Assembly: GCA_034439615.1 (NCBI GenBank)
Contig: JAWXAT010000046.1
Span: 1-54,330, forward strand
Direction: 5' to 3'
From: Oligoflexia bacterium
GTDB lineage: Bacteria > Bdellovibrionota > Bdellovibrionia > JABDDW01
DNA length: 54,330 bases
Positions 1 to 54,330 of this stretch are shown here, in pieces; the first letter of the stretch is position 1; the number at the start of each line of letters is the position of its first letter. The notes below the pieces were generated by a model. That model saw only the letters and a list, made by a program, of their open reading frames with translations. It did no database searches and was not told the DNA's origin. Made by a program: the position numbers and the translations under genes.

Positions 1-32
1 CCTCCCCCCCTACAGAATTAACAAAGCGCCCC

Positions 33-67
33 GGAGATCCTGATTCTTCTCAGGATCTCCTTTTTTA
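33..67 (+). terminator. Rho-independent terminator of a gene left of the window
   Basis: A perfect 10-bp inverted repeat (GGAGATCCTG / CAGGATCTCC, loop of 8) is followed directly by TTTTTTATTT, the classic intrinsic terminator layout for the plus strand. It overlaps the stop codon of the convergent murJ gene. On the minus strand the hairpin has no T tract, so it mainly serves a plus-strand gene outside the window. Confidence 0.8.
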
Positions 68-1675
68 TTTCCGTTTAAATTTTGATTTAATGCGCTTTTG
101 AAATTCGCCTAATGTTTCGGTGAGTTCTGGGACCTTCAACAACCACGAAGTTAGAAAATAAGCTAAAGCCGAAGCAGTTACTGTAACCAAAAGACAAACC
201 ACTCGAGCCCAATGATCTGGCCCCAATATTAAAGAAAGTGGTCCATAAATAAGCGAAACACCCATGAGTACAAGGCTTGCGAGAATAAACTTAGAAACTG
301 CAATAGTCAAAGTACGCCAATCAAGTGAAACCACAAGTTTTTGATAAGCGATAATAAGAATCAAAAAATTTATAGCCCCACTTATTGTCGAACTTGCTGC
401 TAAGCCAGTTACGCCATACATCTTCGTAAACACTGACGCAATAAACACATGACAAGTTAAAGCAATCGCCGCAGCTAATGCTGGAAGCCATGTGTTTTTC
501 ATGGCGTAAAATGCAGGAGCAAAAACACGCACACATGTGGCAAATATTACTCCGATTCCATAAACTTTAAGAACTGAACCAGTCATAAGTGTGTCGTGTG
601 CCGTAAATTTTCCGTGTTCATAAAGTGAATAAATAATTTCATGGGAAAGCATAAATAGCCCCGCTGCACACGGTATGGCCATGAAAAGACTTAAGCGCAC
701 TGCGTGCATGCTGGCTTTTCCCATACCGTCAACATCACCTCGAGACCAAAATGCAGATAGTGCTGGTAGAGTGACAGTTCCAAGGCTTACTGCAAAAATT
801 GAAAGTGGAAGTTCTAAAAGTCTATCAGCATAAAAAATCCAAGAATTACTACCTTCCTCAAGGCTACTGGCAAAATATGTATTAATTAAAACCCCAAGTT
901 GCATTACCGAAAGGCCCAAAATACTTGGACCCATTGCGCGAAGGACTCGATTTACAGCAGGGTTTCCCCACCACTTTCTAAATCGCGGAAAAAACCCTGA
1001 GCGCTTGAGTGCTGGTATTAATAAACCAAGTTGTAAAAAACCTCCCACAACAGTTGCCCAAGCAAGAACATCACTTGAAATCTCAAATCGGTCTCGAAAA
1101 AATATGACTCCTGTTAAAAGAGAAATATTCCAAAGTGCGGGTGCCACGGCCGGAAGCCAAAAGATCTTAAGTGTGTTTAGAATCCCCATGGCAAACGCGT
1201 AAAAACTTACAAGCATGATGTAACAAAACATAATGCGCGCTTGATGAATGGTGAGTTCTAATTTTCCTGGAATTGCTAAGAACTCATCACTACCACTGAG
1301 CAATGTCACCGTGGGGCTTGCGAAATAAGTGCCCAAGATTGTAAGGATCGAAAGCACAACAAATAAGAGTGTAAAAACAGAGGAGACGAGCTCTCGCGCA
1401 CCTTTTTTATCATCATTTTTAAGAAAATCTGTGAGCACAGGAATGAAGCTCACAGTAAGTGCTCCTTCACCAAAAATACGACGAAATAGATTGGGGAGTC
1501 TAAAAGCTACAAAAAATGCGTCAGTAGCAGTTCTTGAGAAGTAATGGGCAATTACAAGCTCGCGCATGAGCCCCAACACTCGACTGGTCATGGTTCCCAG
1601 GGCTACCCAAAAAGCAGAAACCGCTACTTGTTTTCGCTCACTATCTTGTAAATCCTTCAGAGATTGATCTTGCAA
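65..1675 (-). CDS. murJ: Lipid II flippase MurJ (MviN family)
   Basis: This 536-residue polytopic membrane protein matches MurJ/MviN in length (usually 500-550 residues) and in its conserved N-terminal segment (about residues 30-75), which has the family's RVLGLMRE, TDAFFVAFRLPN and FGEGAL signatures. About fourteen hydrophobic segments follow. MurJ moves lipid II, the undecaprenyl-linked peptidoglycan precursor, across the inner membrane. The start is a TTG at 1675 preceded by GAGGGG at 5-base spacing, which is stronger than any nearby ATG. It diverges from rpsT with about 90 bp between them. That pairing, mviN next to rpsT, is common in proteobacteria. Confidence 0.95.
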   Translation of the reverse strand: MQDQSLKDLQDSERKQVAVSAFWVALGTMTSRVLGLMRELVIAHYFSRTATDAFFVAFRLPNLFRRIFGEGALTVSFIPVLTDFLKNDDKKGARELVSSVFTLLFVVLSILTILGTYFASPTVTLLSGSDEFLAIPGKLELTIHQARIMFCYIMLVSFYAFAMGILNTLKIFWLPAVAPALWNISLLTGVIFFRDRFEISSDVLAWATVVGGFLQLGLLIPALKRSGFFPRFRKWWGNPAVNRVLRAMGPSILGLSVMQLGVLINTYFASSLEEGSNSWIFYADRLLELPLSIFAVSLGTVTLPALSAFWSRGDVDGMGKASMHAVRLSLFMAIPCAAGLFMLSHEIIYSLYEHGKFTAHDTLMTGSVLKVYGIGVIFATCVRVFAPAFYAMKNTWLPALAAAIALTCHVFIASVFTKMYGVTGLAASSTISGAINFLILIIAYQKLVVSLDWRTLTIAVSKFILASLVLMGVSLIYGPLSLILGPDHWARVVCLLVTVTASALAYFLTSWLLKVPELTETLGEFQKRIKSKFKRK

Positions 1676-1766
1676 AGCGGCCCCTCTTGACTATGCATGT
1701 AATTAATGTAACAACATGTCCGACTCCGAAGTCAAATCCATTGCTTAGCCCAGGAGGCAAAATTAC

Positions 1767-2033
1767 ATGGCAACCCATATTTCAGCTGAAAAACGTGCCC
1801 GTCAAACCAAACGTCGTACTGTTCGAAATGACACGATTTCATCATCGCTTAAAACCTTTGAGAAAAAAGTAAGAGCCGCTTACGAAGCGAAAGATGGAAA
1901 AGCTGCTATTGAAGCACTCAAAAATTTTGCTGCACAATTTGATAAAGCTGCAAGCAAAGGGATTGTTCACGTAAAGAAAGCTGCACGCAAAGTAGGCAGA
2001 CTTTCAAAGCTCGTCAGCAGTCTCAAGTCTTGA
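1767..2033 (+). CDS. rpsT: 30S ribosomal protein S20
   Basis: The 88-residue basic protein has the S20 pattern: N-terminal SAEKRARQTKRRTVRN, a long helical middle, and the C-terminal KGIVHVKKAARKVGRLSKLV segment. S20 binds 16S rRNA early in assembly of the small subunit. AGGAGG lies 11 bases before the ATG at 1767. The 3' end overlaps the convergent PilZ gene by 30 bp. An extended reading frame in another phase across the same bases (1687-1872) has no merit. Confidence 0.97.
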   Translation: MATHISAEKRARQTKRRTVRNDTISSSLKTFEKKVRAAYEAKDGKAAIEALKNFAAQFDKAASKGIVHVKKAARKVGRLSKLVSSLKS

Positions 2034-2396
2034 ATTTTTGAGCGAAACTTCCTCTGAGGTTTTGTCAGCAATATAATCTCTGATCATTCGCTTGTTTTCG
2101 AACGTCAAGTTATTGAATTGCACTCCATAGGCAGGACCTCTTTTTTCATTGGCTGGCTTGATGTAAACAACAACGCCAGTCACTGAAACAAAACCTTTTT
2201 TTGGAATATAAAAATTAACTACGATGTGATCCGCATTTTTAATCGGACCATTTGATTCTACGAGCATCCCACCTTCGCCCACTTCAATTCCATGAACAAT
2301 ATTGTACTCAGCATGCGCGAGTAAGCCTACGGAATGTCTAAAAAGGCGCCTTGGAAATCTTCGATGTGGAGTGCCATTGAGTATATCTGCACTCAT
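2004..2396 (-). CDS. PilZ domain protein, probable c-di-GMP effector
   Basis: This 130-residue single-domain protein has an N-terminal arginine cluster (HRRFPRRLFRH, about residues 11-21) that fits the PilZ RxxxR c-di-GMP-binding motif. It is followed by a beta-rich body with IEVGEGGMLVES, a variant of the D/NxSxxG motif in which the usual polar residue is replaced by E-V-G-E-G-G. It ends with NLTFENKRMIRDYI, typical of a PilZ terminal helix. Variation in the second motif makes c-di-GMP binding likely but not certain. The last ten codons overlap the rpsT 3' end on the other strand. Bdellovibrio relatives have many stand-alone PilZ proteins linked to motility and predation. Confidence 0.8.
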   Translation of the reverse strand: MSADILNGTPHRRFPRRLFRHSVGLLAHAEYNIVHGIEVGEGGMLVESNGPIKNADHIVVNFYIPKKGFVSVTGVVVYIKPANEKRGPAYGVQFNNLTFENKRMIRDYIADKTSEEVSLKNSRLETADEL

Positions 2397-2655
2397 AAAT
2401 ATCCCCCACAGTTTTGAAAACTGCTGACCAAGATTACAAAAGTAATTAGGTAAATCAGAATGACACTATAACGCTTAAAGCCCTTCATGAAGTACTCCCA
2501 CCACTTTATCGGTGAAATCACATGAAGACTTGAAATGACCTAAGACTTAAGTCTTGTGCATTTTGAACATCACCTAAAAACGTCACTGGTTCCAATAAAA
2601 ACAGAACTTTTGTAATGGTCGATTGCTCAGAGCCCATTATTTCTTGATGTGAGCG

Positions 2656-2671
2656 TGGCACCTAGGTTGCT
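2656..2671 (+). promoter_or_regulatory. Sigma-54 (RpoN) type promoter
   Basis: The sequence TGGCACCTAGGTTGCT has the -24 GG and -12 GC with exactly ten bases between them, matching the consensus TGGCAC-N5-TTGCW. It shares the string GGTTGCTCT with two other sites in the window (38690 and 41370). Transcription would start near 2682, at the initiation codon itself, implying a leaderless or nearly leaderless message. The surrounding 2397-2680 gap holds nothing else I recognise. Confidence 0.65.
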
Positions 2672-2680
2672 CTTATTATC

Positions 2681-3922
2681 ATGAGTATGGATGTACGTAG
2701 CTGGAATGTAATTTTAATATTGTTGTGTGGCCTATTTTCGTCAGCATCAAATGCTGATAGCAGAAATGCCATTTCAAGTGGATTAGCTTTAGGCTCAGTA
2801 ATTCAAACCAAATACACTGATACTGACGGAAATCCTGGCCAAATCAACACTTCAATTTCAGAAGTTTCTGAACTCACCTATAAAAGTGATTCAGCACTGA
2901 AAGCACTGTTTACTTCAGATAATTCAAATCACCCTTCGACAGAACCAATTATACTCTTAGTACCTCAAGCCCTTCACCAAGACGCAGTAGCACTTCAAGA
3001 TCGACTCGCATCAATGCAAATAAGAAGTGAGATTGAAGATGTACCAGATTCTTTGCACGATGCATGGATTCGCCGTGAAAATGAAATGGCTCAACATTTT
3101 CAGTTAGAACAACAAAGTACAAACCGGAAATTATTAACTAAAGAGCATAACTCAAATTTTAAATTTGAAAACATTATCGTTAAACCTGACAGAAAAACGC
3201 GCTGGCTTGCTTCAATTCAAACTTTAAGTACCGCAGGTATTGCATCAGCGGCTGTATATGTGACCATTGGTATTACACAGTGGCAAGCGATTAGTCTTAT
3301 AATGACTTCGACTCTCATCACTGCTGTATATAAATTTGGATCAGAAACACTTGATCGATTATTCACAGGTGCTTGGAGGCAAGATTCCACTTTAACCAAA
3401 ACTCAAACATCTAAAAGTCATAAACGTCGACTTGTCTTTAATTTAGTTGTTACTGAATTTGCACGCATAGTATCAGATGTGACATTTGGTACTCATCATG
3501 TTCCGTCTTTTGCCGGTCAAATTGATATTGCGACCAACACTGCAAGTGGTGCTATGAGTGGAGTCCCCTTAGAGGCTGCAAAAACCAAACACTTTGCAGA
3601 TGTTGAAAAACAATACGCAAAAAAATGGATTGGCTTCTTCGCATTTTACTTAAGCATTCCTTATTCGATTTTAAACCAAATGAATATCCATCTTGGATCA
3701 GTTCAAGTCAGTCACTACATCACACTACACGGCACCACAGGTGCTGCCGTTGCGACCCTTTTAGCTGCAACTTATTTAATTAAAAAATACCCAGAACGCG
3801 TGAACCGCTTAGCTACAGCTGCTGAAAATTTGCTCGATAAGGCAATTGTAAAGTATGACACGCTATTTAATAAGCCTGCTAAATGCCAAGATATACTTCG
3901 ATCAATTCTTACATCCAATTAA
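2681..3922 (+). CDS. Exported multi-spanning membrane protein of unknown function
   Basis: I do not recognise the family of this 413-residue protein. It has an N-terminal signal peptide (VILILLCGLFSSASNA, about residues 10-25) and a soluble region of about 150 residues without cysteines. Then come two hydrophobic segments at about 180-220, a basic stretch (SKHKRR), and two or three more hydrophobic segments at about 255-370. The C-terminal half resembles small solute-exporter folds only loosely. Starts at ATG 2681 or ATG 2687 are both possible; neither has a Shine-Dalgarno sequence, which agrees with the sigma-54-like promoter ending only ten bases upstream. It converges on holA with a 4-bp overlap of stop codons. 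Confidence 0.75.
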   Translation: MSMDVRSWNVILILLCGLFSSASNADSRNAISSGLALGSVIQTKYTDTDGNPGQINTSISEVSELTYKSDSALKALFTSDNSNHPSTEPIILLVPQALHQDAVALQDRLASMQIRSEIEDVPDSLHDAWIRRENEMAQHFQLEQQSTNRKLLTKEHNSNFKFENIIVKPDRKTRWLASIQTLSTAGIASAAVYVTIGITQWQAISLIMTSTLITAVYKFGSETLDRLFTGAWRQDSTLTKTQTSKSHKRRLVFNLVVTEFARIVSDVTFGTHHVPSFAGQIDIATNTASGAMSGVPLEAAKTKHFADVEKQYAKKWIGFFAFYLSIPYSILNQMNIHLGSVQVSHYITLHGTTGAAVATLLAATYLIKKYPERVNRLATAAENLLDKAIVKYDTLFNKPAKCQDILRSILTSN

Positions 3923-4956
3923 TAGCTGACTTTGGGGGAGGTAGATTCTGGCGTCGCTTGACGACAAGCCTGAAGTACAAGATTCTCAAGCCATAGATGA
4001 CTGGAAAGTGGATTTGATTTAAGCGCGCGATCTGTATCTAAAAGCACATCGTAAATTTGAATAAGCTGTTTAAAATCTTGTTTGCGTGCTTGGTCGATAT
4101 ATTCTTTTACAAAAAAACCATGAACTCCCACACGACTTGCAATTTGAGCCTGACTTAAACCTTCGCGCAGCGCCTCTTGGCAAAGCATTAAAATTCTAAA
4201 ATGCCTGATGATCATGGCCAAAACACCAACTTCATTTTGACCACTATCGAGGAGATGCGCTAAGTGGGTGAAAGAATTTGCGCAATCACCATTACCCATG
4301 CAGTTAACAAGTTCAAACACTGTATGCACACGTATACGACTCACCGTTGCACGAATATCATCCACTTCGATACGACTTCGCTCGCCGACATACTGAGCGG
4401 CTTTACATAATTCATTATTGATATCAGTTAAATTTGAGCCAACAGATTCTTTAAGTAGCTCAGCTGCTTCTGGCGATAATTCCTTGGAATATTTTTTTGC
4501 AATATAGGTGATCCATGGGTTGAGCTGATTCTCAAATGGCTTTTGAAACTTTACCATTACACCTTTTGATTCAAAAAGTTTAAAAAACTTTTTTCGCATA
4601 TCAGCTTTTGAAGCCACTAGCACAAGGCAAGTGCTCTCAACCGGTTTTTCAACCAAAACTGTTAATCTTTCGAGTTCTGAAGCAGAGAGATCTTGAGCCT
4701 GTTTTACGATGACTAAGCGCCTTTGAGACATCATGGGGAGTGTTTCAACAGCGTCACAAATGCTCTCAACATCTGCATCACTGGCATAAAAAACAGAATA
4801 ATTAAAATCAGCAGCACCACCTGTTAAAACTTTTTCTTTAATTTTTTCTAATGACTCATCAACCATGAATGTTTCTTCACCATGAAGAAAATAAAGTGAG
4901 GCAATCTGACCTCGGTCTAATTGTTGTGCTAAAAGTTTTGAATCAACTGAACTCAT
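3919..4956 (-). CDS. holA: DNA polymerase III delta subunit
   Basis: This 345-residue protein fits HolA: an N-terminal AAA+-like domain opening SLYFLHGEETFMVDESLEKI (about residues 20-39), a central RRLVIVKQAQDL strand, and a C-terminal helical clamp-loader collar with HFRILMLCQEAL. Delta opens the beta sliding clamp during clamp loading. Sequence similarity in this family is low, but the gene order leuS-lptE-holA is widely conserved in Gram-negative bacteria and strongly supports the call. Its ATG overlaps the lptE stop as TAATG, which suggests translational coupling. Confidence 0.92.
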   Translation of the reverse strand: MSSVDSKLLAQQLDRGQIASLYFLHGEETFMVDESLEKIKEKVLTGGAADFNYSVFYASDADVESICDAVETLPMMSQRRLVIVKQAQDLSASELERLTVLVEKPVESTCLVLVASKADMRKKFFKLFESKGVMVKFQKPFENQLNPWITYIAKKYSKELSPEAAELLKESVGSNLTDINNELCKAAQYVGERSRIEVDDIRATVSRIRVHTVFELVNCMGNGDCANSFTHLAHLLDSGQNEVGVLAMIIRHFRILMLCQEALREGLSQAQIASRVGVHGFFVKEYIDQARKQDFKQLIQIYDVLLDTDRALKSNPLSSHLWLENLVLQACRQATPESTSPKVSY

Positions 4957-5579
4957 TAAAAATTCTCCGTCAATCGATCGTGCGCTTCTGACATCATATC
5001 TTTAGCAATACGTGAGACTGTTGATTGCCTTGAATTTTGATTATAAATAGCATCTGAAGCATTTAACCCTGGTGTACCAATCAGTGGCCCTAAATAAGCC
5101 CCTTGGCCATTAAAGGTTCCTTCCCATAAAATAGAATTATCAGAAACTTTTTTTGCGACAACTTTTACCGTCACTACAGTAGAATATTCTTTACTCAAGA
5201 TTGTATTCACAGGCAATGGATTACTTCTGCCTCGCGAATCTTTCGTATCAGGTGCAACAATTGCAGGTTGCTCAGTTTCACGTGATTGAGCAGAAACAGG
5301 CAAGCCCGGTGTAAAACTCACACTCATAACTACACCTTCAAGAATAACTTGCGCATCATTTTTTGGGGTAATTTTAGCAATCTTACTACGCTCAAATTCT
5401 GTACGTAGACTTTCAGTGAAATAAGATTCAATTCCAACTTCGTGTGTTTTATTTATAAACATTGGTACCGATACACGATCATAACCACCCGGCATGGCAC
5501 GGCGAGCATTTCCAAATTGGTAGCTTGAGCAAGCAGTCATTGTTATTAAAATTGAAATTAAAAAACTAACATGTTTCAA
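4956..5579 (-). CDS. lptE: LPS-assembly lipoprotein LptE
   Basis: LptE plugs the LptD barrel and helps insert lipopolysaccharide into the outer membrane. The sequence shows a lipoprotein signal (HVSFLISILITMTAC, then SSYQFG) and a body typical of LptE (VSVPMFINKTHEVGIESYFTESLRTEF). I place the start at the TTG at 5579: GGAGG lies 6 bases upstream and this start gives a clean signal peptide. The upstream ATG at 5600 would add seven charged residues and has no ribosome site. It lies between leuS and holA, its usual neighbours in proteobacteria. Confidence 0.88.
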   Translation of the reverse strand: MKHVSFLISILITMTACSSYQFGNARRAMPGGYDRVSVPMFINKTHEVGIESYFTESLRTEFERSKIAKITPKNDAQVILEGVVMSVSFTPGLPVSAQSRETEQPAIVAPDTKDSRGRSNPLPVNTILSKEYSTVVTVKVVAKKVSDNSILWEGTFNGQGAYLGPLIGTPGLNASDAIYNQNSRQSTVSRIAKDMMSEAHDRLTENF

Positions 5580-5601
5580 GCTCACCCTCCATTTGCACAT
5601 A

Positions 5602-8079
5602 TTAAACTACAATATTAACAAGTTTATTTGGAACAACAATCACACGCTTGGGCTGAGCTCCACTCAGTGCATCTTTGATTTTGGTATTAGCCATCGCTAA
5701 GTTTTTAAGCTCATCATCACTTGTACCATCAGCACACTGCATGCGATCTTTTATTTTTCCGTTAATTTGAAATACTATTTCTCGCTCTGATACCTTAGCG
5801 AATTCTTCATTGAACCCTGGCCATGATTCATTAAGCGTGAATCCTTTATGCCCCAGTGCTTCCCACAATTCATCACTCATATGTGGAGCAAATGGAGAAA
5901 TCATCAGTACTAAAGTTTCAATACTCTTTTTAAACACCCCTAAGGTTTGGGTATCAGCCTTAGCCAAATCAATGAGATAAAGATAATTCACAAATTCCAT
6001 CATAAAACTAATAGCCGTATTGTAACTAAAATCTCTTTCAATATCGCAGCTCACATTTTTTACAGTTTTATGCAAAAGATGTTGAAGCTTTTTTGCCTCT
6101 GCACTTGTTACTGAATCTGGATACTTAATACCTTGCAGCTGCTGATTCGAATTTAAAGACAAGCGATAAACTCGACTTAAAAATCTAAAACAGCCCTCTA
6201 CACCTTGATCATTCCATTCTAAATCTTTTTCAATTGGACCTGCAAAGAGAACAAATAATCTTGCGGTATCGGCTCCTAGTTTTGCCACCAAATCATCAGG
6301 GTCAACGACATTGCCTTTTGATTTACTCATTTTAGCGCCGTCTTTATAAACCATGCCTTGGCAGATAAGTTGTTTCACGGGTTCATCGCCCTGAACCCAT
6401 CCCCAATCACGCATAAGTTTATGAAAAAACCGAATATATATTAAATGAAGTGTTGCATGTTCGACTCCGCCCACATAGTGATCAATGGATAACCACTTAT
6501 CGCAATCAGCTTTATTTACTGCACTCTCACCGTGTTTTACTGAACAGTAACGTGCATAATACCAGCTTGATTCAATAAATGTCGACATGGTGTCAGCTTC
6601 ACGTTTTGCATCGCCACCACACTTTGGACATTTAACATTTTGCCATTGAGGATCTTGGGCTAAGGGTGATCCTCCGGTGCCTTTGAATTCAACATTTTCT
6701 GGCAATCGAATCGGCAATTCACTTTCGGGCACTTCGACGATTCCATCTTTTGCACAATGAATAATGGGGATAGGTGTGCCCCAATAACGTTGGCGACTAA
6801 TGCCCCAATCCCTGAGCCTAAAATTTATTTTTGATGTACCTACTTTTTTGGCAGTTAAAATTTGAATGATTTTTTTCTTAGCATCTTTCGTAGTGAGGCC
6901 CGAAATTTCATCTGAATTGATCGAAAAACCGTCATCAGTGAATGGCAACTCGGTATCGTCATCTTTTTCTTTTGTTTTTTGTACGACTTTTTTAATGGGC
7001 AAATTATACTTTTGAGCAAATGCAAAATCACGAATGTCATGTGCAGGGACAGCCATCAAAGCACCTGTACCGTAATCAGTAAGTACAAAGTTTGCGATCC
7101 AGATGGGGATTTTTTCTCCACTCAACGGATGTATTGCATAGCTCCCAGTAAAAACACCTAACTTTTCTGCTGTCTCAGAAGACCGTTCATCTTTATCTGT
7201 GTTTTTCATTTTATCGATAAACGCTTTTACATCTTTTTCTTGTACAGTATTTTTTGCAAGCTCACTCACAAGAGCATGTTCAGGAGCCAAAATGATGGAT
7301 GTCGCTCCCATTAAAGTATCGGGCCTTGTAGTGAACACACGAATTTTTGAAGTCTGTTTTTCAATAGTAAAATCTATTTCAGCGCCTTCTGATTTTCCGA
7401 TCCAATTGGTTTGCATGATACGCACGCGATCAGGCCATTCATTAAGGCCTTTTATTCCTTCAAGTAATTCGTCAGCATATTTTGTGATTCTTAAAAACCA
7501 TTGATTCATTTCTTTGATTTCAACTTTTGAATCACAGCGCCAGCATTGACCATCACCCACTTCTTCATTGGCAAGTACAGTTTGACAACTGGGGCACCAA
7601 TTCAAAGGTCTTTTTTCACGATAAGCGAGTCCCTCGCGCAGCATGCGCAAGAACATCATTTGCTCCCAACGATAATAATCTGAGTCGCACGTTGTTACTT
7701 CTCGGCGCCAATCATAGCTAACACCCAAAAGATTAATTTGGGCTTTCATATTGGCAATGTTTTCGTATGTCCATTTACGTGGGTGAACTTTATTTTGAAT
7801 AGCAGCATTTTCGGCAGGCAAACCAAAAGCATCCCAACCCATGGGATGTAATACATTATACCCCTTCATTCTAAAAAAGCGGGCCATCACATCACCGATT
7901 GAATAATTACGAACATGCCCCATGTGAATGCGCCCTGAGGGATAGGGAAACATTTCTAAAACATATTTTTTAGGTAAGTCAGGGTTAAACTCGACATCAA
8001 ATAGCTTAGCTTCCTGCCATTTTTTTCGCCATTTTGGTTCTATTTCTGTAGGAACATATTCAAAGCCTGTGCGCGTCAC
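5602..8079 (-). CDS. leuS: Leucyl-tRNA synthetase
   Basis: This class I synthetase of about 825 residues charges tRNA-Leu. It has the HIGH-type motif HMGH (about residues 52-55), a KMSKS loop (AKMSKSKGNVVDP), a CPSCQTVLANEEV...CWRC zinc site, an editing domain with a threonine-rich TTRPDTLMGAT segment, and a second CPKCGG site. A longer start at ATG 8109 is open, but GTG at 8079 has AAAAGGA 5 bases upstream and begins right before the conserved FEYVPTEIEPKW segment, so I prefer it. It heads leuS-lptE-holA and diverges from the aminotransferase gene. Confidence 0.96.
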   Translation of the reverse strand: MTRTGFEYVPTEIEPKWRKKWQEAKLFDVEFNPDLPKKYVLEMFPYPSGRIHMGHVRNYSIGDVMARFFRMKGYNVLHPMGWDAFGLPAENAAIQNKVHPRKWTYENIANMKAQINLLGVSYDWRREVTTCDSDYYRWEQMMFLRMLREGLAYREKRPLNWCPSCQTVLANEEVGDGQCWRCDSKVEIKEMNQWFLRITKYADELLEGIKGLNEWPDRVRIMQTNWIGKSEGAEIDFTIEKQTSKIRVFTTRPDTLMGATSIILAPEHALVSELAKNTVQEKDVKAFIDKMKNTDKDERSSETAEKLGVFTGSYAIHPLSGEKIPIWIANFVLTDYGTGALMAVPAHDIRDFAFAQKYNLPIKKVVQKTKEKDDDTELPFTDDGFSINSDEISGLTTKDAKKKIIQILTAKKVGTSKINFRLRDWGISRQRYWGTPIPIIHCAKDGIVEVPESELPIRLPENVEFKGTGGSPLAQDPQWQNVKCPKCGGDAKREADTMSTFIESSWYYARYCSVKHGESAVNKADCDKWLSIDHYVGGVEHATLHLIYIRFFHKLMRDWGWVQGDEPVKQLICQGMVYKDGAKMSKSKGNVVDPDDLVAKLGADTARLFVLFAGPIEKDLEWNDQGVEGCFRFLSRVYRLSLNSNQQLQGIKYPDSVTSAEAKKLQHLLHKTVKNVSCDIERDFSYNTAISFMMEFVNYLYLIDLAKADTQTLGVFKKSIETLVLMISPFAPHMSDELWEALGHKGFTLNESWPGFNEEFAKVSEREIVFQINGKIKDRMQCADGTSDDELKNLAMANTKIKDALSGAQPKRVIVVPNKLVNIVV

Positions 8080-8139
8080 ATAAATCCTTTTGACGAATGT
8101 TGACCTCATAGATCAACACGTTTAATCTTGGTTTCTATG

Positions 8140-9282
8140 ATGAAATATTACTTAATGGCCCCCGGGCCGTCAATGATCCCTGAACGTATTCTTCTTGAGA
8201 TGGCTCAACCTAGCATCCATCATCGTACAAAGCAGTTTGAATCGATCTTAGATGACGTTAGAAAACAGCTCAAGCTCGTTTTTCAGACCACCCAAGAGGT
8301 AATTCCACTTACCTGTTCGGGTACTGGGGGCATGGAGGCCGTAATCGCTAATTGTTTTTCTCCGGGCGATAAAGTTTTAGTCATTCGCGCTGGGAAGTTT
8401 GGTGAGCGCTGGTCTGAACAGTGTACTCGCTACGGATTAAACGTCATCAATTACGATGTTCAGTGGGGAGATGTTAGCGATCTCAATATACTTAAAGGTT
8501 TGCTTGAAAAAAATACGGATACAAAAGGTGTTTTATGTCAGGCATGTGAAACATCGACTGGAACATTTCAGCCCATTGAAAAAATCGGAAACCTTATAAA
8601 AACCATGCCCAACACCCTTTTCATGGTTGATGCCATCACAGCACTAGGCATCACTGATATTAAAACCGATGCATGGGGCATCGATGCCATAGTTACAGGG
8701 TCACAAAAAGCATTTATGTTGCCACCAGGACTTGCCATGGTGTGTTTGAGCATAAAAGCATGGGCGTTTGCTGAGAAAGCAAAGCTACCTCGATTTTATT
8801 TTGATTTGCGCGAAGAATTAAAAGCTTTAAAGAAAAATCAAACCCATTTTACTCCAGCTGTATCGCTTATTCGAGGGCTTAATGTGGCACTTGAAATGAT
8901 GCTTACTGAAGGTCTTGATAAACTTTTTGCACGGCATCGAAGACTCGCAGAAGCCACGCGTGAATCAATGAAGGCCATAGGCTTAAGCATTTTATCAAAG
9001 GCACCGTCTGATAGCATCACAGCCATAGTTTCGCCTCAAGGTATAGACTCAGATAAAATTGTTCAGCGCCTATCAGATCACTACAATATTTCAATTGTAG
9101 GTGGGCAAGACCGCCTTAAAGGCAAAATTTTTAGGCTTGGGCACATGGGATATTGCGGCGATTTTGATGTCATCAGCATGGTTGCCGCCACAGAAATGGC
9201 GCTTAAAGATTTAGGCTTAAATATTGATGTGGGCACAGCCACTGCTGTAGCAACAAAAATTCTTCATAAAAATCTCAAATAA
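8140..9282 (+). CDS. Class V aminotransferase, alanine-glyoxylate / serine-pyruvate type
   Basis: This pyridoxal-phosphate enzyme of 380 residues begins with the family signature LMAPGPSMIPERIL, then has SGTGGMEAVIAN (cofactor phosphate loop), MVDAITALGITDIKTD (the aspartate that holds the pyridine nitrogen) and VTGSQKAFMLPPGLAM (the Schiff-base lysine). The C-terminal RLGHMGYCGDFDVI is also typical of alanine-glyoxylate and soluble-hydrogenase-small-subunit-like members. The natural substrate (serine, alanine or phosphoserine) cannot be read from sequence. TTG 8128 and ATG 8137 are in frame, but ATG 8140 gives the family's usual N terminus. Confidence 0.9.
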   Translation: MKYYLMAPGPSMIPERILLEMAQPSIHHRTKQFESILDDVRKQLKLVFQTTQEVIPLTCSGTGGMEAVIANCFSPGDKVLVIRAGKFGERWSEQCTRYGLNVINYDVQWGDVSDLNILKGLLEKNTDTKGVLCQACETSTGTFQPIEKIGNLIKTMPNTLFMVDAITALGITDIKTDAWGIDAIVTGSQKAFMLPPGLAMVCLSIKAWAFAEKAKLPRFYFDLREELKALKKNQTHFTPAVSLIRGLNVALEMMLTEGLDKLFARHRRLAEATRESMKAIGLSILSKAPSDSITAIVSPQGIDSDKIVQRLSDHYNISIVGGQDRLKGKIFRLGHMGYCGDFDVISMVAATEMALKDLGLNIDVGTATAVATKILHKNLK

Positions 9283-9367
9283 TTCTTAATCACAATAAAT
9301 ATTGAATTTGACGATCATAACAGATAAACATCCCACTGCTAAACATCTTGGGAGAAGGGATTCATAA

Positions 9368-10663
<1,296 letters not shown>

Positions 10664-10708
10664 ATGAAGTTAGTTTCGGTAGTTAGCCAAATTCGTTTGA
10701 GTTCTATG

Positions 10709-10738
10709 TTGACACTCATTCGTTCCTACCGGTAAAAA
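10709..10738 (+). promoter_or_regulatory. Possible sigma-70 promoter for tRNA-Lys
   Basis: TTGACA at 10709-10714 and TAAAAA at 10733-10738 are 18 bases apart. The predicted start near 10745 lies about 25 bases before tRNA-Lys. The -35 box is perfect and the -10 box weak, so the call is tentative. Confidence 0.45.
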
Positions 10739-10770
10739 GACGGTTTGAGTTTTCGACAGAGAAAGTTTGT

Positions 10771-10847
10771 GGGCCGCTAGCTCAGTTGGTTAGAGCATCT
10801 CCCTTTTAAGGAGAGGGTCGGTGGTTCGAGTCCACCGCGGCTCACCA
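10771..10847 (+). tRNA. tRNA-Lys (TTT)
   Basis: A complete cloverleaf is visible. The acceptor GGGCCGC pairs with GCGGCTC (one G-T wobble), followed by A and an encoded CCA. The anticodon arm is TCTCC-CTTTTAA-GGAGA with anticodon TTT. The T arm is GGTGG-TTCGAGT-CCACC. Confidence 0.97.
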
Positions 10848-10879
10848 TTTTTTAAGGCAAGATGCGGATAAAAGGTGTC

Positions 10880-11164
10880 ATGGCAGAAAAGAAAATAAAA
10901 CTGGATTACTCCGGTTCAAAAGGATGGCTGATTTTTTGGGTCATCGTTTTCTTTCCTGTAGCGTTAGTACTCTTGGTGACGGGTGCTCGCTTTGACCTCG
11001 AAGGACACACATATTTTATTCGCTACGAAGGTTCAAAAAACTGGTTATGTTTTTGGACCATCGCATTTTTTCCAATCGTGTTCATGCTGCTTCTTCTCAA
11101 CGGAGTAACATTGATCGTCGATAATAATAGTTTGTCCACGGGTTCCCATCGTCTAGAGGCCTAG
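10880..11164 (+). CDS. Small membrane protein with duplicated YxGSKxWLxFW unit, between two tRNAs
   Basis: The 94-residue frame contains two copies of one unit of about 37 residues: DYSGSKGWLIFWVIVFFPVALVL and RYEGSKNWLCFWTIAFFPIVFML, each a short polar lead followed by a transmembrane helix. I do not recognise the family. The ATG at 10880 has AAAGG just upstream; the ATG at 10862 does not. The stop codon and last eight codons lie inside the tRNA-Glu gene, so the C terminus is read from tRNA sequence, either by chance or because an ancestral stop was replaced when DNA integrated here. The gene is probably transcribed with both tRNAs. Confidence 0.6.
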   Translation: MAEKKIKLDYSGSKGWLIFWVIVFFPVALVLLVTGARFDLEGHTYFIRYEGSKNWLCFWTIAFFPIVFMLLLLNGVTLIVDNNSLSTGSHRLEA

Positions 11165-11217
11165 GACACTACCCTTTCACGGTAGATACCGGGGTTCGAA
11201 TCCCCGTGGGAACGCCA
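11142..11217 (+). tRNA. tRNA-Glu (TTC)
   Basis: The acceptor GTTCCCA pairs perfectly with TGGGAAC, followed by G and an encoded CCA. The anticodon loop CTTTCAC gives TTC. The T arm is CCGGGG-TTCGAAT-CCCCG. The accessory island begins immediately after it, and tRNA-Glu-like fragments lie downstream. Confidence 0.97.
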
Positions 11218-11225
11218 ATTTATTT

Positions 11226-11265
11226 GGGCACTTTTGATCATTAAAATCCTAAGTGCCCGATTTTT
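11226..11265 (+). terminator. Terminator of the tRNA-Lys / tRNA-Glu unit
   Basis: GGGCACTT and AAGTGCCC form a perfect 8-bp stem around a 17-base loop, followed by GATTTTTC. It lies nine bases after tRNA-Glu on the same strand. Confidence 0.72.
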
Positions 11266-11404
11266 CACAACGAGTTTTCAATCACTTAGTTCACATTCTC
11301 CGGCTTCTTCATTACTCGAAATGTCGCCACATTACTCTCGTTGGCTATTTCACGGCTACGATTTGGCTACACTTCGAAAAAGAACAAAATTTGGCGAAAA
11401 ACTG

Positions 11405-11548
11405 CGTCTAGAGAGCCTAGCCACATGAAACATTTAGCTTTTCGATGTGACGTCTAGAGTGGGCCTAGATTGTGCGATTCCCAGAAGTAAATATGTGTCT
11501 AGAGGTCTACGACACCACTTCACTTCAGAAAAACACGGGGTTCGAATT
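11405..11548 (+). repeat. Three decayed tRNA-Glu-like fragments
   Basis: The D-arm string of the intact tRNA (CGTCTAGAGGCCTAG) recurs in altered form at 11405-11420 (one inserted base), 11451-11468 (two or three inserted bases) and 11495-11516 (TGTCTAGAGGTCTACGACACC). The third copy is followed at 11536-11548 by CGGGGTTCGAATT, matching the T arm, so it looks like a whole decayed tRNA-Glu. The gap 11218-11640 holds no gene besides these and the terminator. Successive integrations at tRNA-Glu could leave such scars; this is inference. Confidence 0.6.
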
Positions 11549-11640
11549 GCAGAAAATGTTTTGCAAGTTTTGTTAGAGGAATTGTAACCAAACTAAATTG
11601 TTCATTGAGCGCTTTAATAACATCAAAAGGAGCGACTAAA

Positions 11641-11979
11641 ATGAGCAAGCGTTCAAACATTAAGAAGATTACGAGGCAATCCAAAATTATGAGATTTATG
11701 CGTTTATCCCGAAGTGTTTCACAAGAGCGAGCGGCCCTTATGATTGGGTGTTCAGAATCCGCAATCGGTCATTACGAGACAGGAAGAATGGACATCTCTG
11801 AACTTCGATTGAAACAATTTTTAAAGACTTACCGATACGGTAAGGACGATTTTGATGAGTATATGAATGGTCGTCCCATACCGATTAGCCTCAAAGATGA
11901 ATGCGTCGGTTTATTAAATAAACTGGACGAAACGAAACTTAAGGCTGTTCACTCAGTCTTACTAGGATTCACCGCATGA
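11641..11979 (+). CDS. XRE-type helix-turn-helix regulator
   Basis: The 112-residue protein has one helix-turn-helix of the Cro/C1 type at about residues 15-65: LSRSVSQERAALMIGCSESAIGHYETGRMDI, with the usual YETGR turn after the recognition helix. The C-terminal 45 residues are helical and unassigned. The start ATG 11641 has AGGAG 8 bases upstream; the longer frame from 11605 does not. No toxin gene is adjacent on its own strand, although a toxin-antitoxin pair follows 69 bp downstream. It could be an orphan antitoxin or an island regulator. Confidence 0.85.
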   Translation: MSKRSNIKKITRQSKIMRFMRLSRSVSQERAALMIGCSESAIGHYETGRMDISELRLKQFLKTYRYGKDDFDEYMNGRPIPISLKDECVGLLNKLDETKLKAVHSVLLGFTA

Positions 11980-12018
11980 GAAACCAATTAGAGGCATTGA
12001 AAAATAACTTGACTAAAC

Positions 12019-12034
12019 CTGTCGTTTTTGACAG
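12019..12034 (+). promoter_or_regulatory. Candidate operator before the toxin-antitoxin pair
   Basis: CTGTC and GACAG form an inverted repeat with a six-base spacer, 15 bases before the toxin start. Toxin-antitoxin operons are usually repressed at such a site by the antitoxin. The short arms make this weak evidence. Confidence 0.35.
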
Positions 12035-12048
12035 TATAGAGGTTAGAC

Positions 12049-12366
12049 ATGAGGAAACTTGAGGTCTATATAACTAAAAACGGAAGGGAACCTTTTACCG
12101 AATGGTTTGAGCATCAGGATAAGGTTACTAGAGGTAGAATTATTTCCTATCTTGAAAGAGTATCACTTGGCGCGGCAAAGAAAAATATCAAGCCCCTCGG
12201 AAATGGCGTTTTTGAAGTTAAGATTGATTACGGTCCCGGTTACCGAGTGTATTTTGGATTAGTAGGAAAAGTGATCGTTTTACTTTTACTTGGCGGTCAC
12301 AAAGGGAGCCAAAACCGAGACATCGAGCAGGCTAAAATGTACTGGAGGGAATATGAATCGAAGTAG
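12049..12366 (+). CDS. RelE/HigB-type toxin (Gp49-like, addiction module killer)
   Basis: The 105-residue protein has the fold pattern of the phage-Gp49-like HigB group: VYITKNGREPFTEWFEHQDKVTRGRI at the N terminus, then GNGVFEVKIDYGPGYRVYFGLVGKVIVLLLLGGHKGSQNRDIEQAKMYWREY. The central YGPGYRVYF and the GGHKGSQ..DI.QA segment are strongly typical. Members are ribosome-dependent or free mRNA interferases. The toxin comes first and overlaps the antitoxin start by 14 bp, the gene order usual for this subgroup and the reverse of RelBE. Confidence 0.9.
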   Translation: MRKLEVYITKNGREPFTEWFEHQDKVTRGRIISYLERVSLGAAKKNIKPLGNGVFEVKIDYGPGYRVYFGLVGKVIVLLLLGGHKGSQNRDIEQAKMYWREYESK

Positions 12367-12649
12367 ATCTTTTGATCCTGATATCAGCAAAGCACTTCTT
12401 GATCCAGAGACGGCCCAATCTTTCCTTTTAGGCTTAATGGAAGGCGAAGAAGGACTGAATTTAGAAAAAGCATTGAAGCATACCATTTCTAAAATGGGAG
12501 TAAAAGAGTTTGCGAAATTTGCAAAAGTTGATGCTGACAATGTGGTTCATTTCTTAAAGGGACGACGCAAACCAAAGCCAGAGACCCTAGACACTTATTT
12601 AAAACCATTTAGGTTAAAATCAAAACTTGTTGCCGAGAAAGCCTCTTAA
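12353..12649 (+). CDS. HTH antitoxin of the Gp49-like toxin (HigA-like)
   Basis: The 98-residue protein begins at ATG 12353, with GGAGGG inside the toxin's 3' end as its ribosome site. It has an N-terminal linker (FDPDISKALLDPETAQSFL) and a C-terminal helix-turn-helix: ISKMGVKEFAKFAKVDADNVVHFLKGRRKPKPETLDTYLK. This is the arrangement of addiction-module antidote proteins that pair with Gp49-like killers. It should neutralise the upstream toxin and repress the operon. The bases just after the stop are rearranged surface-protein sequence on the other strand. Confidence 0.87.
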   Translation: MNRSRSFDPDISKALLDPETAQSFLLGLMEGEEGLNLEKALKHTISKMGVKEFAKFAKVDADNVVHFLKGRRKPKPETLDTYLKPFRLKSKLVAEKAS

Positions 12650-12654
12650 GGAAG

Positions 12655-12842
12655 AGCGACCCGAAGGCCGAAGAGGCTATACCAACATTGCCATTTCCTA
12701 AAATCGTCATTTTGGTTGTAGGTGCATTATCTGTGGTATTTGTTGCTCCCTGCGCGGTTGCAGTTTGAAATTGTATGCTCGATGACCCTGTACCGGTCGC
12801 AGTACTTGCCGCGATTTTGACCTCTGCCTGTGATAATCAAAC
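12655..12842 (-). pseudogene. Inverted fragment of a repeat-rich surface (tail-fibre-like) protein
   Basis: Read on the minus strand, this stretch encodes VKIAASTATGTGSSSIQF, then QTATAQGATNTTDNAP, then TTKMTILGNGNVGIASSAF. This is the signature of the long surface proteins common in Bdellovibrio relatives, where KMTI..NGNVGIG units recur. It has no start, stops upstream at about 12842, and runs into the antitoxin gene's 3' end. The truncated gene at 13204, on the opposite strand, encodes the N-terminal part of the same kind of protein, so this may be its displaced continuation. Confidence 0.6.
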
Positions 12843-13101
12843 TCTTCAAAAACTTGTCGCAAATCGAGACCCTGCAAATCAAAATCCAGTTAATACACCA
12901 ACCCCAAACCCCACTCCTACGCCTTTGGCCGGAGTTCCAGGGTATGCGATTTCTTCAGGCGGCGATGGTGGTATTCTACAAGGATCAACAGTTAAAATAC
13001 GGGCTCGTATTGGGAAATGGGAGTCTTCAGTTGTGGGCACAAGCACTACATCAAAGCAAATCAGAACGGGATTTTCACGAGTCAGAAATGACGAAAATTA
13101 G
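12775..13101 (+). pseudogene. Fragment of a proline-rich lipoprotein gene
   Basis: From about 12812 the frame reads LTSACDNQTLQKLVANRDP, a lipobox-like start with cysteine, then a Thr-Pro linker (NTPTPNPTPTPLAG) and GYAISSGGDGGILQGSTVKI. The N-terminal half of the signal peptide is missing because the preceding bases belong to the inverted surface-protein fragment, and the 3' end has low-quality coding sense. I read it as a lipoprotein remnant fused by rearrangement. The gap 13102-13203 holds only the sigma-28-like promoter. Confidence 0.45.
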
Positions 13102-13152
13102 ATCCTGTTAACATACTGATACCTTTAGATAATTTTAAACAACTAATTGCTT

Positions 13153-13179
13153 TAAGTCTTTTGGCTAGGATGCCGATAA
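13153..13179 (+). promoter_or_regulatory. Sigma-28 (FliA) type promoter
   Basis: TAAG at 13153, a 15-base spacer and a perfect GCCGATAA at 13172-13179 match the flagellar sigma-28 consensus TAAA-N15-GCCGATAA with one mismatch. The expected start is near 13187, about 17 bases before the ATG of the surface-protein gene. GCCGATAA also occurs at 26227 but without a good -35. Confidence 0.65.
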
Positions 13180-13203
13180 ATAACATAGCTAGAGGTGTTA
13201 ATT

Positions 13204-14028
13204 ATGTACGTATTCTCAAAACCCGGATTCCTACGCTGTCTCATAGTCTTGGGACTATTGTTCCATTCTCAGTACTCATTTGCCCTCGAAGAATCGCCGC
13301 AAACTTTTACTTTTGAAGGACGAGCTTATCAAACCGATGGTACGTCACCACTTTTAGACACAGTTGATTTCAAATTCGAAATTTTAAATAACGCCGGTGA
13401 CTGCGTACTTTATCAAGAAGCGCAACTCGCTCAAGACCTAATCACGAGTAAAGGCGTATTCGCGATAAATGTAGGTTCCCCAGTTGGTAACGCAAAAAGA
13501 ACCGCCGGTGGATCAGCGGATTCACTTCTTACGATGGCTCAAATATTTCAAAATAGATCAGCTGTTAGTGTGCCAGTTGGCATTTGTGCAGCGGGAACTT
13601 TTACTCCAGCCTCGGGTGAGCAAAGAAAATTGAGAGTCACAATTACACCTGCAAGTACCGGAGTACCCGAAGTTATTGCACTTAATTTTCCAGTAAATAG
13701 TGTTCCGCAAGCTCTAGTTGCTGAAACACTTCAAGGAATTGGTCCTGATGGTTTTGTAAAAATAGATACTCCGAGCAACTTAACTCAAGCAAATATTTTA
13801 ACCCTCGTAAATGGCGGTGACATCGCGGCCGCAAGACATCATCACAACACCGAAAACGACCTTCGTTATGCGAAACTTAGCTCTGCATCCAACCAAAATT
13901 TTGGAACTGGAAGTGTGTACACAGCAGGCCGCATCGGTATCGGAATGTCATCCGCACCTACGACAGATCTTATGTTTGGTGGAAACTCAACGAGACAAAT
14001 CTTAGTCGATAGCCCGAATATTTCATAA
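13204..14028 (+). pseudogene. Truncated exported surface (tail-fibre-like) protein
   Basis: The 274-residue product has a signal peptide (about residues 8-27, ending HSQYSFA). Next come a domain beginning QTFTFEGRAYQTDGTSPLLDTVDFKFEI, common at the head of Bdellovibrio surface fibres, an ARHHHNTENDLRYAK segment, and the start of the repeat region (GSVYTAGRIGIGMSSAPTTDLMFGGNSTRQILVDSP). Full-length relatives continue for hundreds of residues and often end in a chaperone domain. Here the frame stops just where the IS-associated sequence begins. The start ATG 13204 has AGAGG upstream and a sigma-28-like promoter before that. Confidence 0.7.
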
Positions 14029-14061
14029 AGAATTAAAAAGTAGCTAGCCTTTTTTAAAAAA

Positions 14062-15612
14062 GAACCCAGATTGTAATTACTTACAAAACAACATGGGAAA
14101 AAGGCAGCTATGGCAAACTGTAATCAAGAATCGTTCGAATTTCCAGCATTAAAAACAAGTAAAACAACGCGCAAAATCGAGGTCAATTTTTCCGGTGGCG
14201 AGGTCACCAGTGACGGCGGAGTTATGCTGCTGCGAGAAATCGATCGAAAGCTCGGTTTGACACGAGATCTTGCAAAACATCTCAATGACCCACGCAATCC
14301 ATTTTTGATTGAGCACACAAGCCTCGAGATGCTGCGCCAAAGAGTTTATGGTTTGTGTCTTGGTTACGAAGATTTGAACGACCAACAAACTTTGCGAAAT
14401 GATACAGCCATTCAAACAGCAATCGAGAAAGAGTCTCAACTTGCGTCGCCACCAACGTTGTGTCGATTTGAAAACCGTGGTGACCGAAGTACAGCGATCG
14501 CATTCCATGAAGTCTTGATTGAGAAGTTTATTGGGTCATTCCAATCAGCTCCGACAGAGTTGGTTCTAGATTTTGATGCGACCGATGACATTGTTCATGG
14601 CAATCAAGTGGGCAAACATTTTCACGGATATTATGAAAATTACTGTTTTTGCCCTTGTATGTTTTTTGCGGGGATCAGCTTTTAGTGAGTTATCTTCGTC
14701 CGTCAAATATTGATGGCGCGAAACATTCGTGGGCAGTTGCTGCTTTACTGGTGAAGCGTTTGCGAAAAGAGTGGCCGGAAGTAAAAATTATTTTTCGTGG
14801 TGATAGTGGCTTTTGCAGGCACCGAATGCTCACATGGTTTGAGAAAAACAAAGTTGATTACATCATTGGTTTACCTGGCAACAAGAGGCTTGAAAAAGAA
14901 TGTAAAGACTTGATTATCAAATCAAAGGAAGAATTCGAAAAAACAAAAATAAAACAAAAGCTTTTTTCTGAGACAACCTATGCTGCGAAAACTTGGAGTA
15001 AAGAGCGACGCGTGATTGTGAAAGCTGAGCACACAGAGCTTGGCGCGAACACCAGATATATTGTCACTAATCTCGAGGGCCAAGCTCAGCATCTTTACGA
15101 AAATGTCTACTGCGCTCGTGGAGAAATGGAAAACAGAATTAAAGAGCAGCAACTTGATATGTTCGCAGATCGCACGAGTTGCCATAATTGGTGGCCAAAT
15201 CAATTTAGACTTTTGCTCTCAAGTGTCGCCTATGTGCTTATGGAAACCATTCGACGTCTAGCGCTTAAAACGACAGAACTCGCAGAGGCACAAGTTGGAA
15301 CAATCAGACTAAAGCTTTTAAAAATTGGCGCCGTTGTTATTCGAAATACACGAAGAATAAAATTATTATTCTCAAGCCACTATCCCTATCAGGATCTTTT
15401 CAAAAAAGTAGCTCATCAACTTATAAACACTGCCTGAAAAATAAGTGCTGCCCTCGGCACGAAAAACAATGGGGGTAAGGGGGAAGTGTATCCAAAATCT
15501 GAAAACTGCTGAAAAACTCATCAAAAAATTCCAAACTAAAAAACTATCTGAGCAAAAATCAAATGACGCAAACGTTATGAAATATGCGGGTTAGACCCAA
15601 TTGTAATCTGAT
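14062..15612 (+). mobile_element. IS1380-family insertion sequence
   Basis: The element is defined by its transposase; its ends are approximate. ACCCAGATTGTAAT (14064-14077) and ACCCAATTGTAAT (15595-15607) flank it as a near-identical direct repeat. The second also reads on the reverse strand as CAGATTACAATT, giving an imperfect inverted match to the first. I could not settle which, if either, marks the true termini or target duplication. The left end abuts the truncated surface-protein gene. The 215 bp after the transposase hold no gene. Confidence 0.7.
14110..15437 (+). pseudogene. IS1380-family transposase (DDE group 1), single-base frameshift
   Basis: Two overlapping frames make one transposase of about 440 residues. 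The first (14110-14685) has FSGGEVTSDGGVMLLREIDRKLGL, YGLCLGYEDLNDQQTLRND and the first catalytic aspartate in LVLDFDATDDIVHGNQVG. The second (from about 14650) continues with LYVFCGDQLLVSYLRPSNIDG, the second aspartate in IIFRGDSGFCR, and the glutamate region CARGEMENRIKE. Reading six instead of five T bases at 14646-14650 joins them perfectly as YCFLPLYVFCGD. The break is either a real inactivating deletion or a sequencing error; programmed slippage is less likely because the run is short. Confidence 0.88.
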
Positions 15613-15652
15613 ATTCTTAAACGTTTCTACGGTAACCCCTGGTTGCGGCCTC

Positions 15653-16953
15653 TCAATTGCCCAGAGCTGGTACTTTTTCACGAACCCAACGCTTCCAGTG
15701 CTCGGCCATAATCTTTTCTAAGTGTGCTTTCACTTCAGGAACTTCAGAAAGATTTTTCTCCTTAGACATTTCGGATTGAGAATTAGCAGATGAGCGATTT
15801 TGCCATCGCTTTTCAAGTTCACCTTCAACGGGTTCTATGAGTGTAGCTTTGTAACGCACGCCAATTTTAATTCTAGCCTCAAGTTCTTGTTTAAATTTCT
15901 TCGCTCTTTGTTCGGAGTTTGTTGAAACTTTGAGACTACTCCCGTCGATTTCAATCACTCCAAGGACTGTGCGACTCATACCTTTATGCCGCTTATTCCC
16001 TTTCTTGAGCCAAGAAAACGTAACAGACTTTAATTCACTGCTCGAATCAAAAACGGCATCTCTTAGTAATTCATTTTCGGACTCAGCAAGGCCTAAGCTC
16101 TTGAGCGCATCAAAAACGACTCTTGGCGAATCAATTTCATAAATAAGCTTTTGGGGAACGAGCGGATCGCCGTCAGTATTACAAAGCCGTGGCATCTGTG
16201 GGTTCACAACCATTTCGTAAAATTCTTGGTGCAAATCTATGAGTTCAAAGTCATATTCAGAAAGTACTTCATTGGTGATGGGTTTCTTATGACGCTCAAT
16301 ATGTTGCCGTAAACTTATAACCTGGTTCTTATAAACAGGCGGAATCAGAAACTGTGAACATGCTTCCAAGGTGGTTAGGTTACTAAGAGTAACGGGTTGT
16401 CCAAAAACAATGTCGCCAATTCTGGCAGGCATTGATCCACTTTTTTCCACAACATTGAGTTTTTCGCCGGTGAAAATATTTTTAGCTCAAATCCATGGCC
16501 TGGATTGCAGTTTAGAATTTCAAAAAAACTAAAAGACGAAGCAAAACAGGCTTCTATATATTCGCGCTCCAGAGCGTCAAGATGCCGCCCGTCTTTAGAA
16601 TCCAGCAAGGATCTTGCGGGCGGAACATCTGGCGCAGCTGAATTCAAATTGGAATCTGGTCTGTCAGGCGTCCAATTATAAAAAAACCAAGGCATGAATA
16701 TTTGAATGTGATGGGTGTTTTGATTAAACAACTCGTTTTCGGTCAAATTAAATTCATTCCAAGCTTCATTGATCGCGTCTCTTCCGTAAACTGTCGCGAC
16801 ATGCTTCATGATTTTTATAATCAGCTCGTTGCGCATGGAGTGCTGTCGATGCCAAAAGAGATCTTCAGCTTTTGGCTCGTTGTTCATAAAGCAGCACTTT
16901 TTGAATTTCTTTTCACTTCCACACGGACATGGATCGTTACGTCCTGGTTGCAT
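15653..16953 (-). pseudogene. SEC-C motif protein, single-base frameshift
   Basis: Two minus-strand frames form one gene of about 434 codons. The first begins with the SEC-C zinc motif GRNDPCPCGSEKKFKKCC (residues 4-21), then a helical region and CNPGHGFELK. Adding one A to the A5 run at 16479-16483 continues in the second frame as NIFTGEKLNVVEKSGS, followed by ARIGDIVFGQPVTL, and a long charged C-terminal region ending in WVREKVPALGN. SEC-C motifs bind zinc and occur in SecA and in many uncharacterised proteins, including defence-island ones. Function is unknown. As written the gene is broken, but the damage is one homopolymer base. Confidence 0.72.
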
Positions 16954-17031
16954 ACTAACTCCTAAAAAATGGCAATCATAATGACCAGGACTCCTACCAC
17001 AGATAGGTATCTAAAGTGAAAAAAATGATCT

Positions 17032-17048
17032 TGTCTCAAGTTGAGACA
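17032..17048 (+). promoter_or_regulatory. Perfect palindromic operator candidate
   Basis: TGTCTCAAGTTGAGACA is a perfect palindrome of 8-bp arms around a central G. It sits between the SEC-C gene and the two-gene module, and TTGAGA within it could be a -35 box (with AATACT 16 bases on). A ribbon-helix-helix protein such as the product of the 17485 gene would suit such a site. Confidence 0.45.
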
Positions 17049-17140
17049 CCTAATATATTGAAAATACTTGGGAAAGTTCACCCTCTTAAAAGATCCCTTT
17101 ACAATATACGGTGATTAAAGTATATTAAGGAGTGTAGCAA

Positions 17141-17488
17141 TTGTCTTCTGATGACGATTTTAAGAAGAAATATCTTTTAGCTAAGAACCACTTCGAAAAG
17201 GTTCAGATCTGCATCAGAGAACAGCGTTATAAGATTTGGGTACGGGCTGACAAACCTAACCTCAGCGGTAATGAGTTTGTAAATCCGATTCTGAATTTGC
17301 CAGTGACCTATCCCTGCACCTATCTAAAAAGGAAGTCAGGGGGAGCTGGAGCAAAATTCGTGATTGAGTTCAAATATTCGGTCACGATTTATGGAGCGGT
17401 AACGAAACTGTATTTCAAAGGGTTCTTCGCTGAGGATTGGACCCTAAAACTGGAGATACAGTCTCTCCGTGACAATGAAGAGGTATGA
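17141..17488 (+). CDS. Unknown 115-residue protein, first gene of a coupled pair
   Basis: I do not recognise this protein. It is basic to neutral, has no signal peptide or membrane segment, and appears beta-rich in its second half (FVIEFKYSVTIYGAVTKLYFKGFFAEDWTLKLEIQSL). The start is TTG 17141, with AAGGAG 8 bases upstream; TTTACA and TATATT, 17 bases apart at 17098-17126, form a promoter whose start would fall too close to that ribosome site to be sure. Its stop overlaps the next start as ATGA. Size, coupling and island location fit a toxin whose partner is the downstream zinc-ribbon protein, but this is inference. Confidence 0.65.
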   Translation: MSSDDDFKKKYLLAKNHFEKVQICIREQRYKIWVRADKPNLSGNEFVNPILNLPVTYPCTYLKRKSGGAGAKFVIEFKYSVTIYGAVTKLYFKGFFAEDWTLKLEIQSLRDNEEV

Positions 17489-18075
17489 TTATGGAATTCT
17501 GCGTAGCCTGTGAAACTGACTCGGTGGTTTTTGGTAAGACAAAAATCAAAGTGGGTCGTGAAACATTTAAAACCGAAGCTGAACATTGCAGAAAGTGCAA
17601 GAAGGTCGCTATCAGCCCCAAGCTCCAAAAAGAGATTGATGAATGGGCTTTACAGTTTACCAAGAGCATTGTTGAACTCCAACCCTACTTCACTGAAGGT
17701 ATGGCTGATAAAATCGAATTTTTTTCCAACAAATATAACTTAAGCAAATCCGAATTCATGAAGGTCTGCACGACCTTTTACATCCTAGAAATGACCAAAA
17801 TTAAGAACTTTAAATCTCTCCGTACCGAAGTCCTCGCCGAGGCTAAAAAAAAGTACAAGGGAGAAAGAAAAAAAATATGTGTCCCAATTAAGTATCAACT
17901 TTTCAAAAGGATTGACCTCTATGCCAGAGCTTGGGCGCTAGAATATGAAAGTAACGTGATGGAAGAGGCGGCCCAGTTCTGCGTGACTGTTCTGGATAGT
18001 CACGTTACCAAAATCGAAGAGTCCAAGAAACAAGAGCTGGTTCATTTTGTTGAGAACCACGCTATGGCCTCTTGA
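17485..18075 (+). CDS. Zinc-ribbon plus ribbon-helix-helix-like protein, candidate antitoxin/regulator
   Basis: The 196-residue protein opens with two CxxC pairs (FCVACETDS ... AEHCRKCKKVAIS, about residues 5-43), spaced as in the YgiT/MqsA antitoxin zinc finger, followed by LQKEIDEW. The C-terminal part KKICVPIKYQLFKRIDLYAR then EYESNVMEEAAQFCVTVL has the strand-helix-helix spacing of a ribbon-helix-helix DNA-binding unit, and residues about 85-105 may be a degenerate second copy. MqsA proper has an HTH instead, so the domain combination is unusual. The start overlaps the upstream stop (ATGA); ATG 17491 is an alternative. Confidence 0.68.
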   Translation: MIMEFCVACETDSVVFGKTKIKVGRETFKTEAEHCRKCKKVAISPKLQKEIDEWALQFTKSIVELQPYFTEGMADKIEFFSNKYNLSKSEFMKVCTTFYILEMTKIKNFKSLRTEVLAEAKKKYKGERKKICVPIKYQLFKRIDLYARAWALEYESNVMEEAAQFCVTVLDSHVTKIEESKKQELVHFVENHAMAS

Positions 18076-18123
18076 TTTCCACTTTGCTCAAAAAAAAGGG
18101 CAACCGCAAATTTAAGTGTGGTT

Positions 18124-18306
18124 TTATTTATCAATTTTCCAAAGCTGAGCATTAATACTCGTCAAACTGACCAATCCCGTTTGAATCGAGCGACCCGCTT
18201 TTGCCTGCATATGAATCACAGCTGCCGCCGATATGGCGCCAGTTACAAACAGAACGAAAAGCCTCTTAAATGCATATAAGAATAATTTTATAATTAAGGT
18301 CGTCAT
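18124..18306 (-). CDS. Small exported or membrane-anchored protein
   Basis: This 60-residue frame has a good ribosome site (AAGGAGAG, 6 bases before the ATG at 18306) and one N-terminal hydrophobic segment (about residues 5-30: LFLYAFKRLFVLFVTGAISAAAVIH), then a short polar tail with no recognisable motif. The strong ribosome site and signal-like N terminus argue for a real gene. No relative is recognised. Confidence 0.45.
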   Translation of the reverse strand: MTTLIIKLFLYAFKRLFVLFVTGAISAAAVIHMQAKAGRSIQTGLVSLTSINAQLWKIDK

Positions 18307-18487
18307 TTTCTGCTCTCCTTTTTGACTGAACTAATCCAGCCTTTCTAAGGAACCCTTCCTTTCCCACGGAAGTCCAATCGTTTCTCGAATTCCCAATGAA
18401 TAAGGACCGTGTTTCAGCTGCACTACGATTGAGCCGCCAGTGGGGAACTGAACATATTGTTGAAGTGAATATCCAGATTCAAGACTG

Positions 18488-18667
18488 TTGGTAGTTCCCA
18501 TTGTGGTTCCGCACTAGTCGCCCAAAGGCCTGGCCGGGCGGTTCGTGGTTCCCTTGGCGGTTCCGGTCGCACAATGGTGGTTCCCGTTTTTGAGCGGGAA
18601 CCACCATTTGAACCCGAGGGAACCCCAATGGAACCATTGTTTATGGAGACACTATTTTTGTGGTTCC
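18488..18667. repeat. GGTTCC / GGAACC inverted-repeat cluster
   Basis: About ten copies of GGTTCC or its complement fall in 180 bp. The core is a perfect 14-bp inverted repeat, AATGGTGGTTCCCG at 18573-18586 and its complement at 18595-18608, around an 8-base loop. There is no T tract, so a terminator is unlikely. The rest of the 18307-18844 gap holds no gene I can support. The stretch is GC-richer than its surroundings. Confidence 0.6.
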
Positions 18668-18844
18668 AGGCACTTTCCCTCAATTACTTTGACACGTTAT
18701 GCCGATGCGATATGTTCCAATACAGCAGTTCGAAGTTCTGGGATTTGGGCACGCCAACTTTCTCCGAATGTAGAACCTCCCTTCGATGTGCTTTCATGCA
18801 ACATTTTTAATCGCATTGCCCAGTGTATCTGCTACACTAAATAC

Positions 18845-19431
18845 ATGAAAAAATCTGCCGTCCTCATCTTGAGTCTATGCATTCTATCCTCTCTTATAGT
18901 CTTTCAGAACTGCAGCGACGCGGGCGGAGGAGGTGGCGGGCGCAATACTGCCGCAGCAATTAGTACTATCACTTTGACTGCAATGGCGACCCTGGCTGTA
19001 TCTCGACCAATCCCACCAATGGCACATATGGCGACTTGAACCAGGGGCCAGTGTATGCCAATTGTTCAGCTCTGCTCACCTTCGGCAATATCAATTGGGG
19101 ATCTGCGGCCACTCATTGGTGCGATCACTTAGCGAGCGGCAGTGTTGGCGGTGGAGGCACCGGCGGCCTCAACGCACCGACAGTCTCGAGCATTTCACCC
19201 ACCAGCGCTGCCCCTGTTGCCACTTTCGGCATTTTCGTCCAAATTTTCGGGACAAATTTTCCGAGCTCACTTTCAGGTTTGACCGCCACCTACTGTGGCC
19301 GTTCCCTCAATGTGCAATCTTCGACAAGCACGCAAATCAGCCTTTACATTCCGAAGATGGCGAGCTGCAAATCTCCGATCACACTTACGACCGCGGCCGG
19401 CGTGACTTGGACGTCACGCCCGCCGTTTTAA
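18845..19431 (+). pseudogene. Lipoprotein with IPT/TIG domain, frameshifted
   Basis: The first frame (18845-19039) gives a lipoprotein signal, MKKSAVLILSLC through VFQNC, then a glycine run. The coding sense continues in another frame as YYHFDCNGDPGCISTNPTNG, GDLNQGPVYANCSALLTFGN, and finally an IPT/TIG immunoglobulin-like domain (APTVSSISPTSAAPVATFGI to CKSPITLTTAAGVTW). One missing base somewhere between the glycine run and about 18966 explains both the shift and the apparent TAG. The C terminus also looks cut short. The segment is GC-rich compared with its flanks, suggesting transfer. Confidence 0.6.
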
Positions 19432-19456
19432 ATTCCATTTTGATCTAAGGGACCGA

Positions 19457-20206
19457 TTGAGAATTAATATACCTCGCAGCTACAACAAGAACATAATGAT
19501 GATTATTATTATCGTCATTTTTTCTCAAAGTCTTTTCGCTCAAGACAATGATGACTATGAAAATGAAAATATTATTGAAGAAGAATATGTCACTGAAGAA
19601 GAACCTCCACTTAAGACTTCAAATTCGGGAGCTATTTATTTTGAATTTGGATTAGGAGGCTCAAGTCTTAATCAAGAAATTGTTACGGGCAAAGAAGGGT
19701 TCGGGGTGGGGTTTTTCGGTGCCGCCGGATATCACACAGGTCCTCGAGGTTGGAAAAGCCCTCGCTATCACATTGGATTAGCTTATTTAGTACAGGGTTT
19801 TCAAAGCAAAAGAGGAGCTAATGCCAATGAAGTCGTAAGCTTTGAACAATTTCAGCTCATAGCATTGCGATTAGGAATCACGCCCATTCGCTGGCTTAGG
19901 CTTGATGTTGGTTATGGGCTTGCTCTTTTCGCCCACAACGAAGACTTGCCCAATGCTCTTAGCTCAAACACAACTTCTCGTCGTTATCAAGCATCGGGTC
20001 GAGGGTATTTGGTGGGTGGAACAATTATGCCATTACACGCAGGGCTTGTGAGATTTGGAATTGTTTGCTTTTACTTCAACGCTTCTTCTCCAAGTTATTC
20101 TTCAGACATTGTGACTAACGGAGCACATGCTCAAGTTTCAGAAATCAAATCAGACGTTCACACCTCGGGTTATTACACGGGGCTTTCTATGTTCGTGGGT
20201 TTGTAG
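19457..20206 (+). CDS. Outer-membrane beta-barrel-like exported protein
   Basis: The 249-residue protein has a signal peptide (MMIIIIVIFSQSLFAQ, about residues 14-29), an acidic linker (DNDDYENENIIEEEYVTEEE), then alternating short beta segments rich in aromatics and glycine (IYFEFGLGGSS, VGFFGAAGYHTG, RLDVGYGLALF, YLVGGTIMPLHAG) ending GYYTGLSMFVGL. This is the style of a small 8- to 10-strand porin-like barrel. TTG 19457 has AGGGA 4 bases upstream; ATG 19496 would also keep the signal peptide. It lies just right of the accessory island and is read away from it. Confidence 0.72.
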   Translation: MRINIPRSYNKNIMMIIIIVIFSQSLFAQDNDDYENENIIEEEYVTEEEPPLKTSNSGAIYFEFGLGGSSLNQEIVTGKEGFGVGFFGAAGYHTGPRGWKSPRYHIGLAYLVQGFQSKRGANANEVVSFEQFQLIALRLGITPIRWLRLDVGYGLALFAHNEDLPNALSSNTTSRRYQASGRGYLVGGTIMPLHAGLVRFGIVCFYFNASSPSYSSDIVTNGAHAQVSEIKSDVHTSGYYTGLSMFVGL

Positions 20207-20270
20207 CAGTCACCTGAAAAGAAAAAGTGACAAGGAAAAAGAAAAGAAAGACACAAACTTTTTAAGCTTG

Positions 20271-20296
20271 AGTCCGCTAGCGGACTTTCTTGTCTT
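20271..20296 (+). terminator. Probable terminator after the barrel gene
   Basis: AGTCCGCTAGCGGACT is a perfect 16-bp palindrome (6-bp stem with a CTAG loop), followed by TTCTTGTCTT. It lies 65 bases past the stop at 20206. Confidence 0.5.
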
Positions 20297-20311
20297 AAGA
20301 CATAATATGCC

Positions 20312-20352
20312 CCTATGGAGTTAGGCATCTATTAGTTGCCTAACTCCATAGG
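20312..20352. repeat. Perfect 16-bp inverted repeat (long hairpin)
   Basis: CCTATGGAGTTAGGCA and its exact complement flank a 9-base loop (20328-20336). No T tract follows. Directly after it ATAGGTGTAAT occurs twice in tandem (20348-20371), the first copy overlapping the hairpin arm. It could be a mobile palindromic repeat or a regulatory hairpin for the MscL gene downstream. Nothing else is seen in 20207-20485 besides the terminator. Confidence 0.7.
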
Positions 20353-20485
20353 TGTAATACATAGGTGTAATCTTGCGGTACTCATTTTACTTCGAATTGT
20401 GCATCGACAACTGCAGGATTATTACTTATTGATAGTAGCTTTTGTTTTTGTTAAACATTGCCCAATTATTTGAAAAGGAAATTAC

Positions 20486-20785
20486 ATAATCAAAGAATTT
20501 TTTTTATTTTTAAAAAATTATGGGGTTATCGGGCTAGCCATTGCCGTGGTTATCGGCGGCAAACTTAATGAGTTTGTGACAAGTCTTGTGAGTGATCTGT
20601 TGATGCCTGTTATTTTTCAACCAGCACTTAAGGCAGCCAACGTCGACGATATTCGCAAACTCAATTTCAATGGCATTTACTACGGAAAACTCATCAGTTC
20701 AGCGATTGATTTTTTAATTGTAGGACTAGTCGTATTTCTATTTGCCAAATATGTTCTAAAAGAAACAAGCGTTGCCAAAAAATAA
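20486..20785 (+). CDS. mscL: MscL-family mechanosensitive channel, apparent AUA start
   Basis: The frame encodes IKEFFLFLKNYGVIGLAIAV, then VIGGKLNEFVTSLVSDLLMP, which is the MscL first transmembrane helix and signature, and then a second helix (SSAIDFLIVGLVVFLFAKYVL). At 99 residues it is shorter than E. coli MscL (136) because the C-terminal bundle is missing, as in several short family members. MscL opens under membrane tension to release solutes. No ATG, GTG or TTG lies between the in-frame TGA at 20471 and the GTG at 20546, which is inside the first helix. AAAAGGA sits 6 bases before an ATA at 20486, so initiation at AUA (or AUC 20489) is the simplest reading. Confidence 0.82.
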   Translation: MIKEFFLFLKNYGVIGLAIAVVIGGKLNEFVTSLVSDLLMPVIFQPALKAANVDDIRKLNFNGIYYGKLISSAIDFLIVGLVVFLFAKYVLKETSVAKK

Positions 20786-20786
20786 A

Positions 20787-21521
20787 TTATAAAATCTCAG
20801 CAGCAATAAGTGAGGGGCCACATTTTGCTACGACCTCGTAACCTTGACCTTTAAGAAATTGCGCAATCGGATTTAAATGTAAATCAGATATCTTAGCTGC
20901 ATGTGACTCAAATACAATAAATCTTGGACGGTGTTTCTTCCAATCTATACTTTTAATAATTTTCTCATCTGCACCCTCTAGATCTATATTGAGTATATCA
21001 ACAACTTGCCCTGGTGGCAGATGCTGTTCTAAAATTTGTGTCACAGTCATGGCCTTAAGACCACGCCGCTCAATAAGTTTTGCTCTTTTGGATTTAATTA
21101 GATCTTCAGCGATTTTTTTATCTATCGTATTTAGAGCTGGCTGATCAAAAATATAAAAATCAAGATCCACCTCAGAGTCTGAAACACAAATCTCTAGATT
21201 CACATCTTTTGGGCGAATACTACGAAACGCTGACATGCTTCCGGGAAGCGCATCAATATTAACACCTCGCCATCCCTTACAATAAAAATGAAAAGTATTA
21301 GAATAATAAATCGGATGATGGGCCCCAATGTCGATATAAAAACCGTCAGTTTTATCGCCAATTAATGAGCGTAAAACCATATCTTCACCAAATTGAGAAT
21401 GTGAAAGATTAAAACTTGGCAGACGATTTAATTTAAACTTTGCCCAATAAGAAAGTGCTTTAAACCATAGATGTTTTTTTGAAAGCACACGAACATTTGG
21501 GAAACTGTTTTTGGTATCCAT
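20787..21521 (-). CDS. FkbM-family methyltransferase
   Basis: The 244-residue protein matches FkbM-type SAM-dependent O-methyltransferases: SQFGEDMVL, then the SAM-binding loop GFYIDIGAHHPIYYSNTF, the acidic strand end GVNIDALPGSM, and VVDILNIDLEGADEKIIKSIDW. Such enzymes methylate sugars or small molecules, often in surface polysaccharide pathways. The substrate is unknown. It is convergent with mscL, with one base between the stop codons, and no glycan gene is adjacent. Confidence 0.85.
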   Translation of the reverse strand: MDTKNSFPNVRVLSKKHLWFKALSYWAKFKLNRLPSFNLSHSQFGEDMVLRSLIGDKTDGFYIDIGAHHPIYYSNTFHFYCKGWRGVNIDALPGSMSAFRSIRPKDVNLEICVSDSEVDLDFYIFDQPALNTIDKKIAEDLIKSKRAKLIERRGLKAMTVTQILEQHLPPGQVVDILNIDLEGADEKIIKSIDWKKHRPRFIVFESHAAKISDLHLNPIAQFLKGQGYEVVAKCGPSLIAAEIL

Positions 21522-21593
21522 AGAATTACGTTAAGCTGATTACATGTAAGATTCAAGCGGGTTTCTCAAGTTATTGATTTGTAAAAATATTTT

Positions 21594-22157
21594 TTAATAT
21601 CTCCCACGATCACGACGTCGCTGCATTGAACTTCTTTGACGACAATACTTTGGCAATAAGTCATTATCGGTCGCTTGAGTCACACCAAGTTTAACAAATC
21701 GCTTTTCATTTATTTTGATAAACTCAGCTCCAAAATAATATTCAGCTAAAAGGCTTGTATCCCAATTTCCAAGTACAGCTGCTGCTACAAAAATGGCTTC
21801 AATTGTTGCTAGCCCACCCGTGGGATCAGCATTGTTCACACTTCGACGTGGATAAGCCGTTTCAAAACCATCAGGAATGCGTACAAGCTCAGGCAGTTTA
21901 CCTGCTATACGCCCCATAAATTGATCAAGTCGTCGCCACACACAGTCAATTGTGGCAATACCATTTATTTGTGGAAGTGTTTTTTGAACAGTTGTTAAGC
22001 ATTTACCTTTGTGATGAAGGAGTATTGAAGAATTCAATGGGCCAAAAACATCAGGGCCTTTGATTTGTATGAGTCGAAAATCAGAACGATAATAAAGTGG
22101 TGCTATTGTGCACTTATTAGCTGTTTCTGATGCTTCGATTGCTACTTCATAAAACAT
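21594..22157 (-). CDS. Tsr3-like (DUF367) protein, possible rRNA aminocarboxypropyltransferase
   Basis: This 187-residue protein aligns by eye with the eukaryotic/archaeal Tsr3 family. GIATIDCVWRRLDQF corresponds to Tsr3 GLAVVDCSWARxxxx. KLPELVRIPDGFETAYPRRS with GGLATIEAIFVAAAVLG corresponds to RLLPYLVAANPVNYGRPxxL with CVEALAAxxxIVG, and LLAEYYFGAEFIKINEKRF to the C-terminal LLxxFxWGxxFLxLN. Tsr3 transfers an aminocarboxypropyl group from S-adenosylmethionine to a hypermodified rRNA uridine. Whether this version acts on rRNA is unknown. It ends in a basic tail (RRRDRGR). There are about 70 bp to the FkbM gene on the same strand. Confidence 0.55.
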   Translation of the reverse strand: MFYEVAIEASETANKCTIAPLYYRSDFRLIQIKGPDVFGPLNSSILLHHKGKCLTTVQKTLPQINGIATIDCVWRRLDQFMGRIAGKLPELVRIPDGFETAYPRRSVNNADPTGGLATIEAIFVAAAVLGNWDTSLLAEYYFGAEFIKINEKRFVKLGVTQATDNDLLPKYCRQRSSMQRRRDRGRY

Positions 22158-22294
22158 ACTAGATATCTATCTTCTGATTCCAATTAAATAAATAATATAC
22201 GGCATTGTTTAGCAAAAACATCATCAATATCTCTTAGTTCCCGCTTGCTATTAAGCCTTTAAGTCTGGAAAGATTAGGTTGCAAAAACTAGGGG

Positions 22295-23734
22295 GTGATT
22301 GTGGTATCTAAATTTCTTATTGGTGCAGTAATTTATTTTGCAACTTCAGCTCAAGCTGCTGGCCCCATTGGTGGAATCACTGGCCTTAACCCTAAGATCG
22401 ACACATCGATAGTTTCTATTCCTGCCCCGCCAAGTGATTGGAAAAAGTATCCGTATTATCCTGTCCAATCAAAAATTGAATTTCCAAAAGATGAGGGCCG
22501 TCACAAATGGAACTCAGCTCTTGAATGGTGGTACGTCGTTATGCACGTCACCGGAGAAACCACCGGCAACGAATACTCAGTTTTGGTTACACATTTTAGC
22601 AATGGTTATCGATTTTTTGATGTCACTAATATCACGAACAAAACTCATGTTAGCGGCACGACCAAAGGTAAATGGAATGCCCATGAGGGTTTTCTAGACG
22701 TCACCCAAATAACCCCCTATGGTGCTGACACCATGCGCACAAAGCGCGACGAAAAAGGTCAACTTATTCCCTTTGAATATGAAATGCACACACATCACTC
22801 AGAAATGGAATTACGCGCAGAAGTTAAAGCACTTAAAGCTCCCTTTATGGTTGGCGGCGACGGCTTAGTACAAATCGGCACAAGCGGTTGGAGTTGGTAT
22901 TACTCCCAAACTCGGATGGAAGCTCGTGGTGTTTTAACGTATAAAGGAATCACAGAATCAATCTCAGGGATTGCATGGATGGATCACCAATGGGGACCAT
23001 TTTTAATTTCACCTGTGCAGTTGGGCGGTGTTTTTGAATCATATGAATGGTTTTGTCTGCAACTTGATAATAACACAGAACTCATGACGAGCAATATCTA
23101 TGACCGCAGTAATCGCTTGCCCCAAACAAGTGCTTATGGAGGTGTAGGAATAGTAAACCCTGATGGTTCTGTGGATGGCATTGTAAAACGCACGTATATA
23201 CACAAACGATATTGGCAAGATCCTGTCGAAAAAATTTATATGTCAATGGGCTGGCAACTTATCGTTCCTGAATGGCAAATGGATCTCACTATAACTCCTA
23301 AGTTTGAAGATCAAATCGTACGCTTTCCATTTAAAGGTTCATTTTGGGAAGGAGCAGCTTCAGTCACAGGTACTCTTCGCGGAGTTGCCGTTTCAGGAAA
23401 AGCTTTTGGCGAACTCATGCATCATTTTCAACTCCCAAAAATAGCAGTTGGCGCCCTCAATAAAACCTATTCTGCTGATGAACTCATTGCTTTAAAATGG
23501 AATATAAAAAACCCCGATGATGGCAACCCCCTTCATTACAGACTTGATTTGATCGGAAATGGAACAGTTACGAAATTAGTAGATCGACTTCGTATTCCAG
23601 AATGGAAGTTTCGAATGAGAGACTTACTTCCAGCTGATTTAGCTCAAGGCGAGTTTATGGTTAAAATCTCAGCATTTTCAGAAGATAAAGTTATTACCTC
23701 AAGTAGGGATTCTGATTTTTTCGTAATTAAATAA
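22295..23734 (+). CDS. Exported AttH / CrtC-like lipocalin-type protein
   Basis: The 479-residue protein has a signal peptide (residues 5-22, ending AQAA) and two paired lipocalin-like halves with the AttH/CrtC (carotenoid 1,2-hydratase superfamily) hallmarks: WNSALEWWYVVMHVTGE near residue 75, the long middle HTHHSEMELRAEV, and GIAWMDHQWGPF near residue 230. Members are lipid- or isoprenoid-handling proteins; secreted forms often have no known reaction. No other carotenoid gene is near, so a hydratase role is not supported. The start is GTG 22295 or the GTG two codons later. It lies 24 bp before the carbonic anhydrase gene, probably in one operon. Confidence 0.75.
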   Translation: MIVVSKFLIGAVIYFATSAQAAGPIGGITGLNPKIDTSIVSIPAPPSDWKKYPYYPVQSKIEFPKDEGRHKWNSALEWWYVVMHVTGETTGNEYSVLVTHFSNGYRFFDVTNITNKTHVSGTTKGKWNAHEGFLDVTQITPYGADTMRTKRDEKGQLIPFEYEMHTHHSEMELRAEVKALKAPFMVGGDGLVQIGTSGWSWYYSQTRMEARGVLTYKGITESISGIAWMDHQWGPFLISPVQLGGVFESYEWFCLQLDNNTELMTSNIYDRSNRLPQTSAYGGVGIVNPDGSVDGIVKRTYIHKRYWQDPVEKIYMSMGWQLIVPEWQMDLTITPKFEDQIVRFPFKGSFWEGAASVTGTLRGVAVSGKAFGELMHHFQLPKIAVGALNKTYSADELIALKWNIKNPDDGNPLHYRLDLIGNGTVTKLVDRLRIPEWKFRMRDLLPADLAQGEFMVKISAFSEDKVITSSRDSDFFVIK

Positions 23735-23758
23735 AAGGCCTCAAGTTAAAGGATAATA

Positions 23759-24415
23759 ATGAAAAAACTTGTTAATGGTATAGTTGAATTTCGCAAAAAA
23801 GTGCTTCCTGGGTATAAAGAAATGTTTGCACGCCTTGCCCTAGGCCATGCACCCGACTCACTTTTCATCGCATGTTCTGATAGCCGTGTTGTGCCAAATC
23901 TTTTTGCCTCTACTGACCCCGGCGATCTTTTTGTAATCAGAAATGTTGGCAATCTCATACCAAGTTGCGGTGCTGATGGACATTCAATTGCAGATGAATC
24001 CGAAGCTGCAGGAATCGAACACGCTGTATTGAATTTAAATGTTTCTGATATCATCGTGTGCGGACACTCTGAATGTGGCGCAATGCGAGCCCTCATAGAT
24101 GGGCGCGACAATGTTAAGGCTCCACATTTACGTGCTTGGCTCAGACATGGTGAAGAATCCCTTACAAAATTAAACCAAAACACAACGCAACTGAGCCCCG
24201 TCAACCAACTCTCACAACTCAATGTACTCCAACAAATGGAGCATCTAAAGTCATACCCGATTATTAAAGAACGTTTGGCTTCAAAAAAACTAAGTCTGCA
24301 TGGTTGGTGGTTTGAACTAAGCACTGCAGATGTGTACTCCTATGAAGATGCATTAAATAAGTTCATCTTAATTGACGAAGCAGGAGCTGAGCGAATTTTA
24401 TCTCGACTCACTTAA
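23759..24415 (+). CDS. Beta-class carbonic anhydrase
   Basis: The 218-residue enzyme interconverts CO2 and bicarbonate. The zinc ligands are all visible: Cys39 in FIACSDSR (with the Asp41-Arg43 dyad), His103 and Cys106 in VCGHSECGAMRAL. RNVGNLIP and the GIEHAVLNLNVSDI helix are also typical. There is no signal peptide, so it acts in the cytoplasm. It lies 24 bp after the AttH-like gene and its 3' end is 61 bp from doxX, so the three may be co-transcribed. Confidence 0.95.
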   Translation: MKKLVNGIVEFRKKVLPGYKEMFARLALGHAPDSLFIACSDSRVVPNLFASTDPGDLFVIRNVGNLIPSCGADGHSIADESEAAGIEHAVLNLNVSDIIVCGHSECGAMRALIDGRDNVKAPHLRAWLRHGEESLTKLNQNTTQLSPVNQLSQLNVLQQMEHLKSYPIIKERLASKKLSLHGWWFELSTADVYSYEDALNKFILIDEAGAERILSRLT

Positions 24416-24476
24416 AAACACAGATCACACTTTAGATATATTTTATTTTGTAGTTCACACAGTTGAAAGGAATCAA

Positions 24477-24920
24477 ATGAAAAAGACGAAATGTAAGGAT
24501 TGTTTTAAAGTACCTGCACAGGAAAATTGGGGGTCAACAGCACTTTTAATACTACGCCTCATTGTTGGGGTTGCATTTGTATTACACGGATGGGGAAAAA
24601 TTCAAAATCCATTCGCATGGATGGGACCTGATGCCCCCGTTCCTGGTTTTTTTCAGTTTTTAGCGGCACTCTCAGAATTTGGTGGAGGCTTAGCATTAAT
24701 CGTAGGTTTTTTAACAAAACTCGCTGCCCTTGGCCTAACCTTTACGATGATCGCTGCTACCGGTATGCATATGTTTGTAATGAAAGACCCCTTCGTAAAT
24801 CAAACTGGCGGATCTTCATATGAATTGGCTTTGGTGTACTTAGGAATCTCTCTATTATTTTTAATGATGGGTCCGGGTAAGTTCTCTTTGGATTCAAAAA
24901 TATTTGGTGAAAAGAAATAA
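24477..24920 (+). CDS. DoxX-family membrane protein
   Basis: The 147-residue protein has four transmembrane helices and the DoxX signature: LLILRLIVGVAFVLHGWGKI, FFQFLAALSEFGGGLALIVGF, AALGLTFTMIAATGMHMFVM and YELALVYLGISLLFLMMGPGK. DoxX proteins are inner-membrane subunits often linked to thiol or oxidative-stress handling. An N-terminal CKDC pair (about residues 5-8) is unusual and may be redox active or metal-binding. ATG 24477 has GAAAGG 6 bases upstream; a longer frame overlapping the carbonic anhydrase gene is not credible. Confidence 0.88.
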   Translation: MKKTKCKDCFKVPAQENWGSTALLILRLIVGVAFVLHGWGKIQNPFAWMGPDAPVPGFFQFLAALSEFGGGLALIVGFLTKLAALGLTFTMIAATGMHMFVMKDPFVNQTGGSSYELALVYLGISLLFLMMGPGKFSLDSKIFGEKK

Positions 24921-24923
24921 AAA

Positions 24924-24957
24924 AATGGGCCTTAAGTGTAAATGCTTAAGGCCCATT
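24924..24957 (-). terminator. Terminator between doxX and ahpC
   Basis: AATGGGCCTTAAG and its exact complement form a 13-bp stem with an 8-base loop. On the minus strand it is followed by TTTTTATTTC, so it should end the ahpC message. It may also end doxX on the plus strand, with a weaker tail. Confidence 0.75.
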
Positions 24958-24983
24958 AATCATATTTAAACCCTAGATGTACC

Positions 24984-25550
24984 TTAGATTTTTCCTACCA
25001 AGTTAATACCAGGCTTAAGTGTTTGCTCACCTGGACGCCATTTAGCGGGACAAACTTCATTTGGGTTTTTAGAAACAAATTGAGCTGCTTGAACTTTTCT
25101 TAAAAGCTCATCAGCGTTTCTGCCGATTCCGTTATCGTTTACTTCGGCAAGTTTAATTTTGCCGTCTGGATCTACTAAAAAGGTTCCACGATAAGAAAGC
25201 CCTGCTTCTTCAATGTGGACTCCAAAAGCACGTGTTAAAAAACCAGTAGGATCAGCAAGCATGGGGTAGTTGATCTGCTTAATTGTGGGAGATGCGTCAT
25301 GCCATGCCTTATGAGTAAATTGTGTATCTGTACTTACAGAATAAACCTCAACACCCATTTTTTGAAAAGCTTCATACTTTTCAGCCATGTCACCTAGTTC
25401 AGTAGGACAAACAAAAGTGAAGTCAGCTGGGTAAAAGAAGAAAACCGACCATTTTCCTCGAAGATCTTCTTGGGTTACAGTTTTAAAAGCGTCTTTATGA
25501 TAAGCCTGAGCTTTAAAGTCAGGTACCTTGGTATTAATTAAAGTTGTCAT
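24984..25550 (-). CDS. ahpC: Typical 2-Cys peroxiredoxin (AhpC)
   Basis: The 188-residue protein detoxifies hydrogen peroxide, organic peroxides and peroxynitrite. The peroxidatic Cys48 lies in FFYPADFTFVCPTELGD and the resolving Cys167 in NEVCPAKWRPGE, the hallmark of AhpC-type decamers. No ahpF reductase is adjacent, so reduction must come from another system. It follows the P-loop gene by 12 bp on the same strand, with an AGGAG site before its ATG. It has its own terminator. Confidence 0.96.
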   Translation of the reverse strand: MTTLINTKVPDFKAQAYHKDAFKTVTQEDLRGKWSVFFFYPADFTFVCPTELGDMAEKYEAFQKMGVEVYSVSTDTQFTHKAWHDASPTIKQINYPMLADPTGFLTRAFGVHIEEAGLSYRGTFLVDPDGKIKLAEVNDNGIGRNADELLRKVQAAQFVSKNPNEVCPAKWRPGEQTLKPGINLVGKI

Positions 25551-25562
25551 TTAGTTCTCCTT

Positions 25563-26117
25563 TTATATTTTTCGTTCTGAAATATAGCCTAACCCATTTT
25601 TATGTACAAGCTTCCATTGACCCATTGATCGAATATGAATTGTTTTATGCTTTATATTATCTCGACTCATAATCTTTAAAAGCTCAGGTCGCATTTTTGA
25701 ATGAATACGCCATAGTGTTTTAAATAGCTTTACCGTATGGCTAAGCGTTGCTTCGTTACAGCCCTCGGGCAATTCAATTCTCTTACTCCAAAGGCTTTTA
25801 AACTGGCGCTTTAACGCCCATAAATAATTACGCCATATTGGTAGATCTACAAAAATGATCTTATCAGCCAATAAAATGTTCTTTTGTAGTAAATCTAAAG
25901 GGCCAAAACCGTCAATAAGCCATTTTTCTTGGCTTGTGATTTCATTAAGAATTTTACGCGTTTCATTAAGGTCACGAATTATCATGCCTGGAAGAAATTG
26001 AATAGAATCCACAGGGGTGTGAGGCAAGTCGTAAATTTTTGAGAGACTTTTGCTTAATACAGTTTTTCCACCCGCCGCGTTTCCTATAATTAAAATTTTC
26101 AAAATTTTATCTGACAT
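25563..26117 (-). CDS. P-loop kinase, adenylate-kinase-like (topology modulation protein type)
   Basis: The 184-residue protein begins with a Walker A loop, ILIIGNAAGGKTVLSKSLS, then PHTPVDSIQFLPG and WLIDGFGPLDLL, and has a Walker-B-like IIFVDLPIWRNYLWALKR. This is the pattern of the small adenylate-kinase-related proteins annotated as DNA topology modulation protein FlaR. The true substrate is unknown and no topology role should be assumed. It is the first gene of a likely two-gene unit with ahpC. Confidence 0.72.
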   Translation of the reverse strand: MSDKILKILIIGNAAGGKTVLSKSLSKIYDLPHTPVDSIQFLPGMIIRDLNETRKILNEITSQEKWLIDGFGPLDLLQKNILLADKIIFVDLPIWRNYLWALKRQFKSLWSKRIELPEGCNEATLSHTVKLFKTLWRIHSKMRPELLKIMSRDNIKHKTIHIRSMGQWKLVHKNGLGYISERKI

Positions 26118-26242
26118 TTAAAAAACCTATCACCGTCAATTCATATTGCATAGCGTAAAGATCGCTACTCCCAAGGTAATTCAGGCCTTAAGTCTTACCT
26201 GGATTGTTCATTAGAATTTAATAAAGTGCCGATAAATCTATT

Positions 26243-26962
26243 GTGAAACACACAGTCATTTTACTCTTATTAGCACTTCAATTACTCAGTGCCTGCACGT
26301 CGCCACAAACTAAAGCACCTCAAGATACACGGTGTATCGCTTCAAATGCGGATCTTACAAAATGTAGAGCGTTACTAGAATTTTATGCATTCCCACTCGA
26401 TGTTCGAATTGATACACGACGATTTTACATTCGACCACTCGCTCCAAGAGACATCAAAAGCTTTTACAGTTTTCAAACTGACCCTCGAATAACAGCAACT
26501 CTAGGTGGGAAATTCACTAAGAAAGAAATTGAGAAAACGACCGAAAAATCAATTATTCGCCATCCTGATGGAGATACTTGGCTTACGATTGAGTTTGGAA
26601 TTTTTTCAAAAACTAGAGATGAATTTGTCGGAAACATTCAATTGACCAGATTAAACGATAGAGAACTTGTAAAACATCTTGGTCTTTCAACCACTCAACT
26701 TCGCGAGAAATCACGAGCAACTATCGGCTATGGCATTGTTTATGACCAATGGGGAAATGGCATTGCCACAGAAGCAATAGAGGCGATAATTAACTTTTGT
26801 TTTAAAAATCTAGGCCTTACTCATATCTATGCTTCAACAGTTGATTCTAATATACCTTCACAGCGGGTTTTAGAAAAAAATGGATTCGTCAAAGTTGGTA
26901 GCAACATTGATGATATTGATGGCGAACCTTATACCGCCATACACTTTGAATTAAAAAAATAA
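26243..26962 (+). CDS. GNAT acetyltransferase with a lipoprotein signal peptide
   Basis: The 239-residue protein starts at GTG 26243 with a textbook lipoprotein signal: MKHTVILLLLALQLLSAC with the lipidated Cys18. From about residue 55 it is a RimJ/RimL-type GNAT domain: DTRRFYIRPLAPRDIKSFYS, FGIFSKTRDEFVGNIQLTRL, ATIGYGIVYDQWGNGIATEA (acetyl-CoA loop) and VDSNIPSQRVLEKNGFVKVG. GNAT enzymes need acetyl-CoA, which is cytoplasmic, so an exported lipid-anchored form is odd. The signal may be recent, or the enzyme may have another role. GCCGATAA lies 16 bp upstream, resembling a sigma-28 -10 box without a good -35. Confidence 0.82.
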   Translation: MKHTVILLLLALQLLSACTSPQTKAPQDTRCIASNADLTKCRALLEFYAFPLDVRIDTRRFYIRPLAPRDIKSFYSFQTDPRITATLGGKFTKKEIEKTTEKSIIRHPDGDTWLTIEFGIFSKTRDEFVGNIQLTRLNDRELVKHLGLSTTQLREKSRATIGYGIVYDQWGNGIATEAIEAIINFCFKNLGLTHIYASTVDSNIPSQRVLEKNGFVKVGSNIDDIDGEPYTAIHFELKK

Positions 26963-27032
26963 ATCAGCCATTTGTATTAAAGCCCTTAAAAGACGTGGAG
27001 TTTTTAGCAATAATTATCTAGAATAGCTTTCT

Positions 27033-27956
27033 ATGGCCGATTTCGTGACCCCCTATTACTCCATCAATGATTTTTATCGAAAACGTTTTGGAGAAAAAAT
27101 AAGAAAAATTCCGGTGACCATCGCCGATGACTGCCCAAATCGTCGTGGTCTAAAAGGAATGGAAACTTGCGTTTTTTGTGATGTTTGGGGATCCGCTGCA
27201 TATGAAGATCAAAAAGGCCAGAGCCTAAAAGATCAAATTCAAACACACATGCATGGCCTTGCCGCAAAACATAATTGCAAATCATTTCTAATTTATTTTC
27301 AATCATACACGAGCACTTTCTTAGGAACCAAAACTCTGCGCAAACATTTTGATGAGGCATTAAGTGTGCCTGAGGTAAAAGGTTTTGTAATTGGAACCAG
27401 ACCTGATTGTGTATCACAAGCTGTTTTAGAACTATGGAATGAATATGAGGCGAAATGTTTTGTCTCTGTTGAATTAGGTGTTCAAAGTTTTTATGAAGAT
27501 CAAATACGATTTTTACGCAGAGGGCATTCAGCAAAACAATCAATTGAAGTTATTAAAAAAATAAAAGCTCATTCAAATGTAGATTTAGGTGTTCACCTCA
27601 TTTTTGGAATACCAGGTGAAACTGATTCTGATATAATTGAAACTGCAAAACTTATTTCCTCACTCCCGATAGACAATGTAAAACTTCACAACCTTCATGT
27701 TTTGAAAAATACTCCTCTTGAAAAACTTTATGAGAATGCTGAATTTACACCTATTGAGTTAGATGAATACACCAGGCGTGTAGGTATTTTTTTGCAATAT
27801 CTTAATCCAGATATTGCGATTCATCGACTTGCAGCTGTTTCTTCTCGCTGGGAAGAACTTGTCGCTCCGCAATGGACTCGCTTTCATTTAAAAACCTATG
27901 AATTCATTAAAACCTCCTTACTCACTCAAGGTATTAAACAGGGGCAATTGATCTAG
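27033..27956 (+). CDS. Radical SAM protein, YhcC family
   Basis: The 307-residue protein has the iron-sulfur cysteines Cys34, Cys46 and Cys49 in DCPNRRGLKGMETCVFCD, a CX11CX2C spacing typical of the YhcC (TIGR01212) subgroup rather than the usual CX3CX2C. It also has LIYFQSYTSTF, IGTRPDCVS, VELGVQSFYEDQIRFLRRGH and LGVHLIFGIPGETDSD. The reaction of this group is not firmly established. Start ATG 27033 follows a 70-bp gap after the GNAT gene. Confidence 0.9.
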   Translation: MADFVTPYYSINDFYRKRFGEKIRKIPVTIADDCPNRRGLKGMETCVFCDVWGSAAYEDQKGQSLKDQIQTHMHGLAAKHNCKSFLIYFQSYTSTFLGTKTLRKHFDEALSVPEVKGFVIGTRPDCVSQAVLELWNEYEAKCFVSVELGVQSFYEDQIRFLRRGHSAKQSIEVIKKIKAHSNVDLGVHLIFGIPGETDSDIIETAKLISSLPIDNVKLHNLHVLKNTPLEKLYENAEFTPIELDEYTRRVGIFLQYLNPDIAIHRLAAVSSRWEELVAPQWTRFHLKTYEFIKTSLLTQGIKQGQLI

Positions 27957-28015
27957 TTTTACTGGACTTCCGCTCTAGGTACACATTTCATAGAATTAAT
28001 GAGGGGGAAAAATCT

Positions 28016-28432
28016 ATGAACAAAACTATTTTCTTAATTGTTTTAACAGCTGCTTATTTGGGTATGGGCGCCTCCGGTTGCGAGAGCACTCCACCTGATG
28101 TTGTTGGCACATGGCTTGTGAAATGCGAATATACAAATCCAGTAAGTAAGGCTGAATATTACTGGCAGTTTTTTAAAGAACCTGAACCCACTCAGTTTAA
28201 ATCATGGGAAACATTGGCTGACGGGACAGTCAAAGTCATTGATAGCTTTTATATTTATCAGCAATCAGTGATGTCGATTAAAAACCCTGAAGTCGAAAAT
28301 GGCGATAGATTCTATCAAGTTTCAGCCACAGATGCAGATCATTTAAATTTTAAGGGTGGAGAATATACATGCACTCTTGAACGGGGCACAAATCCCCATG
28401 ATAAACCTAAAAATGAGCAAATAACGTTATAA
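28016..28432 (+). CDS. Putative lipoprotein, unknown function
   Basis: The 138-residue protein has a signal peptide with a lipobox-like end (YLGMGASGC, Cys22) followed by ESTPPDVVGTWLVKCEY. The mature part looks like a small lipocalin-type barrel: GTWLVKCEYTNP, YYWQFFKEPEPTQ, DADHLNFKGGEYTCTLERG, with two cysteines that could pair. I recognise no family. GAGGGGGA precedes the ATG by 6 bases. A terminator follows directly. Confidence 0.75.
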   Translation: MNKTIFLIVLTAAYLGMGASGCESTPPDVVGTWLVKCEYTNPVSKAEYYWQFFKEPEPTQFKSWETLADGTVKVIDSFYIYQQSVMSIKNPEVENGDRFYQVSATDADHLNFKGGEYTCTLERGTNPHDKPKNEQITL

Positions 28433-28441
28433 GATAAAAAT

Positions 28442-28470
28442 CTACCATCTAACCGGTGGTAGTTTTTTTT
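28442..28470 (+). terminator. Rho-independent terminator
   Basis: CTACCA and TGGTAG pair around a nine-base loop and are followed by eight T bases. It ends the lipoprotein gene and lies 12 bp from the convergent msrB-msrA stop. Confidence 0.85.
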
Positions 28471-28481
28471 ATGGTGGAGTT

Positions 28482-29522
28482 TCAGAATTTATAGTCTCTA
28501 ACATAATGGCACGTATAACCTTTTGGTTTTTTCTCTAAGTATTTTTGATGAAAATCTTCTGCTCTCCAAAATTGTTTAGCTTTTACAATTTCAGTTAGAA
28601 CAGGTTTTTTCCAAACTCCTGAAGCTTCAACTCTAATTTTCATTTTTTCTGAGGTCAAACGCTGGTCTTCATTACTATAAAAAATTGAAGAGCGGTATTG
28701 AGTGCCAACATCATTACCCTGCCGATTTTTTGTTGTTGGATCATGTAATCTAAAAAATAGTACAAGTAAGTTTTCATAAGATTTTTTTTTCGAATCAAAC
28801 AGAATTTGCACAGCTTCGACGTGGCCGGTTTGTCCTGACTTTACGGATTTATAATTAGGATTGGTTGATTTACCACCAATATATCCAACTTGTGTTTCTA
28901 TCACTCCAACTTCTTTTCGAAGTATCTCCTCCACTCCCCAAAAACACCCACCAGAAAGAGTTGCGACTTCCCAATTTTTAATTTTTGCAAAGAGAAATAG
29001 ATATTGCCCATAACCCTTTTCTTTAAGTTTATTTAACGGAATAAAATTTAGAGCAGCAGAATTCATGCAATAACGTTTTCCACCAGCTTCTTTTGGACCA
29101 TCATCAAATACATGACCTAAGTGAGAATCACCATACTTTGAACGTACCTCTGTTCTCTCGGCCCCTAATTTAGTATCCGTTTTAAAAGTAAGATGATCTG
29201 CCTCAATAGGTTTTGTAAAGCTTGGCCATCCAGATCCAGAGTCATATTTGTCTATTGAACTAAACAACGGTTCTCCACTGACAAGATCGACGTATATGCC
29301 GTCAGCTTTGTTATCCCAGTATGCATTTTGAAAAGGTTTTTCAGTTCCTTCTTCTTGTGTGCACGTATACTGCTCTTGAGTGAGTTTGCCTTTAAGTTCT
29401 TCTTTGGAAGGTTTTTTATAGTTATTTGGCCCACTCCAAGTGGAACTCAGCGCGTTATTTTCTAATGCGTAACTATTCATAGAAATCAAAATGAATAAAA
29501 CAGATTTGATGATTAAGTTCAT
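28482..29522 (-). CDS. Exported MsrB-MsrA methionine sulfoxide reductase fusion
   Basis: The 346-residue protein has a signal peptide (residues 1-20, ending NSYALE), an MsrB domain at about 40-165 with catalytic Cys152 in [13 protein letters not shown], and an MsrA domain at about 183-340 with catalytic Cys193 in [12 protein letters not shown]. MsrA reduces the S and MsrB the R epimer of methionine sulfoxide, so the fusion repairs both outside the cytoplasm. MsrB lies before MsrA, the reverse of PilB-type fusions. The MsrB part lacks the second zinc CxxC pair of many members. It diverges from the candidate selenoprotein gene, which suggests a shared redox role. Confidence 0.92.
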
Positions 29523-29609
29523 ACCTTAACTGTCCCGCTACGAAGAATTAGAGTCAAGGCCATTCAAATTAACTGTTGCCATAAAACAAAGTGCCAATAA
29601 AATAGAAAT

Positions 29610-30131
29610 ATGGAACTTGATATTAAAAAACTTTCTAAATGTACCGTACTTGATGAAAATTCGAATCATGTGCTTTTAGAAAGTTTCTGGAAATCTTCGC
29701 CAGCTATTATGATTTTCTTGCGTCATTTTGGTTGAATAGCTTGCCGAGCGCATGCCGCACAGTTGTGGGGCGAGAAAACTAAACTTGAAAGTAACGGATC
29801 CAAGCTGCTCTTTATCGGCAATGGTCCACCTATGATGATCCAAGCTTTCAAAGAAGATCTTGGAATCACACTCCCTGTTTATACTGATCCAGGTTTAAGT
29901 GTTTTTGAAATGGCAGGATTCAAACGCAGCATGACTAGCACACTAGGCCCAAAATCAATTATGAAAGCATTAGCATTAAAAAAACAAGGCCACATTCAAA
30001 AAGGCGTTCAAGGCGATCCGTGGCAACAGGGCGGCGTATTAGCAATCGATACCAATAGTAATATTTTATTTCATTATGCTAGTCAGAATGTGGGGGATTT
30101 CCCTGAGATAAACCAGCTTGTAAATATATAA
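29610..30131 (+). CDS. Candidate selenoprotein: AhpC/TSA-like (SelU/PRXL2-type) protein with in-frame TGA
   Basis: Read through one TGA (29733-29735), this frame gives a 173-residue thioredoxin-fold protein. Residues 31-49 read PAIMIFLRHFG-U42-IACRAHA, so the TGA sits exactly at the first position of the family's CxxC redox motif, with Cys45 second. The rest is uninterrupted and family-like: LLFIGNGPPMMIQAFKEDLG, LPVYTDPGLSVFEMAGFKR and QGDPWQQGGVLAIDTN. PRXL2/SelU proteins have Cys or selenocysteine at this site. A bacterial-type hairpin lies 18 bases past the TGA. The alternative is a nonsense-mutated gene. A standard gene caller would report only the part from 29763. There is no clear ribosome site before ATG 29610. 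Confidence 0.75.
29754..29771 (+). promoter_or_regulatory. Candidate bacterial SECIS hairpin
   Basis: GCCGCACAGTTGTGGGGC folds as GCC-G-CAC / GUG-G-GGC with one G-G mismatch and an AGUU loop. The loop G (29762) is 27 bases past the TGA, within the usual bacterial window, and one of the first two loop bases is G, as bSECIS elements require. An alternative lower stem, CUUGCC with GGCGAG (29740-29745 and 29769-29774), would compete with its base. Confidence 0.6.
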
Positions 30132-30135
30132 TCTT

Positions 30136-30180
30136 GCAAACAGGCAGCGCTGAATTCACTGCCCGTTTACCAGATTTTTG
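30136..30180 (+). terminator. Probable terminator after the candidate selenoprotein gene
   Basis: AACAGGCAG and CTGCCCGTT pair with one mismatch around an 11-base loop. The T-rich TTTTTGTTTTATTT follows after a short gap. It lies between two convergent genes. Confidence 0.45.
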
Positions 30181-30186
30181 TTTTAT

Positions 30187-30945
30187 TTACGGTACACTTG
30201 TATATTCAGTAGTATTTCCTACTACAATTTTTCCATCAGGCTTTTTTACAACAAAACCGAGAAATATATTATAGCCCCCACAAAAATTTGCCGTCGATTG
30301 CGCAGGCACATCGTTTGTGTATATTTCTACAAGCGTATTACTAACATTACCTAAATTTTGCATTCCGCATGCTAGCCCACCATCAAATTGCATAACTGTT
30401 TTGTATGCAGTAACAGTTTTGCCATTTAAAAATTTGAATTTCCCTAAATAAACTTTAGGCAAATCATTTGACGAACCACCTGCTGAGCAATCTTCATATT
30501 CACCTGATGTAGCGTCAAACTTCGGATAAACAGGTCTATACCGGCATATGTACTCACCGTCATAGAGTTCACATGATCTAGCGGTTTGAAAATTTTGAGG
30601 TAAGCCTGTGACATTATTTTGGGCGATTACTTTTTCAGTAGCTGTCACAATTAAACCGTCGATTTTTGAAATCCCAGTTTTGATCGAGTATGTACGCACG
30701 GGGCCATTGCCATTGACAGAAACATTATCTTGCACGTAAGTCATACCCGCTTTTAATCGCTTATCTACTTGAGCTTTACCATAAGGATAACCATTGTAAG
30801 AACACCCCGCCTTAAAGCGGCCTTTATCAAAATAGCTCACTTCTTTTTCAACAGTGAAGGTTCCTTGAGGTTGTTCAACATTTGCAGCAAAAACATTTGT
30901 GGAAATACAAACTGAAATAATAGCAAAACTCAGAAGCCTAATCAT
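30187..30945 (-). CDS. Exported protein of unknown function
   Basis: The roughly 252-residue product has a signal peptide (MIRLLSFAIISVCISTNVFAA) and a cysteine-containing, beta-rich mature part: CSYNGYPYGKAQVD, RSCELYDGEYICRYRPVYP, CSAGGSSNDLPKVYLGKFKF, ACGMQNLGN and FCGGYNIFLGF. Even cysteine numbers suggest disulfides and a periplasmic or secreted location. I recognise no family. The ATG at 30945 is nine bases after GGGGAGG; the ATG at 30954 touches that site and is unlikely. It converges on the candidate selenoprotein gene. Confidence 0.72.
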   Translation of the reverse strand: MIRLLSFAIISVCISTNVFAANVEQPQGTFTVEKEVSYFDKGRFKAGCSYNGYPYGKAQVDKRLKAGMTYVQDNVSVNGNGPVRTYSIKTGISKIDGLIVTATEKVIAQNNVTGLPQNFQTARSCELYDGEYICRYRPVYPKFDATSGEYEDCSAGGSSNDLPKVYLGKFKFLNGKTVTAYKTVMQFDGGLACGMQNLGNVSNTLVEIYTNDVPAQSTANFCGGYNIFLGFVVKKPDGKIVVGNTTEYTSVP

Positions 30946-31125
30946 ATGATGCATCCTCCCCTTGTTAAATTAGTATTTCATAGTCGCCAATTATGCACAA
31001 AGCCGTACTCAGCTTAGGCTGCTGTTCTAGACTAACCTCACACTCAATACTCTCTTTGGTCTGGTCGAATGCATGTGTCTTTCACATACATTGAATTTTA
31101 TCTGAATCATCAGTAACATTTAACA

Positions 31126-31734
31126 ATGCGTGCAAATTTGTATTTTAAAACCATTGTGTTTGGAATTATTTTTTTTCTCTCATCAGCAGCTTACGCACTC
31201 GTAAATAACTCCCTCTACCTAGGTATGGGGGCACTCTCCCACGGATTAAATAAATCTAGCCAAGAAGCAAATGGCGAAACAAATACGCTTGGCACATTCT
31301 ATTACCCAATCGTTGCAAAGATTCCATTCGAAATAGGCTTTGACTGGCAAATTGCACCATATGCTGGCTATTCCTATTTACTTGCGAATCAAAGTTCTGA
31401 TGGTGGTTCAAAAACTACATATCTTTTTTTAGGCGTACCACTAGTCTATAATTTTAATGAAGTCTTTAGTGTTGAAGGTGGTCTTACAATACTCTGGTAC
31501 ACCATTGAAGGCCAAGGTGGCCTTAAAACATCACGAAATTCTACTTCAACAACAACTTATGGTTTACCCGCAAGCTATCAACGAACTCGAACCATTGCTC
31601 TAGATTTAGGGTTTGGTTGTACCCTTGCAGATTATCACATCGCTTTAAACACGATGGTTGAAAGCCTGTTTTCACCAACTCGCAGAACTTACAGTGCAAT
31701 GCTTACTTTTACTTATCAACTGTGGGAATTTTAA
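31126..31734 (+). CDS. Outer-membrane beta-barrel-like protein
   Basis: The 202-residue protein has a signal peptide (TIVFGIIFFLSSAAYA, about residues 9-24) and amphipathic beta segments (SLYLGMGALSHG, IGFDWQIAPYAGYSYL, TYLFLGVPLVYNF, SVEGGLTILWYTIEG, TIALDLGFGCTLADYHIALN) ending in the barrel-like C terminus TYSAMLTFTYQLWEF with a terminal phenylalanine. Its stop overlaps the next start as TAATG, so the two are translationally coupled; it may help export or display the downstream protease. Confidence 0.75.
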   Translation: MRANLYFKTIVFGIIFFLSSAAYALVNNSLYLGMGALSHGLNKSSQEANGETNTLGTFYYPIVAKIPFEIGFDWQIAPYAGYSYLLANQSSDGGSKTTYLFLGVPLVYNFNEVFSVEGGLTILWYTIEGQGGLKTSRNSTSTTTYGLPASYQRTRTIALDLGFGCTLADYHIALNTMVESLFSPTRRTYSAMLTFTYQLWEF

Positions 31735-33308
31735 TGAAAATTACAAAATCAAATTTAATTAAGGCCGTGTTTTTCAATATAATTTTCTTTCAAAGCATTC
31801 CACATGCTTTTACGTTAGCGTTACCGAACCCTGGAATGTTAGGTTGGGATCGACGCCCACTCTCCATAAATATAAATGCAACAAACTGCCCATCAAATAT
31901 TAGCTTAGCACCTATTGTCGATTCAGCGGCTCAAACATGGAACACAGTGCCCACGAGTAATATGACAGTTCGAACCGGAGGCCCAGCAACCTCTACTATC
32001 GGCCAACTTACATCAGAAGTAACTTATGACACTCCTGTAATTACTTGCTCTTCAAATTTTCAAGCCGACACAGGGCTAGATGCAAATTCCAGTTCTGCCG
32101 CAGCATATGTAACTCTTAGTGGGAACAAAATTGTACATGGATATATTTTGCTTAATGTTCAAACTGGTAGCCAAGGTCATATTAGTAATTTAAATCCATC
32201 ACGACTTGTCATTATTATTGCCCATGAAATTGGTCACATTTTAGGATTAGGACATTCTGACGATTCAAAAGCATTGATGTATTTTGATGTTTCTGCAAAA
32301 ACAAAATCAACCCTTGCTCGTGATGATATGGATGGCGTTACCTATCTCTATCAAAGAAACGAACCACCAGATGGCATTTTTGGCTGTGGATTAATAAAAA
32401 ATCAAACACCAAAATTTACACCTCTATGGCTATTACTCATATTGTTTCCACTTTTCGTTAATTTTTATCTCAGGAATATTCAAATAATGAATTTAAATAT
32501 GCTGTTTTTTATACTCACAATGTTCGCTTTACCAGCACATGGTTTTAACTCTAATGATTTATGGAAGAAGGTAAAAGAAACAAAGTATTCAATTGAAATG
32601 AAAAAAATATTTAATGAATGGGAGCTTGGGAAATTAGCATTTAAAAAAAATGAAGAAAGCTTTTTGATACAGCCAATACCAACACCAGGAAACGATACTT
32701 ACATAGGTCTCTATGCAAAAATTTTAATACCCGCAAAACTAACTACAGTTATCGAAGTATTAAAAGACACTCTCAATTACATTAATGTCTATGAAGACAT
32801 CCATGATATTAAACTTCTTGAGGCTAAAGACGATGACACTCAATTGCATTGGGCGTTTAAAGGCCCCATGGGCACTAAAACCAAATACCAGACTGTTCAA
32901 AGAATCAAACTCATCAATAACACAAAAGCAGTACTTATTTATGGATTCGCAGAAAGCGAGGATCTCTCTGCTGCAGATGGAATAATTCTGCTTCAAGAAA
33001 AAAATAATAAAACAGAACTTATTTCTTTTGATTTTTTTGATGCCGACTGGGGAATGTTAGCCAAACTTTTTAAGTCTGAAATTTGGAAAGAAAGTTGTAT
33101 TAGTAATTCTAAAACAAATTTTACTATTAGAGATTTAAGCGCACACATTGAAAGAGGTGAGAAAAAAACAAATTATATTAAAAAGTTTTCCGCTCCCGAT
33201 TTGAACAAGGCAAAACAATACTGCCATAAGACTGTCGATCGCGCGAATCAAAAAACTTTTGAAACTTTGATTTTGGATATCCTCGATTCAAATATAAATA
33301 AGAAATAA
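31734..33308 (+). CDS. Matrixin-type metalloprotease fused to a second exported protein
   Basis: The 524-residue product has two parts. Residues 1-210 are a secreted matrixin: a signal peptide, then VIIIAHEIGHILGLGHSDDSKALMYF, which supplies the HExGHxxGxxH zinc site and the Met-turn. Residues about 215-250 (GIFGCGLIKNQ, then PLWLLLILFPLFVNFYLRN) look like a C-terminal sorting or anchor segment with a cysteine, where such a protein should end. Instead the frame runs on into a second signal peptide (MNLNMLFFILTMFALPAHG, from ATG 32487 or 32499) and about 270 residues resembling a START/SRPBCC-type domain. Either one fused protein is made or the second part starts separately. It overlaps the convergent gene by 131 bp. 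Confidence 0.78.
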   Translation: MKITKSNLIKAVFFNIIFFQSIPHAFTLALPNPGMLGWDRRPLSININATNCPSNISLAPIVDSAAQTWNTVPTSNMTVRTGGPATSTIGQLTSEVTYDTPVITCSSNFQADTGLDANSSSAAAYVTLSGNKIVHGYILLNVQTGSQGHISNLNPSRLVIIIAHEIGHILGLGHSDDSKALMYFDVSAKTKSTLARDDMDGVTYLYQRNEPPDGIFGCGLIKNQTPKFTPLWLLLILFPLFVNFYLRNIQIMNLNMLFFILTMFALPAHGFNSNDLWKKVKETKYSIEMKKIFNEWELGKLAFKKNEESFLIQPIPTPGNDTYIGLYAKILIPAKLTTVIEVLKDTLNYINVYEDIHDIKLLEAKDDDTQLHWAFKGPMGTKTKYQTVQRIKLINNTKAVLIYGFAESEDLSAADGIILLQEKNNKTELISFDFFDADWGMLAKLFKSEIWKESCISNSKTNFTIRDLSAHIERGEKKTNYIKKFSAPDLNKAKQYCHKTVDRANQKTFETLILDILDSNINKK

Positions 33309-35124
33309 TATACCCAAGCAATATTGCAAAAGTGTGATCAATTCCAAGATAGTTTTTTTGAAATGCACAAATTCCAGTAGTAATAAGAGTAGCAAAAAGT
33401 AAAATTCTCTTTTTATACTTTATAAACTGTAAAAGTGCTCCAAACGAACCTAAAACTCCAAGTGTAACACCTGTATCAAGCTGGTTAATTGTATTATCCC
33501 AGCCCGCCACATCAAATACTGACAAGAATGAAAATAAAAATAATCCAGTAAATAAGTTTGTATTAATACTTACAAGATAAGTTAGAGCAGCTAAAGATGT
33601 TCCACCAATCAATTCTAATGTTGCTGAGAAGACAATAAGAAGTATCATGTTAGCTAAAAGATGCCAAAAATCAAAATGCATAAAGTTGGAAGTAACAAGC
33701 ACATACCATTTATTATTAATGAAATTTGATAAAGTAAAACCATATTGATCTAATATTTGTTTTTCTATTTCACCTGTTCCGCGTGCAACTGTATTCATAT
33801 ACGAATATACATTTAAGAAAAATACAAAACATGTGAACCAACATCTTGCAATAAATTCTCTAAATGTAAATGGTATTGGCCTTGTCAACGTGATGACTTC
33901 TGGGTTTAAAATCCCTTGCAAAGGCCTTGGCAAATGACTCCCAGTTCTCCAACGACGCCATTTATAAAGTAAATCACCCAAAATTCCATGGGCACTAAAC
34001 ATGCTTGCAATAGCAATGACAAAACTGAATTTAAAGCGAGGCGGATAATAGAGTAAAAATGAAGGTTCTTCAAAAGTAGGATTAAATTTCTTTTTGAAAT
34101 GATAAAGACTCTTAAAATTAATGAATGTTTCATGCTTGTCAAAGACGTAACTTAAGAGCTTATTAAGAACAGGGTGATCTTGATTAACCCCAGGTTCATC
34201 AGACCCTAAAAGTGGCACAATACCAAGACTTGCAAATTTAACTCCCTCACTCTTAAACTTATCAAGTGCGAAGAGAACTAATGCTTCACTTACTCCATTG
34301 AGCGCAGTTTCTCGTCTGATAAGATCATGAATGAAGTATCCTTTTCTCGCAGGTATGGCAGAGCATGTAAGAAAACCCTCAATGCGATTTTCACTCCTTG
34401 CGATAAAGTATCTTTTGTACTGAGGTTGTTTAAACGGACTTACCTCTGAGATCAACTGCATTCTCTCGCCCTTGCGAGACAAAAACCATTCTCTTAAGAC
34501 ATCATACAGTTCGTCACTCGTTGCATTTTCGTTTAAAAGTTTAGTGTAAGGGATCTCCTCAAGTACAACACCCTTTCGAATAACCTGCCTTACTGCCGAA
34601 TGTATTTTGGGTGAAATACCAGTTGAATCGTAATGCTCTAAATCGAAGATTGGCTCTTTACCAATTTGGATGACTCCAAAACCTAACTTTATAGCCTCTG
34701 CTGCCGTTGATTCTTTCGCCGCGAAAATCAGAGTATCTTTATTTTGCTTTTGAGTAGCGCGCGCAAAATCTAATAAAATATTACGAACTTGATGGGTTGC
34801 ACACAGTGGATCTGTGATCATAATGTTTTGTTGATTTAAAGATACATACCCGGCCAGTGGTCTTGATTCACCTTGGATTCTTTGCTCATCATTACGAATA
34901 TTGAAAAATCTAACATCACCATACAGATGAATAATAGAATTTGTATTAATACCAAAATTTTCAACTGCTCTAGCCACATCTTTTTCACTGACAAGACCAT
35001 CGTCGATGTATTGGTGACGAGCTCTTCCTCGTGTCATTAAGAATCTAACAAAAAGAAAAGCCAGCCATACGGCTAGGCCGAGAACTCCAATACGTATAAT
35101 AGGTAATAATGTTTCGGTGATCAT
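33178..35124 (-). CDS. DUF2156 (lysyl-PG synthase-like GNAT) fused to a rhomboid-like domain lacking the catalytic serine
   Basis: The 648-residue protein starts with one membrane helix (residues 8-30), then a double-GNAT DUF2156 domain to about 370, typical of the catalytic end of MprF (SEALVLFALDKF, KFASLGIVPLLG, FINFKSLYHFKKKFNP). From about 425 it has six hydrophobic segments in rhomboid order: WYVLVTSNFMHFDFWHLLAN, NMILLIVF..LELIGG, GVLGSFGALLQF and GIDHTFAILLGYIISYLYL. The GxSG motif reads GSFG, so the catalytic serine is replaced, although the second histidine remains. It may modify membrane lipids or act with them. The last 44 codons overlap the matrixin gene. Confidence 0.78.
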   Translation of the reverse strand: MITETLLPIIRIGVLGLAVWLAFLFVRFLMTRGRARHQYIDDGLVSEKDVARAVENFGINTNSIIHLYGDVRFFNIRNDEQRIQGESRPLAGYVSLNQQNIMITDPLCATHQVRNILLDFARATQKQNKDTLIFAAKESTAAEAIKLGFGVIQIGKEPIFDLEHYDSTGISPKIHSAVRQVIRKGVVLEEIPYTKLLNENATSDELYDVLREWFLSRKGERMQLISEVSPFKQPQYKRYFIARSENRIEGFLTCSAIPARKGYFIHDLIRRETALNGVSEALVLFALDKFKSEGVKFASLGIVPLLGSDEPGVNQDHPVLNKLLSYVFDKHETFINFKSLYHFKKKFNPTFEEPSFLLYYPPRFKFSFVIAIASMFSAHGILGDLLYKWRRWRTGSHLPRPLQGILNPEVITLTRPIPFTFREFIARCWFTCFVFFLNVYSYMNTVARGTGEIEKQILDQYGFTLSNFINNKWYVLVTSNFMHFDFWHLLANMILLIVFSATLELIGGTSLAALTYLVSINTNLFTGLFLFSFLSVFDVAGWDNTINQLDTGVTLGVLGSFGALLQFIKYKKRILLFATLITTGICAFQKNYLGIDHTFAILLGYIISYLYLNRGYPKSKFQKFFDSRDRQSYGSIVLPCSNRERKTF

Positions 35125-35161
35125 CTATAAATGTTTCGGATTTTCTGACGATAAAGATAAT

Positions 35162-35632
35162 ATGCCAAAGGCACTAATTAACGTAAAAAAGAAGAATATT
35201 GTCATCATCGATGATAGCGAAGCAGTTCGTGATTCTTTAAAGTATTATTTTGAAAGCCATGGCGCCGTTGTTTATACAGCGTCTCAAATCGAACGTGTTC
35301 GGACTCTACTCCTAGGGCTTATTACTGAGAACACCCTACCCGACTTAGTTATTGTCGACATCATCTTACCAGAATGTTTTGGTTTGAGTGCCCTACGTGT
35401 GATCAATGATATTACAAGAGACTTTCATATACCTATCTTGGTTGTTTCTTCTGGATTTAATAAATTAGCTATTGCTCAAATGAAACTTCATGACGTTGTG
35501 GCTTATATTGAAAAACCAGTTTTATTAGAAAAACTTTATAAATTCACTCTTGATTTACTCAGCGATCTTGAAAACGCCAATCCTAAAACCTCTACCAATA
35601 ATATACAAAATAATTTAAAAGCCGTTTCATAA
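35162..35632 (+). CDS. Stand-alone response regulator receiver protein
   Basis: The 156-residue product is a single REC domain: KNIVIIDDSEAVRDSLKYYF (acid pair), the phospho-acceptor aspartate in LPDLVIVDIILPECFG, ILVVSSG (the Thr/Ser switch is serine) and the conserved lysine in VVAYIEKPV. No output domain follows, only a 30-residue polar tail (NANPKTSTNNIQNN), so it works by protein contacts, like CheY-type regulators. The longer frame from 35117 overlaps the divergent gene; ATG 35162 is the better start. No kinase gene is adjacent. Confidence 0.88.
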   Translation: MPKALINVKKKNIVIIDDSEAVRDSLKYYFESHGAVVYTASQIERVRTLLLGLITENTLPDLVIVDIILPECFGLSALRVINDITRDFHIPILVVSSGFNKLAIAQMKLHDVVAYIEKPVLLEKLYKFTLDLLSDLENANPKTSTNNIQNNLKAVS

Positions 35633-35650
35633 TAAAAACTTGTTCAAAAA

Positions 35651-36883
35651 TTAATCCAGTGAAAAATCAGGAATACTCGTAAAAGCAATACGTGTCGGCG
35701 TCGCCATGGTGATATCGTGAAGACTTCCAAAGTAAATAGAGCTAGTTCCGTATTGAGCAATGAGCTTGTCCATTGAACGACTTAAAATAGCGCGTTTGTT
35801 ATTATCGAAAAATGAAAAATTTCGATCTTGGCTCAAAATCAAATCAGTTAAATTTACAGAAACTTTTATAGGATTTCGCTTTGGTTGTTTTGCCCACAAA
35901 TGATTAAAAGCCTCTAAAAGAGTAAACGTATCTTGGCATTCTAAAATCTTTGCCTGTTCATCCCACGATGTTCCATCGACATAATGTATGTACAAACTCA
36001 TTTTGCTCGCCCATGCATCGATTTTTCTTAAACGCATGGCTGCTTTTTGTAATAGCTTTTGCCCCACAACATGCGCCCCTCGTATATTGCGCAATTGTGG
36101 CGGCAGCACATGAGAATGCCCCAAAGATTTATTACTATCAGTTGATAACTCAAGATCAATACCACGAAGCCATTGATAAAATCTCTCACCCAAAACACCG
36201 CCCCATATTTCTCGCAAAGAATGCATGGGCAGACTCATAAGCTGTGACACTGTTTGAATACCGCGCGCTTGGAGGCGTTTATCCATTTGGCGCCCGATAC
36301 CAGGAAAATCATTTAACTTTAAAGAGTAAAGCTTATGGGGAAGATCTTCGAGCGTGATAATCGTTAAGCCATCAGGCTTTTGCATGTCAGAAGCAACTTT
36401 TGCCAAAAATCTATTTGGGGCTAGTCCTACAGAGCAACCAAGCTCACTTCCTACACGCAAAATATTTTTTTTAATTTCTTGAGCCAACTTAATAGCATTT
36501 TCAACCTTCTGATCGCGCCCACCCAAACGACAAGCCATTTCATCAATAGACAAAACGGCTGTTACGGGATGACAGGCTTCAACAGCTTGAATAATTTTAT
36601 GATGATAATCGACATAGATCTTATGCCTTGCCTCTACAAACTGGATTTCGGGGCAAAGTTTTTTTGCTTCACTAACAGAAGTGCCCGTCTTGATTCCAAA
36701 AGCCTTCGCTTCGTAGCTAGCGGCAATACAACACGTACGATCAGTCATCACAGGCAAAACGCCTACAGGTTTTCCCCGCAATTCTGGACGCATTTGCTGT
36801 TCAACCGATGCAAAATAAGAATTGAGATCGACAAAAAGCCATCTAACTTCTTGAGATTGACTGATGGTTCCTCCACTCTTCAT
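35651..36883 (-). CDS. dinB: Y-family DNA polymerase (DinB/ImuB-like)
   Basis: The protein of about 410 residues is a translesion polymerase. WLFVDLNSYFASVEQQMRPELRGKPVGVLP carries the first catalytic aspartate and the tyrosine steric gate region, and AVLSIDEMACRLGG the second acidic pair. DFPGIGRQMDKRLQARGIQTV is the helix-hairpin-helix thumb, and the C-terminal little-finger part ends without a clear clamp-binding motif (FTSIPDFSLD is a possible variant). All acidic residues appear intact, unlike ImuB. The start is uncertain: ATG 36904 is also in frame. It is convergent with the response regulator gene. Confidence 0.87.
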   Translation of the reverse strand: MKSGGTISQSQEVRWLFVDLNSYFASVEQQMRPELRGKPVGVLPVMTDRTCCIAASYEAKAFGIKTGTSVSEAKKLCPEIQFVEARHKIYVDYHHKIIQAVEACHPVTAVLSIDEMACRLGGRDQKVENAIKLAQEIKKNILRVGSELGCSVGLAPNRFLAKVASDMQKPDGLTIITLEDLPHKLYSLKLNDFPGIGRQMDKRLQARGIQTVSQLMSLPMHSLREIWGGVLGERFYQWLRGIDLELSTDSNKSLGHSHVLPPQLRNIRGAHVVGQKLLQKAAMRLRKIDAWASKMSLYIHYVDGTSWDEQAKILECQDTFTLLEAFNHLWAKQPKRNPIKVSVNLTDLILSQDRNFSFFDNNKRAILSRSMDKLIAQYGTSSIYFGSLHDITMATPTRIAFTSIPDFSLD

Positions 36884-36966
36884 ACTTACACATAACTTAC
36901 ACATGACTTAAAATAAAGAAAATTCGACACACAACACTTTGCATAAATAGCAAACAGTGGTGGGAA

Positions 36967-38523
36967 CTACTTCTTAGAGCTAGACGTTTCTTTTTCGTGA
37001 ACTGCTTGAAGGGCACTTTGGGCCTGTTTTTCATAGCCCGCAATTGTAGACAAACGCATGAAAAGATTTTTTGCCTCATTGGTACGGCCCAAATTTAAAA
37101 AATTAATGACTAAATTATTAAGGGCCGGGGCGTAATCTGGGCGAATTTGCAGAGCTACAAGATAATGTTCATTTGCTTTTTCAACGTTGCCTGTGTTTGT
37201 TAAAAACTTTGCAAAGTTTAAATGAAAAAATTCAGAGCGCTCATCAAGAGCCACAGCTTTAGTGTAATGTTCTAAAGCTGCTTCATGCTCGCCATCTCTT
37301 TCATGCATGGCGGCTAAGTTATTGTGGCCCATTGCATAGCGAGGGTCTGCAACAACAGATTTATGGTATTCTTCTTTGGCTTCTTTGAAACGATTGCGTA
37401 TGTAATAAAAGGTTCCCAAATCAGCGTGTGCCTTTGCGGTGCTGGGATATTTCTTTATGACATCTCCCCACAGAGTTTCGTCATTAAACCAAACCCATAC
37501 TCGGGATAAACAAATAGCGATCGGCAAATTTGAAACCATTTCCAAACCTGATAATTTGAAAAGTTGGAAAGATCGTAATTCCAGCAAAAACTAATCCAAA
37601 AATTGCAGCATTACGTTTTGAGCGATCAACAATAACTACTAAAGTGATAATCGTAAAAACTGCTGCCGCAATATATTGAAACTGACTCACATGATAGGTA
37701 TTTGTTTCGTAGATGACGCTTAAAAAGAGAGGGGCTGCAAAACTTGAAATATAGTGAACAACGGCCTCCCAAAGATAAGTTAGCCAACCAAGCGTATCAA
37801 ATTTCGGATCCGTAAGATTAACTTCCGCGACATGAATATTTAAATGAATTAAACCAAAGATGCCACTGATCATAAAAAATGGAATTTTATCAACCACCAT
37901 TTTGAAATTCAGCTTACGCCCAATGTATAAGTCATAAGCGAAAAGAACCAGTGGATAAGTGATAGATGTCGCCTTTGAAAAAAGTGACAAGATAAACATC
38001 AAAATCGAAGCACTATACCAATAAACTGCTTTTGTATTTTTCTCTTTGTAAGAGGTATAAAAAAGAAATGAAAGCAGAAAAAAACAGTACAAAGAAGATC
38101 TTTTCTTTCAGTAACCCAAGCCACAGATTCTACATGTACGGGATGTGACATAAAAACCATTGCAGCAGCAGCGACAATAAAGAACTCACTTTTAAGTTTT
38201 TGTAAAAACAGAATAAAAAGTAGACAAATAATGACGTACAAAACGAGATTATTTAAATGATAATAAAATGGATCTAACCCGAAGAGGCTATATTCTAGAG
38301 CATAACTTGCAATGGTAAGTGGGATATAATCAATGCTCTTTTGCCCCCACCCACCATATTTAAATGTTTCAATCAGATTAAAATTTTTAACTGTAGGGTT
38401 TTCAAGGAGTATTAATGGATCATCCAACGTGACAAAGCCGCACCATAACGCCGGCACATACAAAATGACGGCAATGAGAGCAACAACAAGATACAAAATT
38501 CGTTGACGATAATAAGGAGACAT
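36967..38523 (-). pseudogene. TPR membrane protein (TMTC-like), broken by a frameshift and an internal deletion
   Basis: Three minus-strand frames join into one gene. The first (to about 38085) has MSPYYRQRILYLVVALIAV, VTLDDPLILLENPTVKNFN and AMVFMSHPVHVESVAWVTER, the TMTC/O-glycosyltransferase-like N terminus. The second takes over after one missing base in an A7 run at 38077-38083 (giving VFFLLSFLFYTSYKEKN) and ends at FADRYLFIPSMG. The third resumes at WFNDETLWGDVIKKYP and carries four TPRs. Relatives have about 40-60 residues with two membrane helices between those last two motifs, so a stretch is missing near 37490. The gene appears dead, unless both defects are assembly errors. Confidence 0.75.
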
Positions 38524-38689
38524 TTCTTATAATTTGAGCATAATTCCAAACCATTTACTTATAAATATTGAAAATTTTATCTCAAATTTTATCTCATAAA
38601 AGAGCCAAATCTTGGCACCTGCTACTTGCAGGATTTACTCGCTTTTGATGTTTTACAAGCTCTATGCATGTTTGGAGGTAGTAGAACCC

Positions 38690-38705
38690 TGGTATAAGGG
38701 TTGCT
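38690..38705 (+). promoter_or_regulatory. Sigma-54 (RpoN) type promoter
   Basis: TGGTATAAGGGTTGCT has GG and GC ten bases apart and continues TCTAAG, like the sites at 2656 and 41370. The predicted start near 38717 gives a leader of about 40 bases to the ATG at 38757. The rest of the gap 38524-38756 holds nothing I recognise. Confidence 0.68.
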
Positions 38706-38756
38706 CTAAGTGATGGTCTGACGCCATTTGAGTTGTATTTTGTGGAAAGGCCGATC

Positions 38757-39128
38757 ATGTCTCGTAAAGTAGTTATAATGCTTATCGCTGTCGTTGTGAC
38801 CTTCAGTGCCATTGGGTTTATGATGTTCGATAAAGTAGCTGTTAGTATTTCTTGTCAAGATCCCAGACTTTTTATGGATGGGATATACTATGCCACCGTT
38901 CAAAGTCGAAAGTTGACATCGCATAATTCAGTTACAATTTATAAACGTCATCAAGGAAACAAAGTTAATTTAGGAACAATCAAAGTAAGTTCTTTAAAAG
39001 ATGGATACCTTGGTGAAGGTCTTAAACTGATGTTCGCTAAAAATTCCCGCTCTCAGTTGCAGGGGTTATTAGAAGCACAAGTCGGGGGCGAAAATATTTC
39101 AGCCTCACTTGTGTGCGCTCAACGTTAG
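38757..39128 (+). CDS. Small membrane-anchored exported protein, sigma-54 controlled
   Basis: The 123-residue protein has one N-terminal hydrophobic segment (VVIMLIAVVVTFSAIGFMMF, about residues 5-24) and a soluble remainder with two cysteines (SISCQDPRLFMDGIYY and SASLVCAQR). I recognise no family. GGAAAGG precedes the ATG at 38757 by 7 bases. The sigma-54-like promoter 52 bp upstream suggests regulated expression. Confidence 0.72.
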   Translation: MSRKVVIMLIAVVVTFSAIGFMMFDKVAVSISCQDPRLFMDGIYYATVQSRKLTSHNSVTIYKRHQGNKVNLGTIKVSSLKDGYLGEGLKLMFAKNSRSQLQGLLEAQVGGENISASLVCAQR

Positions 39129-39200
39129 AAATACGCTCTCAACGCACTGTATCGTTCACCTTCTACTAGATTTTAACATGAAGCAATGTAAGCTTAACGT

Positions 39201-41270
39201 ATGTTCAAAAAGCTTAAGCACAAACTTCACAAGATTAGATTAGTAATAGACCCCCATGCGCGTAAAAAAGAGCTTTCCTACATTCTTGATAATGCAAAAT
39301 CTGAAACAACACTTTTAGAACGTATTATTTGGTTAGAATCACTCGTTGATTGGATTCGAGCATCAACTCAACTCCCAACAGAATTTGAAACCAGTACTGG
39401 TCAATTTCAAAATGCACGCATTAGATTTTTACTTCAAGTATTAGACAGGCATCATGATTGGAAAAAAACTGTTTCCGAGAATTTTAGAGCCATTTTAGAA
39501 GAAACATCCGGCGTTCAATTATTTTGTCAGACAGGGCTCGTTCAAGAAAAAGGTTTTTTTAGCGAAGCAGCAACAAGAATTCTTAAAGTAATTCTCCCCA
39601 CACCACCACATGATAAAGATTTAGCTGAACTCTTTAATCAAATATTTAAACATAAAGATGACGCCGCGTGGATCACATCTCTTAGCCCCGACGTCCTGAA
39701 CCAAATCATTGCTCTCATTAATTTTGAAGCACTTCAGAGTGAAGATATTTTCATGAATTTAAAGTACTCCATGACTGAGGCACTTTTAATACTTGGTTCA
39801 AATAATGCTTCTCTTGGTTTATCCCACGAGATCAGACAAAGATTGCCTCAATCATTTAGAATTGTTCAATCTCCGTTTATACTTTTGAATCAATCATTAG
39901 TTGAGACCGTTAAGAATATGCATACTATGCCTGACGGCCCTGAAATTTTACAACTTGCCGATAGAAGTCATAAACACATCGAAAATTGCAGACAACTTAT
40001 ACTTGGAGTTTTTGATCAGCTTGAAAAATCAGGTGTTAGCGTTCATTTAGTTTATAATCTGGAAACGCTTCTTGATTCACTGAATCGAATTGATAAGCTT
40101 TTAAAACTTCTGGTTACAAATAGTACCTCCAATTCAATGAGTCTTGTGATTTCATTTATGGCTGATCTCGCACATCAAAGTGCCATGAATAGAACTTTAT
40201 CAGATTTGATCTATAGTAATTTGCATTTACTATCGCGAAAAATTATTGAGCGCACAGGTGATTCAGGTGAACATTATATCACTAAAACAAAATCAGAATA
40301 TTTTCACATGCTACTCTCTGCAATGGGAGGAGGGCTACTCACTGTTGGCACAACTGTTTTTAAATTTGGGATTAATAAACTAAAACTTCCCTTGTTTTTT
40401 GAAGGTCTGTTTAGCTGGATTAACTACTCCGGTAGTTTTATCTTAATGCAAACTTTTCAGTTTACACTTGCTACCAAACAACCCTCCATGACGGCTTCTG
40501 CTTTAGCAGGCAAACTCACACAACTTCAAGATTCACAAAAAGTAGATGAATTTATCGACGAAGTAGCCCGCATCACACGATCTCAATTCGCTGCGATATT
40601 AGGAAATCTAGGCCTTGTTATTCCAGGTGCTATCGCTGTTGATTTTCTCAATGTGCAACTCGCTGGTAATCACATTATAAATTATGAATATGCCAACTAT
40701 GTGCTTGAATCACTTCACCCATATAAGAGTTTTACGATTCCTTTAGCAGCACTCACCGGAGCACTTTTATGGCTTTCGAGTATGGCCTCAGGTTGGCTTG
40801 AGAATTGGATTGTTTATAGACAACTTCCAGCAGCTATATCTAGGCATCGACGACTCACAGAATTGTTTGGAGAAAAAACCTGCCAGAGGCTTTCACACTG
40901 GTTTTCGTACAATGTTGCTGCCTTTGGATCAAATGTCTCATTAGGATTTTTACTGGCCTTCACGCCCATCATAGGACGTTTCTTTGGCCTTCCTTTAGAT
41001 GTCAGACACGTTACTCTTTCTACGGGGGCAATGACTTTTGCGGTTTGCTCACTTTATGATTCAAGACTCCCCTACACCAGTTTAACATGGGCATTAGTTG
41101 GAATCTTTTTTGTGGGAATTCTAAATTTCGGCGTGAGCTTTGCTCTAGCGCTTGGAGTCGCTGTACGAGCTCGTAACGTCAATCAGTCTCGATTCAAACA
41201 ACTTTTAAAAGCATCTTTAAAACGTATTAGACAAAATCCAGGACAGTTTCTACTCCCTCCAAAGTTTTAA
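39201..41270 (+). CDS. Gcr-type 'site-specific recombinase' family membrane protein
   Basis: The 689-residue protein fits the family named after gonococcal Gcr (SpecificRecomb). It has a helical soluble N-terminal half (about residues 1-360), then YFHMLLSAMGGGLLTVGTTV and several membrane segments, with KLPLFFEGLFSWINYSGSF, QPSMTASALAGKL, RSQFAAILGNLGLVIPG and RFFGLPLDVRHVTLSTGAM as typical blocks. The recombinase name is historic: the protein is polytopic and has no tyrosine or serine recombinase motif, so DNA recombination should not be assumed. It lies alone, 72 bp after the small exported protein. Confidence 0.85.
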   Translation: MFKKLKHKLHKIRLVIDPHARKKELSYILDNAKSETTLLERIIWLESLVDWIRASTQLPTEFETSTGQFQNARIRFLLQVLDRHHDWKKTVSENFRAILEETSGVQLFCQTGLVQEKGFFSEAATRILKVILPTPPHDKDLAELFNQIFKHKDDAAWITSLSPDVLNQIIALINFEALQSEDIFMNLKYSMTEALLILGSNNASLGLSHEIRQRLPQSFRIVQSPFILLNQSLVETVKNMHTMPDGPEILQLADRSHKHIENCRQLILGVFDQLEKSGVSVHLVYNLETLLDSLNRIDKLLKLLVTNSTSNSMSLVISFMADLAHQSAMNRTLSDLIYSNLHLLSRKIIERTGDSGEHYITKTKSEYFHMLLSAMGGGLLTVGTTVFKFGINKLKLPLFFEGLFSWINYSGSFILMQTFQFTLATKQPSMTASALAGKLTQLQDSQKVDEFIDEVARITRSQFAAILGNLGLVIPGAIAVDFLNVQLAGNHIINYEYANYVLESLHPYKSFTIPLAALTGALLWLSSMASGWLENWIVYRQLPAAISRHRRLTELFGEKTCQRLSHWFSYNVAAFGSNVSLGFLLAFTPIIGRFFGLPLDVRHVTLSTGAMTFAVCSLYDSRLPYTSLTWALVGIFFVGILNFGVSFALALGVAVRARNVNQSRFKQLLKASLKRIRQNPGQFLLPPKF

Positions 41271-41369
41271 TAAAAGTTTATTTCTTATAAATACTGCAAG
41301 AGTGTTAGCAAACTGACATTCACAATTGCCAAAAAATGTCACGGCGAGGTGTTGTATTTACATTGGTGA

Positions 41370-41385
41370 TGGCATGCAGGTTGCT
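41370..41385 (+). promoter_or_regulatory. Sigma-54 (RpoN) type promoter
   Basis: TGGCATGCAGGTTGCT has the GG and GC elements ten bases apart, one base from the consensus. The predicted start near 41396 gives a leader of about 23 bases to ATG 41419, with GAGAGG correctly placed in it. This is the best of the three sites. Confidence 0.78.
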
Positions 41386-41418
41386 CTGAGGCCAGTTGGC
41401 TTATCGAGAGGTATTTAA

Positions 41419-41757
41419 ATGCGTGCGTTAGTTGGAACATTTTCACTTATACTTTTTTACGTAGCAAATGCAAATGCGAACCCTATTTTTTTAGAACGAA
41501 ATACTATCAATACACTTACCGGTGATGATGCAAAAAAATTATTTGAACAAAACTCAGTTAATAGCAAAACGGTAACTGATTATCTAGGTAACGCTCGTTT
41601 TTATGAAAATGTAGTTAATTTAAACTCAAATCAAAACATTGATCCTGAAAATCTAGACTGTCTAATTCATCACAATGTAATTCAGCACTGCCTACATCAA
41701 GGTAAAAACTACGAGTGCACATTCTTAGTTGAAAAAAATAGAGACTGCAAAAAATAA
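41419..41757 (+). CDS. Small exported protein, sigma-54 controlled
   Basis: The 112-residue protein has a signal peptide (MRALVGTFSLILFYVANANA) and a mature part of about 90 residues with four cysteines near the C terminus (LDCLIHHNVIQHC, YECTFLVEKNRDC), probably paired as disulfides. I recognise no family. A sigma-54-like promoter lies 34 bp upstream and an inverted-repeat terminator follows. The clean promoter-gene-terminator layout supports a real, separately regulated gene. Confidence 0.78.
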   Translation: MRALVGTFSLILFYVANANANPIFLERNTINTLTGDDAKKLFEQNSVNSKTVTDYLGNARFYENVVNLNSNQNIDPENLDCLIHHNVIQHCLHQGKNYECTFLVEKNRDCKK

Positions 41758-41775
41758 TCTGGTCAGAGGAAATAA

Positions 41776-41808
41776 AAAAGGGGGATTCAATGACTGAATC
41801 CCCCTTTT
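41776..41808. terminator. Bidirectional terminator
   Basis: AAAAGGGGGATTCA and its exact complement form a 14-bp stem with a 5-base loop; the A and T ends give U tracts in both directions. It ends the 41419 gene and the convergent 41826 gene. Confidence 0.85.
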
Positions 41809-41825
41809 GATGTGCGTTACTTGGA

Positions 41826-42449
41826 TTAATAACATTGTCCGTAATATGAATAAACGCGTTCAGTTGCGGTGTCATTGCCTGACAATTCAGCCAAACGATT
41901 TCCTGTTTGAGGATCAATAAATTCAGATTCTGAACTAACAGTACTTACGCGGTCATAATATGAAACTTGTCTATAACCATAACGTGTTTCATAACGATAA
42001 TAGCGATCGTATCGAATGATCTGACCATATTGATTGTAAACTGGAGCATAATAAACCACTTGTACTCTATAATTACAATTTTCAGTTAAACTTTGCTCTA
42101 GTGATTGTGTGATAGATGTACGTACCACACCTTTTAAATTCCAAGCTTGACCAATTTGTGTGCTTTGAAGTGAAAACGATCCGTTGTTCTGAGGAATCGA
42201 TGAGCCTGCTGGAACTTTAAGTGTAACTTTTAGATCATCACCATTCATGGCATCTCTAATTTTGATCTTTAATTCACGCTTCTCTTGATTAAAAGAAAAT
42301 TCTGAATTGTAGGATCCTTGTGGCACAGTTACTACTTTTCCGTCTTTATTAACGACGTTCAGTGCTGAAACGACATTAAGTACACCATCTAGATCCCCGC
42401 AAGATACCAGGGCAAACGCAACTGCAACTACTGACAATATTCTTTTCAT
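41826..42449 (-). CDS. Putative lipoprotein, unknown function
   Basis: The 207-residue protein has a lipoprotein signal (MKRILSVVAVAFALVSC, Cys17) and a beta-rich mature part. It includes a tyrosine-rich stretch (VVYYAPVYNQYGQIIRYDRYYRYETRYGYRQ, about residues 129-160) and two further cysteines. No family is recognised. GGGGA lies 7 bases before its ATG. It is 93 bp downstream of the Agl/Glt-like operon on the same strand, with a palindrome in between, so it could be read with it or separately. Confidence 0.75.
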   Translation of the reverse strand: MKRILSVVAVAFALVSCGDLDGVLNVVSALNVVNKDGKVVTVPQGSYNSEFSFNQEKRELKIKIRDAMNGDDLKVTLKVPAGSSIPQNNGSFSLQSTQIGQAWNLKGVVRTSITQSLEQSLTENCNYRVQVVYYAPVYNQYGQIIRYDRYYRYETRYGYRQVSYYDRVSTVSSESEFIDPQTGNRLAELSGNDTATERVYSYYGQCY

Positions 42450-42475
42450 TTAGGTCCCCTTTGTTATTTGAACTT

Positions 42476-42493
42476 CCTCTTCATATGAAGAGG
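42476..42493. repeat. Perfect 18-bp palindrome
   Basis: CCTCTTCATATGAAGAGG is fully self-complementary. It sits between the VWA lipoprotein gene and the next lipoprotein gene, 27 bp before the latter. It has no T tract. It could be an operator or mark the operon boundary. Confidence 0.6.
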
Positions 42494-42541
42494 CTATTCT
42501 GTGATTGAAGCCTAAAGAAAGTTTAAGTCAAGTTTTTATGA

Positions 42542-43684
42542 TTACTTAATTTCAGTATTTCCATTATCAGTGTTGATGAGTTTTACTGGTATATAACTGA
42601 CACCAAATGCTGCACCTGGTTCATCCGTAATTTTAAATTCTTTCATTAATTTTTCGTCTAAATCTCGGTGAAAAATAATGGCGTTAAGATCAGAATCATA
42701 ACTCCAAATGCGCTCACCTTTAATTGAAACAGGGGGGACTAGTTTTCGTTCATTAAGTGGTGTTGATTCTTTACCGTAGAGTACAACAAGACTATCCGCG
42801 TCAGGTATACCCGTTAGTAATTGTTCACGTCGGCTGAGTCGATCATCAAGTTGCACGCCAATTTTTGCAAGGTTTCTACCAAAGCTAGGAGAACAAAGAC
42901 TAAATGTTAAACCCTGAGACATTTCCATAAAATGTTTAAGTTTTACCGGTGGTCCACTTGGATCAGTCTTACAAACCACACCATCAACTGGAATTGCCAA
43001 TACACCGAAGGTCATAATTTTTTGACGCTTCTTTGCCTTCGCATTTAAAAGTAAACGATTAAATTCTTCAGGGTTAAAATCACGATTACTAATATCAGCA
43101 TCAGTAATGAAGATAACCGCTAAGTAAGCATCTGGTCTGTAAAAACCTTGATTAGCTAAAAGTGCGTTAGAATCGGATATTGCAGCAACTACCGGGCTAA
43201 ACGACTCTTCAAACTCTGGCCCTGTTTTTGGATCCTTAGCACCCATCAAGATAGTATTTTTTAAGGTCTCAACAAGCTTAGGAGTTTTCCGCGTTACAAA
43301 TGGTACCCCTGGGATTACTTGATCAGGGTTCGGCCCAAATTTTAAAGGCTGAAGATGCCCTACTGGCCCTACTGATTGAGGTTTTGTAGAATCATAAATG
43401 CTTGTGACTCCGATATGAAAATCAATTACTTTATTGCGAGCAAAAACTTTTACAAAATTTTCAATATTATCAGCTAAAGTCTGCTGATGTTTTGCCATAC
43501 TAGCAGATACATCTATTACAAAAAGAATATCTACTTTATTGTTTGCTTCAAGCTTTTCAATTTGAGGTGTTAAACTGAGTTGCTTAAACTCCTCTAGCGG
43601 TGGTTGTCGCCGCGGTGAAGTCGGGCTACAAGCAAAGTTTGCCAAAACCAAAACAGACATACTTAACATTAAAATGTTTTTCAT
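42542..43684 (-). CDS. VWA-domain lipoprotein, last gene of the Agl/Glt-like operon
   Basis: The 380-residue protein has a lipoprotein signal with Cys19 (VLVLANFACSP) and a von Willebrand A domain at about residues 50-260. The metal-ion site DxSxS is intact (Asp58, Ser60, Ser62 in VDILFVIDVSASMAKH) and YLAVIFITDADISNRDF supplies the later aspartate. VWA domains bind protein ligands through a metal ion, so this surface- or periplasm-facing lipoprotein is a candidate adhesion or assembly part of the machine. Its start overlaps the upstream TPR gene stop by 4 bp. Confidence 0.87.
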   Translation of the reverse strand: MKNILMLSMSVLVLANFACSPTSPRRQPPLEEFKQLSLTPQIEKLEANNKVDILFVIDVSASMAKHQQTLADNIENFVKVFARNKVIDFHIGVTSIYDSTKPQSVGPVGHLQPLKFGPNPDQVIPGVPFVTRKTPKLVETLKNTILMGAKDPKTGPEFEESFSPVVAAISDSNALLANQGFYRPDAYLAVIFITDADISNRDFNPEEFNRLLLNAKAKKRQKIMTFGVLAIPVDGVVCKTDPSGPPVKLKHFMEMSQGLTFSLCSPSFGRNLAKIGVQLDDRLSRREQLLTGIPDADSLVVLYGKESTPLNERKLVPPVSIKGERIWSYDSDLNAIIFHRDLDEKLMKEFKITDEPGAAFGVSYIPVKLINTDNGNTEIK

Positions 43685-45108
43685 AACTTCTTTCCTTCTT
43701 TAGCGGGACAACCTTTTGCATTCACTTGATAGTGATCTAACTCGTCCAACCAAATTTCATCTCTATACGGAAATTCAATGACATTATTGTCAGTAATTTT
43801 TTGAAATGATTTATCTTCATCTGATTTTTTTGGATTCGCGTGCATTCTTTGAATTGCCTCAACTTCTACAATTTGAAGTTTTTGAAGATTTTTTGAAATT
43901 TCAGACATATCAACTTTTGCCATAAGTTTTATTTTTTTAGTAATTTCAGTTTTTGAAATATCTAAATGTGCTTTTGCAGTTTTTATGACTTCAGAAATTT
44001 CAAGCTTAGTTGCAACACTTACTTCTTCAGAAAGGTATTTTTCACGTGTTATTTGACGTAATAAGATTTCATCGCGATTAAAAAATCTTGGAAGCTTCTC
44101 AACATCAGGGCCCAATGTTGCCAATGACACATAACCATTTTGGAGCTTTGCAAGTGCTTTAGTTACTTCAGGTGAAGTTCCGCTGTGTGCAAGGCGTTCG
44201 ATTTCAACAACACGGCTTCTATATCGCTTTTTGAATTCAACGATAATCTTAAAAATTGAGTTATAATCACAAATTTTTAGATTATCAAAACTAGCCAAAA
44301 AATAAGGTTCAGGGCCTAATTGCGAAGCAAAAAATGGAGTCAAAACTGTTGTCAACTCAGCCAAAGCTTTTTCATATTGTTTTGATCGTGTGTAAATCCA
44401 AGCTTTTTCTTCAAGGGCTTCTAGCCAATAGTCAGAATTTTTTGAAATTAAATTATAATAGCGAAGTGATTTATCAAGTTTATTATCTTGATAGAGCATT
44501 CGAGCCGCAGCCATGAGTATTTGATCATGGTCAATGAGTTGTTGTTCTGAATCTAATAATTGTTGCAATAAACCTGATGCCTTCGATGTCTGGCCGATAA
44601 TCCCAAAACCAAGTGCTAATTGCCATCTAAGCCAAGCACTCTCTTCACTGCTTAGATCAACTTTAGCGAGTAATTCTTGTGCATCTTTAATATCTTTTTT
44701 ATTATCTAAACTGTGTGTATTCCAGGCACGAATTTTAAACTCCGTATTTTTAGAAAAAAATCCATTCCAATGATTATTCCAAGTTAGCGTAATTTTCTTC
44801 AACACTGGATGAGATGGTACTAGTTCATTAGCCCACGCTTTTTGAATTCCTGATGGGATGTCTTTTACTTTTTTAATCAAGAATAAATTTTCTAAAGCAA
44901 GTACATGGAGTCCATTTCTAAATAATACAAAAGAATAAAGCGCTTGAACACCTGGAACATTCTTTGACTTTTCAGTAGGGTAAAATTCATTCCATTGTGT
45001 CAAAGCAGCTTTATATTGGTTTTTATCCAATAAATCTTGGAGCTGTGCTTGTCCGCCGAAAGAAACACTACTTATGAATATAAGCCAAACAAACACAAAC
45101 GATTTCAT
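43681..45108 (-). CDS. Exported TPR-repeat protein of the Agl/Glt-like operon
   Basis: The 475-residue protein has a signal peptide (MKSFVFVWLIFISSVSFG) and degenerate tetratricopeptide repeats at about residues 20-300, for example ALLQQLLDSEQQL-like pairs, DKSLRYYNLISKNSDYWLEALEEKAWIY and YEKALAELTTV. A coiled-coil-prone part follows, with repeated KAHLDISKTEITKKI segments. The TPRs suggest a periplasmic scaffold, like GltD or GltE of Myxococcus. Both neighbours overlap it by 4 bp, so translation is coupled. Confidence 0.78.
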   Translation of the reverse strand: MKSFVFVWLIFISSVSFGGQAQLQDLLDKNQYKAALTQWNEFYPTEKSKNVPGVQALYSFVLFRNGLHVLALENLFLIKKVKDIPSGIQKAWANELVPSHPVLKKITLTWNNHWNGFFSKNTEFKIRAWNTHSLDNKKDIKDAQELLAKVDLSSEESAWLRWQLALGFGIIGQTSKASGLLQQLLDSEQQLIDHDQILMAAARMLYQDNKLDKSLRYYNLISKNSDYWLEALEEKAWIYTRSKQYEKALAELTTVLTPFFASQLGPEPYFLASFDNLKICDYNSIFKIIVEFKKRYRSRVVEIERLAHSGTSPEVTKALAKLQNGYVSLATLGPDVEKLPRFFNRDEILLRQITREKYLSEEVSVATKLEISEVIKTAKAHLDISKTEITKKIKLMAKVDMSEISKNLQKLQIVEVEAIQRMHANPKKSDEDKSFQKITDNNVIEFPYRDEIWLDELDHYQVNAKGCPAKEGKKL

Positions 45109-45815
45109 AATAAAACACCTACAGAAGCTGTGAATACAACAGAGTCTTGATGACGTTTTTCACCTTGAAGCAGATCAGTATACGGCTGGTAGCGAACTTC
45201 GAGTCGTGAAGCAATGTTTTGTGTCCACCAGAAGCCAACACCACCACCTGCTGTATAGGTGTCGGAACTTCCAGAATCTAAAAACATCTTTCCGTAACCG
45301 ATAAGTGTGTAAATATCAAAATGAGCAACACCTAGATTAAATAAATTAAGTTTTCCATAAATGGGATACCAATTAACTACAAGTAGACCTGTTTCAATTG
45401 GATAATCAATTGGTGGAATATTGTATTTATAACCTTGAGAATAGCGTCTATTTGCATCATCGTAAATATTTTGGCCTTCGGCAGTCAATGAGCTATAGGC
45501 TTTATAATAACGTGCACCCACTGACCAACTTGGAGTTAAATGAAAATCAAGATTTCCACCTAAATTTTGTGTGCGCATGTAGGTATCACCACCTGAAACC
45601 ATTGAGTAATTCACACCTAATTCAAAGCGATTATTACGATCAACTGTTCTATTTTGAACAATCTTAACTTGATTTTCAGGGTCCAATGCTTGAGCTCGCC
45701 CAACAATTTCTGCGTTGCCCCCTAAAGAATCAAAATCTTTTTTTAGATTTATTTTTTCAGCCGCTTGAGAGTTCAAGCTTAAAACGCCGATAATTAAAAC
45801 AACTAATGCTTTCAT
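45105..45815 (-). CDS. Outer-membrane beta-barrel protein of the Agl/Glt-like operon
   Basis: The 236-residue protein has a signal peptide (VVLIIGVLSLNSQAA) and typical barrel strands: RFELGVNYSMVSGGDTYM, GGNLDFHLTPSWSVGARYYKAY, GVAHFDIYTLIGYGKMFL, TYTAGGGVGFWWTQNIASRLEVRYQ and the C-terminal DSVVFTASVGVLL. Myxococcus Glt complexes contain several such barrels (GltA, GltB, GltH) linking the motor to the cell surface, and this one holds that position in the operon. It overlaps the TPR gene by 4 bp and shares one base with the upstream lipoprotein gene. Confidence 0.82.
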   Translation of the reverse strand: MKALVVLIIGVLSLNSQAAEKINLKKDFDSLGGNAEIVGRAQALDPENQVKIVQNRTVDRNNRFELGVNYSMVSGGDTYMRTQNLGGNLDFHLTPSWSVGARYYKAYSSLTAEGQNIYDDANRRYSQGYKYNIPPIDYPIETGLLVVNWYPIYGKLNLFNLGVAHFDIYTLIGYGKMFLDSGSSDTYTAGGGVGFWWTQNIASRLEVRYQPYTDLLQGEKRHQDSVVFTASVGVLL

Positions 45816-47323
45816 TATTTGCCTCCTTCAGGAGCTATTGTTACGAGAGGTAATTTTGTAGGTACAGGTTTTGGCGTTACAGTTGCTGCAGGAGCTGCCG
45901 GCACTACAGGCTTTTGCTTTGGTGTTGGTGATGCGGTTGCAATTGGTGCTGCCCCTACAACTAGAGTTGCAGCTGGCGCAGGTGTTGGCGAAGCTTTCTT
46001 TTTAGGCGCAGCTTTTGTTGGTACTGGTACTTCACATTTTTCATTAGAAGGAATAACCTTAAAGCTGTGTGTCAACGTAGTCACAGCAGATTTTGTCTCA
46101 CCCAATTTATTTTCAGCTTTGAAAGTAATCTGATAAATTGTCACTTTACAGGGGATATTCCAATCCAAATCACATTTCATTTCAGTTGTTTTACCATTAA
46201 TGGGCGAACATGACATTACAGGCTGACCTTCGATAGTTGTAAGATCAGTCATACTTTCAACAGAAACATTTCCACGTTCTTTTACTTTTACAAAAAATGG
46301 AATCTTTGGCCATGTTCCACCACGAACTTCTGTAGTGGACGCATCATTACCCCAAATAAACTCTGGCTTACTGGGAGTAAACATAACGGTGACACAAGGC
46401 TCTTTAGGATTTGAAATTCGGTTTGTTGCATTTTTTGCTAAAATTCTAAAACAAACATCAACTCCCGGTGCAGTTAAATCTTTTGTCTTTTGTGAATTTA
46501 ACGGCGTAGGTACAGCTTCAATGCTTGTATCAAAAACAAAATCATAGCGCCACAATGTTTTATTCACTCTTCGTGGAAATGGTGATTGCGGGTGCTGAGT
46601 AATAAACCTTGTTCCATTTGCAGAAAACCGTTCTTTATTATTGGCCATTGCAGATGCACTAAAATCAACAATCGGTGCAGTTTCATAACCAGAGGGATCA
46701 TTCACTTCGACAGTAAAGGCAACTGTTTGCCCCTCAGTAATTGTTGAAGGCAAATTATTAAATGCAACAATCTCAGGATCCCGTGTGTCTTTTTTTACTG
46801 ATACTGCGAATGTGTGCTTTTTTGAAATGCGCTGATAGCGTTCAATTTTTGGAAGCGTGATTGCAGCTTCAAGTACAATCGCCTCAGTGGCAGGTAATCC
46901 ATCTATAACTGTATAATGCCCAGGCGTCCATCTCACCAACCAATACTGAGGAGCAGCAAAACCTGAGTTAGGATTATAACTAGGATCTTTTTCTTTTGTT
47001 TGAATAAGCTGGGCTCCGCTTGGGAGTTGAACTGCTCTTACAGTAAAGTCTTTTGCTCCAGGCTCATTACAAACAACACGTACTTTATAAACTTTAGTTT
47101 CGCCTTCTGCGATCTCAGGCAAAATTGAAGAACCCAGTGGAGCATCAACAGGTGCAAATGAAAATGAGTTTATGCTATCAATTTTTTGTTTATCTTGAGT
47201 TTTTTCATTCGCAGGTTGTTGCGGCAAATGCCTAAAATCTTTAATGGGATCTTGTTTATCCCTACCACAACCGGCTAAGGCAAAACCTAAGATTAAAACA
47301 GTACTTAATGCGACAACTTTCAT
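45815..47323 (-). CDS. Large Pro/Ala-rich lipoprotein of the Agl/Glt-like operon
   Basis: From ATG 47323 this is a 502-residue lipoprotein: MKVVALSTVLILGFALAGC (Cys19), several immunoglobulin-like or Big-type beta domains (SITEGQTVAFTVEVNDPSGYE, GNVSVESMTDLTTIEGQPV), and a C-terminal Pro/Ala/Thr-rich tail of about 80 residues. The tail resembles proline-rich periplasm-spanning linkers. GGAGA precedes this ATG by 5 bases; the longer frame to 47380 would overlap the upstream gene and bury that site. Its role by position is an envelope-spanning lipoprotein like GltK. Confidence 0.82.
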   Translation of the reverse strand: MKVVALSTVLILGFALAGCGRDKQDPIKDFRHLPQQPANEKTQDKQKIDSINSFSFAPVDAPLGSSILPEIAEGETKVYKVRVVCNEPGAKDFTVRAVQLPSGAQLIQTKEKDPSYNPNSGFAAPQYWLVRWTPGHYTVIDGLPATEAIVLEAAITLPKIERYQRISKKHTFAVSVKKDTRDPEIVAFNNLPSTITEGQTVAFTVEVNDPSGYETAPIVDFSASAMANNKERFSANGTRFITQHPQSPFPRRVNKTLWRYDFVFDTSIEAVPTPLNSQKTKDLTAPGVDVCFRILAKNATNRISNPKEPCVTVMFTPSKPEFIWGNDASTTEVRGGTWPKIPFFVKVKERGNVSVESMTDLTTIEGQPVMSCSPINGKTTEMKCDLDWNIPCKVTIYQITFKAENKLGETKSAVTTLTHSFKVIPSNEKCEVPVPTKAAPKKKASPTPAPAATLVVGAAPIATASPTPKQKPVVPAAPAATVTPKPVPTKLPLVTIAPEGGK

Positions 47324-47339
47324 AGAATTCTCCATAATA

Positions 47340-48509
47340 TCAACCTTGGCTCGTTCTCTTGAGTACAAATGGGAAATCAACTTTTACTGTTGCTCCACCT
47401 TTTGGCTCAGGAAACTTCCAGGTCTTCAAACGTTCCACAATACAATTTTCAATTTCAACATCGCGCAATGACGAACTTGTCGTATTTGCCGATTTTACTA
47501 TTCCAGTTCCTGCAATGAAAAATCGAATGGCCAAGCGTCCTGAAACATCAGGATTTGACTGAATTCCTCGTTCATAACAGTAACGAACTTCGCCGAGATG
47601 ACGATTAATCACAGCAGCAATTTGTTCCATGGTGAGTCCACCTTCAATGGTGGCATCCTTTTCGATGGGTGCGTAAACCGCACTGGAGGATCCGATTAGA
47701 CTTAATTGTCCATAACCAGCGCGTCCTCCGCCTTTTCCTTTAGTGCCGTAGCCGCCAAGTCCTTGCGCTTTTGCGCCGGGGCCAAGTGCCGCACCAACAA
47801 GACCTTTTCCATAAAAAGAAGTCTGCACTCCTCCGCTCCCTGCAGTTCCGCCAAGACCTGCGCCTCGTGAAACCGCGACCGCGTTTAATTGCAATCCACC
47901 TTTTTGATTCGATTTATTTAAACTTCCTAAAACCCCAAGTGCGCCCACTGTATTTACTGGAGCTTGAGCCTTTGGAGATGTTTTAACTGCAGCTACTTTT
48001 GGTGTTTTTGGTTTTTGTTGTGCTATTGATTTTGGTGTTTCCATTTGTGTCGTCATGGGTTCAACAGCACGTTTTGTACGTGGGGTGATCATTACAATAT
48101 GTTCTTCCTCTGGTAATTCAGGACCAAAAAAGTAACCAACAACCATAGTTAAACTTAATAACAAAAGTAAAATCAGTGATGTCCATTTAAGTGCTTTTTT
48201 GAAATCTTCTACGCTATCGTCTTCTTTAGTTTTAACAGTTGGGCTTAAAACCTGTGATTCAATTGTAGGTACCCAGCGTAGATATCCAACACTGCCAACT
48301 TTTACTCCATTTGAAGATTGAACCTGCTCTTTTGTTGAAGAGGTCAACAATGTATAGGGAATACCTTCGTCATCAAGATCGTCTGTGTTCTTAACAGGAA
48401 CAATTCGACGTGTGTCTTCACGATACACAAGAGACAACGTCTGACTCTTCCAATGAAAAGTTCTTACGACTTGACCTAGTTTATTTTCTAAAACAAATGC
48501 GCCTTGCAT
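47340..48509 (-). CDS. AgmX/GltJ-like TonB-type protein
   Basis: The 389-residue protein has a cytoplasmic N-terminal domain of about 105 residues and one membrane helix (WTSLILLLLLSLTMVVGYFFG, about 109-129). A Lys/Pro linker, a glycine-rich region (GLGGTAGSGGVQTSFYGKG) and a C-terminal AgmX/PglI domain follow (AAVINRHLGEVRYCYERG, SGRLAIRFFIAGTG, VERLKTWKFPEPKGG). That domain is the TonB-like periplasmic tip seen in myxobacterial AgmX/GltJ. It probably carries energy from the TolQ/TolR motor to the outer membrane. GltJ also has cytoplasmic zinc-ribbon and GYF domains that I do not see here. Confidence 0.88.
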   Translation of the reverse strand: MQGAFVLENKLGQVVRTFHWKSQTLSLVYREDTRRIVPVKNTDDLDDEGIPYTLLTSSTKEQVQSSNGVKVGSVGYLRWVPTIESQVLSPTVKTKEDDSVEDFKKALKWTSLILLLLLSLTMVVGYFFGPELPEEEHIVMITPRTKRAVEPMTTQMETPKSIAQQKPKTPKVAAVKTSPKAQAPVNTVGALGVLGSLNKSNQKGGLQLNAVAVSRGAGLGGTAGSGGVQTSFYGKGLVGAALGPGAKAQGLGGYGTKGKGGGRAGYGQLSLIGSSSAVYAPIEKDATIEGGLTMEQIAAVINRHLGEVRYCYERGIQSNPDVSGRLAIRFFIAGTGIVKSANTTSSSLRDVEIENCIVERLKTWKFPEPKGGATVKVDFPFVLKRTSQG

Positions 48510-48523
48510 GGTTCAAATACCTT

Positions 48524-48850
48524 TCAACGCTTCGTTGACGATTGTTTAAGTCGATCTTTAAAGTCTTTTCTAACTAGTAAAAGATCATCCAATTCTTTTT
48601 CATTCTCAACGGTAGCTGCCGCTTCTGCTGGCTGTGCATACTCACCGCGAACTAAAAGATCATTAAAATTAAAATCAGTACTATACTTCTTACTTTTTTC
48701 TGAACCTTGTTGTGTTTTTGATGCAGCTTTAGTTGATTTTTTATTTTTAGATTCGGGGGATCCAAATACTTGACTGCTCAAGAACACAAAAGCAACTACT
48801 ATAAGAGCTTTTAATATAATTACATTTGATTCTTTAATCATCTGTTTCAT
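48524..48850 (-). CDS. Small exported lysine-rich protein of the Agl/Glt-like operon
   Basis: The 108-residue protein has a signal or anchor segment (VIILKALIVVAFVFLSSQVFG, about residues 9-29) and a charged remainder (SKNKKSTKAASKTQQGSEKSKK, then DFNFNDLLVRGEYAQPAEAAATV and a helical EKELDDLLLVRKDFKDRL). No family is recognised. It overlaps the stop of the giant TPR gene by 4 bp and lies 14 bp before the AgmX-like gene, so it belongs to the operon and may be a small linker subunit. Confidence 0.75.
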   Translation of the reverse strand: MKQMIKESNVIILKALIVVAFVFLSSQVFGSPESKNKKSTKAASKTQQGSEKSKKYSTDFNFNDLLVRGEYAQPAEAAATVENEKELDDLLLVRKDFKDRLKQSSTKR

Positions 48851-51777
48851 AAACGCTTCCCTTTTTGCAATTGAGCAAGTCTTGCTTCTAAATAGGCGAC
48901 TAAAGTTTCATGCCCAATGCGCTCTTCTAAATTTTTTAATTTTTCGACACTTTCTTTATCAAACGGATTTTCTTTAACATCTTGACGTGCTGAATCTAAA
49001 GCCCTTTGCGATGGTCTTTCTTGGCTTTCATCAATAATATTTTTAACTACACGCTGCTCTCTAGATGGAGCTACACGAGAGATAAGTTTTAATTCTTCAA
49101 TTAAAAGATTTTTTAAATCACCCCGAGTAATTTTCAATTCATCAGCTACTAAAGTTGATAATTCTGACTTCTTCCAAAGATCACCCAACTTATGCTCCAC
49201 AGCTTCTGCTTTGTTTAAATAGGGTTTAGCTTGTTGAGAGATGAGTGTTTTATATTCTTTCTCTTGCTTCCCTTTTAAGCCACCAGGCAATGGCAATGAA
49301 TGAATATCATCAGCTAAACGTCGATACTCAGTAGCAACAGCGTGTAATGTTATTACTTGAATAACCCAGTCACCTGTTTTGATTCCTTTTTGTGCTGATT
49401 GCTCTAAGTTGCTCAGTAACGACAATCTATCTTGCAATGATTTTTTTAACTGTGAATCTGATTTGGCATTAATTTTATGTCGTGTAACGTGATTTGTGTC
49501 TTTTTCAAATTTATTTAAAAATAGAAATCTAGAAATAACTTGCCCAGCGGCAGTATCTCTTAATTTACTTGTGTTTAAAAACTGTTCAGCAAAATTAAAA
49601 TCTTGGTTTTTAGCAAAAATTTCTAAAACCAATCTGGCATAGAGCTCTTTATTTTGCTTGAGCCGTTTTTGATACTTCTTTAAGACGACTTCACCATTTC
49701 TTGAACTACGTACAAGCCTTGCCATTACTTTTTGTGCTTGATTTTCATCTTTGGTGATTTTTAAATATTTTTGATAATAGTCCTCAGCATCTTGATTTGC
49801 TAATTCAGCGAGTAAAGCTAACTTTAATGTACGCTCTTCTTGTGATAGTTCTGCAAACTTAAGTTTAAGGCTTAGCTTATACGCTAAAGCAAAATTAAGA
49901 GTGATCTCTGCAGCCCAGACTTTTCTAGTCAAAGCATACTCACGATCGCTTTCAGATAATTGCTGCACTGAAAGTAACCCATCTGCGGCATAATTTACTT
50001 CATCAAGATTATTTGTTTTTTCAGCTAAGATGAGCCTGTTTTTAAAATATGAAATCTTTTCTTCGCTATTGGCGCCATCAAGTTTAACGGTATTAAGTTT
50101 AACCAATTGATCTTCATATCGCCGTATTGTTGCAGGTTCATTCATAGCAACAGCTACATTATTAAGCACCGCAGTACGTGATATTTTATGAAACTCTAAC
50201 TTTCTCTTTGGTAAAACTTCGGCAAATTCATTTGCCCAATGCTCAATAAGATCTTCACGTTTTGCTAAAACAAGAGAATCAAGTGCTAAATCAGCTGCTT
50301 TTTCTCTTAATTCAATAGATTTTGAATCTTTGTTTTTAGCAATTGCTCGAAAACCATTAGCTGCATCTGCATACTTATTTTGTTCATATAAAAGTTGAAC
50401 TTGTTGATAGCGAACTTCAGTACTTTTTTGACCATCAGGCAAAATATTTAAATAATGAGCATAAGCAGACTCTCTAAATTTAACATCTTTTGAAAGTTCA
50501 GCTGCTTCAATTTCGCCAAGCAAACAAGCCTCAATTTTAGCTTGGTCATCAGTAATGAGCGCTGCACTTTTATAAAGTGAAATTGATTGTTGCCAAAGTT
50601 GGAGCTGCTTTGCTGTTTGAGCTGCCCATAAGGCCATGTCGATATCTTTAAAAAACGCTGTGTAAGCTGAATATGCTTTTACAAGTGGAGTAGAGGGCTC
50701 ATGTTCTTCACTTTTTGCCCAACCCGTTAAAAGTTTGCGCATTTTCTTTTGCAATAAATTACATTCCTCATCAGGAGTGCAACCGTGGTTTTTCCAAATT
50801 TCAATGGCCTTTACGATTTCAACCACTACACCGGGTTTTTTGCCCATATCGTAATTAACGTGAGCTAAACGAATATAACCTTCAATTTTGTCTTTAGGAT
50901 TTTTTTGCTCTTCACCAACAGCTTGCAAAACAAGCAATGCTGATTGCTTTTTGCCAAGTCGATCAAGTTCTTGGGCCATGTAATTGAGATTTTCTTTACG
51001 AGACCCTTCAGGACTTAAATCACTTAATGATTTTATTTCTTGTAGACCCACATCGCCACGAGAATAAAATGTTGCCAAATCTCTTGATAAATCTTCTCGA
51101 AATGGAAGATCATCTTTGCCATCACGGGTTAATAAATCTTCATTACTTAAAACAGCTACTAATGATCGTTGTGCTTCTTGGTAATTTTTTTGATGCAGAT
51201 AACACCAGCCAACTCGCGACATAATGTAACCACGTCTAGGGGTATTTTTAATGCTCAATGCATTCTTATATAATTCAAGGGCTTTTTTATATTTTGCTTT
51301 TTTAAAAGCTGCATCACCTAGACTTGCATATGAATGACCAACAAGCTCACTGTGAAAGTTTCCTTTTTTAGATTTAATAATCGAATCAAAAAGATCTAAA
51401 GATTTTTTATTTTGGCCTGAAAGGTCATACAACTGAATCATTTGCAGGGCTATTCTAGATTTTAAATCGTAATTACCCTTTGAATACAGAGTTTCATAGA
51501 GTTCAAGTGCTCGTAGGCGGTCTTTTTTACTACCTCTACATGCATCACATTTTTGTTCGATTTCTTCCATTGCGGCAAGGCGTGCACGTTCTGCATGAAG
51601 ATCAGCAAGTCTTTGCATAATTGCAGAACGCGAAGGATTCTCACTATCAGTAAGAGAAAGCACTCTCTCAAGCTTTTCTATCACGAGAGTGTGGGTAGAT
51701 GAGTCCATTTTTTCAGCCATTAAGACTAAACCAGTACTCATTATTGCAATCAAAGTGAGAACGCTTAAAAATTTCAC
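48847..51777 (-). CDS. Giant TPR-repeat periplasmic protein of the Agl/Glt-like operon
   Basis: The 976-residue protein has a signal peptide (FLSVLTLIAIMSTGLVLMA) and many tetratricopeptide units: SRIALQMIQLYDLSGQNKKSLDLFD, VGHSYASLGDAAFKKAKYKKALELYKNALSI, MSRVGWCYLHQKNYQEAQRSLVAVL and YQQVQLLYEQNKYADAANGFRAIA. The C-terminal third is charged and helical. Such large TPR scaffolds (GltD/AgmU, GltE) organise the gliding complex in the periplasm. A CDACRGSKKDRL pair near residue 65 could form a disulfide. Its start overlaps the second TolR gene as ATGA. Confidence 0.85.
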   Translation of the reverse strand: MKFLSVLTLIAIMSTGLVLMAEKMDSSTHTLVIEKLERVLSLTDSENPSRSAIMQRLADLHAERARLAAMEEIEQKCDACRGSKKDRLRALELYETLYSKGNYDLKSRIALQMIQLYDLSGQNKKSLDLFDSIIKSKKGNFHSELVGHSYASLGDAAFKKAKYKKALELYKNALSIKNTPRRGYIMSRVGWCYLHQKNYQEAQRSLVAVLSNEDLLTRDGKDDLPFREDLSRDLATFYSRGDVGLQEIKSLSDLSPEGSRKENLNYMAQELDRLGKKQSALLVLQAVGEEQKNPKDKIEGYIRLAHVNYDMGKKPGVVVEIVKAIEIWKNHGCTPDEECNLLQKKMRKLLTGWAKSEEHEPSTPLVKAYSAYTAFFKDIDMALWAAQTAKQLQLWQQSISLYKSAALITDDQAKIEACLLGEIEAAELSKDVKFRESAYAHYLNILPDGQKSTEVRYQQVQLLYEQNKYADAANGFRAIAKNKDSKSIELREKAADLALDSLVLAKREDLIEHWANEFAEVLPKRKLEFHKISRTAVLNNVAVAMNEPATIRRYEDQLVKLNTVKLDGANSEEKISYFKNRLILAEKTNNLDEVNYAADGLLSVQQLSESDREYALTRKVWAAEITLNFALAYKLSLKLKFAELSQEERTLKLALLAELANQDAEDYYQKYLKITKDENQAQKVMARLVRSSRNGEVVLKKYQKRLKQNKELYARLVLEIFAKNQDFNFAEQFLNTSKLRDTAAGQVISRFLFLNKFEKDTNHVTRHKINAKSDSQLKKSLQDRLSLLSNLEQSAQKGIKTGDWVIQVITLHAVATEYRRLADDIHSLPLPGGLKGKQEKEYKTLISQQAKPYLNKAEAVEHKLGDLWKKSELSTLVADELKITRGDLKNLLIEELKLISRVAPSREQRVVKNIIDESQERPSQRALDSARQDVKENPFDKESVEKLKNLEERIGHETLVAYLEARLAQLQKGKRL

Positions 51778-52277
51778 TTTTTAGTCGCCTCCTGAGTGAC
51801 TGCAAATTTGAAATGTTGGAAACCTGCTTGTGAACCAGCCATGATTATAGGATTTAGACTGGCAAACTCTGTTTTCTTATCAGCCTTAATGATAATGTTA
51901 TCTTTACCGTCAGTATTATCTGCTAAAAGCTTTTTACGAATTTCATAGAGTTTACGAGTAATTTGATCTTTAGAAATTTCTTTTTCATCAATAAAATAAT
52001 GTCCTTTATTAACACTCACGACAGTACCCATTTGAAGTGTATTTACTTGAAGTGCTGTTGGAAGTTGCATTCCTTTATCAAGCTTGATGGTATTATTTGA
52101 CCCAGTTAAATTGATGAGCAAAAAGATAACCAAGATAGAAAATGCATCAATGAGTGAAGTCAAAGAGAGGTTAAAAAGCATTGATCGAGCTTTTTTGCCA
52201 TTTTTAGGGCGCAATGCTGATTGCTGCTCCATTGAGTTCTTCAGTATTTGATTTTTTAAAACACTTACTTCTAACAC
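51774..52277 (-). CDS. ExbD/TolR/AglS-type biopolymer transport protein
   Basis: The 167-residue protein has one membrane helix with the proton-carrying aspartate (LTSLIDAFSILVIFLLINLTG, about residues 42-62) and a periplasmic ExbD/TolR domain (QLPTALQVNTLQMGTVVSVNKGHYFIDEKEISKD). Start is GTG 52277, with AAGGAGTG 7 bases upstream. With its paralogue just upstream and one TolQ it matches AglR-AglQ-AglS of Myxococcus, where one TolQ pairs with two TolR types. Confidence 0.9.
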   Translation of the reverse strand: MLEVSVLKNQILKNSMEQQSALRPKNGKKARSMLFNLSLTSLIDAFSILVIFLLINLTGSNNTIKLDKGMQLPTALQVNTLQMGTVVSVNKGHYFIDEKEISKDQITRKLYEIRKKLLADNTDGKDNIIIKADKKTEFASLNPIIMAGSQAGFQHFKFAVTQEATKK

Positions 52278-52287
52278 TCTTCACTCC

Positions 52288-52746
52288 TTAAATGGGCGAA
52301 ATGCCAATATCTTTGATTGAACCCTTTTTAAGATTATCCATTATCTGGATTATATCTGCGTAGGGAGTACTCTGCGAAGGCAACACAACGGCTGTTTTAA
52401 TCTCAGGTATTTGCTTCGTAAGGGCAGTTAAATAATTTTGAATTCCCTTTTGATTTGACGCTTGTACTTCAAATTCAACTGGTATGTTGCCGCGTTTTGA
52501 AACATTTTGAAGTTTAAAAATAATTTGCCCTGTGGATTTCAATGTCGCCCAAACTGCTGGAGGCTTCGTTTGTTTTTCATCTTGTGGACCAAAAGCTTGT
52601 GAGGTATCCATCGAACCTAAATGCACCCACGCAACTGTTACTAATAGAAAACAAATAAGCGTAGATAAAAGGTCGATAAATGGGATTAGATTGAGTTCAA
52701 AATTCAACTCTTTCTTTGATTTATTTCCCATTGTTACAAAAGCCAT
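52288..52746 (-). CDS. ExbD/TolR/AglQ-type biopolymer transport protein
   Basis: From ATG 52746 the protein has 152 residues: a short basic N terminus (GNKSKKELNFEL), a membrane helix with the conserved aspartate (NLIPFIDLLSTLICFLLVTVAW), and a periplasmic ExbD domain ending NLKKGSIKDIGISPI. GGAGTAGGA precedes this ATG; the TTG at 52761 overlaps that site. It probably forms the stator ring with the TolQ homologue 26 bp upstream. Confidence 0.9.
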   Translation of the reverse strand: MAFVTMGNKSKKELNFELNLIPFIDLLSTLICFLLVTVAWVHLGSMDTSQAFGPQDEKQTKPPAVWATLKSTGQIIFKLQNVSKRGNIPVEFEVQASNQKGIQNYLTALTKQIPEIKTAVVLPSQSTPYADIIQIMDNLKKGSIKDIGISPI

Positions 52747-52772
52747 GATCCTACTCCACAATTAGAGATTAA

Positions 52773-53456
52773 TTATTTCGCTTCTTTTGAACGAATACGC
52801 TTAGCTGGAACAGATTCGTAATTAAAACTGAGCCAGTTAAACACTTTTAAAGCACCTTGATTAATGTCTTCAGCTAAAGCTTGTGCACGATTTTGAAGAA
52901 CCGAGTACATAACGATAGCTGGAATAGCCATGAGCAAACCATAAGCTGTTGCATGCATCGCCATTGAGATACCTTGTGAAAGGAGAGCTGCTTTTTCGAT
53001 GGGGTTTGCATTTCCAACTGATGAGAAAGATTCAATTAAACCAACGATTGTACCCAAGAGACCCAAAAGAGTTCCTACGTTACCGATCATTGCTAAAAAT
53101 CCAGTGCGCTTTTCTAAACGTGCATTTTCATGAAGAAGGACTTCATCCATTTTTGCTTGAATTTCATCGCGCCCGCCCATATCAATTGCAGCTTGTGCAC
53201 CGGCTTCAACAACTTGTGCTATAGGATTTGTAAAACGTAGGGCACGTGCACGAGTGAGTACTTTTTCGATATTGCCTTTGCGAATATCATCTTCAAAGCT
53301 TGCAGCTAATGCTTTTTGCCCAGTGTTTCTAGTGATGTATAGAGCAAAAACTCGCTCAGCTATAATTGCGATTGAAACAATTTGCGCTGCTAAAATTGCC
53401 CACATCCATATGCCGCCTACGCGGAATGCTTCAGTGATGTTTGAGAAAATGAACAT
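52773..53456 (-). CDS. MotA/TolQ/ExbB/AglR-type proton channel, first gene of the Agl/Glt-like operon
   Basis: The 227-residue protein has three membrane helices (about residues 15-37, 118-142, 163-187) and the TolQ core: ENARLEKRTGFLAMIGNVGTLLGLLGTIVGLIESF, KAALLSQGISMAMHATAYGLLMAIPAIVMYSVL. It forms the proton-conducting ring that powers the downstream TolR, AgmX and TPR proteins. GGAGG lies 8 bases before its ATG. The operon's promoter should lie in the 378-bp gap upstream (53457-53834), which contains degenerate repeats but no promoter I can name with confidence. Confidence 0.93.
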   Translation of the reverse strand: MFIFSNITEAFRVGGIWMWAILAAQIVSIAIIAERVFALYITRNTGQKALAASFEDDIRKGNIEKVLTRARALRFTNPIAQVVEAGAQAAIDMGGRDEIQAKMDEVLLHENARLEKRTGFLAMIGNVGTLLGLLGTIVGLIESFSSVGNANPIEKAALLSQGISMAMHATAYGLLMAIPAIVMYSVLQNRAQALAEDINQGALKVFNWLSFNYESVPAKRIRSKEAK

Positions 53457-53637
53457 ATATAGTTACCTCCAGTAGAGTCTTAATAAACACGTATTCGTAT
53501 CCGTAGGCTCATTGAGCAAGGCAAGTGCCAGCATCTAAATGCATCCTGAACAAGGGGAAGGTAAAATTCGCTGTACTGATTACACACAAGTGACGCAAAA
53601 CGGCGCCTAGGCGATGAATTTCCTCTTTGGCTCTTAT

Positions 53638-53808
53638 TAAAAGACACCCAAAAATGAAGGTCTAGGTGTGAAGTTATGAGTTTGAGAGCAAAGTATTGCC
53701 GTGAATTAGAAGTCACCAAAATTGTCGGTTTAAGGAGAGGTTATAAAGCATTGCCTCAAATTAGAAGACATAAAATTGTAGGTTTCTGTGTGAAGTTATG
53801 GGGTTGGA
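53638..53808. repeat. Degenerate direct repeats upstream of the Agl/Glt-like operon
   Basis: Three related stretches begin near 53638, 53705 and 53761: each has an AAAGAC/AGAAGTC/AGAAGAC lead, then AAAATTGTAGGTTT or a variant, and 8 to 9 bases later GTTAT. The first and third also share GTGTGAAGTTATG. Spacing is 67 and 56 bases. They fill the middle of the 53457-53834 gap, where I see no gene. Confidence 0.45.
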
Positions 53809-53834
53809 GTATCTGAAAAAGAAATTGACCGCTA

Positions 53835-54330
53835 CTACTCCAAATAGCGATCCATTGTCGATTTGCCAAAGGTGTGAAGTGCTTTGAGTTTATTGTGATT
53901 TGAACAAAGTAGCGTCAGGTTATCTAGCGTTGCGGCTCCGCCTAATGCAAATGGAATAATGTGCTCGGTTTGAAGAAAACGCGAAGCAGTACAACGAAGC
54001 TTTGATACGGGATCAATAAAAGTACACTGAGATTTGGCTCTCACCCACACTTGGCGTTTAATGTGAGCTGGAATGTAGCGAGAGCGCGGAGAAGCGGGAT
54101 TGCACTTCTCTGGGAAAGCTTTTTTCAATCCATCAGTATTGGTTAAATTGACATTGGGTAAATCAGCATTGGGTAAATTAGTATTGGCAAATTCAGCTTT
54201 GGTTAAATTAACATTCATTTCACAATCTCTACGCAAATCTTGAGCTTTCTTGTTCTTTGCCAAAATCTTCAAAGCTTTAACTTCTGGATCTTTCTTCTCA
54301 AGTGCGTCATCAACCAATGATTCAAGAAGA
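53835..54330 (-). CDS. HNH endonuclease domain protein with pentapeptide-like repeats (5' end outside window)
   Basis: The frame is open to the window edge and continues past it (LLESLVDDALEK before the first possible start, TTG 54317), so the gene is partial. At least 164 codons are present. The C-terminal HNH domain has QVWVRAKSQCTFID, a second cysteine (LRCTASRFLQTEHIIPFALGG) and LTLLCSNHNKLKAL, giving the His-Asn-His metal site. Before it lie short repeats (NVNLTKAEFANTNLPNADLP and on) coded by 15-bp tandem units. Bdellovibrio relatives have many such HNH genes, often variable between strains. Its target is unknown. Confidence 0.85.
   Translation of the reverse strand, partial: LLESLVDDALEKKDPEVKALKILAKNKKAQDLRRDCEMNVNLTKAEFANTNLPNADLPNVNLTNTDGLKKAFPEKCNPASPRSRYIPAHIKRQVWVRAKSQCTFIDPVSKLRCTASRFLQTEHIIPFALGGAATLDNLTLLCSNHNKLKALHTFGKSTMDRYLE
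54141..54215 (-). repeat. Five 15-bp tandem repeats inside the HNH gene
   Basis: Five units in a row of exactly 15 bases follow the pattern GGKTAAATTNRCATT with 2 to 5 differences each (first bases at 54141, 54156, 54171, 54186, 54201). On the coding strand they encode five-residue units of the type N-(A/V/T)-(D/N)-L-P, near the pentapeptide-repeat consensus A(D/N)LXX. Confidence 0.75.

Follow-up and report, generated by a model that had tools for sequence, protein, structure and literature searches.

An in-frame TGA predicted to encode selenocysteine in a SelL-related, PRXL2-type redox protein gene of an Oligoflexia bacterium

By the bSECIS rule, the hairpin accompanying a bacterial selenocysteine (Sec) codon lies just past the UGA, has a G as its first or second loop nucleotide and places its loop about 16 to 37 nt away. 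A 2007 paper on the eukaryotic selenoprotein SelL reportedly gives its motif as UxxU. Bacterial selenoproteins described as Prx-like thiol:disulfide oxidoreductases, with UxxC or UxxU motifs, have been published (PMC9312934, PMC13188914, PMC1794560), and further UxxC forms appear in PMC1088965 and PMC2398784. The UxxC type has been reported at least since the Sargasso Sea survey (PMC1088965) and is listed among high-confidence predictions (PMC13188914), while peroxiredoxins proper carry the peroxidatic motif PxxxTxxC/U (PMC13188914). A symbiont of Olavius has a selenoprotein of the AhpC-TSA_2 family (pfam13911) with the motif UxxS (PMC9312934).

Here, we describe a gene of this kind in a 54,330-nt contig of an Oligoflexia bacterium (the window). 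The initial annotation had proposed a 173-codon frame interrupted only by a TGA at codon 42 and followed by 131 family-like, undamaged sense codons, and both proposals hold up against the sequence, its translation and the alignment of homologues. The frame runs from ATG 29610 to the terminator TAA at 30129-30131 (another TAA, at 29129, has no part in it), all family-invariant residues are retained, and the TGA lies in the context HFG-U-IAC-R. When aligned, this codon pairs with the redox Cys of homologues, as expected of a bacterial selenoprotein; its counterpart in human PRXL2B is the first catalytic Cys. We put the probability that codon 42 is decoded as Sec at about 0.94, a prediction that rests on homology, co-occurrence of the decoding machinery and conservation of the RNA. 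Ordinary gene callers and standard annotation would shorten such a gene; its recognition adds a well-supported selenoprotein.

Table 1. Features of the predicted selenoprotein locus, in window coordinates.
Feature	Position	Strand	Remarks
Methionine sulfoxide reductase MsrB-MsrA fusion, divergent	28482..29522	-	NF004042, 367 bits, cut-off 330
Promoter-like site upstream of the selenoprotein gene	29576..29603	+	10/12; count not above chance
Selenoprotein gene (predicted)	29610..30131	+	173 codons plus TAA; AhpC-TSA_2 / PRXL2-type; SelL-related redox protein
TGA codon 42, predicted Sec	29733..29735	+	Cys in the same-phylum homologues scored; TGA in about 75 other-phylum homologues among the matches listed
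TGC codon 45, predicted resolving Cys of the U-x-x-C motif	29742..29744	+	Invariant in the alignment
SECIS-like hairpin	29754..29771	+	GCC-G-CAC-[AGUU]-GUG-G-GGC; 7 rungs, one G.G mismatch
Apical loop AGUU	29761..29764	+	Begins 25 nt past the TGA; formed by codons CAG TTG

The protein had been assigned to a 'SelU/PRXL2' type. This stands at the level of Pfam, where it belongs to AhpC-TSA_2 (PF13911; 52.7 bits against a gathering cut-off of 27, E=6.7e-14). Among named bacterial models, however, it lies nearest to NF040769 'SelL-related redox protein'. That model was the best and only NCBIfam match (residues 9-172 of 173), and the score of 113.1 bits, short of the cut-off of 120, marks the nearest relative rather than formal membership. 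It was likewise the best match for all nine Sec-containing homologues scanned against NCBIfam, several of which also scored below the cut-off. The name 'SelU' is best avoided here, since it also denotes the bacterial tRNA 2-selenouridine synthase (PMC9312934). The window protein shares with the published Prx-like selenoproteins, which we compared through their published descriptions (reference protein WP_010940744.1), the UxxC motif, an AhpC/TSA-like fold and a bacterial SECIS downstream of the UGA; those proteins are filed under PF00578, whereas ours matches PF13911 best. With the Olavius symbiont protein it shares the Pfam family and Sec at the attacking position, but has UxxC where that protein has UxxS. 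Because UxxC Prx-like selenoproteins are published and a UxxS member of AhpC-TSA_2 is listed, the kind is already known, and the window protein is a genuine further member of a known selenoprotein family. Our search of the open-licence literature found no selenoprotein of this type from the same bacterial group.

To place the fold, we compared sequence and predicted structure with solved proteins. The best solved relative by phmmer was human prostamide/prostaglandin F synthase PRXL2B (E=1.6e-13), a member of the PRXL2/FAM213 family that includes eukaryotic SelU. An AlphaFold model built with ten aligned homologues (pLDDT 87.7, pTM 0.84) retrieved human PRXL2B as the top three Foldseek hits (PDB 9us9, 9usa), the first being the C44S/C47S mutant (E=3e-12, TM 0.80-0.85). 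The modelled protein thus has the fold of PRXL2B and the counterpart of its C-x-x-C; the alignment across R-x-F-G-C-x-x-C-R is gap free, and Sec42 and Cys45 fall on C44 and C47, the two mutated cysteines. Pfam family and fold are therefore common to both proteins, but ours is bacterial, is at most 23% identical in the fold alignment and has its hairpin inside the coding region rather than in the 3' UTR as in eukaryotic SelU. There is no reason to suppose prostaglandin substrates for it. The active site, RHFGUIACR, lacks the PxxxTxxC/U motif of peroxiredoxins proper, and its U-x-x-C differs from the diselenide U-x-x-U of eukaryotic SelL. From the thioredoxin/peroxiredoxin-type fold and the motif, Sec42 would be the attacking residue that reduces a peroxide or disulfide and then forms a selenenylsulfide with Cys45 as the resolving residue, with thioredoxin or a comparable reductant regenerating it. 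On this basis, a thiol/selenol oxidoreductase is the probable role.

Decoding of the TGA would require the Sec apparatus, and the genome of the window (3.0 Mb, 96% complete) contains the full set of selA, selB, selC and selD that the initial annotation had suggested looking for. We found selA (349.6 bits; cut-off 267.9), a tRNA-Sec (Rfam 69.6 bits, cut-off 47; anticodon tca, or UCA, by ARAGORN) and a 570-aa SelB with an EF-Tu-like GTPase domain and the SECIS-binding SelB-wing_3 winged helix, the latter above its Pfam cut-off. SelB itself scores 216 bits where its NCBIfam model asks for 242.25, which counts against the Sec reading. The selD gene (364.7 bits) has an in-frame TGA of its own at the known Cys/Sec site (SCAG-U-AAK), followed at 20 nt by a G-loop hairpin with the loop GUU. 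SelB carrying tRNA-Sec would then bind the hairpin within the coding region, and UGA codon 42 would be read as Sec. The gene belongs to a class in which nearly all sampled genomes are without selA: of 60 genomes searched, only the window's own and that of a member of the same family, G002, have it. G002 also has selB, tRNA-Sec and a Sec-type selD; it has no homologue of the window protein, and no selenoprotein besides selD was found in it among SelW, AhpC/TSA, CMD and formate dehydrogenase. Bdellovibrio bacteriovorus has been described as having selD without Sec decoding (PMC1273633). Across the window's genome and two family members, we found no selenoprotein of the SelW/Rdx or CMD/AhpD families and no formate dehydrogenase alpha subunit over the cut-off, and an AhpC/TSA search returned an internal TGA in the window gene only.

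Two genes with an in-frame TGA, the window gene and selD, could also be read as signs of an altered genetic code in which TGA specifies an ordinary amino acid throughout the genome. Yet TGA ends 6 of the 23 stop-to-stop frames of at least 250 codons in the window, as an ordinary stop would; the window gene is the only one of the genome's 15 AhpC/TSA-family matches with an internal TGA; and both in-frame TGAs sit on catalytic Cys/Sec positions. We regard this alternative as close to refuted.

We next consider the hairpin itself. The initial annotation had placed a GC-rich hairpin downstream of the TGA with a G at the second loop position, and this proved accurate: the G is nucleotide 29762, 27 nt past the TGA, and the structure conforms to the bSECIS rule. 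Across both strands of the whole window, an equally stable G-loop hairpin in the SECIS range follows 15 of 2385 TGA triplets (0.6%), and AGUU at a distance of 25 nt, borne by a stem in which 7 or more of 8 rungs pair, is unique to the TGA of codon 42. About 1% of 1000 synonymous recodings of the same peptide reach the observed stability. The G.G mismatch counts against the Sec reading, as does the hairpin being, taken alone, only moderately unusual (p about 0.01). A 122-aa open reading frame that begins at TTG 29763 suggests another possibility, that the locus yields two products, a 41-codon peptide that the TGA terminates, plus a second, downstream protein initiated internally. Such a downstream protein would be without the first strand and the active-site residue, the homologues are single full-length proteins, and TTG 29763 is the SECIS loop codon, all of which make a two-product locus highly improbable compared with a single selenoprotein.

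We then asked how the site and the hairpin behave in relatives. Among 369 genomes of the phylum, 21 besides the window's own have a homologue at E <= 1e-12. All 22 same-phylum homologues scored have Cys at the site (R-H-F-x-C-x-x-C), and Cys in every other same-class homologue scored counts against the Sec reading. A protein-level scan of genome contigs gave no matches; a DNA pattern demanding TGA at the site did find homologues, matching at least 119 stretches in 84,980 species genomes. About 75 of the 80 loci read, among the matches listed, are true homologues with TGA at the same codon. Those listed span some ten phyla, including Thermodesulfobacteriota, Myxococcota, Acidobacteriota, Chloroflexota, Planctomycetota, Actinomycetota, Armatimonadota, Gemmatimonadota and Verrucomicrobiota.

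Several individual loci deserve mention. In a different class of the phylum, two homologues (L178 and L179, in G294 and G295) have an active-site TGA in RHLMULIC and RHLAULLC, with G-loop hairpins. Two distant homologues from Chloroflexota (L075 and L094, one from SAR202) have two TGAs in RHFAUVPUR; they share the CAGTTG loop, and their U-x-x-U resembles the SelL diselenide motif. A Sec-type gene in a metagenome bin labelled Klebsiella pneumoniae (L126) groups with other phyla, so that the label is probably wrong. One candidate was rejected as a second Sec gene: in G031:C18:73276-73773 (L012), the TGA replaces K/R (AFUAGGF), the active site has Cys and the genome lacks selA, and this TGA is probably a nonsense mutation or a sequencing error.

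The DNA pattern made no demand on the hairpin region, and hairpin conservation is therefore an independent test. The hairpin is kept in Sec homologues and missing from Cys homologues. Among the matches listed, 39 Sec homologues besides the window have the loop AGUU exactly 25 nt after the TGA, with compensatory changes in the stem. This spacing of the loop start is the commonest (43 of 78 Sec genes among the matches listed), as is a loop beginning AGU. Of the 78 Sec genes (among the matches listed), 40 contain CAGTTG, counting that of the window, against 0 of 22 Cys genes. Relative to synonymous recodings, the mean z score of stability is -1.46 for the 78 Sec genes and 0.03 for the 22 Cys genes (Mann-Whitney p=1.6e-7). 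Rung cells are paired in 82% of cases in register against 25-57% when slid, above all 2000 column shuffles; single rungs swap among G-C, C-G, A-T and T-A in Sec homologues, and the second rung is A-T in the window hairpin and G-C in most relatives. Codon choice in the loop is biased as well: Leu at U+10 is coded by TTG in 39 of 42 Gln-Leu genes among the matches listed, compared with 13.5% over the remainder of those frames (p=1e-30, a value that overstates independence, as the sequences are related). In the Cys relatives of the window gene, this position is mostly Val or Ile. Amino acid conservation (AQLR) could be the source of part of the rung pairing; it cannot explain the TTG bias.

These data bear directly on whether the window gene is instead a Cys-type gene whose Cys codon took a nonsense mutation, leaving a pseudogene, or was misassembled. 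A single base turns TGC or TGT into TGA, the class relatives scored are all Cys and the window gene lies within their clade, so that one such mutation or sequencing error would be compatible with the DNA alone; that such changes happen in this family is shown by L012, whose TGA lies outside the active site and whose genome has no selA. Against this, the frame is otherwise intact and keeps the family-invariant residues, the genome has a complete Sec apparatus, and CAGTTG with paired flanks lies exactly where Sec homologues of other phyla have it and 0 of 22 Cys relatives do. The loop, the paired flanks and the TTG bias are strong evidence that the window TGA is a Sec codon, and we consider a mutated or misread Cys codon very unlikely. 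The contrary findings named in advance, missing Sec genes or Cys relatives together with an unconserved hairpin, were looked for, and none overturned the selenoprotein reading. A loop so fixed in bacterial PRXL2/SelL-related genes (AGUU, 25 nt, CAG TTG) means that codon choice helps tell Sec from Cys genes, and the AGUU/25-nt signature, of which we found no earlier description in the open-licence literature, offers a simple, testable handle for finding more genes and probing SelB recognition.

Given a predicted Sec gene among Cys relatives, Sec may have been lost around it or regained within it. In our tree, the window gene is nested in an otherwise all-Cys clade (100/99 support). An alternative tree, with the Cys forms as one clade beside the window gene, is equally good (AU p=0.49), and therefore one Sec-to-Cys loss in the relatives suffices; such a loss is equally compatible with the tree and simpler than regain. 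It is unlikely that the window lineage regained Sec, which would entail re-evolving the AGUU loop at the 25-nt spacing of other phyla. The Sec set behind the tree was chosen by TGA and the Cys homologues came from the window's own phylum, a sample on which either ancestral Sec or regain may hold. Earlier work concluded that where a family combines rare selenoproteins with widespread Cys homologues, Sec in most cases arose from Cys, in organisms already having the Sec trait (PMC1794560), so that either direction of change may apply here.

Finally, we examined the genes nearby. The divergent methionine sulfoxide reductase fusion had been taken to fit a redox role. The gene is real, but the link is weak, because none of 107 homologue loci, inspected over flanks of 1.5-8 kb with the window locus as positive control, has an msrBA beside it; the neighbour fits a redox theme only loosely. 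About 4 kb upstream, a typical AhpC-type peroxiredoxin gene without an internal TGA lies on the minus strand (24984-25550). Farther away, at 14110-15437, a DDE transposase (PF13701) is divided by a frameshift, either programmed or a defect, into two overlapping frames whose matches to the model follow one another.
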